64,000 nucleotides of DNA. Origin: Gammaproteobacteria bacterium. Lineage in GTDB: Bacteria > Pseudomonadota > Gammaproteobacteria > SZUA-229. The position numbers and the translations under genes were made by a program. The stretch covers positions 1 to 64,000 of the forward strand of contig JAGXGK010000002.1 in assembly GCA_024636785.1 (NCBI GenBank), read 5' to 3'. Below, piece by piece: positions 1 through 64,000 of this stretch; positions within the stretch are counted from its first letter, which is position 1; each line of letters begins with the position of its first letter. The notes beneath the pieces are model-generated. The model had not been told where the DNA came from, ran no database searches, and saw only the letters and a list, made by a program, of their open reading frames with translations.

Positions 1-197
1 CTGCCATAGGCCTTATAGAGATACATGCCGATACCACCTGCCGATGGGAAGGCGTTGGACATTTTCACGTAGGAGTATGCGCTGAACGAAACAATCAATG
101 CAGTCGGAAGAAACGCCAAGGGGAACAGCACCCCGGTCATCACTGCCATCTGACCGGTCAACGCGAATATCCGGCCCGCCTCGTTCCCGCTTGAGTC
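1..197 (-). pseudogene. Amino-acid permease (APC family), 5'-truncated and cut by the window edge
   Basis: The minus-strand reading contains IFALTGQMAVMTG and later SNAFPSAGGIGMYLYKAYG, which match the first two membrane segments of APC-superfamily amino-acid permeases. The frame is the same as that of the CPBP protease gene upstream and is separated from it only by that gene's TAG at 198-200. There is no start codon before the homology begins; the first ATG is at 147-149, already inside the first membrane segment, and the usual N-terminal glycine-rich motif is missing. I infer that the permease lost its 5' end when the CPBP/M23 pair was placed upstream. The 3' part lies outside the window, so decay further down cannot be judged. 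An internal ATG start is possible but would remove the substrate-binding loop. Confidence 0.55.
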
Positions 198-986
198 CTA
201 ACCCGGCGTTACTTCTGTTACAGCCCCGTCACGGCTGAACATGGTTTTCCGATTAAACCAGACCACCAACACGGCGACTCCCACGAACAGGTAATTGTCG
301 AGGGGTTGCGCGTCTGGCCAGAGTGGATTGATCAACTGGAAATGCAATAGCGCTGGTAGCAGGATGCTGCCGCGTGACTTATTGAACATCGGCGTTACGA
401 TAATGCTGATCGCCACAGTACCAATAACGAAAGGCGTGAATGCCCAGGCACTTTGCGGCGTTCCGCTGAGCAGGAAGGCAGGCAGATGCCAGATGCTCCA
501 GATGACTCCCAGAATCAGACCGGCCCAGAAGGGAGCAAATCTGCGCTGCAAGAGTGGCAGCGCAAGACCGCGCCAGCCGAACTCTTCGATAGGACCTTTG
601 ATCGCCATCATGAATGCTGCCAACAGATACGCAGATATTGAGGAAAATGGATGTGCAGGCGTGAGCCGCAGGCCTTGCAAAACGGCAGCCGCGTAGAACA
701 CCAGCGGTATACCAAAGAGGAGCAATGCATACCAGCCAAATGAGGTACGCCACATCAACAGCCGTGCAAGAAACCGTTGCAATCCAGAATATCCTTCGGT
801 ATAGAGGACAACAATGAGCGCCGCGATGGCAGGTGCATAGACAGCCAGATAAAACAATGGATGACTGCCGGATAGCTCTCCGAATAACCGGGTCATGAGC
901 ACGTTGAAGAAGCTGTAGAGTGCAAGAATTCCCCAGCTAATGGTGAATACAATGAGCAGAAATGGGATAAGTGCGCGCTGGGTCAT
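198..986 (-). CDS. CPBP family intramembrane metalloprotease (CAAX protease-like)
   Basis: A 262-residue, very hydrophobic protein with about seven to eight membrane segments. The three motifs of the CPBP/ABI family are visible: EEFGWRG at residues 134-140 (paired Glu plus Arg139), WHLPAF around His167, and a late LLHFQLIN with His215 and Asn220. Family members are glutamate-dependent intramembrane proteases; in bacteria several handle bacteriocin maturation or immunity, but the substrate here is unknown. The start codon overlaps the stop of the upstream M23 peptidase gene (ATGA), so the two are probably translated together. Directly downstream in the same frame lies a truncated permease. Confidence 0.9.
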   Translation of the reverse strand: MTQRALIPFLLIVFTISWGILALYSFFNVLMTRLFGELSGSHPLFYLAVYAPAIAALIVVLYTEGYSGLQRFLARLLMWRTSFGWYALLLFGIPLVFYAAAVLQGLRLTPAHPFSSISAYLLAAFMMAIKGPIEEFGWRGLALPLLQRRFAPFWAGLILGVIWSIWHLPAFLLSGTPQSAWAFTPFVIGTVAISIIVTPMFNKSRGSILLPALLHFQLINPLWPDAQPLDNYLFVGVAVLVVWFNRKTMFSRDGAVTEVTPG

Positions 987-1942
987 TCAGGCTCCACTGC
1001 AAGTCGATCATTTCGAACCGGGAATTCGCCATTGATAGTCAGCCAAAGCGGTTCGTCGGCAAAGGGCGCGTCTTGCGGAAGGCCGCGCTGCGCATGAATA
1101 TGCAGATGCGGTTCAGAGCTGTTGCCCGAATTTCCTATCTCACCGATCAAGTCGCCGGTTTTAACGGCATCTCCGTGCCTGACATGAATGCTTCTGTTGC
1201 GAAGATGCGCCATAATTACATAAAAGTCCATGCAATTAATCGCCACGTAATTCCCGGCCATATTCGCTCGATCCATTTGCGGCACCTGCATATCAGGCAG
1301 ACCGTTCACCACTTTTACAATCACTCCTGTACACGGGGCGAGTACCGGTGTGCCAAAACTGACATAACGAGCTGGATCAGTCGGTCGCCAGCCATCGACA
1401 TGAAAACCTGAGGGCGAAATCTTAAAAATATCCATTGCCCTGCTTTGTCCTTTCCAATGACGGAATCGAGCAACCGAAGCATCGAGCGTGTGTAAATGTG
1501 CATTGATCAATTCCGTCGAACCACCATGTGCAATCAGGTACTTGCCGGAGCTGAAGGGGGGTGCAATATCAACAACATCTATAGGAGGCAGTCTTCTGCC
1601 TTCTAGCGCCAACAGACTGAGATAACCCCCTGCCAAGCCGAGACCCATGGCAAGCACAATCAGCATCGTATTAAACTGACTCGCCGACCAAAACACGGCT
1701 GTACTGACATGCCCCTTCGAAACATGCCAGACAAACAATACGATAAAGACAAAGCCATAGACATAAGGCACCCAAAACGGAGGCATCGCCCATAGTGAGG
1801 CAAGTCCGAGGCCCAGCAGAATTAACCCCAATGAAAGAGTTTGCAACACGTAGGACAGAATGCCCCGAGCAGGAAAGAATGCCAGCCAGATCAGTAGCAG
1901 GATGGGTAGTAGTACCTGAGTCGTCACAACAGTAAGGTTCAT
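983..1942 (-). CDS. M23 family metallopeptidase with N-terminal membrane domain
   Basis: A 319-residue protein. Residues 1-115 hold four probable membrane segments; residues about 165-290 form a LytM/M23 (duplicated hybrid motif) domain. Visible zinc-site features are AMDIFK (Asp171), MAHL (His246) and PHLHIHA (His279, His281), with the glycine-rich GNSGNSSEPH loop before the last motif. M23 enzymes are zinc endopeptidases that usually cut peptidoglycan cross-links or Gly-rich peptides. Its tail overlaps the CPBP protease start by 4 bp, suggesting a two-gene protease operon, perhaps for processing or resisting a secreted peptide (inference). A deleted second copy of this gene lies at 4231-4389. 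Confidence 0.88.
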   Translation of the reverse strand: MNLTVVTTQVLLPILLLIWLAFFPARGILSYVLQTLSLGLILLGLGLASLWAMPPFWVPYVYGFVFIVLFVWHVSKGHVSTAVFWSASQFNTMLIVLAMGLGLAGGYLSLLALEGRRLPPIDVVDIAPPFSSGKYLIAHGGSTELINAHLHTLDASVARFRHWKGQSRAMDIFKISPSGFHVDGWRPTDPARYVSFGTPVLAPCTGVIVKVVNGLPDMQVPQMDRANMAGNYVAINCMDFYVIMAHLRNRSIHVRHGDAVKTGDLIGEIGNSGNSSEPHLHIHAQRGLPQDAPFADEPLWLTINGEFPVRNDRLAVEPE

Positions 1943-1985
1943 CGTTCAGCTCTCTTGTTTCGCCATAGCGAGCAATGTATAAGCG

Positions 1986-2080
1986 AAATAATTGGGGTCA
2001 AAGTAAAATTAACAACTCCTTATGTCTTCTAACAGCTCAGCACTCACATGTGTTTAATTTTTCTCTGACCACAATTATTT
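1986..2080. repeat. Inverted-repeat element with GGGTCA ends
   Basis: Two arms of about 27 bp face each other: the left arm (1986-2012) reads AATAATTGGGGTCAAAG then AAAATTAA, and the right arm (2054-2080) is its imperfect reverse complement. About 40 bp of unrelated sequence lies between. Similar GGGTCAGA and TCTGACC arms occur near 4112, 31383 and 31815, so this is one copy of a small dispersed family. No gene is visible in the rest of the 1943-2175 spacer. Confidence 0.6.
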
Positions 2081-2175
2081 CTAATCTTTAGGCGCAGCAC
2101 TTTCTGCGCTGTTGGTTCAAGCACGTTCCCAATTAATAGAAAGTATTGTGATCTGCCCCCGGTTTTCATTGCACG

Positions 2176-3396
2176 CTAGCGCGCTCTTGCTGCCTGCAAG
2201 ACCAGCACGCTAAAGCACAGCAACACCCCCTGAGCCATTGCCAGATAAAGCAGGCTCGTCGCTACCATTGGCATTAAGAAGCCGGCGACTACTGCGTTAA
2301 AGGCCATTTGCGCAAAGCCCTGCGCTGCCGCCGCCATGCCACGGTTATGCGGGAAGCAGTCCAGCGCCTGTACGCTCAGCACCGGCATGATCAGGGCGAT
2401 GCCAAAGGCGTACAGCACCAGTGGTGCGACCACGCTGAGTACCCGAGGCTCCAGCCACAGGGCATCAAGAAAATTGGCAGTGAATGCAACGCCCAGTACG
2501 CCGAAGCCCAGTTTCAGAATTTGCCGGGGTGGCCAGCCGTGGGCAATACGCCCGGATAGCCAGGAGCCAGACATCAGCCCGGCCACTGTGGGAATGAAAA
2601 ACACGCCGAAGTCACTCTCGGACAGCCCCAGGTGGTCGTAGATCAGGGCCGGTGAGCTGGTGATATAAAGGAACAGCCCGCCAAAACTAAGCGACAGGGT
2701 TGCCACCAGGGCGAGAAAACGTCCATGCCGCAGCACGCGCAGATAGTTCCCGCCGACGATGAGCGGATGGATGGATTGCCTTGCCGCCAATGGATGCGTC
2801 TCCGGCAGCCAGCGAAACACCAGGACAACGGCAAACAGCCCGAACAGCATCAGAAACTGGAACACGGATCGCCAGCCGAACACGGATTCCAGCCAGCCGC
2901 CAATCACCGGTGCCAGCGCCGGTGCCGCGGCAAACACCAGCATGACATGAGACATCGCCCGTTGCGCCATCGCTCCTTCATAGACATCGCGCACCACAGC
3001 GCGACCGATGACCATGCCGCCGCAGGCAAACGCCCCCTGTAATGCCCGCCAGAACATTAGCATTGAAAAACTCTCGGTCTGCGCACAGCCCAGCGAGGCC
3101 AGAACAAACAGTATGAGGGAAGTCAGCAGCGTGCGCCGTCTCCCAAAGCGATCAGACAGCGGCCCCCAGACCAGCGTGGCCCCGGCAAAGGCGATCAGGT
3201 AGATACTCAGAGTTTGGGCCAGCGCAGGCAGTCCAACCCCCAGCCCCTGCGCAATGGCGGGAAAAGATGGCAGGTAGGTGTCGATACTGAAGGGGCCGAT
3301 CATCGACATTAAACCGATCACCGGCACCAGGCCCTTTGGCGGTGTTGAATCACTAACGTGCAATGCTGATTCCTGATGAAACGAGGCCGCAGCCAT
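2176..3396 (-). CDS. Bcr/CflA-like MFS drug efflux transporter
   Basis: A 406-residue protein with twelve predicted membrane segments. The N-terminal sequence GPFSIDTYLPSFPAIA, with an acidic residue and TYLP in helix 1, and the loop motif GPLSDRFGRRR are typical of the DHA1/Bcr-CflA group of proton-driven major facilitator exporters for drugs such as bicyclomycin, chloramphenicol or sulfonamides. The substrate cannot be told from sequence. The length is normal for the group. The gene stands alone; about 230 bp with an inverted-repeat element separate it from the M23 gene downstream. An alternative start lies about 30 codons in (MSMIGPFS), but the longer form is kept because the extra residues are soluble and plausible. 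Confidence 0.88.
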   Translation of the reverse strand: MAAASFHQESALHVSDSTPPKGLVPVIGLMSMIGPFSIDTYLPSFPAIAQGLGVGLPALAQTLSIYLIAFAGATLVWGPLSDRFGRRRTLLTSLILFVLASLGCAQTESFSMLMFWRALQGAFACGGMVIGRAVVRDVYEGAMAQRAMSHVMLVFAAAPALAPVIGGWLESVFGWRSVFQFLMLFGLFAVVLVFRWLPETHPLAARQSIHPLIVGGNYLRVLRHGRFLALVATLSLSFGGLFLYITSSPALIYDHLGLSESDFGVFFIPTVAGLMSGSWLSGRIAHGWPPRQILKLGFGVLGVAFTANFLDALWLEPRVLSVVAPLVLYAFGIALIMPVLSVQALDCFPHNRGMAAAAQGFAQMAFNAVVAGFLMPMVATSLLYLAMAQGVLLCFSVLVLQAARAR

Positions 3397-3483
3397 GTGG
3401 GAAAAACATTGTGCCCTGACATCTATTTTTTAAAACATCAAACAGGTGTCAGAGCACAATTGATTCTAATATACATCATATTA

Positions 3484-3515
3484 CCATCGGTCCCACGCTG
3501 GAGCGTGAGAACGAT
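3484..3515. repeat. REP palindrome, single degenerate unit
   Basis: The CCCACGCTGGAGCGTGAG hairpin flanked by ATCG and CGAT matches the REP family that is abundant between 24 and 42 kb. It sits between the MFS transporter and the cytochrome gene. Several mismatches in the right arm suggest an old copy. Confidence 0.75.
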
Positions 3516-3538
3516 ATAACCTTCTGCCAGAGAGATTT

Positions 3539-4009
3539 CTACTCGCTGTTCTTCAAACCTGAAAACCGCCCCCCGGCATACCTGGAATGACATACGATAC
3601 ACGCTTCCACCATCTGCCCAAACAGTGCCCTCTCCTGAGCCTGGTCCTCTGCTCGGGCCGCTACGGCAAGATCGGCGCTGAGTTTGTGAAAGGCCCTATC
3701 CTGCTGCACAAAGGCCGACGGTACGGCTGCCATGAGGGCCTTGCGGTCTTCCGGGGTCATTTTCTGTTTGAGGATAAAGCTGTTGTGGATGCCTTCGGCC
3801 TTTTCCGCCACGAGCTCGTGCTGGCCTTTGACGATTCCTTCCAGAATAGTCTGGCTGGCAGTGAGGACCGCCTGCATTTCCTGAATGAGCAGAGTGCGGA
3901 CGTTAGGTGGGAGCTTGTCGCCCACATTAACGGGCGCGGCCTCCTGGGCCGCCGCGATTCCGACGAAAGCCATCAGGCAGGCAGCGATAAATTGTTGGAT
4001 GATGTTCAT
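3539..4009 (-). CDS. Cytochrome c'-like (class II) periplasmic c-type cytochrome
   Basis: A 156-residue protein. Residues 1-21 are a signal peptide (hydrophobic core, AAA-Q cleavage region). The rest is mostly helical, and the single haem site CIVCH is near the C-terminus at residues 137-141, followed by a basic, Gly-rich tail. A C-terminal CxxCH on a four-helix bundle is the hallmark of class II cytochromes (cytochrome c' and c-556). These bind NO or act in electron transfer or stress protection; which role applies here is unknown. No partner gene is next to it, and it is followed upstream by repeat sequence. Confidence 0.85.
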   Translation of the reverse strand: MNIIQQFIAACLMAFVGIAAAQEAAPVNVGDKLPPNVRTLLIQEMQAVLTASQTILEGIVKGQHELVAEKAEGIHNSFILKQKMTPEDRKALMAAVPSAFVQQDRAFHKLSADLAVAARAEDQAQERALFGQMVEACIVCHSRYAGGRFSGLKNSE

Positions 4010-4133
4010 AAAATGTTCTCCTCTTTTGCGGGTGATTCAAACTCAAGTTTCTACAGCGTTAAAACCCGTCGCCATGACGGGGGTCAACGTTAAATATGTA
4101 GAGCAATATGTAGGGTCAGATGAAACTTTATTT

Positions 4134-4189
4134 ACCATCGTTCCCACGCTCCAGCGTGGTAACGCAGCCCCAGGCGATCCAGCGCCACG
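4134..4189. repeat. REP unit, two hairpins
   Basis: The sequence contains CCCACGCTCCAGCGTGG followed by GGCGATCCAGCGCC, two of the hairpins that form the composite REP units described further on. It abuts the 3' side of the M23 gene remnant and so follows a truncated coding sequence. Confidence 0.8.
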
Positions 4190-4230
4190 GTATTAAAAAG
4201 AATTGTATAGGTCAAACCCTCCTCAGTAAA

Positions 4231-4389
4231 TCGATCATTTCGAACCAGAAACCTGCCATTGATAGTCAGCCAAAGTGGTTCGCCAGCAAAGGGCGCATTT
4301 TTTGGAATGCCCCGAGCAGGAAAGAATGCCAGCCAGATCAGTAGCAGAATGGGTAGTAGTACCTGAGTCGTCACAACAGTAAGGTTCAT
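4231..4389 (-). pseudogene. Internally deleted second copy of the M23 peptidase gene
   Basis: The minus strand starts with the same first 28 residues as the intact M23 gene at 983-1942 (MNLTVVTTQV to FFPARGI), then jumps directly to its C-terminal part (APFAGEPLWLTINGRF, against APFADEPLWLTINGEF). About 780 bp, including the whole catalytic domain, is missing. The DNA upstream of the ATG is also copied. The junction falls where both parental segments encode Arg-Gly followed by Ile/Leu, so recombination at short homology is likely. The open frame runs on to 4132 through REP sequence and cannot make a peptidase. Confidence 0.8.
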
Positions 4390-4505
4390 CGTTCAGTTGA
4401 ACCACAAACAGTAATAGAGCAAATAATTTATACTATAACCAAAATATTACTTGACCCATGCGGTGCAATGCACTGCGTTTATTGCACCCTACCGTGCTGT
4501 TCATC

Positions 4506-5345
4506 TCAGGGCGTGGGGAAATCAATATCCATGACATTAACGATAAAAAAGGGGAAATAATTCTCCGTATCAAAAAAATTACCCGCCTCGACATGGGTTG
4601 GTAACCGGAAGCCACTGAAATCCCGATACTCAGACAGATAACCCCCGAAAGGTTGTAGACGATGGACTTTATCCGGGTTGGCATTACTCCATCGGAGAAA
4701 ACTGACCTTCGTAGGTCTGCCGTCAGCAGCTACCGTAACATCGACTCGCTGGGATAGACCTTTATGGCTAATTACAACACGCGCTGTATTTTCATTCACG
4801 GATACCCATTGCACCCCCGGACCGGGCAGGAGAGCTGCCGGTGTCCAGAAAACCGCCTCGGCGGCATAGCGGCCAAAAGCAGAATGACTATGGTCTGAAG
4901 AACCTCCAAGACGCGCCACAGGTATCAGTCCCATTAACCAGAATCGAGTCCAGCTTTCGGAGTCAGAACCCGATAGATGCATCAAATCCTTTTCTGCATA
5001 CATTTTCCAGATAAAGCCGGTTGGCAATGCCAGGATTTGTTCAGCCCGCATATTCATATAGTCGGGTTCGGCTTTAGTGCCATGCCCAAACCTTCCAGCC
5101 ATGGAAATTTTAGCAACGGTATAAAGAGGTGTTCCGGGTTGAATGGTGTACTGAAAATATCGACGCGCAGGCGCTGGTAAATCACTGACCATAGACTGAT
5201 TAAACCGTGCCGGATAGACAGGCTGTGTTGATATTAAACGCGCCATTGCAGCCCGATCAGAACGGTGATCAGACAAACGCAAAAAATATAATCCTGCGAC
5301 AATCAGGCTTATCGAAAGAACAATTAATAAAAATATCTTTTTCAT
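4506..5345 (-). CDS. Conserved membrane-anchored protein resembling DUF6544
   Basis: A 279-residue protein with one N-terminal membrane segment (about residues 4-22) and a large soluble remainder. The phrases LPAPARRYFQY, EAVFWTPAALLPGPGVQW and the C-terminal region GFRLPTHVEAG match what I recall of the DUF6544 (earlier DUF6920) family, whose function is unknown. The basic start with a hydrophobic helix and no clear cleavage site suggests an inner-membrane anchor with the body outside. The gene is isolated, about 120 bp downstream of ppsA on the same strand. The family name is from memory; the coding call is firm because the frame is open with good composition. Confidence 0.75.
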   Translation of the reverse strand: MKKIFLLIVLSISLIVAGLYFLRLSDHRSDRAAMARLISTQPVYPARFNQSMVSDLPAPARRYFQYTIQPGTPLYTVAKISMAGRFGHGTKAEPDYMNMRAEQILALPTGFIWKMYAEKDLMHLSGSDSESWTRFWLMGLIPVARLGGSSDHSHSAFGRYAAEAVFWTPAALLPGPGVQWVSVNENTARVVISHKGLSQRVDVTVAADGRPTKVSFLRWSNANPDKVHRLQPFGGYLSEYRDFSGFRLPTHVEAGNFFDTENYFPFFIVNVMDIDFPTP

Positions 5346-5465
5346 CTATTTTTTACAAAAACAGAATCTAATGATGCTCTGCTTGAAAAACTGTTTCAAA
5401 CATTTTTTCACCTATAACACCAAAAAGAATCGTTAGCGTTTATATGCGAACCTGCCAACTATCTT

Positions 5466-7856
5466 TTAACTATCCCTCTCAGCTTCAACTTGCGCCACTA
5501 CTTGTTTCACAGCGAGAAAACTGTCGGGGGTGACTGAGATTGAGTAGATGCCGTGCTCGACCAGAAAACGGGCGAATTCGGGGTGGTCGCTGGGAGCCTG
5601 GCCACAGATGCCAACGTGGGTGTCGCTCTTTTTAGCTTTTTCGAGCAGTTGGGCGATGGCGGTGGTGACCGCTTCGTCCTGTTCGTTGAAGAGGTCGCTG
5701 AGTACGGCGCTGTCGCGGTCGATTCCGAGTACCAGCTGGGTAAGGTCGTTGGAGCCAATGGAGAATCCATCGAAGCGATCGGCGAACTGTTCGGCAAGAA
5801 AGACGTTGGCTGGTATTTCGGCCATGACGTATACCTCAAGGCCGTGCTGGCCTCGCACCAGGCCATTGGCGGCCAGTTCTTTCAGCACTTTGTCGGCCTC
5901 TTCGATGCTTCTGCAGAAGGGGATCATGATGATGATATTGTCGAGGCCGATCTGTTCGCGAGCCATGCGTACTGCGCGGCATTCCAGGGCGAAGCCTTCG
6001 CGGTAGCCTTCGCTGTAGTAGCGGCTGGCTCCGCGCCAGCCGAGCATGGGGTTTTCTTCACCCGGTTCGAAGTCACTGCCGCCAATCAGCTGGGCGTATT
6101 CGTTGGTCTTGAAATCGCTCATGCGCACGATTACCGGTTTGGGGTATTGCGCTGCGGCGATGCGAGCCATGCCGCGCGCCAGAGTTTCGACGAAGTAGTC
6201 TGATTTGTTTTCGTAGGCGGAGGTCAGTTCGGCGATCTGGCGACGTGCCTGTTTGTCTTTCAGGTTTTGATAATGCACCAGTGCCATGGGATGGATTTTG
6301 ATGATGTTGTTGATGATGAATTCCATCCGCGCCAGTCCGACGCCGTCACTCGGCAGTTGCCACCAGCGAAAAGCGGCAGCGGGGTTGCCAATATTAACCA
6401 TGATGCGGGTTTGCGTTTCCGGAATGTCGTCCAGACTCATGGCCTGCATTTCAAACTCGAGAATGCCGTCGTAAACGTAACCGGTATCGCCTTCGGCGCA
6501 GGAGACGGTCACTTCCCTGCCGTTTTTCAATTCCCGGGTCGCGTTCTCTGCGCCGACAATAGCGGTGAGGCCCAGTTCGCGACTGACAATGGCCGCGTGG
6601 CTGGTGCGCCCACCGTGGTCGGTGACAATGGCGGCGGCTTTTTTCATGATCGGCACCCAGTCCGGATCGGTCATACGGGTCACCAGTACTGCACCCTCTT
6701 CAAAGCGGTCGATCTGGGCGGGGCTTTCCAGACGGCAGACTTTGCCGGTGGCGATGGAGTCGCCCACGGATAGCCCGGTGACGAGACGCTGCCCCTTCTC
6801 TTTCAGATGATAGCTTTTCAGCGTGCCCGCCTCCTTGCGCGACTGAACCGTTTCCGGGCGTGCCTGCACTATATAGAGCTTGCCGGTCTCGCCGTCCTTG
6901 GCCCATTCCATGTCCATGGGCTGACCGTAATGCTCTTCGATAGCACTGGCCCAGTGTGCCAGCTGTATAACTTCATCATCGTCCAGCACAAATCTGGAAC
7001 GCTCTTTTTTGGTGGTGTTGACCAGTTTGGAGGTGGCATCGCTGCCGCGGGCATAGACCATTTTCTGATCCTTCGCGCCCAGCGTTTTTTCGATAATCGG
7101 TTGCAGCGAATCATTGTCCAGCAGTGATTTGAAGACATGGTACTGATCGGGTTCGACCATGCCCTGCACCACAGTTTCACCCAGTCCCCAGGCGCAGCTG
7201 ATTAGCACGCTGTGCGGAAAGCCGGTTTCAGTATCGATGGAGAACATCACCCCGGAACCGGCCTTGTCTGCGCGTACCATCTCCTGCACGCCAATAGAGA
7301 GCGCGACCTGCATGTGATCGAAGCCGTGGTTATTGCGATAGACGATGGCCCGGTCGGTGAACAGCGAGGCAAAGCAGTGTTTGCAGGCGTTGAGCAATGC
7401 TTTGTCGCCGTGAATGTTAAGAAAGGTTTCCAGCTGCCCGGCGAAGCTGGCTTCCGGCAGGTCTTCGGCGGTCGCACTGCTACGCACTGCCACGCTGGTC
7501 ACCTTGTGACCGCTGTGCTCGGCCATTTCGTGATAGGAGCGCGTGATCGCCTCGGCCAGAGATGCGGGAATCTCCGCGTCAAGAATCATCTTGCGTACTG
7601 CCTTGCCGACTGTAGCCAGATTTTTACCCTGCTTATCCAGCTCTTTAAGCTTTTTAGTCATGCGTGGCTTCAGCTCGTTGGCTTCGAGAAACGCCCAATA
7701 AGCATCGGCGGTGGTGGCGAATCCGCCCGGTACACGAATGCCGGATTCTTCCAGCTTGCTGACCATCTCTCCCAGTGATGAATTCTTGCCGCCGACGATG
7801 GCAGTGTCTTCGCGCCCCAGATCTTTAAACCAGCGAACCAGTGATGTCTCACTCAT
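5466..7856 (-). CDS. ppsA: Phosphoenolpyruvate synthase
   Basis: A 796-residue enzyme, the usual length. It makes PEP from pyruvate and ATP (giving AMP and phosphate), feeding gluconeogenesis. The N-terminal ATP-grasp/PPDK domain starts with VGGKNSSLGEM. The mobile phosphohistidine domain carries GGRTSHAAIVSREL near residue 425, whose His is the phospho-carrier. The C-terminal barrel holds IGSNDLTQLVLGIDRD and GICGQAPSDHPE with the catalytic Cys. All catalytic motifs look intact. It is the last gene of a minus-strand run that contains small stress-type genes upstream, but spacings of about 90 bp or more make a shared operon uncertain. Confidence 0.97.
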   Translation of the reverse strand: MSETSLVRWFKDLGREDTAIVGGKNSSLGEMVSKLEESGIRVPGGFATTADAYWAFLEANELKPRMTKKLKELDKQGKNLATVGKAVRKMILDAEIPASLAEAITRSYHEMAEHSGHKVTSVAVRSSATAEDLPEASFAGQLETFLNIHGDKALLNACKHCFASLFTDRAIVYRNNHGFDHMQVALSIGVQEMVRADKAGSGVMFSIDTETGFPHSVLISCAWGLGETVVQGMVEPDQYHVFKSLLDNDSLQPIIEKTLGAKDQKMVYARGSDATSKLVNTTKKERSRFVLDDDEVIQLAHWASAIEEHYGQPMDMEWAKDGETGKLYIVQARPETVQSRKEAGTLKSYHLKEKGQRLVTGLSVGDSIATGKVCRLESPAQIDRFEEGAVLVTRMTDPDWVPIMKKAAAIVTDHGGRTSHAAIVSRELGLTAIVGAENATRELKNGREVTVSCAEGDTGYVYDGILEFEMQAMSLDDIPETQTRIMVNIGNPAAAFRWWQLPSDGVGLARMEFIINNIIKIHPMALVHYQNLKDKQARRQIAELTSAYENKSDYFVETLARGMARIAAAQYPKPVIVRMSDFKTNEYAQLIGGSDFEPGEENPMLGWRGASRYYSEGYREGFALECRAVRMAREQIGLDNIIIMIPFCRSIEEADKVLKELAANGLVRGQHGLEVYVMAEIPANVFLAEQFADRFDGFSIGSNDLTQLVLGIDRDSAVLSDLFNEQDEAVTTAIAQLLEKAKKSDTHVGICGQAPSDHPEFARFLVEHGIYSISVTPDSFLAVKQVVAQVEAERDS

Positions 7857-7945
7857 TATTTCATGCTCTCCATTAAATTGTTCCTGAATCTCTGGTTAAG
7901 CCAGGATTCAGATAGTTATTACCCGCTTTGCACCATGATAAAGCC

Positions 7946-8173
7946 TCATGATTTTTTACGCCATTCATCACCTTTTTTTTCATAGTCCTGCTTCACTGCC
8001 GACCAGGCGATTTTGTGCGTGGTTTCCTCGCGCCCGGCATTGCCCCTGCGTTCGTCAGGATCCTTGTATTTATCCCAGGCATTATTGAATGCGGCCATGT
8101 ATATTTCCTGAGCATGTTTTGGCAGTGCATTTTTAACTGGATCGGGAAGCTCTGAGATTTTATTGTATGGCAT
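7946..8173 (-). CDS. ChaB family protein
   Basis: A 75-residue basic protein. The opening MPYNKISELPDPVKNALP, followed by HAQEIYMAAFNNAWDKY and the end region AWSAVKQDYEKKGDEW, matches the small ChaB family (E. coli ChaB is 76 residues). ChaB was named as a regulator of the cation antiporter ChaA, but similar genes are common without chaA, as here; no antiporter of that type adjoins. It is one of three small stress-type genes upstream of ppsA. Confidence 0.9.
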   Translation of the reverse strand: MPYNKISELPDPVKNALPKHAQEIYMAAFNNAWDKYKDPDERRGNAGREETTHKIAWSAVKQDYEKKGDEWRKKS

Positions 8174-8338
8174 GCCAGTTTCTCACTAAATAATAACTGC
8201 TTGATGAATGCTGCTGGCGGCTGTAGTCATGGCTTATGACATTGCCGGCATTAACCCTGAGTTTGTTTAAACTGTCGATTAACTACTGGCATCCTGACTA
8301 GTAACTGAAATTGCGTTCTCGAACAGGCATTATTCGGA

Positions 8339-8629
8339 TTAACGTTTAAACTTTGATGCCGCTGATTTGAAGCCTTCACCGACATCATGAATCGCCGCCT
8401 CGACGCCCTGCTTCAGCTCTTTCCAGGCATCTTCGCCAGCTGAACCGAGTTCGTCGAGCTTTACCTTCGCCGCCGCCTGCTTTGCCTGTAGCTCAACAAT
8501 TTTCTAATTGTATTCAATCTTCATCTCGGCGTTCGCCTGCTCTGCTTTCGCTTTTAATTTATCGATTTCCGCCCGCCATTCGGCAAGTTTGGCGCGCTGT
8601 TTTTCTTCATAGGCCTTTTTGTCACTCAT
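8339..8629 (-). pseudogene. Coiled-coil stress protein gene interrupted by an in-frame amber codon
   Basis: From ATG 8629, preceded by a good GGGAG ribosome site, the frame reads MSDKKAYEEKQRAKLAEW and on through a heptad-rich coiled coil to residue 41, where TAG (8504-8506) occurs. Without any frame change the reading then continues for 54 more sensible codons (KIVELQAKQAAAK, then GEDAWKELKQGVEAAIHD, then GFKSAASKFKR) to TAA at 8339. Joined, this is a 96-residue protein of the widespread bacterial coiled-coil type often linked to stress responses. One base change (AAG, CAG or TAC/TAT to TAG) explains it. It may be a true nonsense mutation, a read-through site or a sequencing error; the 41-residue product alone may still be made. 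Confidence 0.8.
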
Positions 8630-8723
8630 GATGTTTCTCCCTTGTTTGACTGTTGTCTGGATCAGGTTTAGCGGCATGTTGCTGATGATTCGGTTATCTG
8701 AAATCAGATGCAACAGCACCTGT

Positions 8724-9458
8724 TCATGCTTTCATCGCTTTGCCGTAGTGGCTATATAACTCGACTTCATAATCGTGACTGATCAGTTCAGAGGGATCGT
8801 AAGCCGGCGCGGAGTTTATAGTTTCACGATCAAGCTCAACCACAATTTCACTCATTGCCCAGTCGATACTTTTTACCCAGGCAACTGCGACCAGTACTTT
8901 CTTGCCCGGTATCCATTTATGCGTATCAATGACGAGGTAATTGATCTGCCAGGTGTGATCATCAACGATAAAATCATCGACATTACCCAGCTCGCCATCA
9001 CTTGCATGAATAGCATAACCGCGCACCTCCTTGCTATAACGCAGATGCGGATCTTCGGGTTCATCAGGTTTTTCAGGCGACATCGGCGGCGGCGCCACCG
9101 GGCCGGCAAGTGGCGGTTCCAGCCACCAGTAAGACTCCCAGCCATAATGCTGGTAATACTCCATCTCATAATGACGCGACACCGTTTTTTTAGAATCCAT
9201 CTCCGGACTTTGCTCGACCTGTTTACGCGTAAGATCGAGCAGGATTTGTTTATTCTCTCCGTCCACCTTATTAATGTGCACAGGCGAAACCAACACCTCG
9301 CGCCCAATCAGCCAGTTACCGGTGTGCACGACAAGGTAACGCACCACCCAGCTTTTATCGTCGAAATAGACCTCTTTGAACTGGCCGATTTCACCGTCAC
9401 GCGCCTGTAGCGCAAAGTGATTTAAATCCTTGAGTTTACGTAACTGTCGCATCGCCAA
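8724..9458 (-). CDS. PRC-barrel domain protein, two domains
   Basis: A 244-residue soluble protein with two PRC-barrel repeats. The first (about residues 8-80) contains REGEIGQFKEVYFDD-like sequence (ARDGEIGQFKEVYFDDKSW) and YLVVHTG; the second (about 125-205) contains ASDGELGNVDDFIVDD and NYLVIDTHKW. Between them is a Pro-rich linker. PRC barrels occur in the photosynthetic reaction-centre H subunit, in RimM, and in many stand-alone bacterial proteins of unknown role, often near stress genes. It lies about 95 bp upstream of the broken coiled-coil gene on the same strand and faces mutS head to head. Confidence 0.9.
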   Translation of the reverse strand: MAMRQLRKLKDLNHFALQARDGEIGQFKEVYFDDKSWVVRYLVVHTGNWLIGREVLVSPVHINKVDGENKQILLDLTRKQVEQSPEMDSKKTVSRHYEMEYYQHYGWESYWWLEPPLAGPVAPPPMSPEKPDEPEDPHLRYSKEVRGYAIHASDGELGNVDDFIVDDHTWQINYLVIDTHKWIPGKKVLVAVAWVKSIDWAMSEIVVELDRETINSAPAYDPSELISHDYEVELYSHYGKAMKA

Positions 9459-9773
9459 TCCCCGTTAATAAAAAATATTCCAGACATTAATGATCACATT
9501 TATAAGCTTAAATTCAAACGTAAGAGAAGTGAGGTAATAGGACGTGTCGATTATTATCTTGTCGACATATCCATGAACCTGCCGGTGGCGTTGGGCGGAT
9601 GGATAACTGCATGGGCACGGGACTGTGGCTTTCCGCCGTGAAATATAAGGCCCGATCTACCCTGTTTACACCATACATCCCTGTATTTTGCCCTGTGAGC
9701 CGGTTGTAAAATGCGGTTCAATTTTGTTCCAACAAAATTAGTCCGCTCTGGAAACTTCTAGTAGAATCGCTGC
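9459..9773. other. Divergent intergenic region between the PRC-barrel gene and mutS
   Basis: This 315-bp spacer has no convincing gene. It must hold promoters in both directions. The only clear structure is the 20-bp palindrome at 9720-9739. A short TGTCGA repeat pair near 9545-9567 is also visible, but I assign no role to it. Confidence 0.6.
9720..9739. promoter_or_regulatory. 20-bp palindrome upstream of mutS, possible operator
   Basis: AATTTTGTTCCAACAAAATT has 9-bp arms around a CC centre. It ends 34 bp before the mutS ATG at 9774. A possible -10 box TAGAAT (9762-9767) follows, so the palindrome would overlap the upstream edge of the promoter. It has no T-run of the terminator type on either side beyond the arms. 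Which protein, if any, binds is unknown. Confidence 0.45.
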
Positions 9774-12389
9774 ATGAAATCCACCCCTGCTCCTGATAAT
9801 AATATGGCTGAAAACGCGACCCGCCCTGTAGAAAAACCGGTAACCCATACGCCGATGATGCAGCAGTATCTGCGCCTTAAGGCGGATCATCCCGACACGC
9901 TGATGTTTTACCGGATGGGCGATTTTTACGAGATGTTCTTCGACGATGCCCGCAAGGCGGCGAAGTTGCTGGATATTACGCTGACCGCGCGCGGCCATTC
10001 CGGCGGTGCGCCGATTCCGATGTGCGGCATTCCCTATCACGCGGCGGATAATTATCTGGCGCGACTGATCAATCAGGGTGAATCGGTGGCGATTTGCGAG
10101 CAGACCAGCGATCCGGCGACCAGCAAGGGGCCGGTGGAGCGCGAGGTGTTGCGCATCGTCACGCCGGGCACGGTAACTGAGGAGTCGCTGCTGAATGAGC
10201 GCAGGGATAATCTGCTGGTGGCGGTGCATCATTTTAATAACCGCTATGGCGTGGCGGCGCTGGACGTCAGCGCCGGGCGTTTTCATGTGCTGGAGCTGTA
10301 TTCGCTGGAGCATCTTTATGCCGAGCTGGAGCGGCTGAACCCGGCAGAGTTGCTGTTCTCCGAGGATGCGCAGTATCTCAATAACCTGAACCAGCAGCTC
10401 AACCGCAAGATTGCCAGCCGGGCGCAACCGCCCTGGTGGTTCGACGCCGATTCGGCGCAACGTGTACTCAACGAGCAGTTCGGCACCCGCGATCTGAGCG
10501 GTTTTGGCTGTGACGGGCTGGATGCGGCCGTGATGGCGGCGGGCTGCCTGATGCAGTATGTGCGCAATACCCAGCGCGCGGCGCTGCCGCATATTACCGG
10601 CCTGCACGTGGAGAGCACCGACAATTCGGTGATTCTGGACGCGGCCAGCCGACGCAATCTGGAGATTGAATTTAACCTCTCCGGCGGCACCGATAACACG
10701 TTGTCGTCGGTGATCGACCGCACCACCACGGCCATGGGCAGCCGCTGTTTGCGCCGCTGGCTGCACAACCCGCTGCGCGATACCGAAATACTCAAACAGC
10801 GTCACCAGTCGCTCGGCGAGCTGATGCAATCGGGGCTGTTCAGCGATTTGCAGCAACAGCTGCACGCCATCGGTGATGTAGAGCGTATTATGAGCCGGGT
10901 GGCGCTGGGTTCGGCGCGCCCGCGCGACCTCGACACGCTGCGGCTGTCGCTGCAAACCCTGCCCGAGTTGCAGCGCACGCTCGGCGAGTGTCACGCGCCG
11001 CTGCTGCAACGGCTGGCCACCGAGATCAGCGAACACCCTGAGGTGGTGGCGCTGCTGTCGGCGGCGATCATCGAAAACCCGCCGGTACTGATTCGCGATG
11101 GCGGGGTTATCGCCGAAGGTTTTAATGCCGAGCTCGATGAGCTGCGTTCGCTCAGTAAAAACGCCGATGATTTTCTGGCCCGACTCGAAATCCGCGAACG
11201 CGAAAACACCGGCATCAAAACCCTCAAGGTCGGTTACAACCGGGTGCACGGTTTCTTCATCGAAATCAGCCGGCTGCATTCCAATGAGGTGCCCGACACC
11301 TACACCCGCCGGCAGACGCTGAAAACCACCGAGCGCTTTATCACCGCCGAGCTGAAAGAGTACGAAGACAAGGTGCTGAGCGCACGCGAGCGTTCGCTCT
11401 CGCTGGAAAAATCCATTTATGAAACGGTACTCGCCTCGCTACAGGCGCAGCTCGAACCGTTGCAGCTATGCGCCCGCTCGCTGGCGCAAATCGATACCCT
11501 GGCCTGTCTCGCCGAACGCGCCGAAACGCTGGATTACTGCTGCCCGGAACTGATGGAATCGCCGGGCATTCATATTCAGGGCGGGCGCCACGCGGTGGTC
11601 GAGCGCGTGCTCGATTCAAGCTTCATCGCCAACGATACCCGGCTCAGCGACAGCAAGCGCATGAACATCATCACCGGCCCCAATATGGGCGGTAAATCGA
11701 CCTACATGCGCCAGACCGCGCTGATTGTGCTGCTGGCCTGCATCGGCAGTTATGTGCCGGCGAAGAAGGCGATGATCGGCCCGATTGATCGCATTTTCAC
11801 CCGCATCGGCGCGTCCGATGATCTGGCTAGCGGGCGCTCGACCTTCATGGTGGAGATGACCGAAGCGGCCAATATTCTTAACAACGCCACCGCCAGCAGT
11901 CTGGTGCTGATGGATGAAATTGGCCGCGGCACCAGCACCTTTGACGGCCTCTCGCTGGCCTGGGCGTGCGCGCATCATCTGGCCAGCAGGAACAGATCCT
12001 ACACACTGTTCGCAACGCATTATTTTGAACTCACCGCCCTGCCCGACGAACTCGCAGGTATCGCCAATGTGCATATCGATGCGGTCGAGCACGGTGAGAA
12101 AATTGTGTTTCTGCACAGCGTGAAACCCGGCCCTGCAAACCAGAGTTACGGTTTACAGGTGGCGCAACTGGCCGGGGTACCTGCCGAAGTGATCAGCCAG
12201 GCGCGCAAGAAGCTGGTGGAGCTGGAACAGAACAGCATCGAAGCGCGCGCCGACAGCGGCCAGTTTGAAATGTTCAGCAGCCGCCCGCACCCGGTGATTG
12301 AACGCTTGCAGGATATGGATGTGGACAGGCTCAGCCCGCGCGAGGCGCTGGACCTGCTCTACCAGCTTAAAAAAGATTCGAAAAAATAA
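9774..12389 (+). CDS. mutS: DNA mismatch repair protein MutS
   Basis: An 871-residue protein (E. coli 853). It recognises mismatches and, with MutL, starts excision of the new strand. The N-terminal mismatch-contact motif GDFYEMF is near residue 50. The C-terminal ATPase has Walker [14 protein letters not shown], Walker [17 protein letters not shown] and the ATHYFELT switch, and the last residues hold the [12 protein letters not shown] segment used in tetramer formation. The start at 9774 gives an N-terminal extension compared with E. coli; ATG 9804 is an alternative and no strong ribosome site marks either. It begins a plus-strand run with nadK and recN. Confidence 0.97.
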
Positions 12390-12447
12390 AAATGGCGCAA
12401 GCGTTTTTGCATGCTAATGTAAACGCATTGCTCCGCGGAAAAAAATT

Positions 12448-13320
12448 ATGCAGTTCAACACAATAGGCATTATCACCAAGACTCACACCGAGCTGGTCAG
12501 CGATACGCTGACGCACCTGCTGGATTATTTAAGCTCGAAAAAATGTGAAGTTTTACTGGATGAAAGCGTCGAGGATATCGAACACCGCCACAATTACCGC
12601 GTCGTCTCTCGCAAAGAACTGGGCGCACGTTGCGACCTGGCCATTACCGTCGGCGGTGATGGTACGATTCTGAATGCTGCCCGTTCACTCGCCGATAAAA
12701 ACGTGCCCTTAGTGGGCATCAACATTGGCCGCCTCGGTTTTCTCGCCGATGTTTCCCCCGATGAAATCGATACTGAACTCGACGCCATTTTATCGGGGCA
12801 ACACATCAAGGAGAAACGCTTTCTGCTCGAAGCCAGGGTGATGCGAAACAACAACGTTATATTTTCCGCCGATGCGCTCAACGATGTCGTGGTGCATGTG
12901 CGCGATGTGGTGCGGATGATTGAATTCGAAACCCATATCAACAATCAATTTGTCAGCCACCAGCGTGCCGATGGTTTAATCGTTTCCACACCCACTGGCT
13001 CAACCGCTTATGCCCTCTCCAGCGGTGGCCCGATTTTGCAGTCAAATCTCGACGCCATTACGCTGGTGCCGATCTGCCCGCACACCCTGAGCAGTCGCCC
13101 GCTGGTTATTGATTCCAGCTCGGAAGTGGATATATTGATCAGCGAAACCAAACAGGCCAACGCGCAAGTGACCTGTGACGGCCAGACCTCGTTTAATGTT
13201 GATATCGGCGATCACATCATCATTAATCGCAAGCCACACATGATCACACTACTGCATCCGCAGGGGCACAGTAATTTTGATATTCTGCGCCTGAAACTTC
13301 ACTGGAACGAACGAACTTAA
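12448..13320 (+). CDS. nadK: NAD kinase
   Basis: A 290-residue enzyme that phosphorylates NAD to NADP using ATP. Diagnostic motifs are VGGDGTILNAAR (the GGDG catalytic motif), NIGRLGFLAD, and STPTGSTAYALSSGGP. Length and order match gammaproteobacterial NadK. It lies 58 bp after mutS and 10 bp before recN; the nadK-recN neighbourhood is conserved in many gammaproteobacteria, so the two are probably co-transcribed. Confidence 0.97.
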   Translation: MQFNTIGIITKTHTELVSDTLTHLLDYLSSKKCEVLLDESVEDIEHRHNYRVVSRKELGARCDLAITVGGDGTILNAARSLADKNVPLVGINIGRLGFLADVSPDEIDTELDAILSGQHIKEKRFLLEARVMRNNNVIFSADALNDVVVHVRDVVRMIEFETHINNQFVSHQRADGLIVSTPTGSTAYALSSGGPILQSNLDAITLVPICPHTLSSRPLVIDSSSEVDILISETKQANAQVTCDGQTSFNVDIGDHIIINRKPHMITLLHPQGHSNFDILRLKLHWNERT

Positions 13321-13330
13321 CGCTACTGAT

Positions 13331-15004
13331 ATGCTTTTACACCTAACGATTCGCAACTTCGCCATCATCGATGCGCTGGAACTTGATTTCGAAACCGGCC
13401 TGACTGCACTCACCGGTGAGACCGGTGCGGGCAAATCAATTCTGTTAGGCGCACTTGGTATGGTGCTGGGTGATCGCGCCGATAACGACAGCATTAAACA
13501 GGATGCCGACCACGCTGAGATCGTCGCCGAATTCGACATTCAGAATAATGAAGCGGTCCGCTCCTGGCTGGTCGAGCAGGCATTAAATGCCGATGATGAA
13601 TGTCTGTTACGCCGTCGCGTTTCCAAAGATGGACGTTCCCGCGCCTACATCAATGGCACACCGGTTAATCTGCAACTGATTCGTGAACTGGGTGAGATGC
13701 TGATTGACATTCACGGCCAGCATGAACACCAGTCTTTGATGAAGCCGGTGGCACAGCGCCGCTTACTCGATGACTATGCCAACCATTCAAATTTAATCGA
13801 AGCGGTCAGCAATGCCTACGTGCAACTTAAACTGGTGCATGAGCAGTTGCAGCATCTTGAGCAGGCCGGCAGCGACAGAAATAATCGTCTCGATCTGTTA
13901 CGTTTTCTCACGCAGGAACTCGACGCGCTGGCGCTGGAAAACAATGAATACGAAAAGCTCAACGAACAGCACTCCCGCCTCGCCCATGCCGAAAAATTAA
14001 CCACGACCGTACAGCAGTCACTGGAAGAACTTTATGGCAATGATGATTCCAATATTCAGTCGAATGTTGCCCGCGTCATCGCCTCGCTTCAGGACATTGC
14101 TGAAGTCGATGGCAGGCTGAATCCGGTCGTTGATATGCTACAGGATGCATTGGTGCAGATTGATGAAAGTGTTTCACAGTTACGCGCTTACGGCGATGAC
14201 ATCGAACTCAACCCGGCGGAACTTGAGGTGATTGAACAGCGACTCCAGGTGATTCTGGATCTTGCGCGCAAGCATCGCGTCGAGCCGGGTGCACTCGGTG
14301 AAATGCATCAACAGCTGGTCAATGAATTGAGTGAGCTTGATCATGCCGATGAAAGACTGGAAGAGCTGCGCAATGAATATAAAACATTGGAGCAGACTTA
14401 CCGCAACGCGGCTCAGTCACTGAGCAATAGCCGCAGTAAAGCCGCAAAAAAACTGGACAAGGCCATTACCAAAGCCATGCAGACGCTGGGCATGAGTGGC
14501 GGCAAGTTCATCATTGAAATAACCCGGAGCGATAACGAAAAACGCAGCGCGCATGGCATTGATCGAATCGACTTTACCGTGACCGCGAATACGGGACAGC
14601 CCTGCAAAACATTATCCCGGGTTGCCTCCGGTGGTGAGCTGGCGCGAATCAGTCTCGCTATTCAGATGATTACCGCCGCACAGACTCGCATCCCGACGTT
14701 GATTTTCGATGAAGTGGACAGTGGCGTGGGAGGACGAATTGCGGAAATTGTGGGCCAGCACTTACGTATTCTGGGTAACAGCAGTCAGGTGGTGTGCATC
14801 ACTCATCTGCCACAGGTGGCGTCTCAGGCGCATCAGCACCTGCGCGTTCACAAGCAGAGCGATAAAAAGCAGACCCGCACCGGCGTAGACACACTCAGCC
14901 GACAACAGCGTATCGAAGAGATTGCGCGCATGCTGAGTGGCATTGATATCACTCAGCAATCACTGGCACATGCAGAAGAGATGATCACCCGCGCGGAAGG
15001 GTAA
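13331..15004 (+). CDS. recN: DNA repair protein RecN
   Basis: A 557-residue SMC-like ATPase for double-strand-break repair. The N-terminal GETGAGKSILLGAL (Walker A) and the C-terminal PTLIFDEVDSGVGGRIAEIVG region (Walker B with the signature just before it) are present, with a long central coiled coil between about residues 160 and 380. Length is normal. In E. coli recN is strongly induced by LexA release; I see no clear LexA box in the 10-bp gap after nadK, so here it may depend on an upstream promoter. Confidence 0.96.
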   Translation: MLLHLTIRNFAIIDALELDFETGLTALTGETGAGKSILLGALGMVLGDRADNDSIKQDADHAEIVAEFDIQNNEAVRSWLVEQALNADDECLLRRRVSKDGRSRAYINGTPVNLQLIRELGEMLIDIHGQHEHQSLMKPVAQRRLLDDYANHSNLIEAVSNAYVQLKLVHEQLQHLEQAGSDRNNRLDLLRFLTQELDALALENNEYEKLNEQHSRLAHAEKLTTTVQQSLEELYGNDDSNIQSNVARVIASLQDIAEVDGRLNPVVDMLQDALVQIDESVSQLRAYGDDIELNPAELEVIEQRLQVILDLARKHRVEPGALGEMHQQLVNELSELDHADERLEELRNEYKTLEQTYRNAAQSLSNSRSKAAKKLDKAITKAMQTLGMSGGKFIIEITRSDNEKRSAHGIDRIDFTVTANTGQPCKTLSRVASGGELARISLAIQMITAAQTRIPTLIFDEVDSGVGGRIAEIVGQHLRILGNSSQVVCITHLPQVASQAHQHLRVHKQSDKKQTRTGVDTLSRQQRIEEIARMLSGIDITQQSLAHAEEMITRAEG

Positions 15005-15064
15005 GCTGCCGCAGTCAACAATTACTGACTGCAACCTTAAGCAAGACCGCATCCGAACAGTCAC

Positions 15065-15094
15065 AAAAAAAGGAATCCCCAGGGAGACTCCTTT
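15065..15094 (-). terminator. Rho-independent terminator of the cold-shock gene
   Basis: On the minus strand AAAGGA and TCCTTTTTTT form a stem around a TCCC/GGGGA inner pairing, ending in seven T residues. It begins two bases after the csp stop codon. The A-run on the other strand may let it also stop recN transcription. Confidence 0.8.
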
Positions 15095-15096
15095 AA

Positions 15097-15306
15097 TTAG
15101 ATGGGTGTGACGTCCTCAGCCTGAAATCCTTTGTCACCTTTAGTGACAGTGAATTCGACTTTTTGTCCATCTTCAAGAGAGCGGTAACCTTCTCCGCGAA
15201 TCTGATTGAAGTGTACAAAAACATCTTCACCATCCTGTCTTTCAATAAATCCAAATCCTTTGGAATTGTTAAACCATTTAACCGTACCCGTTTCACGTTC
15301 TGACAT
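15097..15306 (-). CDS. Cold-shock protein, CspA family
   Basis: A 69-residue single cold-shock domain. RNA-binding motifs KGFGFIE (RNP1) and VFVHF (RNP2) are intact, and the opening [12 protein letters not shown] is typical. CspA-type proteins bind single-stranded nucleic acid and melt RNA structure; which paralogue this is (cold-induced or constitutive) cannot be told. The gene is monocistronic, bounded by the terminator just after its stop and by the fabH-side terminator upstream. Confidence 0.96.
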
Positions 15307-15444
15307 TACAGCTCAGCCTTTTCTTATTTACACGAGTCGCCATTCTATATCAGCATTTATCAAGAACACAATGATATATTTAATACAAAATCAAATAAGA
15401 ATATTAGTAAATAGTAAGACTGTATTGAGAAATATCACGCACAA

Positions 15445-15477
15445 AAAAAGCGCGTTAAATTAATAAGCGCGCTTTTT
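15445..15477 (-). terminator. Terminator downstream of fabH
   Basis: AAAAAGCGCG (15445-15454) pairs with CGCGCTTTTT (15468-15477) around a 13-nt loop, and on the minus strand the stem is followed by seven T residues. It lies past the fabH stop and before the csp promoter, so it separates the two units. It could work in both directions. Confidence 0.75.
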
Positions 15478-15515
15478 CAAACTAGATTTGATCTGAAAGT
15501 TTTAAAGATAAAGCA

Positions 15516-15675
15516 TTCACCGCAGAGGTCGCAGAGAACACAGAGGAAAACCTTGTTTTTATAAAAACATATTCAGTATTTATATTGTGCAAAAATAAAC
15601 ACTAAAAATAACAATAGAGTCACACATAAACCAATTATTGGTTTCCTCTGCGTTCTCCGCGACCTCTGCGGTGAA
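15516..15675. repeat. CACCGCAGAG inverted-repeat element, copy 1
   Basis: The left arm TTCACCGCAGAGGTCGCAGA (then GAACACAGAGGAAAACC) and the right arm, its near-exact complement ending TCTGCGGTGAA, enclose about 75 bp of AT-rich sequence. The same arms occur at 41061-41288 and 60469-60603 and as remnants near 20041 and 53631. This copy sits just after fabH. Confidence 0.8.
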
Positions 15676-15698
15676 AACGCTTTTGCCCTATAAACAGG

Positions 15699-16667
15699 TT
15701 AGTAACGAATTAGTGCAGAACCCCAGGTAAACCCACCGCCGAAAGCTTCCAGCAGTAAAGTCTCGCCGCGTTTTATGCGGCCATCACGCACTGCGGTATC
15801 CAGCGCCAGCGGCACTGATGCGGCTGAGGTATTGCCGTGTTTGTTCACTGTCATGACTACGCGATCGGTAGACATTTTGAGCTTTTTGGCGGTGGCATTA
15901 ATGATGCGATTATTGGCCTGATGCGGTACTAACCAGTCGATGTCTGATTTATCCATGTTGTTGTGCGCCAGAGTTTCATCGACAATGCGTCCTAGCGTAT
16001 TGACCGCCATTTTGAACACTTCATTGCCGCGCATGGTGATGCCGCCCACGCCGTCCAGCAGTTGCCGTGCGCCGTTGGAAACGCCGTATGGCACGCTTAA
16101 TAAGCTTTCATACTGCCCATCGGCATGCAGATGGGTCGAAATGATGCCCGGCTCTTCACCGGCTTCCAGCACCACCGCACCGGCGCCGTCACCAAAGAGC
16201 ACGCAGGTACCTCGGTCGGTCCAGTCGACAATGCGCGAAAGTGTTTCCGCGCCGACGACGAGAGCGCATTTATGGGTGCCGGCCTTGAAGAAGGCGTCGG
16301 CGATGCCCAGGGCATAAATAAAACCGGTACACACCGCCTGCACGTCGAAGGCGGCACAGCCGTGAATATCCAGACGCTGCTGCAACAGGCACGCGGTGCT
16401 GGGGAAAACCCGATCCGGCGTAGTGGTGGCGACAATAATCAGATCGATATCATCCCTGGTCTTACCGGCCGCTTCCATGGCATTGATCGCAGCCTGTTCA
16501 GCCAGATCGACGGTAAATTCGTCATCTGCCGCGATGTGACGTTCTTCTATGCCGGTACGCTCACGAATCCATTCATCGGTGGTGTCGACGAATTTTTCTA
16601 TGTCTTTATTGGTGAGAATTTTTTTTGGTAAAAAGCTACCTGTACCTGCAATTCTTGCGTAACTCAA
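15699..16667 (-). CDS. fabH: 3-oxoacyl-[acyl-carrier-protein] synthase III
   Basis: A 322-residue condensing enzyme that starts fatty-acid synthesis by joining acetyl-CoA to malonyl-ACP. The catalytic triad is visible: Cys in [10 protein letters not shown], His in [10 protein letters not shown], and Asn in [10 protein letters not shown]. The tail [16 protein letters not shown] is typical. Its start overlaps the plsX stop by 4 bp, and it is the last gene of the yceD-rpmF-plsX-fabH operon; fabD, fabG and acpP, which often follow, are absent here and a terminator is found instead. Confidence 0.97.
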
Positions 16668-17701
16668 AGTGATTTCTCCAGCAAAGATTCCATTCTCGCG
16701 CGTATATGTTGGGGGACTGTTTTTTCTACTTCCAGCACGGCAATTTTAATCGCATTGGCAAAACCAAAGACATCGGCACCGCCGTGGCTCTTGATTACGA
16801 TGCTGCTCAAACCCAGCATGCTGGCGCCATTGTAGGCGCGCGGATCAATACGGCTGCGAAAAGCTTTGAGTACCGGCATGGCGATCATCGCGGCCAGTTT
16901 GCTGTAAATATTGCGGGTGAATTCCTGTTTCATAAAGTGGCTGATCATCTTGGCCACGCCTTCAGAGGTCTTCAGCGAAACATTGCCGACGAAACCGTCA
17001 CAGACAATGACATCGACATTGCCGTTGTAAATATCATCGCCTTCAACGAACCCGATGTAGTTGATCGGCGCATCAGCCAACAGCGCATCGGCCTCTTTCA
17101 CCAGGGCATTGCCCTTCATCGCTTCAGAACCGATATTCAGCAGACCTACGCGTGGCCGATCGACATTATCGACCGCCTCGGCCAGCACCGAACCCATGAT
17201 GGCAAACTGATACAGATTTTCACCACTGCAATCGACATTCGCACCCAGATCGAGCATGTGAGTATGACCGGTCATTGAGGGGATAGTTGTGCTGATGGCG
17301 GGTCGATCGATGCCCGGCAGGGTTTTGAGCACAAACTTGGCGGTGCCCATCAGCGCACCGGTGTTGCCGGCACTGACTACCGCCTGAGCGCGCCCTTCAT
17401 GAACCATATTAATGGCCACGCGCATGGAAGAGTCTTTTTTCTTGCGAATCGCCAGCGCCGGTTCATCGTGCATCTCGACGATCTGAGAGGCATGCTGAAT
17501 CTCAATGCGCCCGGCATAAGCACCGGCCAGGTCGATATTCAGCTGACCGGCCATTGCGCTTAAAACCGCCTCATCACCGACCAGAATGATGCCGACATTA
17601 TCCTGTTTTTCGAGCACGCGAACAGCCGCAGGCAGGATGACTTCGGGACCGAAGTCGCCACCCATGGCATCAATCGCAATTATTACCTGATCTGGCATCA
17701 A
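16664..17701 (-). CDS. plsX: Phosphate acyltransferase PlsX
   Basis: A 345-residue peripheral membrane enzyme that turns acyl-ACP into acyl-phosphate, the donor for the first phospholipid acylation by PlsY. The start [18 protein letters not shown] and the later SAGNTGALM and [16 protein letters not shown] segments identify it. It overlaps fabH by 4 bp and follows rpmF by about 50 bp, the standard arrangement that couples lipid synthesis to translation genes. Confidence 0.97.
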
Positions 17702-17754
17702 CGAAAGCTATGTCGCTCAACCGCCGTCAGCGACTGAAAGCGACCAGACTTAAT

Positions 17755-17943
17755 CTAGTCTTCTAAAGCGCTACCCGTATCGACTACCTTACGGCCTTTG
17801 TAGAAGCCGTCAGCGGTCACGTGGTGACGCAAATGGGTTTCCCCTGAAGTTGGATCCACAGACAAGGTCTTACCCGTCAGTGAATCGTGTGAACGGCGCA
17901 TACCGCGTTTTGAACGTGTCTTTCTGCTTTTTTGAACGGCCAC
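17755..17943 (-). CDS. rpmF: 50S ribosomal protein L32
   Basis: A 62-residue ribosomal protein read from GTG at 17941-17943; AGGAG lies seven bases upstream, which decides this start over the longer open frame to 17988. The sequence [20 protein letters not shown] is the standard L32 opening ([16 protein letters not shown]). No zinc-binding cysteines are present, as in most gammaproteobacterial L32. The C-terminus runs a few residues past E. coli L32 ([10 protein letters not shown]). It lies between yceD and plsX. Confidence 0.95.
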
Positions 17944-18035
17944 GGAATATCTCCTGTTAAAAACCTGTAAAACTGTTATAAAATTCAATCACTACCGAGA
18001 AATTACCATGTAATTCAACGCGTTAGAAAATTGAG

Positions 18036-18542
18036 CTAATCTCTTTTCAAAACTTTCAATACCGCGAATGGACTCGATTTTTCTTTCTCCACTCGCAGCT
18101 CTTCTGCCTGCTGCTGAAGAAACTCGGAACATTCTTCCTGATGCGTGACTGCAATCGGTATCGACAGCAACAACTCATCTTCAAGAACCTCAATCAACGA
18201 CTGCTCGTCGCCTTCCAGCAAATAGGGCTCGGCATCCGGCGGTAGCCTGTCTTCGTATTTTTCACTGGTCAGCAGGCCGAATTTAAATTCGCCGGATACC
18301 GGAAACTCCATCGGTTGCAGACAACGCTGGCAAACCAAATCCAGCGTGGCTTCAACGTGGCCCTGCATGCGCAGATAGCCGGTATTCGAGCTAAAATTCA
18401 ATTTGGCGAATAACTCGCCGGAATTGTCATGCAAAAACTCAGACAGCCGCTCCAGCCGATTCAGCGGCAAAGTCCCTTCCAGCGTCACATTTCGCTCGGC
18501 TTGCTTTAAAAAATTGGCGGTTTCCGGCAATGGCTTCGACAT
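18036..18542 (-). CDS. yceD: DUF177/YceD family protein
   Basis: A 168-residue protein with the family's paired cysteines in LDLVCQRCLQPMEF at about residues 70-75 and an acidic C-terminal half ending EKSSPFAVLKVLKRD. YceD is linked to 23S rRNA accumulation and is almost always encoded just before rpmF, as here. It is the first gene of the operon; its promoter must lie in the 200-bp divergent spacer shared with yceF. Confidence 0.93.
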   Translation of the reverse strand: MSKPLPETANFLKQAERNVTLEGTLPLNRLERLSEFLHDNSGELFAKLNFSSNTGYLRMQGHVEATLDLVCQRCLQPMEFPVSGEFKFGLLTSEKYEDRLPPDAEPYLLEGDEQSLIEVLEDELLLSIPIAVTHQEECSEFLQQQAEELRVEKEKSSPFAVLKVLKRD

Positions 18543-18739
18543 AATCGGCGCATTTTAAAGCAAAACCGCATTTCTGTATATATTCCATACAATTCAATAA
18601 GTTCTGAGCTGTGGGCCAACGAAACATTGGCATTACCTAAAATATCAAACACATAGCGCGCAATCTGGGGGGAATTCCGCCCATTTGATATGTGAATCGT
18701 ATAAAATCTCATGTTTTTACGCACTAAATTAAGAGAGAT

Positions 18740-19336
18740 ATGAAGCTTATTCTCGGATCAACCTCGCCTTTTCGCAAACAGTTGCTGGAACGCCTGCACC
18801 TTGAATTCAGCTGCGCCGCCCCCGATATCGACGAAACCCCGCTGGCGGGTGAAAGCATCGAAAATATGGTCATGCGTCTGGCCAAACTCAAGGCCGAGGC
18901 GGTTGCCGGGCAGATAAAAGCCCGGGGCGAAGATGCGCTCATCATCGGCTCAGACCAGAGCGCCGTGCTCAATGGTCGGCCGCTGAGCAAGCCGGGCAAC
19001 TTCGACAATGCGGTTAAACAGCTCACCGAGGCTTCCGGACAGCGCATTGTTTTCCAGACCGGGCTGTGCCTGCTCAATACCCGCACCGGCAGAAAACAGA
19101 CCCTGTGCGAACCCTACACCGTTGTCTTCAAAAAACTCTCAGCACAGACGATAGAGCGCTATCTGAAAATTGAAGAGCCCTACAACTGTGCGGGCAGCTT
19201 CAAATCGGAAGGTCTGGGCATCGCCCTGTTTGAAAAAATGCAAGGCGATGACCCGAACTCGCTGATTGGCCTGCCCCTCATCCGGCTCATTAAAATGCTG
19301 GAGAATGAGGCGATAGAAATTCCGCCGGCAATATAA
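18740..19336 (+). CDS. yceF: Maf-like nucleotide pyrophosphatase YceF type
   Basis: A 198-residue Maf/HAM1-superfamily enzyme. The start LILGSTSPFRKQLLERL carries the (S/T)xSxxR motif, and IIGSDQSAVLNG is the conserved acidic motif. The YceF subgroup hydrolyses m7GTP, removing a damaged nucleotide. It is divergent from yceD, the usual gammaproteobacterial arrangement. GAGAG lies six bases before the ATG. The next gene starts 10 bp after the stop, so the two may be co-transcribed. Confidence 0.95.
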   Translation: MKLILGSTSPFRKQLLERLHLEFSCAAPDIDETPLAGESIENMVMRLAKLKAEAVAGQIKARGEDALIIGSDQSAVLNGRPLSKPGNFDNAVKQLTEASGQRIVFQTGLCLLNTRTGRKQTLCEPYTVVFKKLSAQTIERYLKIEEPYNCAGSFKSEGLGIALFEKMQGDDPNSLIGLPLIRLIKMLENEAIEIPPAI

Positions 19337-19345
19337 TCCAGCTGC

Positions 19346-19918
19346 ATGATGAAGAACCCCCTGATCCCCGACATCCTCGCGCTACTGCACGAGCATACTG
19401 CGGGGATTAGTGAATACCTGATCATCAAATCACTGGATGACCACATCGGTTTTGAAGACCTCGGCGACGATTACCAGCTCGCCCTGTTTCAAAAACACTT
19501 CATGGTGATGAACGCGCTTTACCAGTTACAGCAGCGACTGGCAGAGGAGCATCTTCTGCTCGAGATTTCACCACTCCACATCCAGCTGACAACACTTCCC
19601 GCCGGCACCAGCGAGACCCAACTGACCGAGTCGGTGAATGCGAAACTTGGTGAATACTATCTCGACTGGTCAAACTTCAACAACACCAGCAACGAGGATG
19701 TAGAAGCGCTGCTGGAAAACTTCTGGAAGCTGTACATTAGTGCCGATGACCGCCTGGAGGCTCTGAGGGTTTTGGAACTGGACGCCGAAGCCTGCGAAGC
19801 GAGCATCAACCGCCGCTATCGCGAACTCGCCGCCATTCACCACCCCGACAAAGGCGGCGACCCGGCCGTTTTCATCCGCATTCGACAGGCCTACGAAACA
19901 CTCACACCCGGCAAATAA
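19346..19918 (+). CDS. DnaJ-related protein with C-terminal J domain
   Basis: A 190-residue protein. The N-terminal two thirds (NPLIPDILALLHEHTAGISEY and following) match the DNAJ_related domain; the C-terminal 55 residues are a J domain with helix II/III and the HPD signature in IHHPDKGGDPAVF. J proteins stimulate DnaK ATPase and deliver clients; having the J domain at the end rather than the start marks this subfamily. Partner and client are unknown. It is coupled to yceF by a 10-bp spacing. Confidence 0.9.
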   Translation: MMKNPLIPDILALLHEHTAGISEYLIIKSLDDHIGFEDLGDDYQLALFQKHFMVMNALYQLQQRLAEEHLLLEISPLHIQLTTLPAGTSETQLTESVNAKLGEYYLDWSNFNNTSNEDVEALLENFWKLYISADDRLEALRVLELDAEACEASINRRYRELAAIHHPDKGGDPAVFIRIRQAYETLTPGK

Positions 19919-19950
19919 TTGCTGAATATAAAAACTGAGATAAAGACATT

Positions 19951-20131
19951 AAGTCCACAGATAAACACAGATAAGAACAAACCTTTTGTCCGCAAAAAAC
20001 GCGAAAATAGCAAAAAAATAATTGTATGAAAACAAGATATTTCTCTGCGCCTCAGTGCCTCTGCGGTAAATTTTTTGTTTAAATTTTAAGTGTTTTTATC
20101 TGCGTTTATCCGCGTTCATCTGTGGACACTT
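19951..20131. repeat. Nested inverted repeats after the DnaJ-related gene
   Basis: The outer arms are GTCCACAGATAAACACAGAT (about 19953-19972) and its near-complement ending CATCTGTGGAC (to 20127). Inside, TTTCTCTGCGCCTCAGTGCC (20040-20059) plus TCTGCGGTAAA is an arm of the CACCGCAGAG family whose partner at about 19984-20010 is degenerate. The segment lies between convergent genes. Confidence 0.65.
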
Positions 20132-20156
20132 ATTTTTCGCTATTTAAACTGCAAAC

Positions 20157-23100
20157 TTATAACAACACGCGCTCAATACCACCATCCTTGATTTTAGCTA
20201 GCATTTTTTCCTGCCAGTCTTCGCCCAGATTGTTCTTGCACAGTTCCACCACAATGTAATCGGTGTCGAGGCCGGTATCGTCCTGATAACGTGACAGACC
20301 CTGCTGGCAGGCGGGACAGGAGGTGAGCATTTTCACCTTGCCTTTGGGGCTGGTAGTGGGCATTCCAGTCAGCTCCACCAGGCCCTTTTTCAGCTCTTCC
20401 CGTTTTCGGAAACGCAGCTGCTCGGCAATGTCGGGGCGCGCCGTTCCCAGTGTGCCTGACTCGCCGCAACAGCGATCAGAATTCAGCACACTCCGGTTCA
20501 TCAGACTGTCCGTGACTTTAATCGGGTCATAGGTTTTCATCGGCGTGTGACAGGGGTCGTGATATAAATACTGCATGCCGTTATCGCCTTCCATCTTCAC
20601 GCCCTGCTCCATCAGATATTCGTGAATATCCAGCAATCGACAGCCCGGGAATATTTTCTCGAACTCATATTTCAGCAGTTGATCCATACAGGTACCGCAA
20701 CTGACCAGCACGGTTTTGATATCCAGATAATTCAGGGTGTTGGCAATGCGATGAAACAGTACGCGATTTTCGGTGCTGATGGCCTGCCCCTTTTCGGTAT
20801 CACCGCCTGCGGTTTGCGGATAACCGCAACAGAGATAGCCGGGCGGCAATACAGTTTTGGCACCGGTTTCATACAGCATCGACAGAGTCGCCAGACCAAT
20901 CTGGCTGAACAGCCGCTCCGAGCCGCAACCGGGAAAATAAAACACGGCATCAGAATCGTTCGTGGTTTTTTCGGCATCGCGAACAATCACCACTTGCGAG
21001 GCATCCTCTGCGCCCAGCAAAGCGCGCATAGGTTTGGCCGGCACTCTTGAGCGCATCGGCTTACGCACCAGATTAACAATCTGCACGGTCGCACCAGAGT
21101 GTCCGGTGGTAGAAGGAGGGATGCGATTTCTACGCCCCAGCAATCCTGTTTTCTTCGCCAGCACATGAGCAAAATTAATCGCCCTGAAACCGGCCTGCGC
21201 CATGGCTAAACGCAGCAGCTTGACCATCATCGGATCTTTGACATTGAGAAACTGCATCGCCGCCCAGCTGCCGATATTGAAGCGTTTCTGCTTGCGATCT
21301 TTCAGTATCTTGCGCATGCGAATCGAGACGTCGCCAAAGTCGATATCGACCGGACAGGGGTTAAAACATTTGTGACACACCGTGCAGTGATCAGCGACAT
21401 CATTGAGATCATCAAAATGGCGAATCGAAATCCCCCGCCGGGTCTGTTCCTCATAAAGAAACGCTTCGATAATCAGACCCGATGCCAGGATTTTATTGCG
21501 CGGCGAATAGAGCAGATTGGCGCGCGGAATATGGGTCATGCAAACCGGTTTGCATTTGCCGCAGCGCAGGCAGTGCTTGATGTCATCGTTGAGCAGACCC
21601 AGCTCGCTCTGCTCCAGAATCAGCGCTTCCTGTTGCACCAGCGCCAGCGAAGGCGTGTAGGCATTTTCAAGGCCGGAGCCCGGCATGAGCTTGCCCTTAT
21701 TAAAGTGACCGTGTGGATCAATCGCCTCTTTATACTTGACGAATGCCGCCAGCTTTTCCGGCTCCAGGTACTGAATTTTTGTCAGGCCGATGCCGTGCTC
21801 GCCGGAAATAACGCCGCCCAGATTCTGAGCCAGATTCATCACCTTGCCCACCAGCCGGTCCGCCTCATGCAGCATGCGGTAGTTATCGGAGTGCACCGGA
21901 ATATTGGTGTGAATGTTGCCGTCACCGGCGTGCATGTGCATGGCAATAAACAGTCGATTATTTTTAATCGCCATATGCCTTGCGCGCAGAGCATCGCGCA
22001 GCGGTTCCATATCCTGGCCACGAAAAATCTCGAACATCCGCTGCTTGATTTCCTGCCGATAGGAGACCAGCACGTCACGACGTAACAGCAGATTCAGTAT
22101 CGTATCCCCGTCACGAATGGCGGCCTGCTCTGTTTCGCTCAACAGCGAGCTATGCTCCACTGCCGGCTCATCCATGCACTCCGCCAGTTTTGACCAGCGC
22201 GCATCAACGCCTTGCAGATGCCCACGCGCCAGATCCAGCTTGGCGTGAAAAATGGCGCGCTGCTCTTCGCTGTCTTCATATTCTTTTTTGAAGCCCTTAC
22301 CTGAAAAATCACTGGCCAGATACTCAAGCAGCGACTCCACGCTTTCGAGCTTATTGGCGATGGACTGCTCGATATTGATGCGCTCGATGCCAGCGTAATA
22401 TTCATTAAGCCGATGCAGAGGAATCACCACATCTTCATTCACCTTGAAGGCGTTGGTATGCGCAGAGATAGCAGCGGTGCGCGCGCGGTCGAGCCAGAAA
22501 TGGCGACGCGCCTCAGGGCTGACGGCGACAAAACCTTCGGCACCACGCCGATTGGCCAGAGCGATAATCTCCGACACCGCCTGAGTCACATCATCTTCAT
22601 TATCACTGGCGAGATCAGCAATCAGCACCATTCTAGGCCGTTCCCGACCCGGACTCTTGGTGGTATAACGCACCGCTTTCACGTAGCGCTCATCGAGATG
22701 TTCCAGCCCCGCCAGCACCACCCCTTCGGCTCTGGTGACATGCTCAACGATCTCGGCGATACCCGGTATGGAGTGCGACAGATCGGCGCCGAAAAATTCC
22801 AGGCAGACGGTACGTATATGCGCCGGCATGCGGTGCAGAATAAAACACGCCGAGGTTATGATGCCGTCGCAACCCTCTTTCTGAATGCCGGGCAGACCGG
22901 AAAGAAACTTGTCGGTGACATCCTTGCCCAGACCCACTTTGCGAAATACCGAACCGGCGATGCGCAACATTTCAGGCTCACCAATCAGTGTCTGGCCATC
23001 GGGCTTATACCGGCTGATGCGAAACACCACCTCTTCCTGCTCGTGCACCTTGCCAAGATTATGATCACAACGCTCAACTTCCAGCCATTCGGCATCCGGC

Positions 23101-24005
23101 GTCACCATGCGCCACGACACCAGATTATCCAGCGTGGTGCCCCACAGCACCGCCTTTTTACCGCCAGCATTCATGGCGACATTACCGCCAATGCAGGAGG
23201 CATCCTGCGAAGTCGGATCAACCGCAAAAACCAGCCCCTGCGTCTCCGCCAGATCGGAAACCCGACGCGTCACCACACCCGCCCCGCATCGAACCGTGGG
23301 CACGGCCTGATCCACACCCGGCAAAGGCCGGGTTTCAATGTCACCCAGAGTCTCCAGTTTTTCCGTATTAATGACCGCCGAGCGCGCATCCAGCGGCACC
23401 GCGCCGCCGGTATAACCGGTGCCACCGCCGCGCGGGATAATCGTCAGTCCCAGCCCGATGCAGGCCTGCACAAGGCTCAAAACCTCCTCTTCCGTATCCG
23501 GTGAGATCACCACAAACGGCGATTCCACGCGCCAGTCGGTAGCATCGGTGGCATGCGAAACCCGCGCCAGACCGCCGAAATCGACGTTATCCTTACGGGT
23601 AATCGACTTGAAGCGCCGGCGTACTTTTTCCCTTAATTTTTTATCCGCCTCAAACTGATCAGAAAACCGGTTGACCGCCCCGGTAGCCTCACGATGCAAA
23701 TCCAGCGCCTTCTCATTACCACCCGCGCGCATCTTAATTTGACCCAGACGATGGTGCATGGCCTCAATCAGGGCCTTACGCCGCCCGGCATCCTCCAGCA
23801 GATCCTCCTGCAGATAGGGATTGCGCGATACCACCCACATATCCCCCAGCACCTCCAGCAGCATCCGCGCCGAAATACCGGTGTTACGCTCACCCCGAAG
23901 CTCCTCGATCAACTGCCAGATCGGCTCGCCCAGAAAACGAATGACAATCTCACGATCGGAAAAGGAAGTGTAGTTATAGGGAATTTCGCGGATACGCTCT
24001 AGCAT
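20157..24005 (-). CDS. Giant DUF3683/FAD-linked oxidase/Fe-S/CCG oxidoreductase
   Basis: A 1282-residue fusion. In order: a DUF3683 N-terminal domain ([19 protein letters not shown]); an FAD-binding PCMH domain (about 160-320, [15 protein letters not shown] and [12 protein letters not shown]); an FAD-linked oxidase C-terminal domain with [14 protein letters not shown] (about 740); two 4Fe-4S motifs, [11 protein letters not shown] near residue 812 and [12 protein letters not shown] near 872; and CCG-type cysteine domains ([10 protein letters not shown] near 1022, [20 protein letters not shown] near 1178). The layout is that of membrane-associated D-lactate or 2-hydroxyacid dehydrogenases merged with GlpC/LutA-like electron-transfer modules. 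The substrate is unproven. It is a single-gene unit, convergent with the DnaJ-related gene. Confidence 0.92.
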
Positions 24006-24362
24006 AGATAAAGTCTTGGTAAATTCTTGATTAGTTTTTAAGGGGGTACATTATAACTGTCTAAAAACAAAAATGAGGCAACCGCATGCGGCTAACCTGT
24101 TTTGATATCGCCGCATTTTATCTCATTCCGGCGTGTTAAATACCCGCCATATTGGCATGACAAATTATTCCGCCCTGTCGGCGAGACCGGCGCTAAGTGT
24201 GGGAACGATGATGATATTTATATGCCCCGTCATACCGGCGCAGGCCGGTATCCATCTCTAACGAACACGATGCTGACCCAGAATAACGCTGCTCTATAAG
24301 AACTTAGCTGCCTTATAATCCATCGTTCCCACGCTCCAGTGTGGAAACAATGGCGAGCCTGA
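24006..24362. other. Spacer with two short palindromes
   Basis: This 357-bp region upstream of the oxidoreductase has no gene. It contains CATACCGGCGCAGGCCGGTA (24231-24250), a GC-rich palindrome of a type dispersed in many proteobacteria, and one REP unit at 24321-24353. The oxidoreductase promoter should lie in 24006-24120. Confidence 0.6.
24321..24353. repeat. REP palindrome, single unit
   Basis: CCCACGCTCCAGTGTGG flanked by CATCGTT and ACAATGG. It carries one or two mismatches relative to the intact units and lies at the 3' end of the HEPN gene. Confidence 0.75.
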
Positions 24363-24797
24363 TTAACTACGCGGGACTGGCCCGAGTGCTTCAACCAATG
24401 TCACAAGCTCTTCGGTAATATCAATCAGCTCTTTTAATAGCTGGCTGGATATTTCCAGATGGCCTTCATACTCAGCAAGATTACGTACTTTATGGCATTG
24501 ATCAAGTACCCGCCATTTAACATCCTTAAGCCCAAGCGTCTGCTTTAAACATTGGAAGACCAAATAACGATTATCAGAACGATAACCATGCCAACGCATT
24601 GCCGCTAAAGAAATCGCATGTGCAGCGCCGTATATCAACGAAAAACGCCCTTCATCAGAAAGCCCGGCTACCCTGCCATCCTGTAGTCGACGCCTGGCGG
24701 AAGCCACCATGCCATCAAATTCATTTTGATCAGGCGGCTCCCGTTTGAGCTTGTTGATCTTTACCAGATTATCCAGCTTTTCCAATGTCATCTTCAC
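24363..24797 (-). CDS. HEPN-like protein, putative toxin of a nucleotidyltransferase pair
   Basis: A 144-residue, all-helical protein. The segment QCHKVRNLAEYEGH near residue 105-118 resembles the RX4-6H catalytic region of HEPN ribonucleases, but the expected His is Glu or displaced (RNLAEYEGH). Its gene starts inside the 3' end of the nucleotidyltransferase gene (overlap 23 to 29 bp, depending on ATG 24791 or 24797), the arrangement of HepT/MntA type VII toxin-antitoxin modules, although there the order varies. I infer a toxin or a regulatory HEPN partner; without the canonical His it may be inactive or use a variant site. Confidence 0.65.
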   Translation of the reverse strand: MKMTLEKLDNLVKINKLKREPPDQNEFDGMVASARRRLQDGRVAGLSDEGRFSLIYGAAHAISLAAMRWHGYRSDNRYLVFQCLKQTLGLKDVKWRVLDQCHKVRNLAEYEGHLEISSQLLKELIDITEELVTLVEALGPVPRS

Positions 24798-25368
24798 ATC
24801 CCTTTATCATTATCTTTGGCTGCTCCATCACGCGTGTAATAAAACTATTATCAGCACTCAATTTAGCATTAAATTCATTCCGGCCATAAATAGTAGGATT
24901 GACCTCACGTTGCAATGAGGCCTCAACCGGCATCAGCGCCTCCATAACATCGCTATAACTCAAGCCCTCACCCACCAGCATCAGATCAAGATCGCTTGAT
25001 TCTGTAGCCGTACCTTTTGCGATAGAGCCATAAATGAAAGCCGTCTCGATATGATTATCGAGCACACTAAGCGCCAACCTGATTTCATCAGCAACACCAA
25101 ACGTCTTTTTAACAATAGCAACCAGCTCTTCAAATACGGGACTCGCACGGTTAGCCTGATAATAGCTTTGATTCCCCTCACGGCTCGCCGTAAGCAGGCC
25201 AGCAGCGAGTAGACGGCCAAGCTCCCGGCTGACCGTGCCACGTCCCATAGCCACCTGACGCATAATTTCATTGGTATAAAAACGCGTATCCGGCTTACCA
25301 AATAAAAGCCCTAAAACCTTCTGCTGTGTTTTGGTGAATAAGGCATCACCGATAGAAACTGCTGTCAT
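24769..25368 (-). CDS. Winged-helix/minimal nucleotidyltransferase fusion, putative MntA-like antitoxin
   Basis: A 199-residue protein from ATG 25368, chosen because GGATGG lies five bases upstream and because the longer open frame to 25563 runs back through operator and REP sequence. Residues about 5-75 form a winged HTH (TNEIMRQVAMGRGTVSRELG, then LTASREGNQSYYQAN wing). Residues about 95-190 form a minimal nucleotidyltransferase with YGSIAKGTATESSDLDLMLV, the GSx-(9 to 10)-DxD metal motif intact. MntA-type enzymes inactivate the HEPN toxin by adding AMP to a tyrosine. The HTH fusion suggests that the antitoxin also represses its own promoter, where two palindromes lie. Confidence 0.8.
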   Translation of the reverse strand: MTAVSIGDALFTKTQQKVLGLLFGKPDTRFYTNEIMRQVAMGRGTVSRELGRLLAAGLLTASREGNQSYYQANRASPVFEELVAIVKKTFGVADEIRLALSVLDNHIETAFIYGSIAKGTATESSDLDLMLVGEGLSYSDVMEALMPVEASLQREVNPTIYGRNEFNAKLSADNSFITRVMEQPKIMIKGCEDDIGKAG

Positions 25369-25394
25369 ACTTGCCATCCATATAGACCCATAAT

Positions 25395-25448
25395 GGGGAC
25401 TTTCATCCCCTATTTGGGTACTATAATACCCTTTGTGAGGCTTGACAA
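25395..25448 (-). promoter_or_regulatory. Promoter and paired operators of the nucleotidyltransferase/HEPN module
   Basis: On the minus strand TTGTCA (25443-25448) and TATAGT (25420-25425) are 17 bp apart. The -10 box lies within the 16-bp palindrome GGGTATTATAGTACCC (25416-25431). A second palindrome, GGGGATGAAAGTCCCC (25395-25410), has the same 5-6-5 design, and its centre is 21 bp away, two helical turns, so both would face the same side of DNA. This fits co-operative binding by the HTH domain encoded just downstream. Confidence 0.7.
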
Positions 25449-25504
25449 GCATTGGAACGGGCAGACCATAGTCTACAAGGAGGAATCCTTTAATTAAGAG
25501 CTTC

Positions 25505-25562
25505 CATCGTTCCCACGCTCCAGCGTGGGAACGCATCCCCGGACGCTCCAGCGTCCCGATCA
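25505..25562. repeat. REP pair on the 3' side of the RAYT gene
   Basis: Two hairpins, CCCACGCTCCAGCGTGGG and GGACGCTCCAGCGTCC, in direct succession. The transposase stop codon (25560-25562) is formed by the last bases of this unit. Confidence 0.9.
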
Positions 25563-26093
25563 AGCCCAGCCATTAACCTCAATCAAACCAGCCTCGCCCA
25601 TATAATTCCTCGCACTGGAATAACGCCAATGCTCCGGCTTATCCACATAACCGCGTTTTACAGGGTTGTTATGAATATAATCCAGCTTCTCGCGCATCAT
25701 ATCCTCGCTAAATATCAGCTCTGCATGTGAACCTTCCTGCCAGAATTGATATTGCCGATCATGCTTGTGCGCCTTGCAGGAAAAACGTAAACGCTCAAGC
25801 AAGCGACTGGCATGCTGCTCTTCCAGATAACACAACAAGTTTTTCGCAGTAAACGATTTAAAACTACTCACGCATTTATCCAGTCGGGGAGCCTGTGCAA
25901 CAAAGTGAAGATGATTTTCCATAATAACGTAACCATAAAGCTCAAAAGCTTCATGCTGTTGCAGATGCTGCCAACTACTGAGAACAATATCAACGCAGGC
26001 CGGACGCATAAACACCGGCAACCACTCCATCACCGTGCAAGTGAGAAAATGCGGTTTATCGGCTTCTGTGATGACATAGCGGCTGCGACTCAT
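25560..26093 (-). CDS. REP-associated tyrosine transposase (RAYT, Y1/IS200-like)
   Basis: A 177-residue single-domain Y1 transposase. The HUH metal motif is seen as MENHLHFVAQAP, and SFKSFTAKNL and the tail DYIHNNPVKRGYV with HWRYSSA are typical of the RAYT branch rather than of IS200/IS605 proper. RAYTs are single-copy domesticated relatives that cut and may mobilise REP sequences. This gene is framed by REP pairs in opposite orientation (25505-25562 and 26103-26177), a classical REPtron, and related REP units are scattered through the window. It appears intact. Confidence 0.92.
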   Translation of the reverse strand: MSRSRYVITEADKPHFLTCTVMEWLPVFMRPACVDIVLSSWQHLQQHEAFELYGYVIMENHLHFVAQAPRLDKCVSSFKSFTAKNLLCYLEEQHASRLLERLRFSCKAHKHDRQYQFWQEGSHAELIFSEDMMREKLDYIHNNPVKRGYVDKPEHWRYSSARNYMGEAGLIEVNGWA

Positions 26094-26102
26094 TATTTAT
26101 TT

Positions 26103-26177
26103 CCTTTTAATAATGTGAATAACGTGGCGCTGGAGCGCCTGGGGATGCATTCCCACGCTGGAGCGTGGGAACGATGG
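26103..26177. repeat. REP pair on the 5' side of the RAYT gene
   Basis: GGCGCTGGAGCGCC followed by CCCACGCTGGAGCGTGGG, in the opposite orientation to the pair on the other side of the transposase. The leading TTTTAATAATGTGAATAACGT is also found, with small changes, in the long arrays. Confidence 0.9.
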
Positions 26178-26189
26178 CATATAGGGAAA

Positions 26190-26516
26190 TTAATTCAGGC
26201 TGGCATCATTAATCAGGTTGTTTATTGCAGAGGTTTTTTCTAGCTCCAGCACAATGGCTTCGTCCAGCTCTATTTCATCGGTCTCGAGATAGGGCAATAT
26301 CTGCGAAACCACCTGCATAAGCATTTGCATGCCCTGTTGTTCAGCGGGGTCGGACGAGGCCTGATAATTGGCCTTCAGGTCCTGCAGGTGCTGCTTCATC
26401 TGCTGAACACGAGTGCTGAGATCCAGCGCTCGATACGCCTCTTTATAGGAAATATGAAGCTCGCGGGAACCGTCAGATTCCATAATCTTTAAATCAAATG
26501 GTCCGTCAATTAACAT
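26190..26516 (-). CDS. Conserved-looking protein of unknown function
   Basis: A 108-residue protein from ATG 26516, with AGGCGG about four bases upstream; the frame is open to 26570 but the added residues look like read-through of non-coding DNA. The opening MLIDGPFDLKIMESDGSREL may form beta strands; the middle is strongly helical (TRVQQMKQHLQDLKANYQ) and could make a coiled coil; the C-terminal part is acidic. I do not recognise a family. It lies between REP pairs, which often mark the edges of stable transcription units, so it is probably expressed alone. Confidence 0.65.
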   Translation of the reverse strand: MLIDGPFDLKIMESDGSRELHISYKEAYRALDLSTRVQQMKQHLQDLKANYQASSDPAEQQGMQMLMQVVSQILPYLETDEIELDEAIVLELEKTSAINNLINDASLN

Positions 26517-26670
26517 ACGCCGCCTCGGGTAGATGCCTGTTAGTGAATGAAAAGCCAATGATAAGGTCAATCGTAGATAGTGACAACTTCTGGCCGGATT
26601 AAACGTAGATTGTACATGGCTTCCTCAGTACGAATGGGGTTATCTTCTGGTAAAACATCAGGGGGATTAG

Positions 26671-26980
26671 TATCGTTCCACGCTCCAGCGAGTAAGTATC
26701 GTTCCCACGCTCCAGCGTGGGAATGCATCCCCGGACGCTCCAGCGTCCCGATTAACCTCTTTTAATTACGCGGCGCTGGAGCGCCTGAGGCTGCGTTTAG
26801 AGTATCGTTCCCACGCTCCAGCGTGGGAATGCAGCTCCGGACGCTCCAGCGTCCCGATCAACCCCTTTTAATAACGTGGCGCTGGAGCGCCTGAGGATAC
26901 GTTACCACGCCGGAGCGTGGGAACGATGATACATAGCGGTAGTATCGTTGCAGCCCCGGATGCTCCAGCGTCCCGATCAA
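26671..26980. repeat. REP array (composite, about two and a half units)
   Basis: The array repeats a four-hairpin unit of about 125 bp: CCCACGCTCCAGCGTGGG, then GGACGCTCCAGCGTCC, then GGCGCTGGAGCGCC, then CCACGCCGGAGCGTGG, joined by fixed spacers such as CGATCAACCCCTTTTAATAA. The array fills the gap between the unknown gene and the antiporter and leaves little room for other sequence. The rest of the 26571-26670 spacer shows nothing clear. Confidence 0.92.
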
Positions 26981-26987
26981 ATATTTC

Positions 26988-28226
26988 TTAATTTTTCCTA
27001 CTGGCATATTTCACCAATGGGCCAATCGTAAGCCCCTGCACAATAATCGAAAACGCCACCACGATATAAGTCACAGTAAGCAAAATATTGCGCACCTCAC
27101 CGTGTGGCAGCGACAGAGCTAATGCCACAGAAATACCACCACGCAAACCACCCCAGGTCAGTATCGACACAGCCATCGGGCTAAATTCGCGGTAGTGACG
27201 CATGATACTGACAGACCCCCAAACAGCAACCAGCCTGGCGAGTAGAATTAACGGTATCATCAACAAACCAGCCCATAGATAAGCCTGCTGATAGCTGAGC
27301 ACTAATACCTCCATACCAATCAATACAAATAAAACCGCGTTTAAAACTTCATCCACCAACACCCAAAAGTTATCCAGATGTTCACGGGTTTTATCAGACA
27401 TCGCAAACGAGCGCCCGTGATTACCGACCAATAAACCAGCAACTACAATCGCAATCGGTGCTGAAATATGCAACCATTCCGCCAGGGCATAGCCCCCCAT
27501 CGTTATCGCCAGCGTGATGAGAACCTCCACCGTATAGTCGTCTACCTGCTTCAGCATCCAGTAAGCAAGGGCTCCAATGCCAAGCCCAAAAATCACACCG
27601 CCGATAACTTCCTTAGCAAAGAAACTAACAGTCGATAATACCGTAACATCGCCCTCACCCATTGCAACTTGCAACAGCAACAGAAACAAAACAACAGCCA
27701 CGCCATCATTAAATAATGATTCGCCTGAGATCTTGGCTTCTAACGATTCAGGTGCTCCCGCCTGTTTAAGAATACCCAGCACAGCGATAGGATCAGTAGG
27801 CGCAATTAAGGCACCAAATAAAAGACAATAGATCAACTGTACCTCAATGCCTAATAAGCCAAAGACCCAATAAGCCATATAGCCAATCATAAAGGTAGCG
27901 CTCAACACACCAGCTGTCGCCAGAATAGTAATCACCCAGCGTTGTTTAGCAAGATCATCCAGGTTGACATGTAGCGCACCCGCAAACAGCAATAAACTCA
28001 ACATACCATGCAACAAAGTCTCATCAAAAACGACCGACGCTAGCAAAACGGCGACATCTTCCTTCAGGCCAAACGACAACGGCCCAAGCAATAACAGCGC
28101 CAACGAAGCGAGCATAGCAATCAGCATCAAACCGATAGACGTGGGTAATTTGAGGAAACGGTAATTAATAAAACTGAAAACAGCAGACAGAGTAATTAAA
28201 ATGGAAAGTATGTGGAATAGTTTCAT
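26988..28226 (-). CDS. Sodium/proton antiporter, CPA1 family
   Basis: A 412-residue inner-membrane protein with about twelve membrane segments. ALIAPTDPIAVLGILK and ESLFNDGVAVVLFLLL carry the Pro/Asp and Asn-Asp ion-site motifs of CPA1 (NhaP/NHE-like) antiporters, and TWGGLRGGISVALALSLP near residue 360 is the conserved Arg-Gly region. It likely exports Na+ (or K+) in exchange for protons for pH and salt control. It stands alone between two REP arrays, without a regulator nearby. Confidence 0.92.
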   Translation of the reverse strand: MKLFHILSILITLSAVFSFINYRFLKLPTSIGLMLIAMLASLALLLLGPLSFGLKEDVAVLLASVVFDETLLHGMLSLLLFAGALHVNLDDLAKQRWVITILATAGVLSATFMIGYMAYWVFGLLGIEVQLIYCLLFGALIAPTDPIAVLGILKQAGAPESLEAKISGESLFNDGVAVVLFLLLLQVAMGEGDVTVLSTVSFFAKEVIGGVIFGLGIGALAYWMLKQVDDYTVEVLITLAITMGGYALAEWLHISAPIAIVVAGLLVGNHGRSFAMSDKTREHLDNFWVLVDEVLNAVLFVLIGMEVLVLSYQQAYLWAGLLMIPLILLARLVAVWGSVSIMRHYREFSPMAVSILTWGGLRGGISVALALSLPHGEVRNILLTVTYIVVAFSIIVQGLTIGPLVKYASRKN

Positions 28227-28255
28227 AAGTGAGATTAGTTTACTTAAGTAAGTAG

Positions 28256-28610
28256 TATCGTTCCCACGCTCCAGCGTGGAAATGCAGCCCCGGACACTCC
28301 AGCGTCCCGATCAACCCCTTTTAATAACGTGGCGCTAAAGCGCCTGGAGATGCGTTTAGTATCGTTAGAAATAGAGCATCGTTCCCACGCTCCAGCGTGG
28401 GAATGCAGCTCCGGACGCTCCAGCGTCCCGATCAACCGCTTTTAATAACGTGGCGCTGGAGCGCCTGAGGATACGTTTAGAGTATCGTTCCCACGCTCCA
28501 GCGTGGGAATGCATCCCCGGACGCTCCAGCGTCCCGATCAACCCCTTTTAATAACGCGGCGCTGGAGCGCCCGGGGAATGCGTTACCACGCCGGAGCGTG
28601 GGAACGATGG
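28256..28610. repeat. REP array (composite, about three units)
   Basis: The array has three near-tandem copies of the CCCACGC/GGACGC/GGCGCT three-hairpin block, ending with CCACGCCGGAGCGTGGG. Units differ at a few positions (for example GGACACTCC against GGACGCTCC), which shows independent drift after expansion. It lies directly upstream of the antiporter gene, so that gene's promoter must sit in the remaining 28227-28255 or within the array. Confidence 0.92.
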
Positions 28611-28632
28611 TAATGCGGTTTATCGACTTCTC

Positions 28633-29448
28633 TCATCTACCGAATAAATTCTTCAGCTTTTCCTTAACTTTATCTTTCTCTTCTTCTAACTCACTTTTAG
28701 TTTTATCCTGAAGCCTGGCTTTTTCTTCATCGATTCTTCGCTGCGCTTTATCTTTTAGCTTATTCAACTCTGCATCAATAATATCGTTTTTAACAATCTC
28801 ACTGGCACGGTCGGTTAAACGTTTTAGTATTTCACTGGCAATCTCGGTAGCGGTTGCGCCTTTGCTGCCACCGAGATTGTTCATCTCAAAACTCGGCAAC
28901 TTAAGCTCATATTCCTTATCCTTCAGTGCCGCGACCCTGGCCTGTATAGTGCCATCGTTAAATGTAATCCGGCGTATTATTAAAAGCGGTTCTTTCGCGC
29001 TGCCGCCAGCAGGTTCCTGAGATTTTTTATCCCCTGTCTTGCCTGGCAAACTCGCAGTCAGGTTTCTCTTCAATTCATTCAGGTTGGTTTTATTATCTTC
29101 ATTAATTTCGACGAATACCTGCGGAGCCAATACGGTAATTTCATTAATGATATAAGGCTCTTCCTGCAAAGACTGCAGATCGATACCGACGCGAATTTCT
29201 CCCAGTGAAAATGCATTTGGAAGATCATAACCAGCGGGATTACCAACAGTCAGGCCGGTAATACTGGCAGTTCCGCCAGTCAGATCCGTTTTGACACTAT
29301 CAACAAGGACAGATGTTTGTGTCGCTTCGCTGCCATATTTTTCAATAGCCGCCTCAATCAGGGCATCAAGGTTAGTCAATAGATAATAAACACTGCCAGC
29401 TATACCAATAACGATTAACAGAACTAAGCCAGGAATAACTTTTTTCAT
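28633..29448 (-). CDS. AsmA-like membrane-anchored protein with C-terminal coiled coil
   Basis: A 271-residue protein. Residues 4-24 form a membrane anchor. The next part, ALIEAAIEKYGSEATQTSV followed by GGTASITGLTVGNPAGYD, matches the AsmA-type N-terminal region found in many gammaproteobacterial proteins that face the periplasm. The last 75 residues are charged and heptad-like (KDKAQRRIDEEKARLQDKTK). AsmA-like proteins are linked to envelope lipid movement, but this short form has no known role. It is flanked on both sides by REP arrays. Confidence 0.8.
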   Translation of the reverse strand: MKKVIPGLVLLIVIGIAGSVYYLLTNLDALIEAAIEKYGSEATQTSVLVDSVKTDLTGGTASITGLTVGNPAGYDLPNAFSLGEIRVGIDLQSLQEEPYIINEITVLAPQVFVEINEDNKTNLNELKRNLTASLPGKTGDKKSQEPAGGSAKEPLLIIRRITFNDGTIQARVAALKDKEYELKLPSFEMNNLGGSKGATATEIASEILKRLTDRASEIVKNDIIDAELNKLKDKAQRRIDEEKARLQDKTKSELEEEKDKVKEKLKNLFGR

Positions 29449-29513
29449 AAGACAGCCCTAAAATTTGATGATTTGAATTGCGATACTGTAACAGCTTCGA
29501 TGAATCAGATTAG

Positions 29514-29612
29514 TATCGTTCCCACGCTCCAGCGTCCCGATTAACTCTTTTAATAACGTGGCGCTGGAGCGCCTGGGGGATACGTTACCACGCCGGAGCG
29601 TGGGAACGATGG
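29514..29612. repeat. REP unit, three hairpins
   Basis: CCCACGCTCCAGCGTCCCGA (a fusion of the first and second hairpins), then GGCGCTGGAGCGCC and CCACGCCGGAGCGTGGG. The missing 40 bp between the first two hairpins looks like a deletion by recombination between the CTCCAGCGT cores. Confidence 0.85.
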
Positions 29613-29629
29613 TAAATATTCGTTTTTAT

Positions 29630-30868
29630 TCAATGGGTTGGGTGGGTCCGACCCGGATCGTAATTTAATAAAGATGATGTCTTTGGAATATGTTTTCTAA
29701 CTTTTGGCCAACTATCATACTCACGAGCAAATCTTCCGAACACAACTGATGGTGATATTTCTAGCGACTCTGCAAGCAATCTCATTTCTTTTAATGAGGA
29801 CTCATCATTTATTAACCACTCTTCACTTGGTATCAAAGCCTCTCTAGCCATATCATTAGCTTCTTCTTCCTTTATATCATCTGTTTCCATATGAAGGTCA
29901 TCAATAAACCACTGATAATTTCCATCAAGATGTAATGCGATATGAGCTAATTCGTGCATCAAAGTAAACCAGAAATCGTCCAGACGATCATATCTCAATG
30001 TCAATGCGACCACAGGATTCCCTTTCTGGTTTATGCACACCGCTCCATCTAAGTATGTTTTATCTAAATGTGGTTCAAACACCAAATGAATACCATGCTT
30101 AAACAAATATTCGCGCGCTAATAATGGGCCTTGATCAGACCATGAAGTTTTAGCTAATCGCCTCATAAAGTTTAAATCAATAACACCTTTTTTATACTCA
30201 GAAATAGCTTTCTGAAAACAAGTCTCTTTAAGCACCTTAACTTGCCAGGCTTTCAGTGCATACTCATCTGCTATTTTATTATTATTTACTAAATGCGCTG
30301 ATGTTCTCATCATAGCAGGTTGGATGTCTTCACAACCAGGTACGCTTTTTAGAAATCCTCTCATTAAGTCTTCTGCATAGTTCTTTAACTGTGTTGCTGA
30401 ATAAGCTATGTCGCCAAAATAACCTTTCTTTTGCATATCTCTTAAAGGAAATACTTGCCAGTCCATATCAAGTTCTATTCCCTCTTCAATTTCTTTTGCA
30501 ATTTCTGGTTCTTGTATCAAAATATCTGCGGGTATACCTAAGCCTTTATTAAGCTTACGAATCATATTAATGCTCAATGGTCTTTTGCCATTGAGCACCT
30601 CTGATACTTTTGAAGCTGAGCCGAAATATTCAACCATGTCTTTTCTAGCCAGGCCCTGTTGATCCATACGAAACTTAATTGCTTCTATGGGTTCAGGCTT
30701 ATCTATCGGAAAGTTTTCGTGTTCGTACTGCGCAATCAGAACAGATAGCACTTCGAGCTCATTTTCATCATCAGAGCCAGATGCTGGATCCAGATCCATT
30801 AATGCCATTAAACGAGCCATTGCATTCTCATGCTCTAAATCAGACTTGATCACTTTTAGAGTAGCCAT
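29630..30868 (-). CDS. higA: HigA-type antitoxin fused to an ImmA/IrrE-like metallopeptidase
   Basis: A 412-residue protein from ATG 30868 (MATLKV); GTG-free alternatives include the in-frame ATG at 30874. Residues about 1-60 resemble the leader domain of long HigA antitoxins; about 65-118 form an XRE HTH (EAIKFRMDQQGLARKDMV, SKVSEVLNGKRPLS); about 230-380 form a zinc peptidase of the ImmA/IrrE type with LMHELAHIALHLDG (HExxH) and a downstream EEEANDMAREALIP glutamate. It follows the toxin gene higB within 10 bp. The HTH should bind the operator upstream of higB. A peptidase on an antitoxin suggests induced self-cleavage or cleavage of a partner under stress (inference). Confidence 0.85.
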   Translation of the reverse strand: MATLKVIKSDLEHENAMARLMALMDLDPASGSDDENELEVLSVLIAQYEHENFPIDKPEPIEAIKFRMDQQGLARKDMVEYFGSASKVSEVLNGKRPLSINMIRKLNKGLGIPADILIQEPEIAKEIEEGIELDMDWQVFPLRDMQKKGYFGDIAYSATQLKNYAEDLMRGFLKSVPGCEDIQPAMMRTSAHLVNNNKIADEYALKAWQVKVLKETCFQKAISEYKKGVIDLNFMRRLAKTSWSDQGPLLAREYLFKHGIHLVFEPHLDKTYLDGAVCINQKGNPVVALTLRYDRLDDFWFTLMHELAHIALHLDGNYQWFIDDLHMETDDIKEEEANDMAREALIPSEEWLINDESSLKEMRLLAESLEISPSVVFGRFAREYDSWPKVRKHIPKTSSLLNYDPGRTHPTH

Positions 30869-30878
30869 ATCCATCTCC

Positions 30879-31163
30879 TTAAAACGTCTTTTTGTTGTAC
30901 TCTTTATGGGTTCCTACCCATTCAATAGCAACGATTCCATTCTGGTAACGCACCTTAACTACTAGCCGATAGTGATTACCCTTTATATTAAAAATCACAC
31001 GATTATCCGCCAGAAAGTCAGCCGAACCGTATCTATCTTTAATATCCTGCGGTGTTTTCCAAACCGCTCTCTCTGCTTCAGCATACCAACTATCCAACGC
31101 GGACTTAGCCTGATTATGCTTCTTATAGAACTTCGATAATTCGTCACTTCCTATGACTTTCAT
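30879..31163 (-). CDS. higB: HigB-type mRNA interferase toxin
   Basis: A 94-residue RelE-superfamily protein. The pattern LDSWYAEAERAVWKTPQDIK, then VIFNIKGNHYRLVVKVRY and the end IEWVGTHKEYNK is that of HigB toxins (E. coli-type), which cut mRNA on the ribosome. The toxin precedes the antitoxin, the usual order for hig modules. Ribosome site: AGAGG lies seven bases ahead of the ATG. Its promoter carries two palindromes, described separately. Confidence 0.93.
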   Translation of the reverse strand: MKVIGSDELSKFYKKHNQAKSALDSWYAEAERAVWKTPQDIKDRYGSADFLADNRVIFNIKGNHYRLVVKVRYQNGIVAIEWVGTHKEYNKKTF

Positions 31164-31175
31164 AATACCTCTTAG

Positions 31176-31218
31176 TTCCCTTTTTGGGAATTATAGCCCA
31201 TTCTTCCCATAATGGGAA
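31176..31218 (-). promoter_or_regulatory. higBA promoter with two palindromic operators
   Basis: Two 15-bp palindromes of the same form, TTCCCTTTTTGGGAA (31176-31190) and TTCCCATAATGGGAA (31204-31218), have centres 28 bp apart. On the minus strand TATAAT (31190-31195) lies between them, and TTCCCA (31213-31218), 17 bp upstream, can serve as a -35 box within the second palindrome. Binding of HigA dimers at both sites would block RNA polymerase. Confidence 0.75.
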
Positions 31219-31422
31219 TATTTTATTCAAATAAGATTAACGCATAGAAGCTAATACTATATAAAGCAGCGGTTAAGTCATAACCACTTGATTTTGTTGA
31301 AATAACTCCATATAGAAGCAAGCTATTTTTCCATTCTCAACAAATCAAACACGATACGCGCGAAATTAGCCGATTTAGTCGGGTCAGATAAATTGTTCTC
31401 AGACCCAGGTTGTTACCTGTTC

Positions 31423-31701
31423 TTAACGAAAAACCTCACCCGATTCACGCAACCCCATCTCGAATCCGTGATGATAGGCTTTATGCCACTCCATCACCTG
31501 CTCACCATGATATAAATCTTCGGCATCCAGTTTCAGGTGGTTAATCTTATCCGTATAGCCCCGCGCGTTTAAAAAACTTGCAATACCGTTTGCATATCCC
31601 CGGTTAAACCAGAGCTGAGCATCTGATGGGTTTTCGGAATAATTTTCAGACTCCTCATACAACTGCTCAACCAGTCCCGCTAATTTATCAATAACACTCA
31701 T
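31423..31701 (-). CDS. Small acidic protein of unknown function
   Basis: A 92-residue protein, mostly helical and acidic, with conserved-looking aromatic residues in LWFNRGYANGIASFLNARGY and MEWHKAYHHGFEMGLRESGE. I do not recognise a family. It lies between the higBA module and the membrane Mrr-like nuclease gene. GGGTCAGA-type inverted sequences occur on both sides (about 31383 and 31815), so it may be carried by a small mobile unit. Confidence 0.65.
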   Translation of the reverse strand: MSVIDKLAGLVEQLYEESENYSENPSDAQLWFNRGYANGIASFLNARGYTDKINHLKLDAEDLYHGEQVMEWHKAYHHGFEMGLRESGEVFR

Positions 31702-31837
31702 ATTGTATAACTCATTGATTCATCTTGTGTAAAAGCATGCTGTTCACCAGATCGTAAAAAAATGAAAGAAGCTCGTAGAAACCATGTTAATTTTTTAAAG
31801 CACTTTTAATTTTACTCTGACCTCAGTTTTGATATTT

Positions 31838-32659
31838 TTAAAAGTTTCTAGTACCTTTGCACTTAGGGTACATAGAACAACCAAAAAAATGATTACCTGC
31901 GTTTGCATCTTGCTTAGCTAAGCGAGGCACCATATCGCTACCACAAACAGGGCAGCTTTCGCTCAGGCTACTAGATGAGTAATGTTTTTCGTATTGAACG
32001 CCTTGAATAAGCTCTGAAAGTACATTGCCATCAATTAAATAAATTGCTTTATCTTTAACGAAGGCTTTAGCATCTTCAGTAAATTCACCCGAGCAAACAA
32101 TATTTACCTCATCGGCATCTTCATCAACAAGCACACCATATAACTCACGTACGGTTTTGACACCCACTTTTTGAGTCTTCCAATGCTTACATTGAACCAG
32201 AATCTTCTGATCATTTTTTGTTAGCACTAAATCAACTCCGCCATCTGGGCCAAAGGGTGTTTCTTTAACCTTAAAGCCTCGCTGACGAAATGCTTCACCT
32301 ACCATCATTTCAAACTCACGCCAGCTCATTGAATCAATAGCCGTTTTACCCTCACGGTTTGAAGCGCGTTTAAGTAAATTTGAACGCTTGAACTGTTGAA
32401 TTGCAGAAGTACCTGCGCCTAGTATAAAAGCGAATGGAAGTAAGTACTGGGCACCCGTAGCTAATGCTTTAATTATAGAACCTGAAACAATTGCTCCAAC
32501 ATTAGCAGCACCACTTGTACTTGCAGTTACCACTTCCTGAGAATTATAGATTGATAATGTCGTATAGATGATAACTGCGAGGCTAAGCCCAGCCCACCAT
32601 GGAAGTTGAGAGCTAATTTCTATAATGTCATTTAAAATATTTTTCTTTCTTCTTGGCAT
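31838..32659 (-). CDS. Membrane-anchored Mrr-like restriction endonuclease with zinc ribbon
   Basis: A 273-residue protein from ATG 32659 (MPRRKKN), with GGAA eight bases upstream; the open frame reaches 32728. Residues about 10-95 hold two membrane segments. Residues about 105-215 form an Mrr catalytic domain: SMSWREFEMMVGEAFRQRGF, then PDGGVDLVL and ILVQCKHWK, giving the D-x(n)-QxK active site. The end is a topoisomerase-type zinc ribbon, CPVCGSDMVPR with FGCSMYPKCKG. Such proteins are probable nucleases that act on foreign or modified DNA near the membrane. It lies directly downstream of the type III operon. Confidence 0.85.
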   Translation of the reverse strand: MPRRKKNILNDIIEISSQLPWWAGLSLAVIIYTTLSIYNSQEVVTASTSGAANVGAIVSGSIIKALATGAQYLLPFAFILGAGTSAIQQFKRSNLLKRASNREGKTAIDSMSWREFEMMVGEAFRQRGFKVKETPFGPDGGVDLVLTKNDQKILVQCKHWKTQKVGVKTVRELYGVLVDEDADEVNIVCSGEFTEDAKAFVKDKAIYLIDGNVLSELIQGVQYEKHYSSSSLSESCPVCGSDMVPRLAKQDANAGNHFFGCSMYPKCKGTRNF

Positions 32660-32806
32660 GTTATTTCCATATTGTAGGTTTATTATCCTAAAGTGCTCTG
32701 ACTCATTAATGTCATCATTGGTTCGCATATATCAAAGCATCATTAAATCGTTTTACATTCTAATTCAAAGATCTATTTACCATCGCAACAGCGTTTTAAT
32801 GGTCAA

Positions 32807-32867
32807 TTAAGGGGTAGAGCCCTTTAAAAGATTTATTATTTCATCTTAAAGGGCTCTGCCCCCTTAA
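32807..32867 (-). terminator. Long hairpin downstream of res
   Basis: The arms TTAAGGGG.AGAGCCCTTTAA and its complement (about 25 bp, one or two mismatches) enclose a 12-nt AT-rich loop. It lies 18 bp after the res stop. There is no clear T-run, so it may act as an mRNA 3' stabiliser or a Rho-assisted stop. Confidence 0.6.
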
Positions 32868-32884
32868 ACCTTAATTTTTTAAAC

Positions 32885-35836
32885 TTACCCATTCAACACT
32901 TCACTCAACGAAGTCACTACATCATAATCCACACCTATTGCCTCATAGTGTTTTTGACCACAGGCAATCTTATCGCGCTCTTTATCACGTAGCTCAGCAA
33001 GGTTTCTTGTACTTTTTGTTTCTCTAACCAGATAAAGTTTTTCTTCGTTTTCAGTGACTAGTGCCCAGTCAGGGTTATAGGGTCCGACAGGTGTATCAAC
33101 TTTGTACTGGGGTGGAAGCTTGCAATAGAACTTTACTCTCTCATCATTATCACATGACCTGGCAAATTCTTTTTCCACATCGGAGTCATATTCAACATAA
33201 TCATATAAAGTTTTATCCAGGTTCTGAACTTCATACAGATTACTAAGATATCTAGCAATACCTCTTTCAGCCTCTTCTTCTATTTGATGCATCTCATAGA
33301 CAGAACCAGCAATCTTTTCATACTGAATACCCTTAACAGTAACGCTGTGAAGTTCTCTTTGAATACAATCACTCACCTGGTTTATAAATACCTGAGGATT
33401 AAGAATAAAATCGTCTAATCGCCCAGACTCTTTCAAAATGCGCACAAGTGTATGTCGCGTCAGTTCAGTACTATTCTGCAAATAGGCCAGCAAGTCAGGT
33501 AAATCAATATGACTATTAATTTCACGAACACCACCAGAAATCTGTTGCCCTTCAATTCCAGCCTTGCTCATGCTCTGGCTATATAGCTCAGTGGTAATTC
33601 GCGTTTTATAAATATGCGGCATATCGCTAATAGCCTGCGCAGTAATCCTTGTTAATCTGTCAGTATCAAAGCTGACGCGATAACGTGTGCGCTGGCTGAT
33701 TCGTTGCCACAACTCCATAAACATAGGGTCAAGCGTAACATTCTTGCGTAGCGTCAATGATCGTCTGTCACGCGCATTAACCACGCGATGACTGAATACA
33801 TATTTATTTAACTCATCAACAATCTGTGATCGAATATGCGTCCACTCTTCTGGCAACTGAAGCGTGAAATGTTGATTTTTTGGATCGAACTTATCCATGA
33901 TTTTGCCATCATCATTAATATAATTTTCACTGACTAAAGCATCGTAAATCTGTTTTGATGCTTCCTGTCCTAATGGCACGTATTCTTCCTCTTCAGGTTT
34001 AGCCAGTTTGGAAAATACGGCGAAATCAACTATGCCGAATTTAATACCGTAATCATCTTCAAACTCATTTTGCAGCTGTCGCGCAAAATCATCATACGAT
34101 TCATTGGCAATTACTGTCAGACGATTTACCGTTGCATCATGCACACGCTCACCATGCTGGTTAACCGGTAGCCGTAATCCACGACCTATCTCCTGCCGCT
34201 TTTTATCCTGTGATCTGGTTTCATTCAAGGTGCAAATCTGAAACACATTAGGATTATCCCAACCCTCTTTTAACGCACTGTGCGAGAAAATAAAACGCAG
34301 CGGCTCCACCTGTGAAAGCAACTGCTCTTTATTTCTCATGATTTTTGCAAAGGTATCTTCATCATCCTTAGTTCGACCCGTTGTATCCTTGTCCCTGCCC
34401 TGCTTATCCCGAGAGAAATAACCATCATGCACTTCATTTACATCAAAATTCAGCACGTCTCTATATAAAGGTTTATTGCGAACTTCTTCATAAGCCTGCT
34501 CGAACCATTCGCCGATCTTGCCTAGTGAAGTTGTGCCATCATCGTTATAAATACGATAATTAGCCACCTTATCGATAAAGAACAATGAAAGCACCTTAAT
34601 CCCCTTGCCTCGTACAGCCAGCTCTTTTTTCAGATGCTGTTCGACAGTTTCAAAAACCTGAGCACGCATTAAATCATCACCTAAACCGCCAAGGTCTTCG
34701 CCCAGCCTTACAATCTGGCCATTGCTAAATTCAACGTGCTCGATACCCGGTTCACAACTCACATTAGCGATAATCCAGCCATGTTGATATTCCTGTCGTT
34801 CTTTCGACTTCACAAACAAATCATCGCCGTGTTTAACGGTCAGCGTTTTCTTTTTTGGCCCACCATTTTCATCCACATTAATCTGCAGTTTTGCTTTAAT
34901 ACCATTCTTATTATCCACACCTTTCAAGCAGACAAAAGTCGTATTAAAGCTTTGGTCTTCTACCAGACTGGCGACCTCGATTCGCTTAACCAAACGCATG
35001 TCATAAGCATCAATAGGATTAAGCACATAAAGCAGGTTATAAGGATTTTTATGAGTTGCAGAATAACGCAGCGTACAGAGTGGATTCATGCTCTCCAGTG
35101 CCTTTGCACGTTTAGTTTGCTCTTTGCGTGTATCACCCTCTACTGACTGAGGCTCATCAATAATAAGTATCGGCTGGGCTGCACAAATAAAATCAATCGG
35201 GCGACAACCGGAGAGCCGGTCATTTTCCTGATGCATAATCGCCGTGGCTTTATCAAAGGCCTGAACATTCACCACCATAATCTGAATTTTATTAGTAGTA
35301 GCAAACTGGCGCACCTGCCCCAGCTTTTTAGAATCGTAAACAAAGGCATCAAACGGCACCTGATCATAAAATTCTTTAAAATGCTCGCGCATTATCTGAA
35401 CACTCTTCTGCACACCTTCACGAATCGCCACGCTCGGCACAACAATAATAAACTTGGTAAAACCGTATTTTTTATTCAGCTCAAAAATAGTACGCAAATA
35501 AACATAAGTTTTACCCGTACCTGTTTCCATCTCTACTGAAAAGTGGCGACCCTGCAATGCTTCCTGTTTGGCTACATTATTGGCCACTTGTACTTTATGC
35601 AGATTTTCAAGTAGCAATTCGTCAGTCAAAACCAGTTGATTGGCGACCGCCGCAATATTATTAAATGCTTCATCAGCCAGAGCCAACTGGCTACCACCTG
35701 CCTGCTGGCCTAAAGTGACTGAATAGGTTTCGTTAGCCAGCGGCTGGCCTTCAAACAGATTAACCACCGAAGCAATGGCTTTATGCTGATAATCCAGATT
35801 GCCGTCGAATTTAAACTTCAGGGTAGTCACATTCAT
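32885..35836 (-). CDS. res: Type III restriction enzyme, Res subunit
   Basis: A 983-residue SF2 helicase-nuclease. The N-terminal helicase has Walker A METGTGKTYVYLRT near residue 106, LIIDEPQSVEGD (motif II), YSATHKNPYN (motif III) and QEIGRGLRLPVNQ (motif VI). The C-terminal nuclease has YNPDWALVTENEEKLYLVRE followed by TKST, a PD-x(n)-ExK site. It needs the Mod subunit for DNA binding and cuts about 25 bp away from unmethylated head-to-head sites. Its start overlaps the rhuM stop by 4 bp, so mod-rhuM-res is one translational unit. All motifs are intact. Confidence 0.95.
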   Translation of the reverse strand: MNVTTLKFKFDGNLDYQHKAIASVVNLFEGQPLANETYSVTLGQQAGGSQLALADEAFNNIAAVANQLVLTDELLLENLHKVQVANNVAKQEALQGRHFSVEMETGTGKTYVYLRTIFELNKKYGFTKFIIVVPSVAIREGVQKSVQIMREHFKEFYDQVPFDAFVYDSKKLGQVRQFATTNKIQIMVVNVQAFDKATAIMHQENDRLSGCRPIDFICAAQPILIIDEPQSVEGDTRKEQTKRAKALESMNPLCTLRYSATHKNPYNLLYVLNPIDAYDMRLVKRIEVASLVEDQSFNTTFVCLKGVDNKNGIKAKLQINVDENGGPKKKTLTVKHGDDLFVKSKERQEYQHGWIIANVSCEPGIEHVEFSNGQIVRLGEDLGGLGDDLMRAQVFETVEQHLKKELAVRGKGIKVLSLFFIDKVANYRIYNDDGTTSLGKIGEWFEQAYEEVRNKPLYRDVLNFDVNEVHDGYFSRDKQGRDKDTTGRTKDDEDTFAKIMRNKEQLLSQVEPLRFIFSHSALKEGWDNPNVFQICTLNETRSQDKKRQEIGRGLRLPVNQHGERVHDATVNRLTVIANESYDDFARQLQNEFEDDYGIKFGIVDFAVFSKLAKPEEEEYVPLGQEASKQIYDALVSENYINDDGKIMDKFDPKNQHFTLQLPEEWTHIRSQIVDELNKYVFSHRVVNARDRRSLTLRKNVTLDPMFMELWQRISQRTRYRVSFDTDRLTRITAQAISDMPHIYKTRITTELYSQSMSKAGIEGQQISGGVREINSHIDLPDLLAYLQNSTELTRHTLVRILKESGRLDDFILNPQVFINQVSDCIQRELHSVTVKGIQYEKIAGSVYEMHQIEEEAERGIARYLSNLYEVQNLDKTLYDYVEYDSDVEKEFARSCDNDERVKFYCKLPPQYKVDTPVGPYNPDWALVTENEEKLYLVRETKSTRNLAELRDKERDKIACGQKHYEAIGVDYDVVTSLSEVLNG

Positions 35837-36879
35837 TTCTCTGTCTTCTTTTTTGATTGGCTTTTGTTAGCGACCAGATGTGACTCCAGCTTTTCCAGTG
35901 TCTCAATATCTTCCCGTTCCACCTGCGCCGCCTCATCATGCAAGCGTTGCTGCTGAAATTTATCGTACTCCGACTCTGCCAGTTCTTTGGCGATTTGATG
36001 CGAGACCCGCCCGGCATGATCAAGAATATCGCGATCATTCAAACTTAAAAAACCATCCAGCTTTTTAAACCAGTCCTGCATATTCATCGGAATACGGCGC
36101 ATCGCCTGGCCTTCAGCAAAAATCAGATACTGCTCGACCAGATTATTCAGGGTTTTTAACTCGTCTTCTGTCAGATAATTTTTAGCCGTAGCCACATCCT
36201 GTTTACGCACCTTGCTGCCACGCCAGTTGGTCAGCCCCATATTTTCTTTATCGCTATCCGCCCGCTGGTGAATAATCTCCGCCGCGGTATGCCCGGTAAT
36301 CGCCCAATGCATCTTGTTCTGTACGGTTTTGAAAAAATCGATGCTAATTTCCTGCGTCGGGTCATAATCGACACTGGTGGCATAAATATCGGTAATTTTT
36401 CGATAAAAGCGTTTCTCGGATGTGCGGATATCCTGAATGCGCCGCAGCAGCTCATCGAAATAATCAAAAGGCTGATCGGGGTTCTTCAGACGCTCATCAT
36501 CCATAACAAAACCCTTGACCACAAACTCCTTCAACTGACGCGTTGCCCACTGACGAAAACGCGTTGCAGTATGTGATTTCACTCGATAACCGACTGAAAT
36601 AATCGCATCCAAATTGTAATGCTTCAGGCTGCGACGCACCTCACGCGACCCTTCCTGACGAACTACTAAGAAATCCTTAGTAGTTGCTAACTGCTCTAAC
36701 TCCTTCTCCTCAAAGATATTTTTCAGGTGCATGCCAATATTTTCCGGTGTTGTCTGAAACAGATCCGCCATCAACTTCTGCGATAACCACACCGTCTCAC
36801 CAGACAACCGTACTTCCAGCCGGGTCTCACCCAACTCGGATTGATAAATAAGAAACTCCCCGAATTTAGCCTCACTCAC
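35833..36879 (-). CDS. RhuM family protein located within the type III operon
   Basis: A 348-residue soluble protein of the virulence_RhuM family. The start, GEFLIYQSELGETRLEVRL, then ETVWLSQKLMADLFQTT and RRSLKHYNLDAIISVGYRVK, are highly typical; the C-terminal third is helical and charged. RhuM was first noted in a Salmonella pathogenicity island; relatives are often found beside restriction and toxin-antitoxin genes, but no biochemical role is established. Here it is 2 bp after mod and overlaps res by 4 bp, so it must be made with the enzyme. The N-terminal part resembles phage antirepressor or KilA-N-type DNA-binding domains. Confidence 0.88.
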   Translation of the reverse strand: MSEAKFGEFLIYQSELGETRLEVRLSGETVWLSQKLMADLFQTTPENIGMHLKNIFEEKELEQLATTKDFLVVRQEGSREVRRSLKHYNLDAIISVGYRVKSHTATRFRQWATRQLKEFVVKGFVMDDERLKNPDQPFDYFDELLRRIQDIRTSEKRFYRKITDIYATSVDYDPTQEISIDFFKTVQNKMHWAITGHTAAEIIHQRADSDKENMGLTNWRGSKVRKQDVATAKNYLTEDELKTLNNLVEQYLIFAEGQAMRRIPMNMQDWFKKLDGFLSLNDRDILDHAGRVSHQIAKELAESEYDKFQQQRLHDEAAQVEREDIETLEKLESHLVANKSQSKKKTEK

Positions 36880-36881
36880 GC

Positions 36882-38822
36882 CTAAACCACCTTAAAGACC
36901 ATTTCGGCCTCAGCATTCTGCGCACGGGATTTGAAAGTCTGCACCGCATTCGCCTTAAGCTGGTCATTACCGTTAAAACCTTTATCCAGACAGATAAACT
37001 GCATTGGCTCAAGTTCCGCCACCGCATCAATCAACTCAGCCGTCAGTTCATCTTCAAGACAAATTAGCAAAGCACCCTCGTCGATAGAAAACACCGACTT
37101 GCCCGCCAGATCATGTGTGTCAATTTTAGACGTTGGCACAAACCCCGCCTTGAGCAACAGCTCATAAAGAATTTCTTCCTGCGTGGCATAAGGATCGATG
37201 TGATCAGTATGCAACTCCAGTTGTTCGCCAAGTTGTTCGGCGTTTATTTCAGCGGAGGGGGCTTGCCATTGTTTGAAGTTTGACTTGTCTAGTTTTAGGA
37301 CTTTAAAGCCCAGGTCTGAATCGGCTTTTCCTTGCAGATCTAGTTGGGTTTCGTTTTGTTCTCGGATTTTTTTTGCGGCGCGGCGAATGCGTTCTTTGCC
37401 GATGTCTGCGATGGTGCTTAAATTTTTCAACTCCGTTACAGTCTTTGTGTCGATAGGCTCAGGAAGTTGAACCATTATAAACTTGCTTCTTGCACCGGCA
37501 GAAAAATTATATTCAAGAACAGAGTGCGCTGTTGATGCTGACCCCGCAAAGAAATCTAGCACTATCCCATCCTCATCTGTTCCTTGTTGAATTAAAAGCT
37601 TCAACAATGAAACAGGTTTAGGAAAATCAAATATGTTTTCACCCAATAACTCTCTGACTTCTCTCGTCCCATTAGTGGTATATCCAACAATTTCATTTTT
37701 TAGAACTGTAGAGAAACCAGTGACATTACTTTTTAAATCATTAATAAATTTTTTCTCTCTTGGTCTACCTTCTGGTCGGGCTGGAAACAAAACTCTTCCT
37801 TCTTCAATCATTTTTTCCACAACACTTCTACTCTTCGACCATCCTCTGTTAGGGTTAGGTGGATAGGAAATATTGCTACTAGGATCTACAATATCGTAAT
37901 GAAGATTTGGTCGCTGTTCTTTATTAGCAAGTCCAGAAAGATCAATACTTGCCCAATCTCCACGTGAATCATTATCTGGATTTTTATACTTAGTAACATC
38001 AATTGAAACACCTTTTAGTTTCAATTGATTACTTCTTTGATAGGCAATTACATACTCGTGATCAGCCGAAACATTGTTTTGATTCCTATTATCTGCATTA
38101 TGTCTTCTTTTCCAAATAAATTGTCCTAGCAAATTCTCCTCCCCAAATATCTCATCACACATCCTTCTCAAATTCTCTACTTCATTATCATCAATAGAGA
38201 TAAATATAACCCCATCCTCCTTCAACAAATTCCTTGCCAAATACAACCTCGGATACATCATATTCAACCACTTAGTATGAAAGCGTCCTTCGGTAGCAGT
38301 ATTAGTAGCGAACTTCTTGCCTTCATCATCCACTAACCCTGCATAGGCCAAATAGGTTTCCAGATTCTCTGAATATTTGTCGGGGTAGATGAATTCTTTA
38401 CCGGTGTTGTACGGCGGGTCGATGTAGATCATCTTCACTTTGCCGTAGTAACTTTTTTGCAGCAGTTTGAGTACTTCTAAATTATCGCCCTCGATGAACA
38501 GGTTTTCTGTGTTGTCGAAATCAACCGATTCTTCGCGGCAGGGTTTGAGCGTTGCGCGGCTGGGTTGTTGTATTAGTTTCATGCAATCGCGTTTGCCCGG
38601 CCATTCCATGCCATAGCGTTCGCGCTTGCCGTTATAAACATCACTAAACGAACCTAACTCTGCTTTGAGTTTTTCAAAGTCGATGGTCTCAATTACTTCG
38701 CCGTCTTTATTAGTGGTTTCGGTAAAGACGGCGGGAAAGAGTTGTTTTAACTCCTGCTTGCGCTGTTCGCTGATGTCCAGCGATTCACCTGTCATTTCGA
38801 TGTTCAATTCTTTTTCACTCAT
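36882..38822 (-). CDS. mod: Type III restriction system adenine methyltransferase, Mod subunit
   Basis: A 646-residue N6-adenine methyltransferase. The catalytic motif IDPPYNTGKEF (DPPY) lies near residue 135 and the AdoMet motif VLDFFAGSASTAHSV near 425, the order of the beta class that includes Mod. Between them (about residues 235-420) is the target-recognition region, which is visibly AT-richer than the two ends and reads like an exchanged block. The C-terminal part is a helical Res-binding region. It is the first gene of the operon, 60 bp after mrr; the spacer has no obvious terminator. Confidence 0.95.
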   Translation of the reverse strand: MSEKELNIEMTGESLDISEQRKQELKQLFPAVFTETTNKDGEVIETIDFEKLKAELGSFSDVYNGKRERYGMEWPGKRDCMKLIQQPSRATLKPCREESVDFDNTENLFIEGDNLEVLKLLQKSYYGKVKMIYIDPPYNTGKEFIYPDKYSENLETYLAYAGLVDDEGKKFATNTATEGRFHTKWLNMMYPRLYLARNLLKEDGVIFISIDDNEVENLRRMCDEIFGEENLLGQFIWKRRHNADNRNQNNVSADHEYVIAYQRSNQLKLKGVSIDVTKYKNPDNDSRGDWASIDLSGLANKEQRPNLHYDIVDPSSNISYPPNPNRGWSKSRSVVEKMIEEGRVLFPARPEGRPREKKFINDLKSNVTGFSTVLKNEIVGYTTNGTREVRELLGENIFDFPKPVSLLKLLIQQGTDEDGIVLDFFAGSASTAHSVLEYNFSAGARSKFIMVQLPEPIDTKTVTELKNLSTIADIGKERIRRAAKKIREQNETQLDLQGKADSDLGFKVLKLDKSNFKQWQAPSAEINAEQLGEQLELHTDHIDPYATQEEILYELLLKAGFVPTSKIDTHDLAGKSVFSIDEGALLICLEDELTAELIDAVAELEPMQFICLDKGFNGNDQLKANAVQTFKSRAQNAEAEMVFKVV

Positions 38823-38882
38823 TCTTTAAAATCTCTTTCGGGATAAACCCTTTTAATTCTAATTATTGTAGATTGGTGTTCG

Positions 38883-39791
38883 CTACATATCAGTAAAATA
38901 ATCACTGTCCAGATGTTTTACTTCGTATATTTCTTTGCGTGTTACGCCAAGATTGTGTTCAATCATCAGCTGTGCCAGTTGCTTGCCATCAAGTAGCACT
39001 ACTTTTATATCCAGATTATTCACTGCTTCTCTTGCACCTATGGAATAGTCGGAGGTGGTGATGAACACGCCTTTGCGGGCACGATTGCGAGTGAGACTAC
39101 CGATGAATTTGTCAATTTCAGGTCGGTGTACGATGTTTTGCCAGCGTTTGGCCTGTAGGTAGATGGTGTCCAGACCTAAACGGTCTTCTTTTATGATGCC
39201 GTCGATGCCGTCGTCACTAGTAGCTTGTGTTGCCTGCCCTGCTTCTTTGCGGGAACCGCCATAACCGATGGCCAGCATAAGATCAACGACCAGTTGCTCA
39301 AAAAAGACGGGGCTGGCTTTGCGTATATTTTCAAGAATTTCATCGGCCAGTGTTTGGTTTAATTGCTGCCATGCCTGGTCTATTTGTTCGTCCGGGGTGA
39401 TATCACCTTGAGTATTTACGTTTTCAGCTATTTGAGTCTCTGGTGTATTTGGCGCTGTAAACTCCCGAAAGCTTTCGTATTGCCTGAGAAATGCGGCATT
39501 AATTTTATCGGGATTGGTGGCCAGAACTTCTCGACCTATGTTGCTGATCTGAAAATAAGCCCGGCGTGGTATTTCCAGCAGACCTGCCTTAGCCAGATAG
39601 GTTTTCGCCCAACCAACGCGGTTATCGAAAATCGGCTGCTTACCACTGGGCAGTAACTCTCTGCGTTCTTCAGCAGTAAGTTGAAACTGTGTTGCCAGCG
39701 TATTTATCGCTTCACGATAGGCGTGTTCATGACCATCACTTGCTAGTGTCAGCAATGGGAGCATAAGAGACTGATAATCTGGTATGGCCAT
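38883..39791 (-). CDS. mrr: Mrr restriction endonuclease (modified-DNA specific)
   Basis: A 302-residue protein, close in length and layout to E. coli Mrr (304). The N-terminal winged-helix region (LLPSGKQPIFDNRVGWAKTY) recognises DNA; the C-terminal Mrr_cat domain includes FEQLVVDLMLAIGYGG, DDGIDGIIKEDRLGLD and IYLQAKRWQ, giving the D-QxK nuclease site, and ends with HLDSDYF. Mrr cuts DNA carrying foreign methylation. It is 60 bp upstream of mod and on the same strand, so it may be the leading gene of the defence operon; but it could restrict hosts carrying methylation it does not tolerate, so compatibility with Mod is implied. Confidence 0.93.
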   Translation of the reverse strand: MAIPDYQSLMLPLLTLASDGHEHAYREAINTLATQFQLTAEERRELLPSGKQPIFDNRVGWAKTYLAKAGLLEIPRRAYFQISNIGREVLATNPDKINAAFLRQYESFREFTAPNTPETQIAENVNTQGDITPDEQIDQAWQQLNQTLADEILENIRKASPVFFEQLVVDLMLAIGYGGSRKEAGQATQATSDDGIDGIIKEDRLGLDTIYLQAKRWQNIVHRPEIDKFIGSLTRNRARKGVFITTSDYSIGAREAVNNLDIKVVLLDGKQLAQLMIEHNLGVTRKEIYEVKHLDSDYFTDM

Positions 39792-40068
39792 ATTATGTTT
39801 GCTTCAATATTGGTTGGGCTTGTCTGATGTATGAAAATCTCAATTGATTTTTATAATTCCGTGGTGATATCTGGCGACGGCTGATTGTTATTCTTATAAG
39901 CCATAAATCCCTTTTCCCTTTTATTATTTGCCCCGTATTAAACCACATTAGAGCGGTTTTTTGGCGTTTAAGGCTGTACAAAAGCTGTAGGAATAGCTCT
40001 GCTGTATAATACTTAGATTTTCAAGCACTGGATTTACGTTCCAGCTCGCCGCTCACAGGTTATTTTTT

Positions 40069-41046
40069 ATGCCCCAGGTCGTTATTACTGCTTTGTATCA
40101 CTTTGTTATTCTTGAGAACTTCAGGGAATTACGTTCGCCTTTGTTAGATCTCATGCGGGAGAATAACATTAAGGGCACGCTTTTACTGGCTCGTGAGGGT
40201 ATTAATGGCACGGTGGCGGGCAGTCAGGAATCTATCGATTTTTTGTTGAACTGGCTGACTGCGGATACTCGCCTGGCCGGGCTTCGGCATAAGGAGTCGT
40301 ACGATGATGTTATGCCCTTTTATCGCACCCGGGTTAAGTTGAAAAATGAGATTGTCACTATGGGTGTTGAGGGTATTGACCCCAACCATGTTGTGGGTAC
40401 TTACGTGACACCCGAGGACTGGAATGCGTTGATTTCAGACCCGGATGTGACTGTGATTGATACCCGCAATGCTTATGAGACGTCTATTGGCACTTTTAAA
40501 AATGCCCTTGACCCTGCGACTGAGTCTTTTCGTGACTTTCCTGCTTATGTTAAGCAGCATCTTTCACCCGGCAAGCATAAGAAGGTGGCGATGTTTTGCA
40601 CCGGGGGTATTCGTTGTGAAAAATCGACGGCTTTTTTGAAAGAACAGGGTTTCGATGAGGTGTATCACCTGCAGGGTGGCATTTTAAAGTATCTGGAAAC
40701 GGTGCCGGTAGATGAGTCTTTATGGGAGGGTGAGTGTTTTGTCTTTGATAACCGGGTGAGCGTTAATCACGCGCTGGAGAAAGGCAGTTACGAGCAATGT
40801 AATGCCTGCCGTTTGCCCATTACTGAAGATGATAAGAAGAGTGATAAATTTATTCAGGGTGTCAGTTGCCCGCATTGCTTCGATAAAACCACCGAGGCGC
40901 AGCGCCAGCGTTTCATGCAACGGGAGAAGCAGGTTCAGTTAGCTAAAATGCGTGGCGAGGAACATATTGGCTCTGCGGCTGTAGAGGCCAGCCAGAAGAA
41001 TAAAGCGCTTAAGTTAAAGAAGCGCCAGGCGCAGAAGCATCGATAA
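40069..41046 (+). CDS. trhO: tRNA uridine-34 hydroxylase, rhodanese-like
   Basis: A 325-residue protein (E. coli YceA is 350). An N-terminal acylphosphatase-like domain is followed by a rhodanese domain with the catalytic-type loop [11 protein letters not shown], and a Cys-rich tail (CNACRLP and CPHCFD). It installs 5-hydroxyuridine at the wobble base of some tRNAs, using oxygen. It is the first core gene after the defence cluster and is divergent from mrr; the 277-bp spacer holds a TATAAT at 40005-40010 that may be its -10 box. Confidence 0.94.
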
Positions 41047-41060
41047 TGAGAAAAAAACCT

Positions 41061-41288
41061 TTTTACCGCAGAGGCGCTGAGAAATATAAGGTTTTATCGT
41101 TCCCATGCTCTGGCGTGGGAATGCAGGTGTGGACGCTCCGGCGTCCCGATTAGTTATTTTTAATACGTGGCGCTGGAGCGCCTGGGGATGCGTTACCACG
41201 CTGGAGCGTGGGAACGATGGTACTGCCTACTGCCTGCTAATAAAGTAAGTTTTTCTCTGCGCCTCAGCGCCTCTGCGGTGAATGCCTT
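41061..41288. repeat. CACCGCAGAG inverted-repeat element, copy 3, with a REP unit inside
   Basis: The left arm TTTACCGCAGAGGCGCTGAG (41061-41080) and the right arm CTCAGCGCCTCTGCGGTGAA (41263-41282) enclose a REP composite at 41095-41220. Insertion of one repeat family into another, or their common targeting of spacers, is shown here. Confidence 0.8.
41095..41220. repeat. REP composite unit, four hairpins
   Basis: CCCATGCTCTGGCGTGGG, GGACGCTCCGGCGTCC, GGCGCTGGAGCGCC and CCACGCTGGAGCGTGG in the standard order and spacing. The first two hairpins carry changes in both the arm and the loop. Confidence 0.9.
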
Positions 41289-41300
41289 TTTCTAATTATT

Positions 41301-41426
41301 TATCGTTCCCATGCTCCGGCGTGGGAATGCAGGTGTGGACGCTCCAGCGTCCCGATTAATTCCTTTTAATACGTGGCGCTGGAGCGCCTGAGGATGCGTT
41401 ACCACGCTGGAGCGTGGGAACGATGG
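41301..41426. repeat. REP composite unit, four hairpins, second copy
   Basis: The same four-hairpin unit as at 41095-41220, sharing its variant spacer AATGCAGGTGTGGACGCTCC, so the two copies are closest relatives and probably arose by local duplication. Confidence 0.9.
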
Positions 41427-41470
41427 TATTTTTTCGAACTGGGTTCTCATCCAGTTCCTAGCTTTCCTCT

Positions 41471-41510
41471 ATATTCTTTGGAATGGGTAAACTCCCATTC
41501 CAAAGAATAT
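41471..41510 (-). terminator. 17-bp perfect hairpin at the 3' end of tRNA-Ser
   Basis: ATATTCTTTGGAATGGG (41471-41487) and its exact complement (41494-41510) leave a 6-nt loop. The stem begins at the last base of the CCA end of the tRNA. There is no T-run, so it may be a processing or Rho-linked signal rather than a simple terminator. Confidence 0.6.
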
Positions 41511-41597
41511 GGCGGAGAGCGAGGGATTCGAACCCCCGGAGCCTTTCGACTCAACGGTTTTCAAGACCGCCGCTTTCGACCACTCAGCCAGCTCTCC
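41510..41597 (-). tRNA. tRNA-Ser (anticodon UGA)
   Basis: An 88-nt tRNA including an encoded CCA. The acceptor stem GGAGAGC pairs with GCTCTCC, the discriminator is G, and the anticodon loop CTTGAAA gives UGA, reading UCA and related serine codons. The long variable arm expected for serine tRNA is present (GTTGAGTCGAAAGGCTC), and the T loop is GGTTCGAATCC. Confidence 0.97.
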
Positions 41598-41963
41598 AGA
41601 TAATCTTAAATGTTACGGTATGCCTGTATTGTCCTTTACTGCCGTCTCAAGCGGCGGTTCCCGTCGCGTTACTAAATATGTCCTATATTTAGCCTTCATC
41701 ACGCCCGCATCGCTACGTTTGGGAGGGCGTATCTTACTGCATTCTGAGCGGGTTTCAATGAATACAAGCCGACTTTTCATTTTATTAACCATAAAGGCCT
41801 GTTTTAAATGTTGAATGCGGGCTTGATTTTGCTCTTCGGAGCCCAAATATTATGCTGTAGAAGTAAAAAATTAAAAAGCATGTAAATGAAACTTATGATC
41901 ATTTACACTGCCCATAGAATGGTGATATTCTAATTAACAATTTAAAACCCGGTAGGAACTACT
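41598..41963. other. Spacer between tRNA-Ser and the yccA-like gene
   Basis: A 366-bp region with no gene I can support. A 77-codon open frame on the minus strand at 41613-41846 has no ribosome site or recognisable family. The right end holds the yccA promoter and an inverted repeat, listed separately. Confidence 0.6.
41881..41931 (+). promoter_or_regulatory. Promoter of the yccA-like gene with an overlapping inverted repeat
   Basis: TTTACA (41902-41907) and TATTCT (41926-41931) are 18 bp apart. An inverted repeat, TGTAAATGA (41881-41889) and TCATTTACA (41899-41907), with a 9-bp gap, ends on the -35 box. It may be a repressor or activator site. Confidence 0.5.
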
Positions 41964-42626
41964 ATGCAAATCTCAGCAACACGCTCTGAATCACAAATCG
42001 TCAGCACGAACAAGGTGTTGAAGAACACATATGCCCTGTTATCTGCAACGCTGTTTTTCAGCGCGGTGATGGCGGCGGTTTCCATGGCTGTCAATATGCC
42101 GCACGGCTTTAGCCTGATCGCCATGTTCGGCGCCTTAGGCCTTATCTGGATTGCGTTGCCCCGCACCGCTAACTCCAGCAAGGGCTTATGGGTGGTTTTT
42201 GGCATCACCGGCTTACTGGGTCTCAGTATCGGGCCGATGTTAAATTCCTACCTGCAACTGGCTAACGGCGGGCAGATTGTTGCCACCGCGTTTGGCGGCA
42301 CCGGTGTTATTTTCCTGGGTCTGTCGGGATACGCACTCACCAGTAAGAAAGATTTCAGCTTTTTAGCGGGCTTTCTCATGGTTGGTCTGGTTATCGCCGT
42401 TGTAGCCATGATCGCTAATATATTCCTGGATATGCCTGCTCTTTCACTGGCTATCTCTTCAGCGGTGATACTGATAATGAGTGGTTTCATTCTGCATGAC
42501 ACCAGTGCGATTATTCGCGGTGAGCAGACTAACTACATTCTGGCAACTGTCGGCATGTACCTGAGCATATTCAATATCTTCATCCACCTGCTCAACATTC
42601 TGGGCGCGCTCAGTGGTCGTGATTGA
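41964..42626 (+). CDS. yccA: Bax inhibitor-1/YccA family membrane protein
   Basis: A 220-residue protein with seven membrane segments and the family signature near the end, GFILHDTSAIIRGEQTNYILAT (shown in parts: HDTSAIIRG). E. coli YccA interacts with and restrains the FtsH protease; family members are also calcium-leak channels. The hydrophilic start, MQISATRSESQIVSTNKVLK, fits YccA. TAGGA lies eight bases ahead of the ATG. It is monocistronic, with its own promoter and a strong terminator. Confidence 0.92.
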   Translation: MQISATRSESQIVSTNKVLKNTYALLSATLFFSAVMAAVSMAVNMPHGFSLIAMFGALGLIWIALPRTANSSKGLWVVFGITGLLGLSIGPMLNSYLQLANGGQIVATAFGGTGVIFLGLSGYALTSKKDFSFLAGFLMVGLVIAVVAMIANIFLDMPALSLAISSAVILIMSGFILHDTSAIIRGEQTNYILATVGMYLSIFNIFIHLLNILGALSGRD

Positions 42627-42670
42627 TTTGATGATGCTTTGATCGATCAAGGCATCATTCGATAACGAAA

Positions 42671-42697
42671 AAAGCCCCGCATTGCGGGGCTTTTTTT
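42671..42697. terminator. Bidirectional rho-independent terminator after yccA
   Basis: AGCCCCGC-ATT-GCGGGGCT forms an 8-bp GC-rich stem with seven T residues following on the plus strand and an A-run preceding, so it can act in both directions. Confidence 0.92.
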
Positions 42698-42724
42698 ATG
42701 CTTTAATTTTCATGTTCGGCTTTA

Positions 42725-42877
42725 GGAAGCTGTCGGGTTTAGGGGGATTGAAGCGAGAGGGTGAGCTCACTATTCCCGATTTTGAGGCGCATAGTTATTC
42801 TACGCAACGAAAAATCGGGGAGATTTGGGCCGCTCTCCCGCTTCCGCAGCCAATTCATCCTGAGTCCGACAGCTTCC
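42725..42877. mobile_element. 153-bp miniature inverted-repeat element at the end of tilS
   Basis: The terminal repeats GGAAGCTGTCGG (42725-42736) and CCGACAGCTTCC (42866-42877) are exact, and TA lies outside each end (42723-42724, 42878-42879), as expected of TA target duplication. Inner pairs such as GAAGCG/CGCTTC, CCCGATTTT/AAAATCGGG and GGCGCATAG/CTACGC make almost the whole element foldable. No transposase is encoded. It reads into tilS and forms the stop codon of that gene. Confidence 0.8.
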
Positions 42878-44175
42878 TAGCGCTGATAACCTTCAGCGAT
42901 CCAGTAGCCGTAAACACACACCAGCTCATCTTCCAGATAAATCAGCGGTATTTCGGCGCGCTCCCAGGGGGGGATGGCGCGCTCCTGCATCAGTTTCTTT
43001 AGGCTATGCGTGCCATTTCTGCCCGCCGGGCGTATTTTTTCGCCGCCCTGGCGAAACTTCACCGTCAGCGTTTTATCCAGCAGATCCGGCTTCAGGCCCT
43101 GCAAATAGCCCTGCCCGGCCTGTAATTCCAGCCCCAGACTGGCGAGCACGAGCTTTTCCGCCGGATTCCACGTCAGTACGGTTGAGGCGTCGTGCTCGGA
43201 GCGGCTCAGGCAATACAGCTGTCCCTGATAACGGCGGATTTCTGATTGCCCCCAGCACACTTCGGGACGGGCATCTGCGGCGGCGGGCAGCACTGTCTGG
43301 ATAATCTGATGCAGTACGTTGGCGGTGGGCGCATCGTCAGCGTACTGAAGCAGCCAGTAGCGCAGGACATTCAGCTGCCGGGCCCGGGACAGCGCTGTTA
43401 GGCCGGTCATGTCGAGGCTGTGATGCGACGGTGAAATAATGGCGGCCAGATCAATCGCCGCCATAGCCTCGATAATCTCCAGCACATCCTGCTGCTGACT
43501 CGCCACTTTTGACAGCGAATCGCCCAGCTGCGGCCAGCGTTTTTTGATGTCCGGGATGATAGTCTGGCGCAGCAGGTTGCGGTCGAAATCGGTATCGGTG
43601 TTGCTGGGGTCTTCAATCCATTGCAGGCCGATCTCGTTTGCATAATCGTGAATTTCCTGCCGCCTGAAGCTCAGCAGCGGGCGGGCGTGAAAAGCGTGAT
43701 CCGTGCTGTGCATGAGCGGCATCGCGGCCAGCCCCGCCACTCCGGCACCGCGAAACAGCTGCAACAGCACGGTTTCAGACTGGTCATCCTGATGATGCGC
43801 GGTGAGCAGGCAATCACCCGCCTGCAACTCGGATTTAAGCGCCCGATAACGGGCCTTGCGCGCGGTCTCTTCGGGGCTTTCGCCCGGATTTTTACGCGCA
43901 TCGACATGAATGGTTTTAAAAGGCACGTTTAGTGCTGCACAAACTTCGGCGCAGTGAACCGACCAGTGATCAGCCTGATTTTGTAAGCCATGGTGGATGT
44001 GAACGGCGCGCACCGGCAGTTTGGATGCCCGGGCACAGAGGTGCAGCAGCAGGTGTGAATCCAGGCCGCCGCTGTAGGCGACCAGATATTGTTTGATGAC
44101 TGGAACGGAAGAGGAAGTCGATGAATCGGAAGAGAGCGATTGCAGAATTTCTGTGAATCGCGATAACAGGGACAT
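42877..44175 (-). CDS. tilS: tRNA(Ile)-lysidine synthase
   Basis: A 432-residue enzyme that adds lysine to cytidine 34 of tRNA-Ile2 so that it reads AUA. The ATP-PP-loop motif YLVAYSGGLDSHLLLHL is near residue 32, with HIHHGLQ and LTAHHQDDQSETVLLQLFRG following; the C-terminal TilS domain contains KFRQGGEKIRPAGRNGTHSLKK. Its TAG stop consists of the TA flank and the first G of the miniature element at 42725-42877, so the last residues (…AEGYQR) are probably a shortened tail compared with the ancestor. It follows accA by 27 bp, the usual neighbour. Confidence 0.95.
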   Translation of the reverse strand: MSLLSRFTEILQSLSSDSSTSSSVPVIKQYLVAYSGGLDSHLLLHLCARASKLPVRAVHIHHGLQNQADHWSVHCAEVCAALNVPFKTIHVDARKNPGESPEETARKARYRALKSELQAGDCLLTAHHQDDQSETVLLQLFRGAGVAGLAAMPLMHSTDHAFHARPLLSFRRQEIHDYANEIGLQWIEDPSNTDTDFDRNLLRQTIIPDIKKRWPQLGDSLSKVASQQQDVLEIIEAMAAIDLAAIISPSHHSLDMTGLTALSRARQLNVLRYWLLQYADDAPTANVLHQIIQTVLPAAADARPEVCWGQSEIRRYQGQLYCLSRSEHDASTVLTWNPAEKLVLASLGLELQAGQGYLQGLKPDLLDKTLTVKFRQGGEKIRPAGRNGTHSLKKLMQERAIPPWERAEIPLIYLEDELVCVYGYWIAEGYQR

Positions 44176-44202
44176 CAGTTGACGGGCTTAAATATAAAGC
44201 GT

Positions 44203-45171
44203 TTAAACCGCTTCCTGCTCGAGGAATTCGCCGAACGAGGTTAAGCGCTGGTAACGCATCTCCAGCAACTTTTCGATGCCGACTTTCTCGAAGCTTTCCA
44301 GAGCGTCGACCAGCGCCTGCTTGATGTTTCTGGCGGTGGCATCAACATCGCGGTGGGCACTGCCCAGCGGCTCTCTGATCACCTGTTCGATGAAGCCCCG
44401 ATCGTGCAGGGTCTTGGCGGTAATGCCCATAGCCTCGGCGGCCTCTTCGGCTTTATCGGCGCTCTTCCACAGAATAGAGGCGCAGCCTTCGGGAGAAATC
44501 ACCGAGTAGGTGCTGTATTCCAGCATCATGACGCGGTCACCCACGCCGATGGCCAGCGCGCCGCCAGAGCCGCCTTCACCAATCACGGTGCAGATGATCG
44601 GTGTTTTCAGATCAGCCATAACAAACAGGTTGCGCGCAATTGCTTCCGACTGGCCGCGCTCTTCGGCACCAATGCCGGGATAGGCGCCGGGAGTGTCGAT
44701 AAAGGTCAGCACCGGCATTTTAAAGCGCTCGGCCATCTTCATCAGGCGCATTGCCTTACGGTAGCCTTCGGGGCTGGGCATGCCAAAGTTACGGCGAATA
44801 TTTTCTTTGGTGTCACGGCCTTTCTGGTGGCCGATCACCATTACCGGCATGCCGTCCAGACGCGCAACGCCGCCCACCAGCGCGGCATCATCGGCATAAG
44901 TACGGTCACCGTGCAATTCCTGGAAATCGGTGAAGATGCGGTCGATGTAGTCCAGCGTGTAGGGGCGCATGGGGTGACGGGCCAGCTTGGAAGTCTGCCA
45001 TGCACTGAGCTTGGCAAAAATGCTTTTGGTCAGAGTGCGGGACTTCTCCTCCAGCTTGCTGATCTCTTCGCCGATATTGATTTCGGTGTCATCGCCGACA
45101 TAACGAAGCTCTTCAATCTTGGCTTCAAGCTCGGCAACAGGCTGTTCAAAATCCAGGTAATTTGGGTTCAT
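44203..45171 (-). CDS. accA: Acetyl-CoA carboxylase carboxyltransferase, alpha subunit
   Basis: A 322-residue subunit that, with AccD, transfers CO2 from biotin to acetyl-CoA to form malonyl-CoA. ATG 45171 gives [19 protein letters not shown], the standard start; the longer open frame from GTG 45222 is rejected on alignment grounds. [18 protein letters not shown] and [17 protein letters not shown] are the conserved core. The tilS gene follows. No strong ribosome site is seen at the chosen start. Confidence 0.96.
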
Positions 45172-45276
45172 AATATTAGAAAAAGCTTTATTTATTAATG
45201 AATAAACTCGAATGATATGCACCGAATTCTAGCATGCACAGAAAATTCAGCACACTATCCGCCGTATTTATTTCAT

Positions 45277-46410
45277 TTACGCTTCCGGCACCATCGCTTC
45301 GTCGACATTCAGCAGCTCGCGCAGCACCATGGTGGCATAACAGCCGGCGGGCAAATCAAAACTCAGCAGTAATTCATCCCCTTCCAGCGTCCAGTTCATG
45401 TTTTTTGGCAGCACCCTCAGGGAACGGCGCATCTGCTGAACCTTGAACTGGCACAGCCCCGCTTTCAATAGCGGATTTTCATCGACAACGGCATTTTCCA
45501 GCGCAGCGGCCTGGCTCTGCGTTCGCAGCTCGCCTTCGCCCCAGAGCACGCCGGTAGGATGAATCTCCTTGTTCGCCACACGTTCTTCCAGCTCCAGCGA
45601 ACCGTCGTCCCAGAAACAGGCGGTCTTGCCCTCAAGCATGAAGACGTCACCAGCCAGCTGGCTATCCCAGGTATCCTGCTCGACTCGCCTGGACAGGATG
45701 CGATTAAAAATCCAGGAACGCGCGGCGGAAAGGTAAATGCTTTTTTTATGTCTGGGCAGGCGCAGTTCGTTATTGCTGAACATCTCCTCCGCTGCGGCCA
45801 CATTGCCCATGCCATGACCAAAACGCTGCGCGCCAAAATAGTTCGGCACTCCCCGCTCGGCGATCAGCCGGCAACGCGGCTCAATCAGAGCGGCCGGATC
45901 ATCGCCGCCTCCTTTTAAATGGCGCAGGCGAATGACAAAACGATTCTCTTTCAGCGCACCGCGTCGCAGTTTACGGCTATGGCGCCGGGCTTCCAGCAAT
46001 TTGATGTTGCCGACTTCTCCCGGAAAGGTTTCGATCTGCTGCCAGTCGGGATCGGGCATCCCCGGCAGGTGCACGCTGAACCATTGCGAAGTCAGGCCGT
46101 GCCGGTCTTTCAGCCCCGCGTAACCCACGCAACGCGAACGCACCCCGGCAATTTTGGCCAGCGCCTTGGCCACCCAGTCGGTATTGCAGTCGCGCTTCTG
46201 GATATGCAGCCAGGCATGCTCGCCCTCACCGCTCAGTTCAAACGGCAGCTGCTCGTCAACGATGAAATCTTCCGGCTGCGCTTTCATTGTCGCGGAAATT
46301 TCCAGCGGTTTATAGGCGCGTGCAAATTGCTCGAATTTGAGATTGCGATACGGCTTTATTTGCGCATCGATGCCCGGATGATCATCACTATTATTGGTCA
46401 TTACATTCAC
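45277..46410 (-). CDS. truD: tRNA pseudouridine-13 synthase
   Basis: A 377-residue enzyme for pseudouridine 13 in tRNA-Glu. The catalytic aspartate lies in VGYAGLKDRHGLTSQWFSV near residue 104, and the TruD-specific insertion and C-terminal VPNYFGAQRFGHGMGNVAAA are present. A hydrophilic N-terminal stretch of about 40 residues precedes the catalytic core, a little longer than E. coli TruD. It is 55 bp upstream of the accA leader on the same strand and convergent to nothing; its promoter is in the spacer shared with the TetR gene. Confidence 0.94.
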   Translation of the reverse strand: MNVMTNNSDDHPGIDAQIKPYRNLKFEQFARAYKPLEISATMKAQPEDFIVDEQLPFELSGEGEHAWLHIQKRDCNTDWVAKALAKIAGVRSRCVGYAGLKDRHGLTSQWFSVHLPGMPDPDWQQIETFPGEVGNIKLLEARRHSRKLRRGALKENRFVIRLRHLKGGGDDPAALIEPRCRLIAERGVPNYFGAQRFGHGMGNVAAAEEMFSNNELRLPRHKKSIYLSAARSWIFNRILSRRVEQDTWDSQLAGDVFMLEGKTACFWDDGSLELEERVANKEIHPTGVLWGEGELRTQSQAAALENAVVDENPLLKAGLCQFKVQQMRRSLRVLPKNMNWTLEGDELLLSFDLPAGCYATMVLRELLNVDEAMVPEA

Positions 46411-46609
46411 TCACTGGCTTCACACCCTAAAATTACGCCGCCGCATTGTACCGGCTCATCGCTCCGCCGGGTCAAACTTCATCGCCCGAACTTCTGCACT
46501 GATGTCACGATAGCAACGGCATTTTACGCCAACACCGCCTGAAACAGATAAGGGTGATGCCACACCGGGCCTATTTAATTTCGGCAACCCGTCCAGACCA
46601 ATAAACAAA

Positions 46610-46639
46610 TTGACACTTTATGACGCAGCGTCATATTAT
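46610..46639 (+). promoter_or_regulatory. TetR-gene promoter with a palindromic operator in the spacer
   Basis: TTGACA (46610-46615) and TATTAT (46634-46639) are 18 bp apart. Between and overlapping them is the perfect 17-bp palindrome TATGACGCAGCGTCATA (46619-46635). A partial repeat, TATGACGC, follows at 46638-46645. The position is ideal for autorepression by the TetR-family protein encoded immediately after. Transcription would start near 46646. Confidence 0.75.
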
Positions 46640-46645
46640 GACGCC

Positions 46646-47422
46646 GTGAAAATTTCCCCGGCAAAAACAAATCCGTCAGCCGCCCCTGTCAGCCGCAAAC
46701 AGCGTGAGCTGGCACAGCGTGAAACGCTGATTCTGGATGCGGCGCAAAACATCCTGCATCAGCACGGTTACGCAACCCTCACCATGGAACGGGTTGCCGA
46801 GGCCGTGGAATATTCCAAGGGCACCATCTATAACCATTTTTCCAGCAAAGAGGACCTGATCTGTTCACTGTGCTGTCGGAGCATCAATAATCTCATTGAG
46901 ATTTTCACGCGTGCTGTCCGCTACGAAGGCTCGAGCCGTGAGCGTTTTTCCGCCATCGGCATCGGTTATTCCCTGCACCACCAGATAAACCCGATGGCTG
47001 CGCAGATCGTCCAGATCATAAAGATCAATTCGGTACGCGAGAAAATCAGCCCGGAAAAGCTCGGTGAAATGGAATCACTGGAGCAGCGCATTACCAGCAT
47101 CGCCATGAGCGTGGTGCAGGATGCCATCGGCTGTGGCGACCTGCCCCTGGAAACCCGCGCTATTACGGACAGTATTGTTTTTGGCTGCTGGTCCATGCAT
47201 TACGGCGCACTGCTGCTTGAGCAGTCCGATATCCCGCTAAAAAGTCTCGGCTTCAGCCCGGCGGTGGAACTGCTCTGGCTGAACACGCAGAAGTTTCTGG
47301 ATGGTTATAATTGGCTGCCGCTCAGTTCCGCTAGCGGCCATGAAACTATGTTCAGAAAACTCTCCGCCGATTTATACGAAGACGAAATAAACACCCTCAA
47401 CAACAAGAATAAAAAATCATGA
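46646..47422 (+). CDS. TetR/AcrR family transcriptional regulator
   Basis: A 258-residue protein from GTG 46646. The frame is also open from TTG 46610, but that TTG is the first half of a consensus -35 box, so it cannot be the start of an mRNA made from this promoter. The N-terminal HTH is TLTMERVAEAVEYSKGTIYNHF preceded by ETLILDAAQNIL (positions about 30-75); the C-terminal ligand domain is helical. The predicted transcript begins at or next to the GTG, so translation may be leaderless. The stop overlaps the exporter start (ATGA), so the regulator and the exporter are co-expressed. Confidence 0.88.
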   Translation: MKISPAKTNPSAAPVSRKQRELAQRETLILDAAQNILHQHGYATLTMERVAEAVEYSKGTIYNHFSSKEDLICSLCCRSINNLIEIFTRAVRYEGSSRERFSAIGIGYSLHHQINPMAAQIVQIIKINSVREKISPEKLGEMESLEQRITSIAMSVVQDAIGCGDLPLETRAITDSIVFGCWSMHYGALLLEQSDIPLKSLGFSPAVELLWLNTQKFLDGYNWLPLSSASGHETMFRKLSADLYEDEINTLNNKNKKS

Positions 47423-49698
47423 TTGAAAAATTTGCACACTGGATTATTCGCCAGCGTTATCTGGTGGTACTGGCGGTCATTGGCGCAGTCGTTGCTGCCG
47501 GTGCGGGCATGCCCAAACTGAGCCTGAGCAATGACTATCGAATGTTTTTCGGCGAAGACAATCCCCAGCTGCTCGAATTCGAGCGCATGCAGAACACCTT
47601 CAACAAAAACGATAACATCTTGTTTGTCATCACCCCGAAAGACGGCAAGGTGTTCAGCGTTAAAACCCTGAAGGCTGTTCAGGCCATCACCGAAGCGGCC
47701 TGGCAAATCCCGTTTTCCACCCGCGTTGATTCGATCACCAACTACCAGCACACCTATGCCGAAGAAGATGATTTAATCGTCGGTAATCTGGTTGATGATG
47801 TCGAGGCATTAACGGCCGATGATCTAAAGCGCATACAACGCATCGCGCTCAACGAACCTATGATGGTGCACCGCCTGATCTCGCCCGATAGCCAATATAC
47901 CGGCGTCAATGTGAACGTGCAAATCCCCGGAAAAAGCTTGAGTGAAGTGCCTGAAGCGGTGGCACACGCCCGCGCCATAAAAACCGAAATGCTGGAAAAA
48001 TTTCCCGACATTGAAATTCGACTGGTGGGTCTGGCGGTCATGAACAACGCCTTCCCTGAAGCCAGCCAGCAGGATGCCATGACCCTTTATCCGCTGGCGC
48101 TGGCCTTCATCATCGCCACCCTGTTCTTCCTGTTGCGCGGCTACAGCGGCGCGCTGATCTGTTTCGTCATGATCATCATGTCGATCATCGTTGCCATGGG
48201 CGTGAGCGGCTGGATGGGAGTCATGTTATCACCGCCGGTGCTGTCGGCACCGATCATGATCCTGACCATGGCCATCGCCAATGGCGTGCATCTGCTGGTG
48301 AGCATGCGCCATGAGATGGCGCTGGGCATGGATAAAATCACCGCCATGGTGGAAAGTATCCGCATCAATTTCCAGCCGGTTTTTGTCACCTCACTGACTA
48401 CCATCCTGGGTTTTTTAAGTTTGAATTTTAGTGACGCCCCGCCCTTCCACGACCTCGGCAATATTGCCGCCATCGGCGTCGCCACCGCCTTTGTGCTTTC
48501 AGTCACTTTTCTGCCGGCCATGGTGATCATCATGCCCACGCACTCGCGCAAGGAGGTGATCGGCAAACAGGCCCTGGGGAACTTTGGTGAATTTGTGATA
48601 AAGCATCGCCGGAGTTTGCTCATCACCACCACCGTCGGTTCGCTGGCACTGGTAACACTGGTGCCCAAAAACGAACTCAACGATGTCTTCGTTGAATACT
48701 TCGATCAAACCGTGGAGTTCCGACGTGACTCCGACTACGCCGCCGAACATCTGACCGGGGTTTACTACGTGGATTATGCCCTACGCGCTTCGGAAACCGG
48801 CGGCATCAGCGATCCCGGTTTTCTGAAAAAAGCCGATCAGTTTTCTGAGTACCTGCGCTCATTGCCTGAAGTCATCCACGTGCACACCATTACCGATACC
48901 TTCAAACGTCTGAACAAAAACATGCACGGGGATGATCCCGCCTGGTACCGGTTGCCCGATGAACGGGAAATGGCGGCGCAGTATCTGCTGCTCTATGAAA
49001 TGTCGTTACCCTACGGCCTGGACTTAAACAACCAGATCGATATCAGCAAAAGTGCGACAAAAATCGCAGTGACCCTGAACACGCTTTCATCCAACGAGAT
49101 TCTCGAGCTGGAGCAAAGTACCCAGCAGTGGCTTCAAACAAACTTTCCGGAGATTGAATCCTCGGTATCGGGACCGACGATCATGTTTGCGCATATCGGC
49201 AAACGCAATATTAACAGCATGCTGATCGGCACCACAGTTGCCCTGATCCTGATTTCCGCGGTGCTGATTTTTTTCATGCGCTCACTGAAATACGGCCTGA
49301 TCAGCCTGATCCCCAACCTGCTGCCTGCGGCTGTCGCTTTTGGCATCTGGGCACTGTTTTCCGGTCAGGTGGGGCTGGCACTGTCGGTAGTCACCGGCAT
49401 GACCCTGGGTATCGTGGTGGATGACACCGTGCATTTTCTCAGCAAATACATTCGCGCCCGCCGGGAAAAAAACATGAACGCCGAAGAAGCCGTGCGTTAT
49501 GCGTTTAACAGTGTCGGTATTGCGCTGCTGGTAACATCAGTTGTGCTCATTGCCGGCTTCATGATTCTGGCTCAGTCGCATTTCGTGCTGAATTCCGAAA
49601 TGGGGCTGCTTACCAGTATTATTATTGCCCTGGCACTGGTTCTTGACTTCACCCTGCTGCCACCCCTGCTTATGAAACTAGATGGAGATAAAAAATGA
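47419..49698 (+). CDS. RND-superfamily exporter, MMPL type
   Basis: A 759-residue inner-membrane transporter with twelve membrane segments in two halves, each with a periplasmic domain (about residues 40-210 and 410-600). Membrane segment 4/10 motifs such as LGIVVDDTVHFLSKYIRARR with paired aspartates are typical of the MMPL/hopanoid-exporter (HpnN-like) branch rather than of drug-efflux AcrB. It starts at the ATGA overlap with the TetR gene and ends at another ATGA overlap with the LolA-like gene, showing tight co-translation. Its cargo is likely a lipid or lipoprotein (inference). Confidence 0.9.
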   Translation: MIEKFAHWIIRQRYLVVLAVIGAVVAAGAGMPKLSLSNDYRMFFGEDNPQLLEFERMQNTFNKNDNILFVITPKDGKVFSVKTLKAVQAITEAAWQIPFSTRVDSITNYQHTYAEEDDLIVGNLVDDVEALTADDLKRIQRIALNEPMMVHRLISPDSQYTGVNVNVQIPGKSLSEVPEAVAHARAIKTEMLEKFPDIEIRLVGLAVMNNAFPEASQQDAMTLYPLALAFIIATLFFLLRGYSGALICFVMIIMSIIVAMGVSGWMGVMLSPPVLSAPIMILTMAIANGVHLLVSMRHEMALGMDKITAMVESIRINFQPVFVTSLTTILGFLSLNFSDAPPFHDLGNIAAIGVATAFVLSVTFLPAMVIIMPTHSRKEVIGKQALGNFGEFVIKHRRSLLITTTVGSLALVTLVPKNELNDVFVEYFDQTVEFRRDSDYAAEHLTGVYYVDYALRASETGGISDPGFLKKADQFSEYLRSLPEVIHVHTITDTFKRLNKNMHGDDPAWYRLPDEREMAAQYLLLYEMSLPYGLDLNNQIDISKSATKIAVTLNTLSSNEILELEQSTQQWLQTNFPEIESSVSGPTIMFAHIGKRNINSMLIGTTVALILISAVLIFFMRSLKYGLISLIPNLLPAAVAFGIWALFSGQVGLALSVVTGMTLGIVVDDTVHFLSKYIRARREKNMNAEEAVRYAFNSVGIALLVTSVVLIAGFMILAQSHFVLNSEMGLLTSIIIALALVLDFTLLPPLLMKLDGDKK

Positions 49699-50486
49699 AT
49701 ATACCTGCCACCGCAGTTCTGCTACTCATATTTTCACCCTTAACGGTGTTCAATGTGATCGCCGAAACCGCTGAAGAAAAAGGCCTGGCCATCGCCGTTG
49801 AGGCCGACAGGCGCGAGAATGGTTTTAGCGACTCCACCGCCGATATGACCATGGAACTGCGCAACCAGCAGGGCGATACCAGCGTGCGTGAAATTCGTGT
49901 AAAAACACTGGAGGTCGCCAATGACGGTGACAAATCCCTGTCTATTTTTGATCAGCCTGCCGACATCAAGGGCACCGCGTTTCTGACATTTTCACATGCG
50001 CTGGAGCCTGATGAGCAGTGGCTTTATCTGCCTTCACTGAAACGCGTTAAGCGCATCAATTCGAAAAACAAATCCGGACCGTTTATGGGCAGCGAATTTG
50101 CCTATGAAGATATCGCCTCGCAGGAGGTGGCCAAATACAGCTACAAATATCTGCGCGATGAAACCCTGAACGGCATTGACTGTTTTGTGATCGAACGCTA
50201 CCCGGCCTACGAACACTCCGGCTATACCCGTCAGGTCGGCTGGATCAACAAGGCCGAATACCGTCCGGAAAAAATTGTCTTTTACGACCGCAAAAACAGC
50301 CTGCTTAAAACCCTCACCTACAGCGGTTACAAAAAATATCTGGATCAATACTGGCGCGCCGATCAGATGTTAATGGAGAACCATCAAAACGGTAAAAGCA
50401 CGCTGATGACATGGAAAAATTATCAATTCCGAACCGGCCTGGACGAGGGTGACTTCAATCATAACAGCCTGAAACGCGCCAAATAA
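49695..50486 (+). CDS. LolA-like outer-membrane lipoprotein-sorting family protein
   Basis: A 263-residue periplasmic protein with a signal peptide (residues 1-23, VIAETAEE after the hydrophobic core). The body has the LolA-like half-barrel seen in the outer membrane lipoprotein-sorting family often encoded with MMPL exporters: TADMTMELRNQQGDTSVREI, then EQWLYLPSLKRVKRI and GSEFAYEDIA. Proteins of this fold carry lipids across the periplasm. The gene overlaps the exporter by 4 bp and is 11 bp before the beta-barrel gene, so it is the natural middle link of a three-part path. Confidence 0.9.
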   Translation: MNIPATAVLLLIFSPLTVFNVIAETAEEKGLAIAVEADRRENGFSDSTADMTMELRNQQGDTSVREIRVKTLEVANDGDKSLSIFDQPADIKGTAFLTFSHALEPDEQWLYLPSLKRVKRINSKNKSGPFMGSEFAYEDIASQEVAKYSYKYLRDETLNGIDCFVIERYPAYEHSGYTRQVGWINKAEYRPEKIVFYDRKNSLLKTLTYSGYKKYLDQYWRADQMLMENHQNGKSTLMTWKNYQFRTGLDEGDFNHNSLKRAK

Positions 50487-50497
50487 TTTTTCAGCTT

Positions 50498-51676
50498 ATG
50501 AAACTGCAACTGCATTTTGTTTTTCTGTCACTGCTCCTGTCCAGCACGGCACTCGGCGCGGTTGAATTGTCCGGCAATATCAGCGCACAGTCGCGCCTGT
50601 TTTTCAGCGATCCCATCGACCCTGATCAGCACAATCATTACCCCGGTTTTGCACTCGAACCTGAGATCTATCAACAATGGGATGACAACCGACAGAGACT
50701 GACCCTGGCCGCCTTCTACCGTTATGACCAGTACGATGATGCCCGCACCCACGCTGACATTCGTGAACTGGCATGGCTGGGGATGTTCGATCAGTGGGAT
50801 GTCACCGTAGGCATCAGCAAAGTTTTCTGGGGCGTTACAGAGTCGCAACATCTGGTCGATATTATTAACCAGACCGATCTGGTGGAAAATATCGACGGTG
50901 AAGAAAAACTGGGACAGCCGATGCTTCGTTTCAGCACTGCACAGGATTGGGGGATACTGGATGCATTTATCCTGCCGGGTTTTCGTGAGCGCACTTTTGC
51001 CGGACCGGAGGGTCGCCCTCGCCCGGCGCTGATTATCGACACCGATAACGCCACGTATGAATCTTCCGACCGGGATAATCACATCGACTACGCTGTTCGC
51101 TGGCTTGGACTGTTTGACGAAATTGAACTGGGACTCTCCTACTTTTCGGGCACCGGCCGTGATCCGGAATCGTTCCAGCTGATTAATAATGAACTCGTGC
51201 CTCATTATGTCCTTATTAAACAGGTGGGCATCGATTTACTGGCGATCGTCGAAGCGTGGACGTGGAAGCTGGAGATGATTTCCCGAACCAGCAGCGCGCA
51301 GACCTATCAGGCAATGACGGGCGGATTTGAATACACGCTTTACGGTATTTTTGACAGCCCGTCCGATTTAGGCATTGTTATTGAATACCTCTACGATGAT
51401 CGTGGTGAACTCGCGAGCTCGCCTTTTCAGAACGACCTGACCACGGCACTTCGCTTTGGCCTCAATGATATTCAAAGCTCAGAAGTTCTGCTGGGCGTAA
51501 TCAGCGACCTCGACCACTCGATCACCGCGGGTTTTATCGAAGCCAGTCGACGCATCGGTGACAGTATCAAAATAACGCTGGAAGCAAGAACTTTTAGCCA
51601 CACCGCTGCCGACCGCCCGCTTCACGATTTTCGCCGCGACGATTTCATCCAGGCCGATCTGGCCTGGTACTTCTAA
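50498..51676 (+). CDS. Predicted outer-membrane beta-barrel protein
   Basis: A 392-residue protein with a signal peptide (residues 1-20, ending ALGA) and alternating-residue strands throughout, ending in an aromatic residue (ADLAWYF), the usual C-terminal signal for outer-membrane insertion. It resembles the DUF1302-like porins often found with MMPL/LolA-like pairs. It is 11 bp downstream of the LolA-like gene. I infer it forms the outer-membrane end of the export route; I do not recognise a named family with certainty. Confidence 0.8.
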   Translation: MKLQLHFVFLSLLLSSTALGAVELSGNISAQSRLFFSDPIDPDQHNHYPGFALEPEIYQQWDDNRQRLTLAAFYRYDQYDDARTHADIRELAWLGMFDQWDVTVGISKVFWGVTESQHLVDIINQTDLVENIDGEEKLGQPMLRFSTAQDWGILDAFILPGFRERTFAGPEGRPRPALIIDTDNATYESSDRDNHIDYAVRWLGLFDEIELGLSYFSGTGRDPESFQLINNELVPHYVLIKQVGIDLLAIVEAWTWKLEMISRTSSAQTYQAMTGGFEYTLYGIFDSPSDLGIVIEYLYDDRGELASSPFQNDLTTALRFGLNDIQSSEVLLGVISDLDHSITAGFIEASRRIGDSIKITLEARTFSHTAADRPLHDFRRDDFIQADLAWYF

Positions 51677-51792
51677 GCTAATAACCACAACAATACCTAC
51701 TGTTATTGTCCATGCCAAAAGCATACTCTTGATCTTCTATGGCAACTAACTTTAAAGCCCAATGCCTTGCCTAAAAAAAGATCCCACTGAAC

Positions 51793-53613
51793 ATGATTGA
51801 GATAAGCACAGCCTGGCTGGCATTCACCTCTCTGATGATTATCATTTTGATGACTTTACTGTTTACCTGTGTGCGCTTATTATTGGGCGCGCAGTACCAA
51901 CGTCAGAGCGCCGAAGCCCAAATCCATCATCAGCAAGAGCTCGCCGAAGTCACACTTGATTCTATCGGTGAAGCGGTCATCACCACCGACACTGAACACA
52001 ACATCACCTACATGAACCCGGTTGCCTGTCAGCTTACCGGCTGGACAACGGATGAGGCATTGCAGTTGCCGCTGGAACAGGTGGTGATCATTGTCAGTGA
52101 AGCCGACCATGCTGAAGTCGACAGCACCATTTTTGAATGCCTGAATCAGAAACGACTGATTGAATACAGCGAGCCCATGTTGCTGATTGGTGCACAAGGG
52201 CAGAAATATTCGATTGAAACATCCGCCTCTCCCCTTAAAGACAGCAACGGTAATATAATCGGTGCGGTGCTGGTCTTCATCAACACCTCACACATCCGTA
52301 ACCTTTCCCGCGAAATGGAGTTTCAGGCGTCCCACGATTCCATGACCAGCCTGCTCAACCGCAGAGAATTCGAACGCCAACTGGCTCAGGCCATACGCAG
52401 TGCCAACGATGACAACAGCAAACATGCCCTCTGTTATCTCGACCTTGATCAATTCAAGATCGTTAATGACACCTGCGGTCACATGGCAGGTGATCAGTTG
52501 TTACGGGAACTTTCCAGGCTGATGCCTCACAGCATTCGCACCACTGACTGTCTGGCGCGTCTGGGCGGTGATGAATTCGGCGTCATTATTTTTAACTGCT
52601 CTATTGAAGATGCCATCACTATTGCCGATTCATTACGCACCGCCATCAAGAACTTCACTTTCACCTGGAATAAAAAGATTTTCGATATCGGCGTCAGCAT
52701 CGGCGTAGTCGCTATTACAAAAGACAGCGGAACGCTTCAGGACATTCTGCGCCGTGCCGACGCCTCCTGCTACATCGCCAAGGATCTGGGGCGAAATAGA
52801 ATACATATATACGCCGAAGATGATGTTGAAATTGAAAAACGTCACGGCGAGATACAGTGGCTCACCCACATTCAGGACGCCCTGAAAGAAGACCGCTTGA
52901 GACTGGCCACACAAAAAATCACCGCCATTAAAACTAATTTCACGCCACATTACGAAGTGTTATTACGCATGCTGGGCAAGGAAGGAGAAATCATAAATCC
53001 GCTGGCTTTCCTGCCTGCAGCCGAACGTTATGAAATGATGCCGGTGATTGATCGCTGGATAATCAGCACCTCCTTTAAAAATATCCAGTGTGAATCCACA
53101 GACGAAAGAAAAATTTACAACATCAACCTTTCCGGGCAGACGCTTTGCGATAACAGCATTGTCAAATTTATTCGCGATCAACTCAACCACTTCAAAATAT
53201 CGCCCGATATCATCTGTTTTGAAATCACCGAAACGGTTGTTATCTCCAACCTGGGTGTCGCCATTGAACTGGTCAACAAGATAAAAGCCATGGGCTGCAT
53301 GTTCGCACTCGATGACTTCGGCTGCGGTCTGAGTTCATTCTCCTACCTGAAAAGTCTTCCCGTTGACTACATCAAGATAGACGGCGAGTTCATCCAGAAC
53401 ATGGTGACCGATTCTACTGATCGGGCCATTGTCGTCGCCATCAACGATATCGGTCTCGAAATGGGCCTGAGAACAGTGGCTGAATACGTGGAAAGCAAAG
53501 CCATTTTTGATCTGCTGGGTGAGATCAACGTCGATTATGCCCAGGGTTACTTTATCGAAAGACCTAAACTATGGTGTCCCGATAACGAGCAGAATATAAA
53601 ATCTATCAATTGA
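51793..53613 (+). CDS. PAS-GGDEF-EAL cyclic-di-GMP signalling protein
   Basis: A 606-residue protein. One N-terminal membrane segment (about 8-31) is followed by a PAS domain (about 50-170, ITYMNPVACQLTGW), a GGDEF domain with an intact LGGDEFGVI near residue 258, and an EAL domain. The EAL motif reads EVLLRM at about residue 388 rather than EALLR; the other catalytic residues are kept (NINLSGQTL, EITET, DDFGCGLSSFSYLK, KIDGEFI). It may both make and break c-di-GMP, with a variant EAL. It stands alone after the exporter operon. Confidence 0.93.
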   Translation: MIEISTAWLAFTSLMIIILMTLLFTCVRLLLGAQYQRQSAEAQIHHQQELAEVTLDSIGEAVITTDTEHNITYMNPVACQLTGWTTDEALQLPLEQVVIIVSEADHAEVDSTIFECLNQKRLIEYSEPMLLIGAQGQKYSIETSASPLKDSNGNIIGAVLVFINTSHIRNLSREMEFQASHDSMTSLLNRREFERQLAQAIRSANDDNSKHALCYLDLDQFKIVNDTCGHMAGDQLLRELSRLMPHSIRTTDCLARLGGDEFGVIIFNCSIEDAITIADSLRTAIKNFTFTWNKKIFDIGVSIGVVAITKDSGTLQDILRRADASCYIAKDLGRNRIHIYAEDDVEIEKRHGEIQWLTHIQDALKEDRLRLATQKITAIKTNFTPHYEVLLRMLGKEGEIINPLAFLPAAERYEMMPVIDRWIISTSFKNIQCESTDERKIYNINLSGQTLCDNSIVKFIRDQLNHFKISPDIICFEITETVVISNLGVAIELVNKIKAMGCMFALDDFGCGLSSFSYLKSLPVDYIKIDGEFIQNMVTDSTDRAIVVAINDIGLEMGLRTVAEYVESKAIFDLLGEINVDYAQGYFIERPKLWCPDNEQNIKSIN

Positions 53614-53630
53614 AACTTTAATAAAGATCT

Positions 53631-53641
53631 TTCACCGCAGA
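53631..53641. repeat. Remnant arm of the CACCGCAGAG family
   Basis: TTTCACCGCAG is a single short arm between the c-di-GMP gene and uvrB. No matching partner is nearby, so the rest has been lost. Confidence 0.4.
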
Positions 53642-53652
53642 CAAATTTTTAT

Positions 53653-55668
53653 TCAAACCGGCCCGAGCGCCAGACGTTTCACCTCTTCCAGTCTGTCACG
53701 GATGGCGGAGGCTTCTTCGAATTCGAGATTGCGGGCGTGTTCGTACATTTTTTTCTCCAGCTTTTCTATCTCGACCGCTAACTTTTTCGGTGGCATCGAC
53801 GCATACAACGCATGCTCTTCGGCAACCTGTAAACGCGCACTGTCTCTGGCGGTTAAATTTTTATCATCGTAACCGTATTCCATAACATCGGAGATTCTTT
53901 TAATGATGCCCTTTGGGGTAATGCCCCGCTCCTCATTGTAGATGTGCTGCTTCTCTCTGCGTGCCTGCGTGATGTCGATAGAGCGTTGCATCGAGCCGGT
54001 AATTTTGTCGGCGTACAAAATCGCCTTGCCCCGAACATTACGCGCGGCCCGTCCGATGCTCTGAATCAGTGAGCGATCGGAACGCAGGAAACCCTCCTTG
54101 TCCGCATCGAGAATGGCGACCAGGGAAACCTCCGGTAAATCCAGACCTTCGCGCAGTAGATTAATGCCGACCAGCACATCAAACACGCCCAGACGCAAGT
54201 CACGAATAATCTCCACCCGCTCCACGGTGTCGATATCGGAATGCAGATAGCGCACCCGGATATTGTGTTCTGTCAGATAGTCAGTCAGATCTTCTGCCAT
54301 GCGCTTGGTCAAGGTCAGAATCAGCACCCGTTCATTTAATGCGACGCGCTGGTTGATTTCGGAGAGCACGTCATCGACCTGGGTCGACACCGGGCGCACT
54401 TCGATGACCGGATCGAGCAGTCCGGTAGGTCGAACCACCTGCTCGACCACGGCATCACTTTTCTCCGCTTCATAAACACCCGGCGTTGCCGAAACGAAGA
54501 TGGTCTGCGGTATCATTTTTTCGAACTCATCAAAACGCAGCGGACGGTTATCCAGCGCCGAGGGCAGCCTGAAACCAAAATTCACCAGATTCTCCTTACG
54601 CGAACGATCACCTTTGTACATAGCGCCCAGTTGCGGAATTAAAACATGACTTTCATCGACGATCATCAAGGCGTTGTCCGGCAGGTAATCGAATAAACAC
54701 GGTGGTGGATCACCCGCGTTCCGGTTCGACAGATAACGCGAATAGTTTTCCACCCCGTTGCAGTAACCCAGCTCCTGCATCATCTCCAGATCAAAGCGGG
54801 TGCGCTGCTCGAGGCGTTGCGCTTCGACCAGCTTGTCCATGGCTCTGAGTTCAATCAGGCGCTCGCCCAGTTCCTCGCGAATCTGGCCGATTGCTTTCAC
54901 GATCATGTCGCGTGGTGTGGCGTAGTGCGTTTTGGGGTAGACGGTTAGTCGCGCCACCTTGCGCAGAACTTCGCCGGTGAGCGGATCAAAAAAACTCAGG
55001 CCTTCGATCTCCTCATCAAACAGCTCGATGCGCACCGCCTCCTTTTCGGAATCGGCCGGGTGTATATCGATGACATCACCGCGCACCCGATAACAGCCCC
55101 GCCTCAGCTCCATATCGTTACGGGTGTATTGCAGCTCGGCCAGGCGGCGCAGAATCTGGCGCTGGTCGACCAGATCACCGCGCACCAGATGCAACACCAT
55201 CGAGAAATAGGACTCCGGATCGCCCAGGCCGTAAATCGCCGAAACCGTAGCAACAATAATCGTGTCTTTACGCTCCATCAGCGCCTTGGTGGCCGACAGC
55301 CGCATTTGCTCGATATGCTCGTTCACCGAGGCGTCTTTTTCGATAAAAGTGTCGCTGGCGGGCACATAGGCCTCGGGCTGGTAGTAATCGTAGTAGGAGA
55401 CAAAATATTCCACTGCGTTATGCGGAAAAAATTCTTTCATCTCACCATAAAACTGCGCTGCCAGCGTCTTATTAGGTACCAGCACGATGGTGGGACGCTG
55501 AGTAATCTGCACGATATTAGCGATAGTAAAGGTCTTGCCTGAACCGGTCACACCCAGCAGCGTTTGCTTCGCCAGTCCGGCTTCGATACCCTCCATCAAA
55601 GCGGCAATAGCCTCAGGCTGGTCACCTGCCGGTTCGTAGTCTGTTACTATTTCGAATTTTTTAGGCAT
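53653..55668 (-). CDS. uvrB: Excinuclease ABC subunit B
   Basis: A 671-residue nucleotide-excision repair helicase from ATG 55668 ([11 protein letters not shown]); the open frame continues to GTG 55686 but the added six residues are not conserved. Walker A is [16 protein letters not shown], the beta-hairpin contains [13 protein letters not shown], and helicase motifs continue through [23 protein letters not shown] (IDAD-type). The last 35 residues are a UVR domain for UvrC contact. The gene is divergent from the aminotransferase; I see no clear LexA box in the 125-bp spacer. Confidence 0.96.
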
Positions 55669-55811
55669 ACGTTTTGTTAAAAACACTCGGATTAATCATT
55701 GGAAAACACTCGCTATTTTATAGAGTTGTCCGGAATTAATGATAATTAACCCGAGTTGTCATAAAATAGAGCTTTCGATTTATAAACTTTGCAGCATACG
55801 GAATCATACAG

Positions 55812-57002
55812 TTGAAAATTCAAACATCTGCTCGCGTACAACGTGTCAAACCATCGCCTACTCTCGCGGTTACCGCACTAGCCAACCAACTACGTGCACA
55901 GGGTCGTGACGTCATCGGACTGGCGGCTGGCGAACCTGACTTCGATACACCGGACTACATCAAGACTGCGGCCATTCAAGCCATTCAGGACGGTTTTACC
56001 AAATATACTGCGGTAGATGGCACCGCCGGACTCAAACAGGCCATTATAAACAAATTCAAACGCGATAACGGTCTCGATTACAGCGCTGATGAGGTGATGG
56101 TTTCCGTCGGTGGTAAGCAGGTATTTTACAACATGGCGCAGGCGCTATTAAACGCCGGCGATGAGGTCATTATCCCGGCGCCTTACTGGGTCTCCTACCC
56201 GGACATGGTCAAGCTGGCTGATGCTGAACCGGTCATCATCAACAGCGGCATCGAGCAGTTTTTCAAGATCACCCCCGAACAGCTGGAAGCGGCGATCACT
56301 GCACGCACCCGTCTGGTGGTTCTCAACAGCCCCTCCAACCCGTCAGGCAAGGCCTATACCCGCAAGGAGCTGACAGCGCTTGCTGAGGTGATGCTCAAGC
56401 ACCCGGAAATTCTGATCGTCACCGATGACATCTACGAGCACATCGTCTGGACCGACGAGGGTTTCAATAATATCCTCAATGTCTGCCCGCAGCTGAAAGA
56501 CCGTACCGTCATACTCAACGGCGTCTCCAAGGCCTATTCCATGACCGGCTGGCGCATCGGCTTCGGTGCCGGCCCGGCCGATCTCATCAAGGCGATGAAG
56601 AAGGTGCAGTCACAGAGCACCTCCAACCCCTGCTCGATTGCTCAGGCCGCCTCTGAAGCGGCGCTGAACGGTGATCAAAGTTTTTTAAAGATGATGTGTG
56701 ACACGTTCAAACAGCGCCATGATTACGTGCTGACAACGCTAAACAATATGGAAGGTGTAGAGTGCCTGCCCAGCGATGGCACCTTCTACAGTTTTCCTTC
56801 GTTTCACGCGGTCATCAGTCGTATGGATGGCATCGATGATGACGTGCAACTGGCACAGTATCTGCTGGAAAAAGCCGAAGTCGCCGTTGTTCCCGGCTCT
56901 GCATTCGGTACCGACGGTCACCTGCGACTTTCCTATGCGACCAGCATGGAAAACCTGGAAAAAGCGCTCAGCAGAATCGCAGCAGCCATTAATCCGGGTT
57001 AG
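55812..57002 (+). CDS. Pyridoxal-phosphate aspartate aminotransferase, class I
   Basis: A 396-residue enzyme from TTG 55812; GGAA lies nine bases upstream and no ATG occurs before conserved sequence begins. The PLP lysine lies in NGVSKAYSMTGWRIGFG; other markers are LAAGEPDFDTP, NSPSNPSGKAYTRKEL and the Arg in LRLSYATS near the end. It belongs to the Thermus/Rhizobium-like branch (class I gamma) of aspartate transaminases. The stop codon is the first base of a large hairpin element, so the last residues, INPG, may be encoded partly by that element. Confidence 0.93.
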   Translation: MKIQTSARVQRVKPSPTLAVTALANQLRAQGRDVIGLAAGEPDFDTPDYIKTAAIQAIQDGFTKYTAVDGTAGLKQAIINKFKRDNGLDYSADEVMVSVGGKQVFYNMAQALLNAGDEVIIPAPYWVSYPDMVKLADAEPVIINSGIEQFFKITPEQLEAAITARTRLVVLNSPSNPSGKAYTRKELTALAEVMLKHPEILIVTDDIYEHIVWTDEGFNNILNVCPQLKDRTVILNGVSKAYSMTGWRIGFGAGPADLIKAMKKVQSQSTSNPCSIAQAASEAALNGDQSFLKMMCDTFKQRHDYVLTTLNNMEGVECLPSDGTFYSFPSFHAVISRMDGIDDDVQLAQYLLEKAEVAVVPGSAFGTDGHLRLSYATSMENLEKALSRIAAAINPG

Positions 57003-57180
57003 GAACCCGGAACATACTAATGTACCATCACGCATCCCGTCTTCAGGCCATCTTTGGCCGCGCTTCAATCGCAAAATCCTCGCCGTAGCCCTGCTACGCC
57101 TACGGTTTTGCTCAATCGGTGCGACCAAAGATGACCCAAATCCGGGCGCGATCCAGGTACATTAGTATGTTCCGGGTCCC
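57002..57180. repeat. Long palindromic element between the aminotransferase and tRNA-Asn
   Basis: Terminal arms of about 25 bp, GGAACCCGGAACATACTAAT (then GTACC, 57002-57026) and its near-complement (57156-57180), enclose inner pairs such as CATCTTTGG/CCAAAGATG and CGCCGTAG/CTACGC. Almost all 179 bp can fold into one hairpin. No coding sequence is seen. It resembles small dispersed elements of gammaproteobacteria. Confidence 0.8.
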
Positions 57181-57209
57181 TTAAATAAACCACAACCGTG
57201 CATTAAGTA

Positions 57210-57238
57210 TTGACCGACAGTGGTCAAGTCGGTAGCAT
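57210..57238 (+). promoter_or_regulatory. tRNA-Asn promoter
   Basis: TTGACC (57210-57215) and TAGCAT (57233-57238) are 17 bp apart, followed by a GC-rich discriminator, ACCGCCTCC, as is usual for stable-RNA promoters under stringent control. Transcription would start about 32 bp before the tRNA. Confidence 0.7.
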
Positions 57239-57278
57239 ACCGCCTCCAATCAAGGCGAGAGCCTGAGAAGAGCACCAT

Positions 57279-57354
57279 TCCTCGATAGCTCAGTTGGTAG
57301 AGCAACGGACTGTTAATCCGTTTGTCCCTGGTTCGAGCCCAGGTCGAGGAGCCA
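57279..57354 (+). tRNA. tRNA-Asn (anticodon GUU)
   Basis: A 76-nt tRNA including an encoded CCA. The acceptor stem TCCTCGA pairs with TCGAGGA, the discriminator is G, the anticodon loop CTGTTAAT gives GUU, and the T arm is CTGGTTCGAGCCCAG. Its 3' end (57342-57356) is repeated at 58869-58883. Confidence 0.98.
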
Positions 57355-57360
57355 AATTCC

Positions 57361-57398
57361 ACAACCAATTGAAAACACCTTTGTTTTCAATTGGTTGT
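57361..57398 (+). terminator. 17-bp perfect hairpin after tRNA-Asn
   Basis: ACAACCAATTGAAAACA (57361-57377) and its exact complement (57382-57398) leave a CCTT loop, six bases after the CCA end. There is no T-run. It has the same stem length as the hairpin after tRNA-Ser. Confidence 0.55.
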
Positions 57399-57474
57399 AA
57401 CCCCCTCCCAAACTAAATCCCCCTAAGCACCAAAACCCGTTGTTGCTAACTAGCTGATATTAAAGTAAATTTTT

Positions 57475-57512
57475 GGTTCCCATTAGCGATCAGATCGGGG
57501 GGAACCAACATG
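57475..57512 (+). repeat. Inner copy of the island repeat (tRNA-end-like)
   Basis: GGTTCCCATTAGCGATCAGA, then TCGGGGGGAACCAACATG, is closely related to the sequence at 58852-58888 (GGTTCCCAGTAGCGACC, then GGTCGGGGAGCCAAACATG). Homology between the two also extends upstream through a CCCCTAAG segment. The start codon of the following gene is inside this copy. Confidence 0.7.
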
Positions 57513-57857
57513 ACAAAACCAAAAAAGAAGATTCGCAGGACAAGAACAGATGTCTCGAAACTCACCCTCACAGATAATATCCCTAAAGGTGGTGGATTAA
57601 AGATCGATGCAAAAGCTTTTGTCCAGATTTTTAGAAAACAAATCGAAAAAAGCCTGCTTGAATTAGGAATGAAAAAAGCCGGTCTTACAGAAAATGGAGC
57701 CCCTTCAATGGAAGACAATACTCCCAAACCCGATAAAGAAACAATTATTAAAGACTTGATGGAAGGGTCAAACTATACCCGCCAGCAGGCTGAAGTTGCT
57801 GCAGCTATTGAGCTAGGTGAGACTAATGGGGATATAATTGAGCTTGATAATAAATAA
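57510..57857 (+). CDS. Small basic-to-acidic protein of unknown function in the tRNA-Asn island
   Basis: A 115-residue protein. The start is rich in Lys and Arg (MTKPKKKIRRTRTDVSKL), the middle may hold one amphipathic helix (AFVQIFRKQIEKSLLELG), and the end is acidic. GGGGGG lies nine bases before the ATG. I recognise no family. Its ATG falls within a repeat that also occurs at the island's far end, which suggests that it was brought in with the island. Confidence 0.65.
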   Translation: MTKPKKKIRRTRTDVSKLTLTDNIPKGGGLKIDAKAFVQIFRKQIEKSLLELGMKKAGLTENGAPSMEDNTPKPDKETIIKDLMEGSNYTRQQAEVAAAIELGETNGDIIELDNK

Positions 57858-57997
57858 TTCTATTTTTTGCGACAGACCGCTATCGGCCAGAAGCGGACAC
57901 TCGATTGATTTTAGTTATGGCGAGATGGCCTGTTGATTCTTTATGCGCGTGGTTGTGTCGGCCGCCGAGGTAACAACGACCTTCGTCATTCATTTAA

Positions 57998-58573
57998 CTA
58001 GGCAGGTTTCCGCGCCAACATGGTCGCAAACTGCAATTGCGCGCCATTGTGCATAGTACCTAAATCTTCATTGTACTTAATCAGCTCCCACCCCTCGTAA
58101 GCCTCACGCAACTGCCCTGCTCTTAGGGTAAAAGGGAAGTTGGCTGGGCATGGGTGCTCTTCAGTGCTCATAGCGCAAATAATCAGGTTATAACCGCCGG
58201 GCAGAGTACGCGCTTGCATATCGGCAATAACCGCATCAACACGAGCTGGGTCGAGAAACATTAAGGTTACGGTGCAGGCAATAAAGCCATAATCCACACC
58301 AAGCCCAGCATTATTGATGTCGTACACCTGTGCCTTAATGTTGGCTACCCCCTCGTCGCTCACAATTTGCTGCAGCATATCAATAGCGCTGGGGCTGTTA
58401 TCTACCGCGACTACGTTAAAGCCAAGCTGGCTCATGTATAAGGCATTACGTCCATTGGAACTGCCCATGTCTAAGGCATTGCATGGCTCAATAATTTTGC
58501 ACGCCTCTACCACTTCACTATGCGCAGGATTTAAGCCGTAACGACTATTTAGGCCAACTGTCATGGTATCCAC
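57998..58573 (-). CDS. tehB: TehB-like class I SAM-dependent methyltransferase
   Basis: A 191-residue methyltransferase. The SAM motif I is NALDMGSSNGRNALYMSQLG (near residue 35), followed by VVAVDNSPSAID (motif II) and VTLMFLDPARVDAVIADM; this matches the tellurite-resistance protein TehB. The closing part, TEEHPCPANFPFTLRAGQLRE, is also TehB-like. TehB volatilises or detoxifies tellurite using SAM. No tehA channel adjoins. It lies on the opposite strand in the small tRNA-Asn island. Confidence 0.88.
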   Translation of the reverse strand: MDTMTVGLNSRYGLNPAHSEVVEACKIIEPCNALDMGSSNGRNALYMSQLGFNVVAVDNSPSAIDMLQQIVSDEGVANIKAQVYDINNAGLGVDYGFIACTVTLMFLDPARVDAVIADMQARTLPGGYNLIICAMSTEEHPCPANFPFTLRAGQLREAYEGWELIKYNEDLGTMHNGAQLQFATMLARKPA

Positions 58574-58851
58574 TTAGTTTTTGAAATGAGGGATAGTATG
58601 TTACTACTTCTTAGGAACAGTTAAATGGCAATAACAGCTGTTTAACTGAATTTTTTCCTGAAAAGTCCGTTGTGTGGTGTAGGCGGACTAACGAAAGCCA
58701 CACCGTGACAGTCCGTTTCGGGTCGATAACAGCCCTTTGTATACAAATACCAACATTTGAAAGCTGAAACTTTGCTTTCTCCCCCTAATATCTTCAGCCC
58801 CTAAGCCGCATTAGCTCTGGATTTGCTAGGGTACACCAGTTTCAACAGAAT

Positions 58852-58888
58852 GGTTCCCAGTAGCGACCGGTCGGGGAGCCAAACATGA
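58852..58888 (+). repeat. Outer copy of the island repeat, with tRNA-Asn 3'-end match
   Basis: Within it, GGTCGGGGAGCCAAA (58869-58883) equals the tRNA-Asn 3' end and flank GGTCGAGGAGCCAAA (57342-57356) at 14 of 15 positions. This is the expected place for an attR-type site. Confidence 0.7.
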
Positions 58889-58890
58889 AA

Positions 58891-58916
58891 AGGCCGGCAT
58901 ATAGCTGGCCTTTTTT
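58891..58916 (+). terminator. Rho-independent terminator after the island
   Basis: AGGCCGGC and GCTGGCCT (one G-T pair) form a stem around ATATA, followed by six T residues. It directly follows the tRNA-end repeat, so it was probably the original tRNA-Asn terminator before the island entered. Confidence 0.85.
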
Positions 58917-59062
58917 ATTTCTGCCGATACTTAAACCTGAATCCGTAGCTTAACCGCGGCGCCTGCCACAAGCTCCTGGTTCCACAGCGGATCAAAAAAT
59001 GCCCGCTTAACCTATGGGTGAAGCTAAGATTTTTTGAAACCCCTGTGAAACCAATATCCAGC

Positions 59063-59097
59063 ACCATGCATCCATGTTTAAACATGGATTCAGGTTA
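59063..59097. repeat. CCTGAATCC/GTTTAAAC palindrome, galU-side copy
   Basis: The 20-bp perfect palindrome ATCCATGTTTAAACATGGAT (59070-59089) is followed by TCAGG and preceded by ATGC. Close relatives lie at 61883-61917 (ATCCGTGGTTTAAACGTGGAT) and, degenerate, at about 58935. The copy ends 11 bp before the galU stop, so it may also act as a transcript end. Confidence 0.7.
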
Positions 59098-59108
59098 AAA
59101 GTAGCGCT

Positions 59109-59981
59109 TTATACGCTCACCTGCCGCAGATATTGCCTGAATTCATCCGCCAGATCATTATGCTTGAGCGCATATTCGACGGTGGCCTTTAGATAGCCGA
59201 TTTTACTGCCGCAATCATAACGCTTGCCTACGAAGCTGTAAGCATAAACCTCTTCCCGTTTACGCAGTTCGGCAATACCATCAGTGAGCTGAATCTCGCC
59301 ACCGGCACCGCGCTCAGTGGTTTTTAATACCTCAAAAATAGCAGGCGTGAGTATGTAACGCCCGACGATGGCTTGATCAGAAGGGGCTTCCGCGGGTAAA
59401 GGTTTTTCAATAATTTCATCGACCCTTGACAGACCGTCTCTAATTATCGGCCCGGCAACCATGCCATAATGATTACTCTCGGAGATATTAATGGTTTGTG
59501 TGCCGATCACCGAACACCCGTATTCATCATAAACATCCATCATCTGCTGGGTGCAGTTATCGCCTTCACTATCGATCAGATCATCCGGCAAAATCACCAC
59601 AAACGGCTCATTACCCACTACAGCTTCAGCACACAGAACGGCGTGTCCAAGTCCCAGCGCTTCAGACTGGCGAATAAAGACGCAATTGACCCCCTCAGGC
59701 ACGGTATCTTTGACAATTTTCAATAATTCCGTTTTATTACGAAGGGCTAACTCACTTTCCAGCTCATAGGCCTTATCAAAATGGTCAATGATGGAATTTT
59801 TGGTTCGCCCCAGCACGAAAATCAGCGTATCAATACCTGCTTTCTCGGCCTCTTCCGCCGCATATTGAATCAGCGGCTTGTCAACAATGGTGAGCATCTC
59901 TTTGGCAACCGCTTTGGTCGCCGGTAGAAATCGAGTACCCAGTCCGGCAACAGGGAATACAGCTTTTCTTATAGTTGTCAT
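59109..59981 (-). CDS. galU: UTP-glucose-1-phosphate uridylyltransferase
   Basis: A 290-residue enzyme that makes UDP-glucose from UTP and glucose-1-phosphate for LPS, exopolysaccharide and trehalose. The nucleotide loop FPVAGLGTRFLPATKAVAKEM and VILPDDLIDSEG, then KPLPAEAPSDQAIVGRYIL are characteristic. GGAGAGAT lies nine bases before the ATG. It stands alone; the partner ugd is not nearby. Confidence 0.96.
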   Translation of the reverse strand: MTTIRKAVFPVAGLGTRFLPATKAVAKEMLTIVDKPLIQYAAEEAEKAGIDTLIFVLGRTKNSIIDHFDKAYELESELALRNKTELLKIVKDTVPEGVNCVFIRQSEALGLGHAVLCAEAVVGNEPFVVILPDDLIDSEGDNCTQQMMDVYDEYGCSVIGTQTINISESNHYGMVAGPIIRDGLSRVDEIIEKPLPAEAPSDQAIVGRYILTPAIFEVLKTTERGAGGEIQLTDGIAELRKREEVYAYSFVGKRYDCGSKIGYLKATVEYALKHNDLADEFRQYLRQVSV

Positions 59982-60104
59982 TATCTCTCCATGCAGTTAT
60001 TCAAAAATTCGAACCGATTTTAAACTATCTATAGCCACCCGTGCAGCATTCACTGTGCTAATATTTCGCCTGTTGTTTTATTTACCAGTTTTAGGAGCCA
60101 GACC

Positions 60105-60428
60105 ATGACTTATGTAGTGAGTGAAAATTGCATTAAATGCAAATACACTGATTGTGTTGATGTTTGTCCGGTTGACTGTTTCCATGAAGGGCCCAATTTT
60201 CTGGTAATCGATCCTGAAGAGTGTATTGATTGCACCCTGTGCGAGCCTGAGTGTCCGGCTGAGGCCATCTTTGCCGATGATGACCTGCCCGCAGATCAGG
60301 CTGAGTATCTGGCACTGAACGCTGAACTCAGCCGCGAGTGGCCGGTGATCAACGAGAGCAAGGATCCGCAGGAGGATGCGGAGGAGTGGGACGGTGTTGA
60401 GGGCAAGCTTAAATATCTGGAGCGATAA
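60105..60428 (+). CDS. fdxA: Ferredoxin FdxA (7Fe-8S type)
   Basis: A 107-residue ferredoxin. The first cluster region is [18 protein letters not shown] and the second [17 protein letters not shown], giving one 3Fe-4S or 4Fe-4S and one 4Fe-4S site as in FdxA. The C-terminal third is an acidic helix ending KLKYLER. It transfers electrons at low potential; partners are unknown. AGGAG lies eight bases before the ATG. It is monocistronic and divergent from galU. Confidence 0.95.
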
Positions 60429-60468
60429 GCTGCGTCCATAAGATGGCAAGCAGCTATTTAAAACTGCG

Positions 60469-60603
60469 TTCACCGCAGAGACGCAGAGGGCGCAGAGAAA
60501 TAATTTTTTATAAAGTCATATTCACTTTTACTGCATGTAATGCAGCAAAATAAAAAATTATAAGTAGATTAATTAAGTTTTTCTCTGCACCCTCTGCGGT
60601 GAA
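60469..60603. repeat. CACCGCAGAG inverted-repeat element, copy 4
   Basis: TTCACCGCAGAGACGCAGAG (60469-60488) plus GGCGCAGAGAAA, and the opposite arm TTTCTCTGCACCCTCTGCGGTGAA (two parts, to 60603), enclose about 70 AT-rich bases. It lies between the convergent fdxA and propeller genes. No gene is seen in the rest of 60429-60676. Confidence 0.8.
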
Positions 60604-60676
60604 TATTTTTTTCTCACCTTTCTCAATAATCCAGTACAAATTATTTATGGCGTAATAACTGCCAGCCCACCCACTT

Positions 60677-61768
60677 TTATTTAACCGCGTACAAAGCACC
60701 GTCAACGCTGTTGAAAAACACTTTACCATTGCTGACCACGGGCGATGAAAAAATCTTGTTTCCAGTATTATACTTCCACATCAGGCTACCATCGGATTCA
60801 TTTAATACGTAGAGATTATGATCGGTACTGCCAATATAGATGGCACCGGATGCAATCACGGGTGATGAAAAAACCGGCCCCTGAGTACGATACTCCCATT
60901 CACGGGTACCGGTTTCTCTGTCATAGGCATAGATATAACCGTCTTTGCTGCCGACAAAAACCCGGCCGCCACTGAGGGCCGGTGAAGACAATACCTGACC
61001 TGCTGTTTTCTTACGCCATGTCTGCTGACCGGTTTTTATACTAACCGCATATAGATACTTGTCATCGCTGCCGAAGTAAACATTTTCATCATCGACGGCG
61101 GGCGATGAATGTATTTTGTTGCGTAGCGGGAAGCGCCAGAACTCCTGTCCACTTTCAGCATTCACGGCGTACATCATGCCCTTGAGCGTGCCGAAAAAAA
61201 TCAGATCATTTTTCATCGCCGGCGAACTGTAAATCCCACCTTCGGCGTCAAACTGCCATTTCTCCCTGCCGGTCTCGATATCAATCGCGTACATTTTGCC
61301 ATCTTCGGCACCAACATAAACCGTGCCTTGATGAACCAGCGGTGAAGAAGAGATCGGCCCTTTAACCGGGAATTTCCAGTGCACTGCACGCGTTTCGGCA
61401 TTAACGGCATATAAGTTATTATCCCAGCTGCCGATAAACAGATAACCGTCTGCCAGTGCAACCGATGACTCGACATTACCACCAGTTCTAAAACTCCACT
61501 TGATGCTGCCGCTGTTCTGGTCAAGCGCATACAGCTGACCATCGTTACTACCGAGATAAACATTGTTGCCATCAGCCACGGGCGAGGCATAAACCTTGCC
61601 CGGGAAATTATGTTTCCAGACCAGCTTATCCAGAGAAGTAGGGCCTGAATCGGTCATCTTCCCGGTATGGCTGATATCACCGCGAAACATCGCGGTACTG
61701 CCGCTACAACCGGCCAGTGAAACCAAAGTCAGCAGCAATACTGAAACCAAAAAATTTTTACTATTCAT
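60677..61768 (-). CDS. PQQ-type beta-propeller lipoprotein
   Basis: A 363-residue protein from ATG 61768 (MNSKNF), with GGAG five bases upstream; the open frame to 61798 is rejected. The lipobox LAGC (residues about 22-25) follows a hydrophobic helix, so it is a lipoprotein. The body has about eight repeats of the type SSPALSGGRVFVGSKDGYIYA and YALDQNSGSIKWSF, forming a PQQ-dehydrogenase-like or BamB-like propeller without quinone-site residues. BamB proper lies in other contexts (engA-side), so I leave the role open: envelope scaffold or binding protein. Confidence 0.88.
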   Translation of the reverse strand: MNSKNFLVSVLLLTLVSLAGCSGSTAMFRGDISHTGKMTDSGPTSLDKLVWKHNFPGKVYASPVADGNNVYLGSNDGQLYALDQNSGSIKWSFRTGGNVESSVALADGYLFIGSWDNNLYAVNAETRAVHWKFPVKGPISSSPLVHQGTVYVGAEDGKMYAIDIETGREKWQFDAEGGIYSSPAMKNDLIFFGTLKGMMYAVNAESGQEFWRFPLRNKIHSSPAVDDENVYFGSDDKYLYAVSIKTGQQTWRKKTAGQVLSSPALSGGRVFVGSKDGYIYAYDRETGTREWEYRTQGPVFSSPVIASGAIYIGSTDHNLYVLNESDGSLMWKYNTGNKIFSSPVVSNGKVFFNSVDGALYAVK

Positions 61769-61882
61769 TCTCCACTCCCTAAAAACACGTCGTTGCATGC
61801 ATTATTTTAAAATAATATTCTCTGACTAAAATAGACCACCCGATAAGAAATGTAAGCTTAAAGGGCGCTATCTGTTATAGCT

Positions 61883-61917
61883 ATAACCTGAATCCGTGGT
61901 TTAAACGTGGATGCAGA
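61883..61917. repeat. CCTGAATCC/GTTTAAAC palindrome, alr-side copy
   Basis: AACCTGAATCCGTGGTTTAA, then ACGTGGATGCAG, a close relative of the element at 59063-59097. It lies between the alr stop and the propeller gene start, both on the minus strand. Confidence 0.65.
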
Positions 61918-61937
61918 TATAACATTGAGCAATGCAA

Positions 61938-63011
61938 TTATACTGTCGAGGATACAAAGCCTGAACCGGCGTGACACAACAGCTCATAGCTGATAGTGCC
62001 AGCATGCTCCGCCACCACATCCACTGACAGCTCTTTACCCCAGAGCACGACCCTATCACCGACTTCAGCGGCTACGCCTCGCAGATCGACGCAGAGGCTG
62101 TCCATGGAGACCCGACCCAGTAGAGGACAGAGGCTGTTGTTAATCCACACCGGCGTGCCCGATGGGGCATGGCGCGGATAGCCGTCCGCATAACCTGCCG
62201 CCACGATGCCTGTCCTCATGGCCTGCCGGCATTGCCAGGTGCTGCCGTAGCCAATCTCATCGCCCTGCTCCAGTTGCTGTACTGCAATCAGTTTCGACTC
62301 AAAATTCATCGCCGCTTTCAGATCCAGCTCAGCAGCGGTTTTGGCCGACAAGGGTGACGAGCCATAGAGCATGATGCCCGGCCTCACCCATTGCAGACGG
62401 CTTTCCGACAGCGCCACCAGTGCCGCGGAATTGGCCATGCTGGTCTCCAGGTTAAGCATTTTATGTAAGCGATCAAGGGCTGAGAGCTGCTCATCATTTT
62501 TGGCGTGATCCGGCTCATCGGCATTCGCCAGATGACTCATCAAACGGAGATGCCTGACCGATTTGCAAGCCCGAAGTTTCTGATATGCGGCCTCCACCAT
62601 TGCCAGCGGTATGCCCAGTCGATGCATGCCGGTATCGACCTTCAGCCACACATCCAGCTTCAGTCCGGGACACTGCTCTAATAGTGCGATCTGATGGGGC
62701 TGATGAACCACCGTCTGAATATTCAGTTCGGACAGTGTTTTCAGCTCTTCGCTATCGAAGCAGCCCTGTAGTGCAATCAGGGGCCTGGTAACACCTGACT
62801 GGCGCAGGGCGATGGCTTCACCGGCGGTGGCCAGGGCGAAGGCATCGGCCTGAGAGAATGCATCGGCCGCCGCCTGCACGCCGTGACCGTAAGCGTTGGC
62901 CTTGATCACGGCGATGATTTTGCTGTCACCGGCCAGGCTTTTTACGCGTTGGAAATTATGACGGAGCGCTTCACTATCAATGCAGATTTGTGCGGTTCTT
63001 GTGCGCATCAT
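61938..63011 (-). CDS. alr: Alanine racemase
   Basis: A 357-residue PLP enzyme that supplies D-alanine for peptidoglycan. The PLP lysine lies in VIKANAYGHGVQAAA near residue 35, and the second catalytic tyrosine in GDEIGYGSTWQC near residue 250; RPGIMLYGSSPL and RVSMDSLCVDL are conserved. The start is ATG 63011. It follows dnaB by 32 bp, the normal order in gammaproteobacteria. Confidence 0.96.
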   Translation of the reverse strand: MMRTRTAQICIDSEALRHNFQRVKSLAGDSKIIAVIKANAYGHGVQAAADAFSQADAFALATAGEAIALRQSGVTRPLIALQGCFDSEELKTLSELNIQTVVHQPHQIALLEQCPGLKLDVWLKVDTGMHRLGIPLAMVEAAYQKLRACKSVRHLRLMSHLANADEPDHAKNDEQLSALDRLHKMLNLETSMANSAALVALSESRLQWVRPGIMLYGSSPLSAKTAAELDLKAAMNFESKLIAVQQLEQGDEIGYGSTWQCRQAMRTGIVAAGYADGYPRHAPSGTPVWINNSLCPLLGRVSMDSLCVDLRGVAAEVGDRVVLWGKELSVDVVAEHAGTISYELLCHAGSGFVSSTV

Positions 63012-63043
63012 GATCGAAGCTGAAAATGGGCGTCAAAGCCTAT

Positions 63044-64000
63044 TTAAAAACCCTCATTGCTGTATTTTTCGGGTATGTGGTCATCGAAGCGGGTGTATTT
63101 TCCGTGGAAGGTCAGGCGCACTTTACCAATAGGACCATTACGCTGTTTGCCGATGATGATTTCAGCCGTGCCCTTCTGCTCGCTGTCTTCGTTGTAAACC
63201 TCATCACGATAGACGAAGAGAATGATATCCGCATCCTGCTCGATCGCGCCCGACTCACGCAGATCGGACATTACCGGACGCTTGTCCGGGCGTTGCTCAA
63301 GACTGCGATTGAGCTGAGACAGGGCGATGACCGGAACAGCCAACTCCTTGGCCAGCGCTTTCAGGCTGCGTGAAATCTCGGAAATTTCGGTGGCTCTGTT
63401 CTCACTGCCGCCGGAAATCTGCATCAACTGAAGATAATCGATAACAATCAGACCCAGGCCATGCTCGCGCTTGATACGCCGGGCTCTGGCGCGCACTTCA
63501 CTCGGCGACATCGCCGGTGAATCGTCGATAAACAATTTGGTTTCAGAAAGCATGTGGATCGAAGAGGTGATGCGCGGCCAGTCTTCATCGGTGAGTTCAC
63601 CGGTACGAATATGGTGCTGATCGATGCGCCCCAGCGAAGAGATCATGCGCATCGCCAGTTGTTCGCCGGGCATCTCCATGCTGAACACGGCGACAGACAG
63701 CTTGCCGGAAATGGCGGCTGATTCAGCCACATTCATCGCAAAGGTGGTCTTACCCATCGAAGGCCGACCTGCGACAATCACCAGATCCCCCGCCTGAAAG
63801 CCGGTGGTTTGTTTATCCAGATCGACAAACCCCGAAGATACGCCGGAGACCGCACCTTTAGTTTCAAACAGATGATCAATCTGCTCCACGGTTTTGGCCA
63901 GCACCTGACTGATGGCTCTAACCCCGGTCTGGCCGCGCACTTTCTGCTCCGCGATGGCAAATACGCTTTTCTCGGCATTTTCGAGCAGCTCGGTGGAGTC
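63044..64000 (-). CDS. dnaB: Replicative DNA helicase DnaB, partial (C-terminal part)
   Basis: The frame is open to the window edge, giving 318 residues of the C-terminal RecA-like helicase domain and part of the linker. Walker A is VAGRPSMGKTTFAMN, and IDYLQLM and ALSQLNRSLEQR are further motifs; the arginine finger region YRDEVYNEDSE is present. The 5' part with the primase-interaction domain lies beyond position 64000. It works with DnaC/DnaG at replication forks. No inserted intein is visible in this portion. Confidence 0.95.
   Translation of the reverse strand, partial: DSTELLENAEKSVFAIAEQKVRGQTGVRAISQVLAKTVEQIDHLFETKGAVSGVSSGFVDLDKQTTGFQAGDLVIVAGRPSMGKTTFAMNVAESAAISGKLSVAVFSMEMPGEQLAMRMISSLGRIDQHHIRTGELTDEDWPRITSSIHMLSETKLFIDDSPAMSPSEVRARARRIKREHGLGLIVIDYLQLMQISGGSENRATEISEISRSLKALAKELAVPVIALSQLNRSLEQRPDKRPVMSDLRESGAIEQDADIILFVYRDEVYNEDSEQKGTAEIIIGKQRNGPIGKVRLTFHGKYTRFDDHIPEKYSNEGF

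Follow-up and report, generated by a model that had tools for sequence, protein, structure and literature searches.

The gap between mod and res of type III restriction-modification (R-M) operons is a recurrent slot for unrelated candidate antiviral genes, and in the gammaproteobacterial DNA stretch of 64,000 nucleotides analyzed here (the window) this slot holds rhuM. We lean towards the reading that RhuM is an interchangeable, self-contained candidate defense gene inserted between mod and res of an EcoP15I-like operon, where it would be a stand-alone second-line effector with a DNA-binding-like sensor. An odd three-gene operon thereby becomes an instance of a general rule, in which type III operons offer a socket for second-line defense candidates between mod and res, and every gene found there is consequently a prioritized antiviral candidate.

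The operon is encoded on the minus strand in the order mod, rhuM and res (Table 1). The gap between mod and rhuM is 2 bp and the overlap between rhuM and res is 4 bp (ATGA), so that the tight three-gene operon of the original prediction is borne out by the coordinates. The inverted repeat directly 3' of res is a possible operon terminator. The same gene order, with homology in all three genes, was observed in a genome of the same genus (L169) and in a Chromatiales metagenome-assembled genome (MAG) (L031), and it was found with distant mod and res genes at L133, L135, L136, L139, and L160, where the 4-bp overlap was often seen again. Because of this recurrence, the arrangement is neither chance nor a contig artifact.

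Table 1. Features of the mod-rhuM-res operon and of the adjacent genes (window positions)
Feature	Positions	Strand	Description
PD-Lambda-2 A/B pair	29630..31163	-	HigB-like toxin and M78/ImmA-like partner; downstream of the restriction cluster
Second Mrr_cat protein	31838..32728	-	With Top1 zinc ribbon; downstream of res
Inverted repeat	32811..32862	none	Directly 3' of res; 17-nt arms, 18-nt loop
res	32885..35836	-	983 aa, type III restriction subunit; GTGKT 106, IDEP 226, PDW..ETK 922
rhuM	35833..36879	-	GTG start, 348 aa; PF13310, PADLOC PDC-S05
RhuM C-terminal helical domain	35944..36471	-	Residues 137-312
RhuM N-terminal domain	36472..36879	-	Residues 1-136; Bro-N/KilA-N-like by fold; common to RhuM-N::Fic/Doc fusions
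Exchangeable beta-hairpin of RhuM	36616..36699	-	Residues ~61-88; long allele EGxRxVxR in the window
mod	36882..38822	-	646 aa, beta-class DNA methyltransferase of type III; motifs DPPY (residue 135) and FAGS (residue 425)
Mod variable target-recognition region	37323..38180	-	Residues ~215-500, window against same-genus L169
mrr (Mrr_N + Mrr_cat)	38883..39791	-	Type IV-like restriction gene, 60 bp upstream of mod

The products of mod and res matched PADLOC MTase_III (687 bits) and REase_III (1003 bits), respectively, and both matched EcoP15I (4zcf) by sequence; the Mod structure 6k0w was matched as well. Their motifs are intact: Mod is a beta-class enzyme with DPPY, FxGxG, and a variable recognition region, and Res combines the SF2 helicase motifs (Walker A and the DEAH-like IDEP) with a PD-ExK nuclease. 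Judged by these motifs, the pair is an EcoP15I-like type III R-M system, for which ATP-dependent cleavage at head-to-head sites is predicted. Between the window and L169, the target-recognition region of Mod has been replaced (10 to 50% identity, with flanks of ~95%). Together with the two Mrr genes and PD-Lambda-2, the operon forms a compact defense island at ~29.6 to 39.8 kb. The N-terminal stretch of the downstream Mrr_cat protein contains hydrophobic segments, and this protein is possibly a membrane-linked Mrr. A 92-aa open reading frame (ORF) at 31423-31701, between the Mrr-like and HigB genes, had no family match.

To quantify the slot, Res loci were chosen regardless of RhuM. The mod-res gap exceeded 400 bp in 14 of 33 pairs from Pseudomonadota, with 18 of the 33 being tight and free of cargo, and in 32 of 36 pairs from Bacteroidota, which came from an independent sample of 395 genomes. 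Cargo between mod and res is hence the rule in Bacteroidota and common in Pseudomonadota. In the control, coupled same-strand ORFs were also frequent directly upstream and downstream of the operon; enrichment of the slot over these flanks was clear only in Bacteroidota, and the control is weak in Pseudomonadota. This quantification of the type III mod-res slot is new here.

The gap contents, some of which were named by similarity to one scanned member, included Fic/SoFic proteins (L131, L145, L159, L281, L282, and L285), a Doc protein with its PDC-M59A partner (PDC-M59A/B; L133, L134, L267, L278-L280, L283, and L284), HEPN with MNT (L140, L160, and L162), PIN/PDC-S70 (L162), Bro-N PDC-S13 (L142 and L293), SLFN-AlbA proteins (L152, L154, L270, L271, and L289), YhcG-type nucleases/PDC-S02 (L255-L258, L260, and others), pairs of an ABC-ATPase and DUF4276 HEC-01 (L276 and L286), an Abi_2/AbiD protein (L274), and a GmrSD/HEC-06 protein (L290). 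RhuM occupied the gap in the window and at L133, L135, L136, L139, and L160, with remnants at L137 and L140. RhuM is thus a whole additional gene flanked by the two core genes, and other candidates can take its position. Two cargo genes without a family match, L158:9577-10278 (Pfam and PADLOC) and L275:4472-5176 (PADLOC only), are unnamed defense candidates. At L281, L282, and L285, a truncated PDC-M59A gene (~153 to 161 aa) precedes Fic where relatives have M59A and Doc, which looks like one cargo replaced by another. At L132, mod is split by a transposase gene in an otherwise cargo-free type III system.

RhuM loci were collected with their flanks from the 80 closest in GTDB genomes and from 398 sampled Pseudomonadota genomes (94 with a match), and their neighbors were called with profiles built from the window Mod and Res and from HsdRMS of E. 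coli K-12. By context, the 152 full-length RhuM proteins fell into 61 in type I systems, 14 with an adjoining type III Mod or Res (a few of these calls come from distant Mod-like enzymes), 52 where these Mod, Res, and HsdRMS profiles detected no R-M genes, and 25 at a contig edge. The type III label changed 10 times on the RhuM tree, with at least 8 changes forced by strongly supported branches. The window RhuM groups with the type III copies of L169 and L031 within a clade where type I copies are found too, and the intact type III-embedded RhuM of the sample come mainly from families f44 and f48 and from that of the window. A conserved partner or antitoxin was sought at 48 RhuM loci lacking an R-M call, and no neighbor recurred; as these neighbors have nothing in common, no obligatory partner of RhuM was found, and the family lacks the conserved adjacent antitoxin gene of a type II toxin-antitoxin system. 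RhuM is a cargo gene that switches among type I operons, type III operons, and solitary positions, and it is not tied to type III restriction. The mod-rhuM-res order does recur among genomes, but RhuM resides mostly in type I operons, and for about a third of its loci no R-M operon was detected with these profiles. Phages carry homologues too (phage records H53-H69): in many Streptococcus satellite phages of the Javan series the homologue is located close to one end, and Wolbachia phage WO also has one.

The assignment to the RhuM family is based on a full-length match to PF13310 (387 bits, against a curated cutoff of 33.7) and on a match of 478 bits to PADLOC PDC-S05, whereas searches of NCBIfam and PHROGs gave no match. 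Sequence searches of the Protein Data Bank (PDB) returned chance-level matches only, among them ribosomal S9 and a protein of the Ntox15 type (E 0.02 to 0.045). The AlphaFold model of full-length RhuM had a pTM of 0.50, and its domain orientation was therefore disregarded. For the modeled N-domain, the best viral structure matches were Bro-N, KilA-N, and repressor-type proteins, and we regard this domain as Bro-N-like and DNA-binding-like on the strength of the model. It shares 54% identity with the N-domain of Fic/Doc fusions (hhalign probability 100). All 20 of the RhuM-N-only matches fetched were fusions to Fic that contain an HxFxDGN-type motif; some RhuM-N::Fic genes, several in number, lie inside type I operons. 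That RhuM has a Bro-N-like N-domain in common with these fusions is new here. Fusions of this domain with Fic/Doc (PDC-S23) were observed at L123, L122, L187, and L230-L249, often in type I operons and with both of the hairpin alleles described below.

The C-domain, modeled separately with a pTM of 0.73, contains the invariant residues R152, S154, E155, Q187, N188, T198, E201, K233, N234, and Y235, and the PDB fold search with this model found no solved relative. A Fic-like fold was considered and rejected, given an hhalign profile-profile probability of 0.2 and the lack of a PDB fold match; the HxFxDGNxR motif is absent, and RhuM is not a member of Fic/Doc. The C-domain is not detectably Fic, yet it occupies the place of Fic in the fusion architecture. 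The label "toxin" for RhuM consequently rests on context.

The most original element of the finding is a hairpin in the N-domain, of which a long and a short version are exchanged. The RhuM of L169 carries the short allele TTAADGKxY and is ~90% identical to that of the window outside residues 61-90, a predicted beta-hairpin over which identity is 27%. The DNA identity collapses at the same place (27 to 43%), so the hairpin is a replaced segment, and a compensated frameshift was rejected. Across the family, hairpin identity can be 36% in RhuM pairs with 94% identity in the rest of the protein, and among 1050 close pairs, 665 have their least conserved stretch of 28 residues beginning at residues 35-62, so that it covers the hairpin. 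Among the 152 full-length proteins, 93 carry the long and 42 the short allele, and on a tree built without the hairpin columns the label changes 25 times, at least 17 of these being forced by strongly supported branches. Long alleles outnumbered short ones to a similar extent in all four groups: 34:18 for type I, 10:4 for type III, 35:12 without a call, and 12:5 for the Fic fusions. Hairpin switching is independent of R-M type, which makes a particular R-M subunit an unlikely target of the hairpin. We tentatively consider, as a possibility short of our favored reading, that the N-domain is a common sensor platform combined with a RhuM-C or Fic effector, in type I or type III operons or alone, whose specificity would come from a hairpin cassette exchanged by recombination, as R-M systems swap target-recognition domains. 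The polymorphism provides a direct handle on the biochemistry of the widespread RhuM family.

A Bro-N/KilA-N-like N-domain that matches phage repressor and antirepressor folds, a variable hairpin that could represent operator specificity, and the coupling of rhuM within the operon would all suit an antirepressor-like DNA-binding regulator that sets the expression of the host operon. We nevertheless judge such a role unlikely, since the C-domain is large and strongly conserved with many invariant polar residues, the same N-domain is fused to Fic, RhuM occurs without R-M genes, rhuM takes the middle position of the operon, which is not typical of control genes, and the hairpin class does not follow the R-M type.

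The dN/dS values of rhuM were ~0.05 against L031 and ~0.2 against L169, and the gene is under strong purifying selection. This argues against a passenger or addiction gene that uses the operon for expression and persistence and has no antiviral role, as do the missing antitoxin neighbor and the presence in the same slot of genes like HEC-06 and AbiD, which come from antiviral families that have been tested. A passenger, which we consider improbable all the same, would fit the occurrence of RhuM on its own and on mobile elements, satellite phages and plasmids among them, and the toxin-antitoxin modules found among the other slot genes.

The relationship between rhuM and res was found to be loose in both directions. 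At L137 and L140, res is intact and rhuM is broken, whereas at L169 mod and rhuM are intact and res, 92% identical to that of the window, is interrupted by a frameshift and by two stop codons in frame, TAA and TGA (L169 is a draft MAG, and an assembly error, although possible, would need three events). These loci indicate that rhuM and res are dispensable to each other. The main idea of the original prediction, an accessory Mod-Res subunit that alters restriction targeting or activity, is in our opinion the least probable of all, because, despite tight junctions with both mod and res that are seen again in unrelated loci, more than half of the sampled Pseudomonadota systems lack cargo, different genes fill the same slot, members of the same RhuM clade also accompany type I subunits, whose architecture is unrelated, and EcoP15I needs no component besides Mod and Res (4zcf). 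A role specific to the control or targeting of type III restriction is likewise at odds with the greater frequency of the family in type I operons, its occurrence outside any detected R-M operon, and the broken partners just described.

As a self-contained cargo gene, RhuM need not touch Mod or Res. Through translational coupling, the R-M promoter would supply a co-expressed second defense layer; the N-domain may sense nucleic acid or a phage factor via the variable hairpin, and the conserved helical C-domain may be the effector, in the place held by Fic/Doc in the fusions. This effector would act when restriction is evaded. The alternative suggestion in the original prediction, an abortive-infection-type add-on, is in keeping with this scheme, and we retain it as a suggestion.

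The class to which this arrangement belongs is already known, as the embedding of defense genes in immune operons has been published and RhuM is listed by PADLOC. The system had been predicted to be little described, which proved half true: besides its PADLOC entry, RhuM was proposed in 2013 as a toxin of R-M neighborhoods, with RhuM-DOC fusions noted, according to the portions of Anantharaman et al. (PMC3710099) consulted. Our literature search, which did not cover Payne et al. 2024, found no paper combining RhuM with type III restriction and none describing the mod-res gap as a slot. PDC-S05 is a guilt-by-embedding candidate of Payne et al. 2024, as cited in PMC12988326 and PMC12255303; PDC candidates are mostly unvalidated products of that approach (PMC12988326). 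It is the same family as the window RhuM, likewise embedded in an immune operon and of candidate status, and the excerpts found on it mention neither the mod-res slot nor the exchangeable hairpin. The neighborhoods of PMC3710099, as far as its consulted portions go, also place the family beside R-M genes and include the fusion and the proposed toxin role; theirs feature PrrC-like proteins, and the type III gap and the hairpin alleles are added here.

Embedded defense genes work in type I operons (PMC11411939; PMC12255303). TgvAB of the Vibrio cholerae type I R-M operon consists of GmrSD-like defense genes inside an R-M operon that were experimentally shown to be active independently of HsdR (PMC11411939), whereas the window has a type III host operon and RhuM. 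A two-gene ADP-ribosylation toxin-antitoxin is also a toxin-type defense module inside a type I R-M operon, whereas RhuM has no partner gene. EcoP15I (4zcf) is homologous to the window Mod and Res over most of their length and consists of Mod and Res only, whereas the operon of the window adds rhuM as a third gene.
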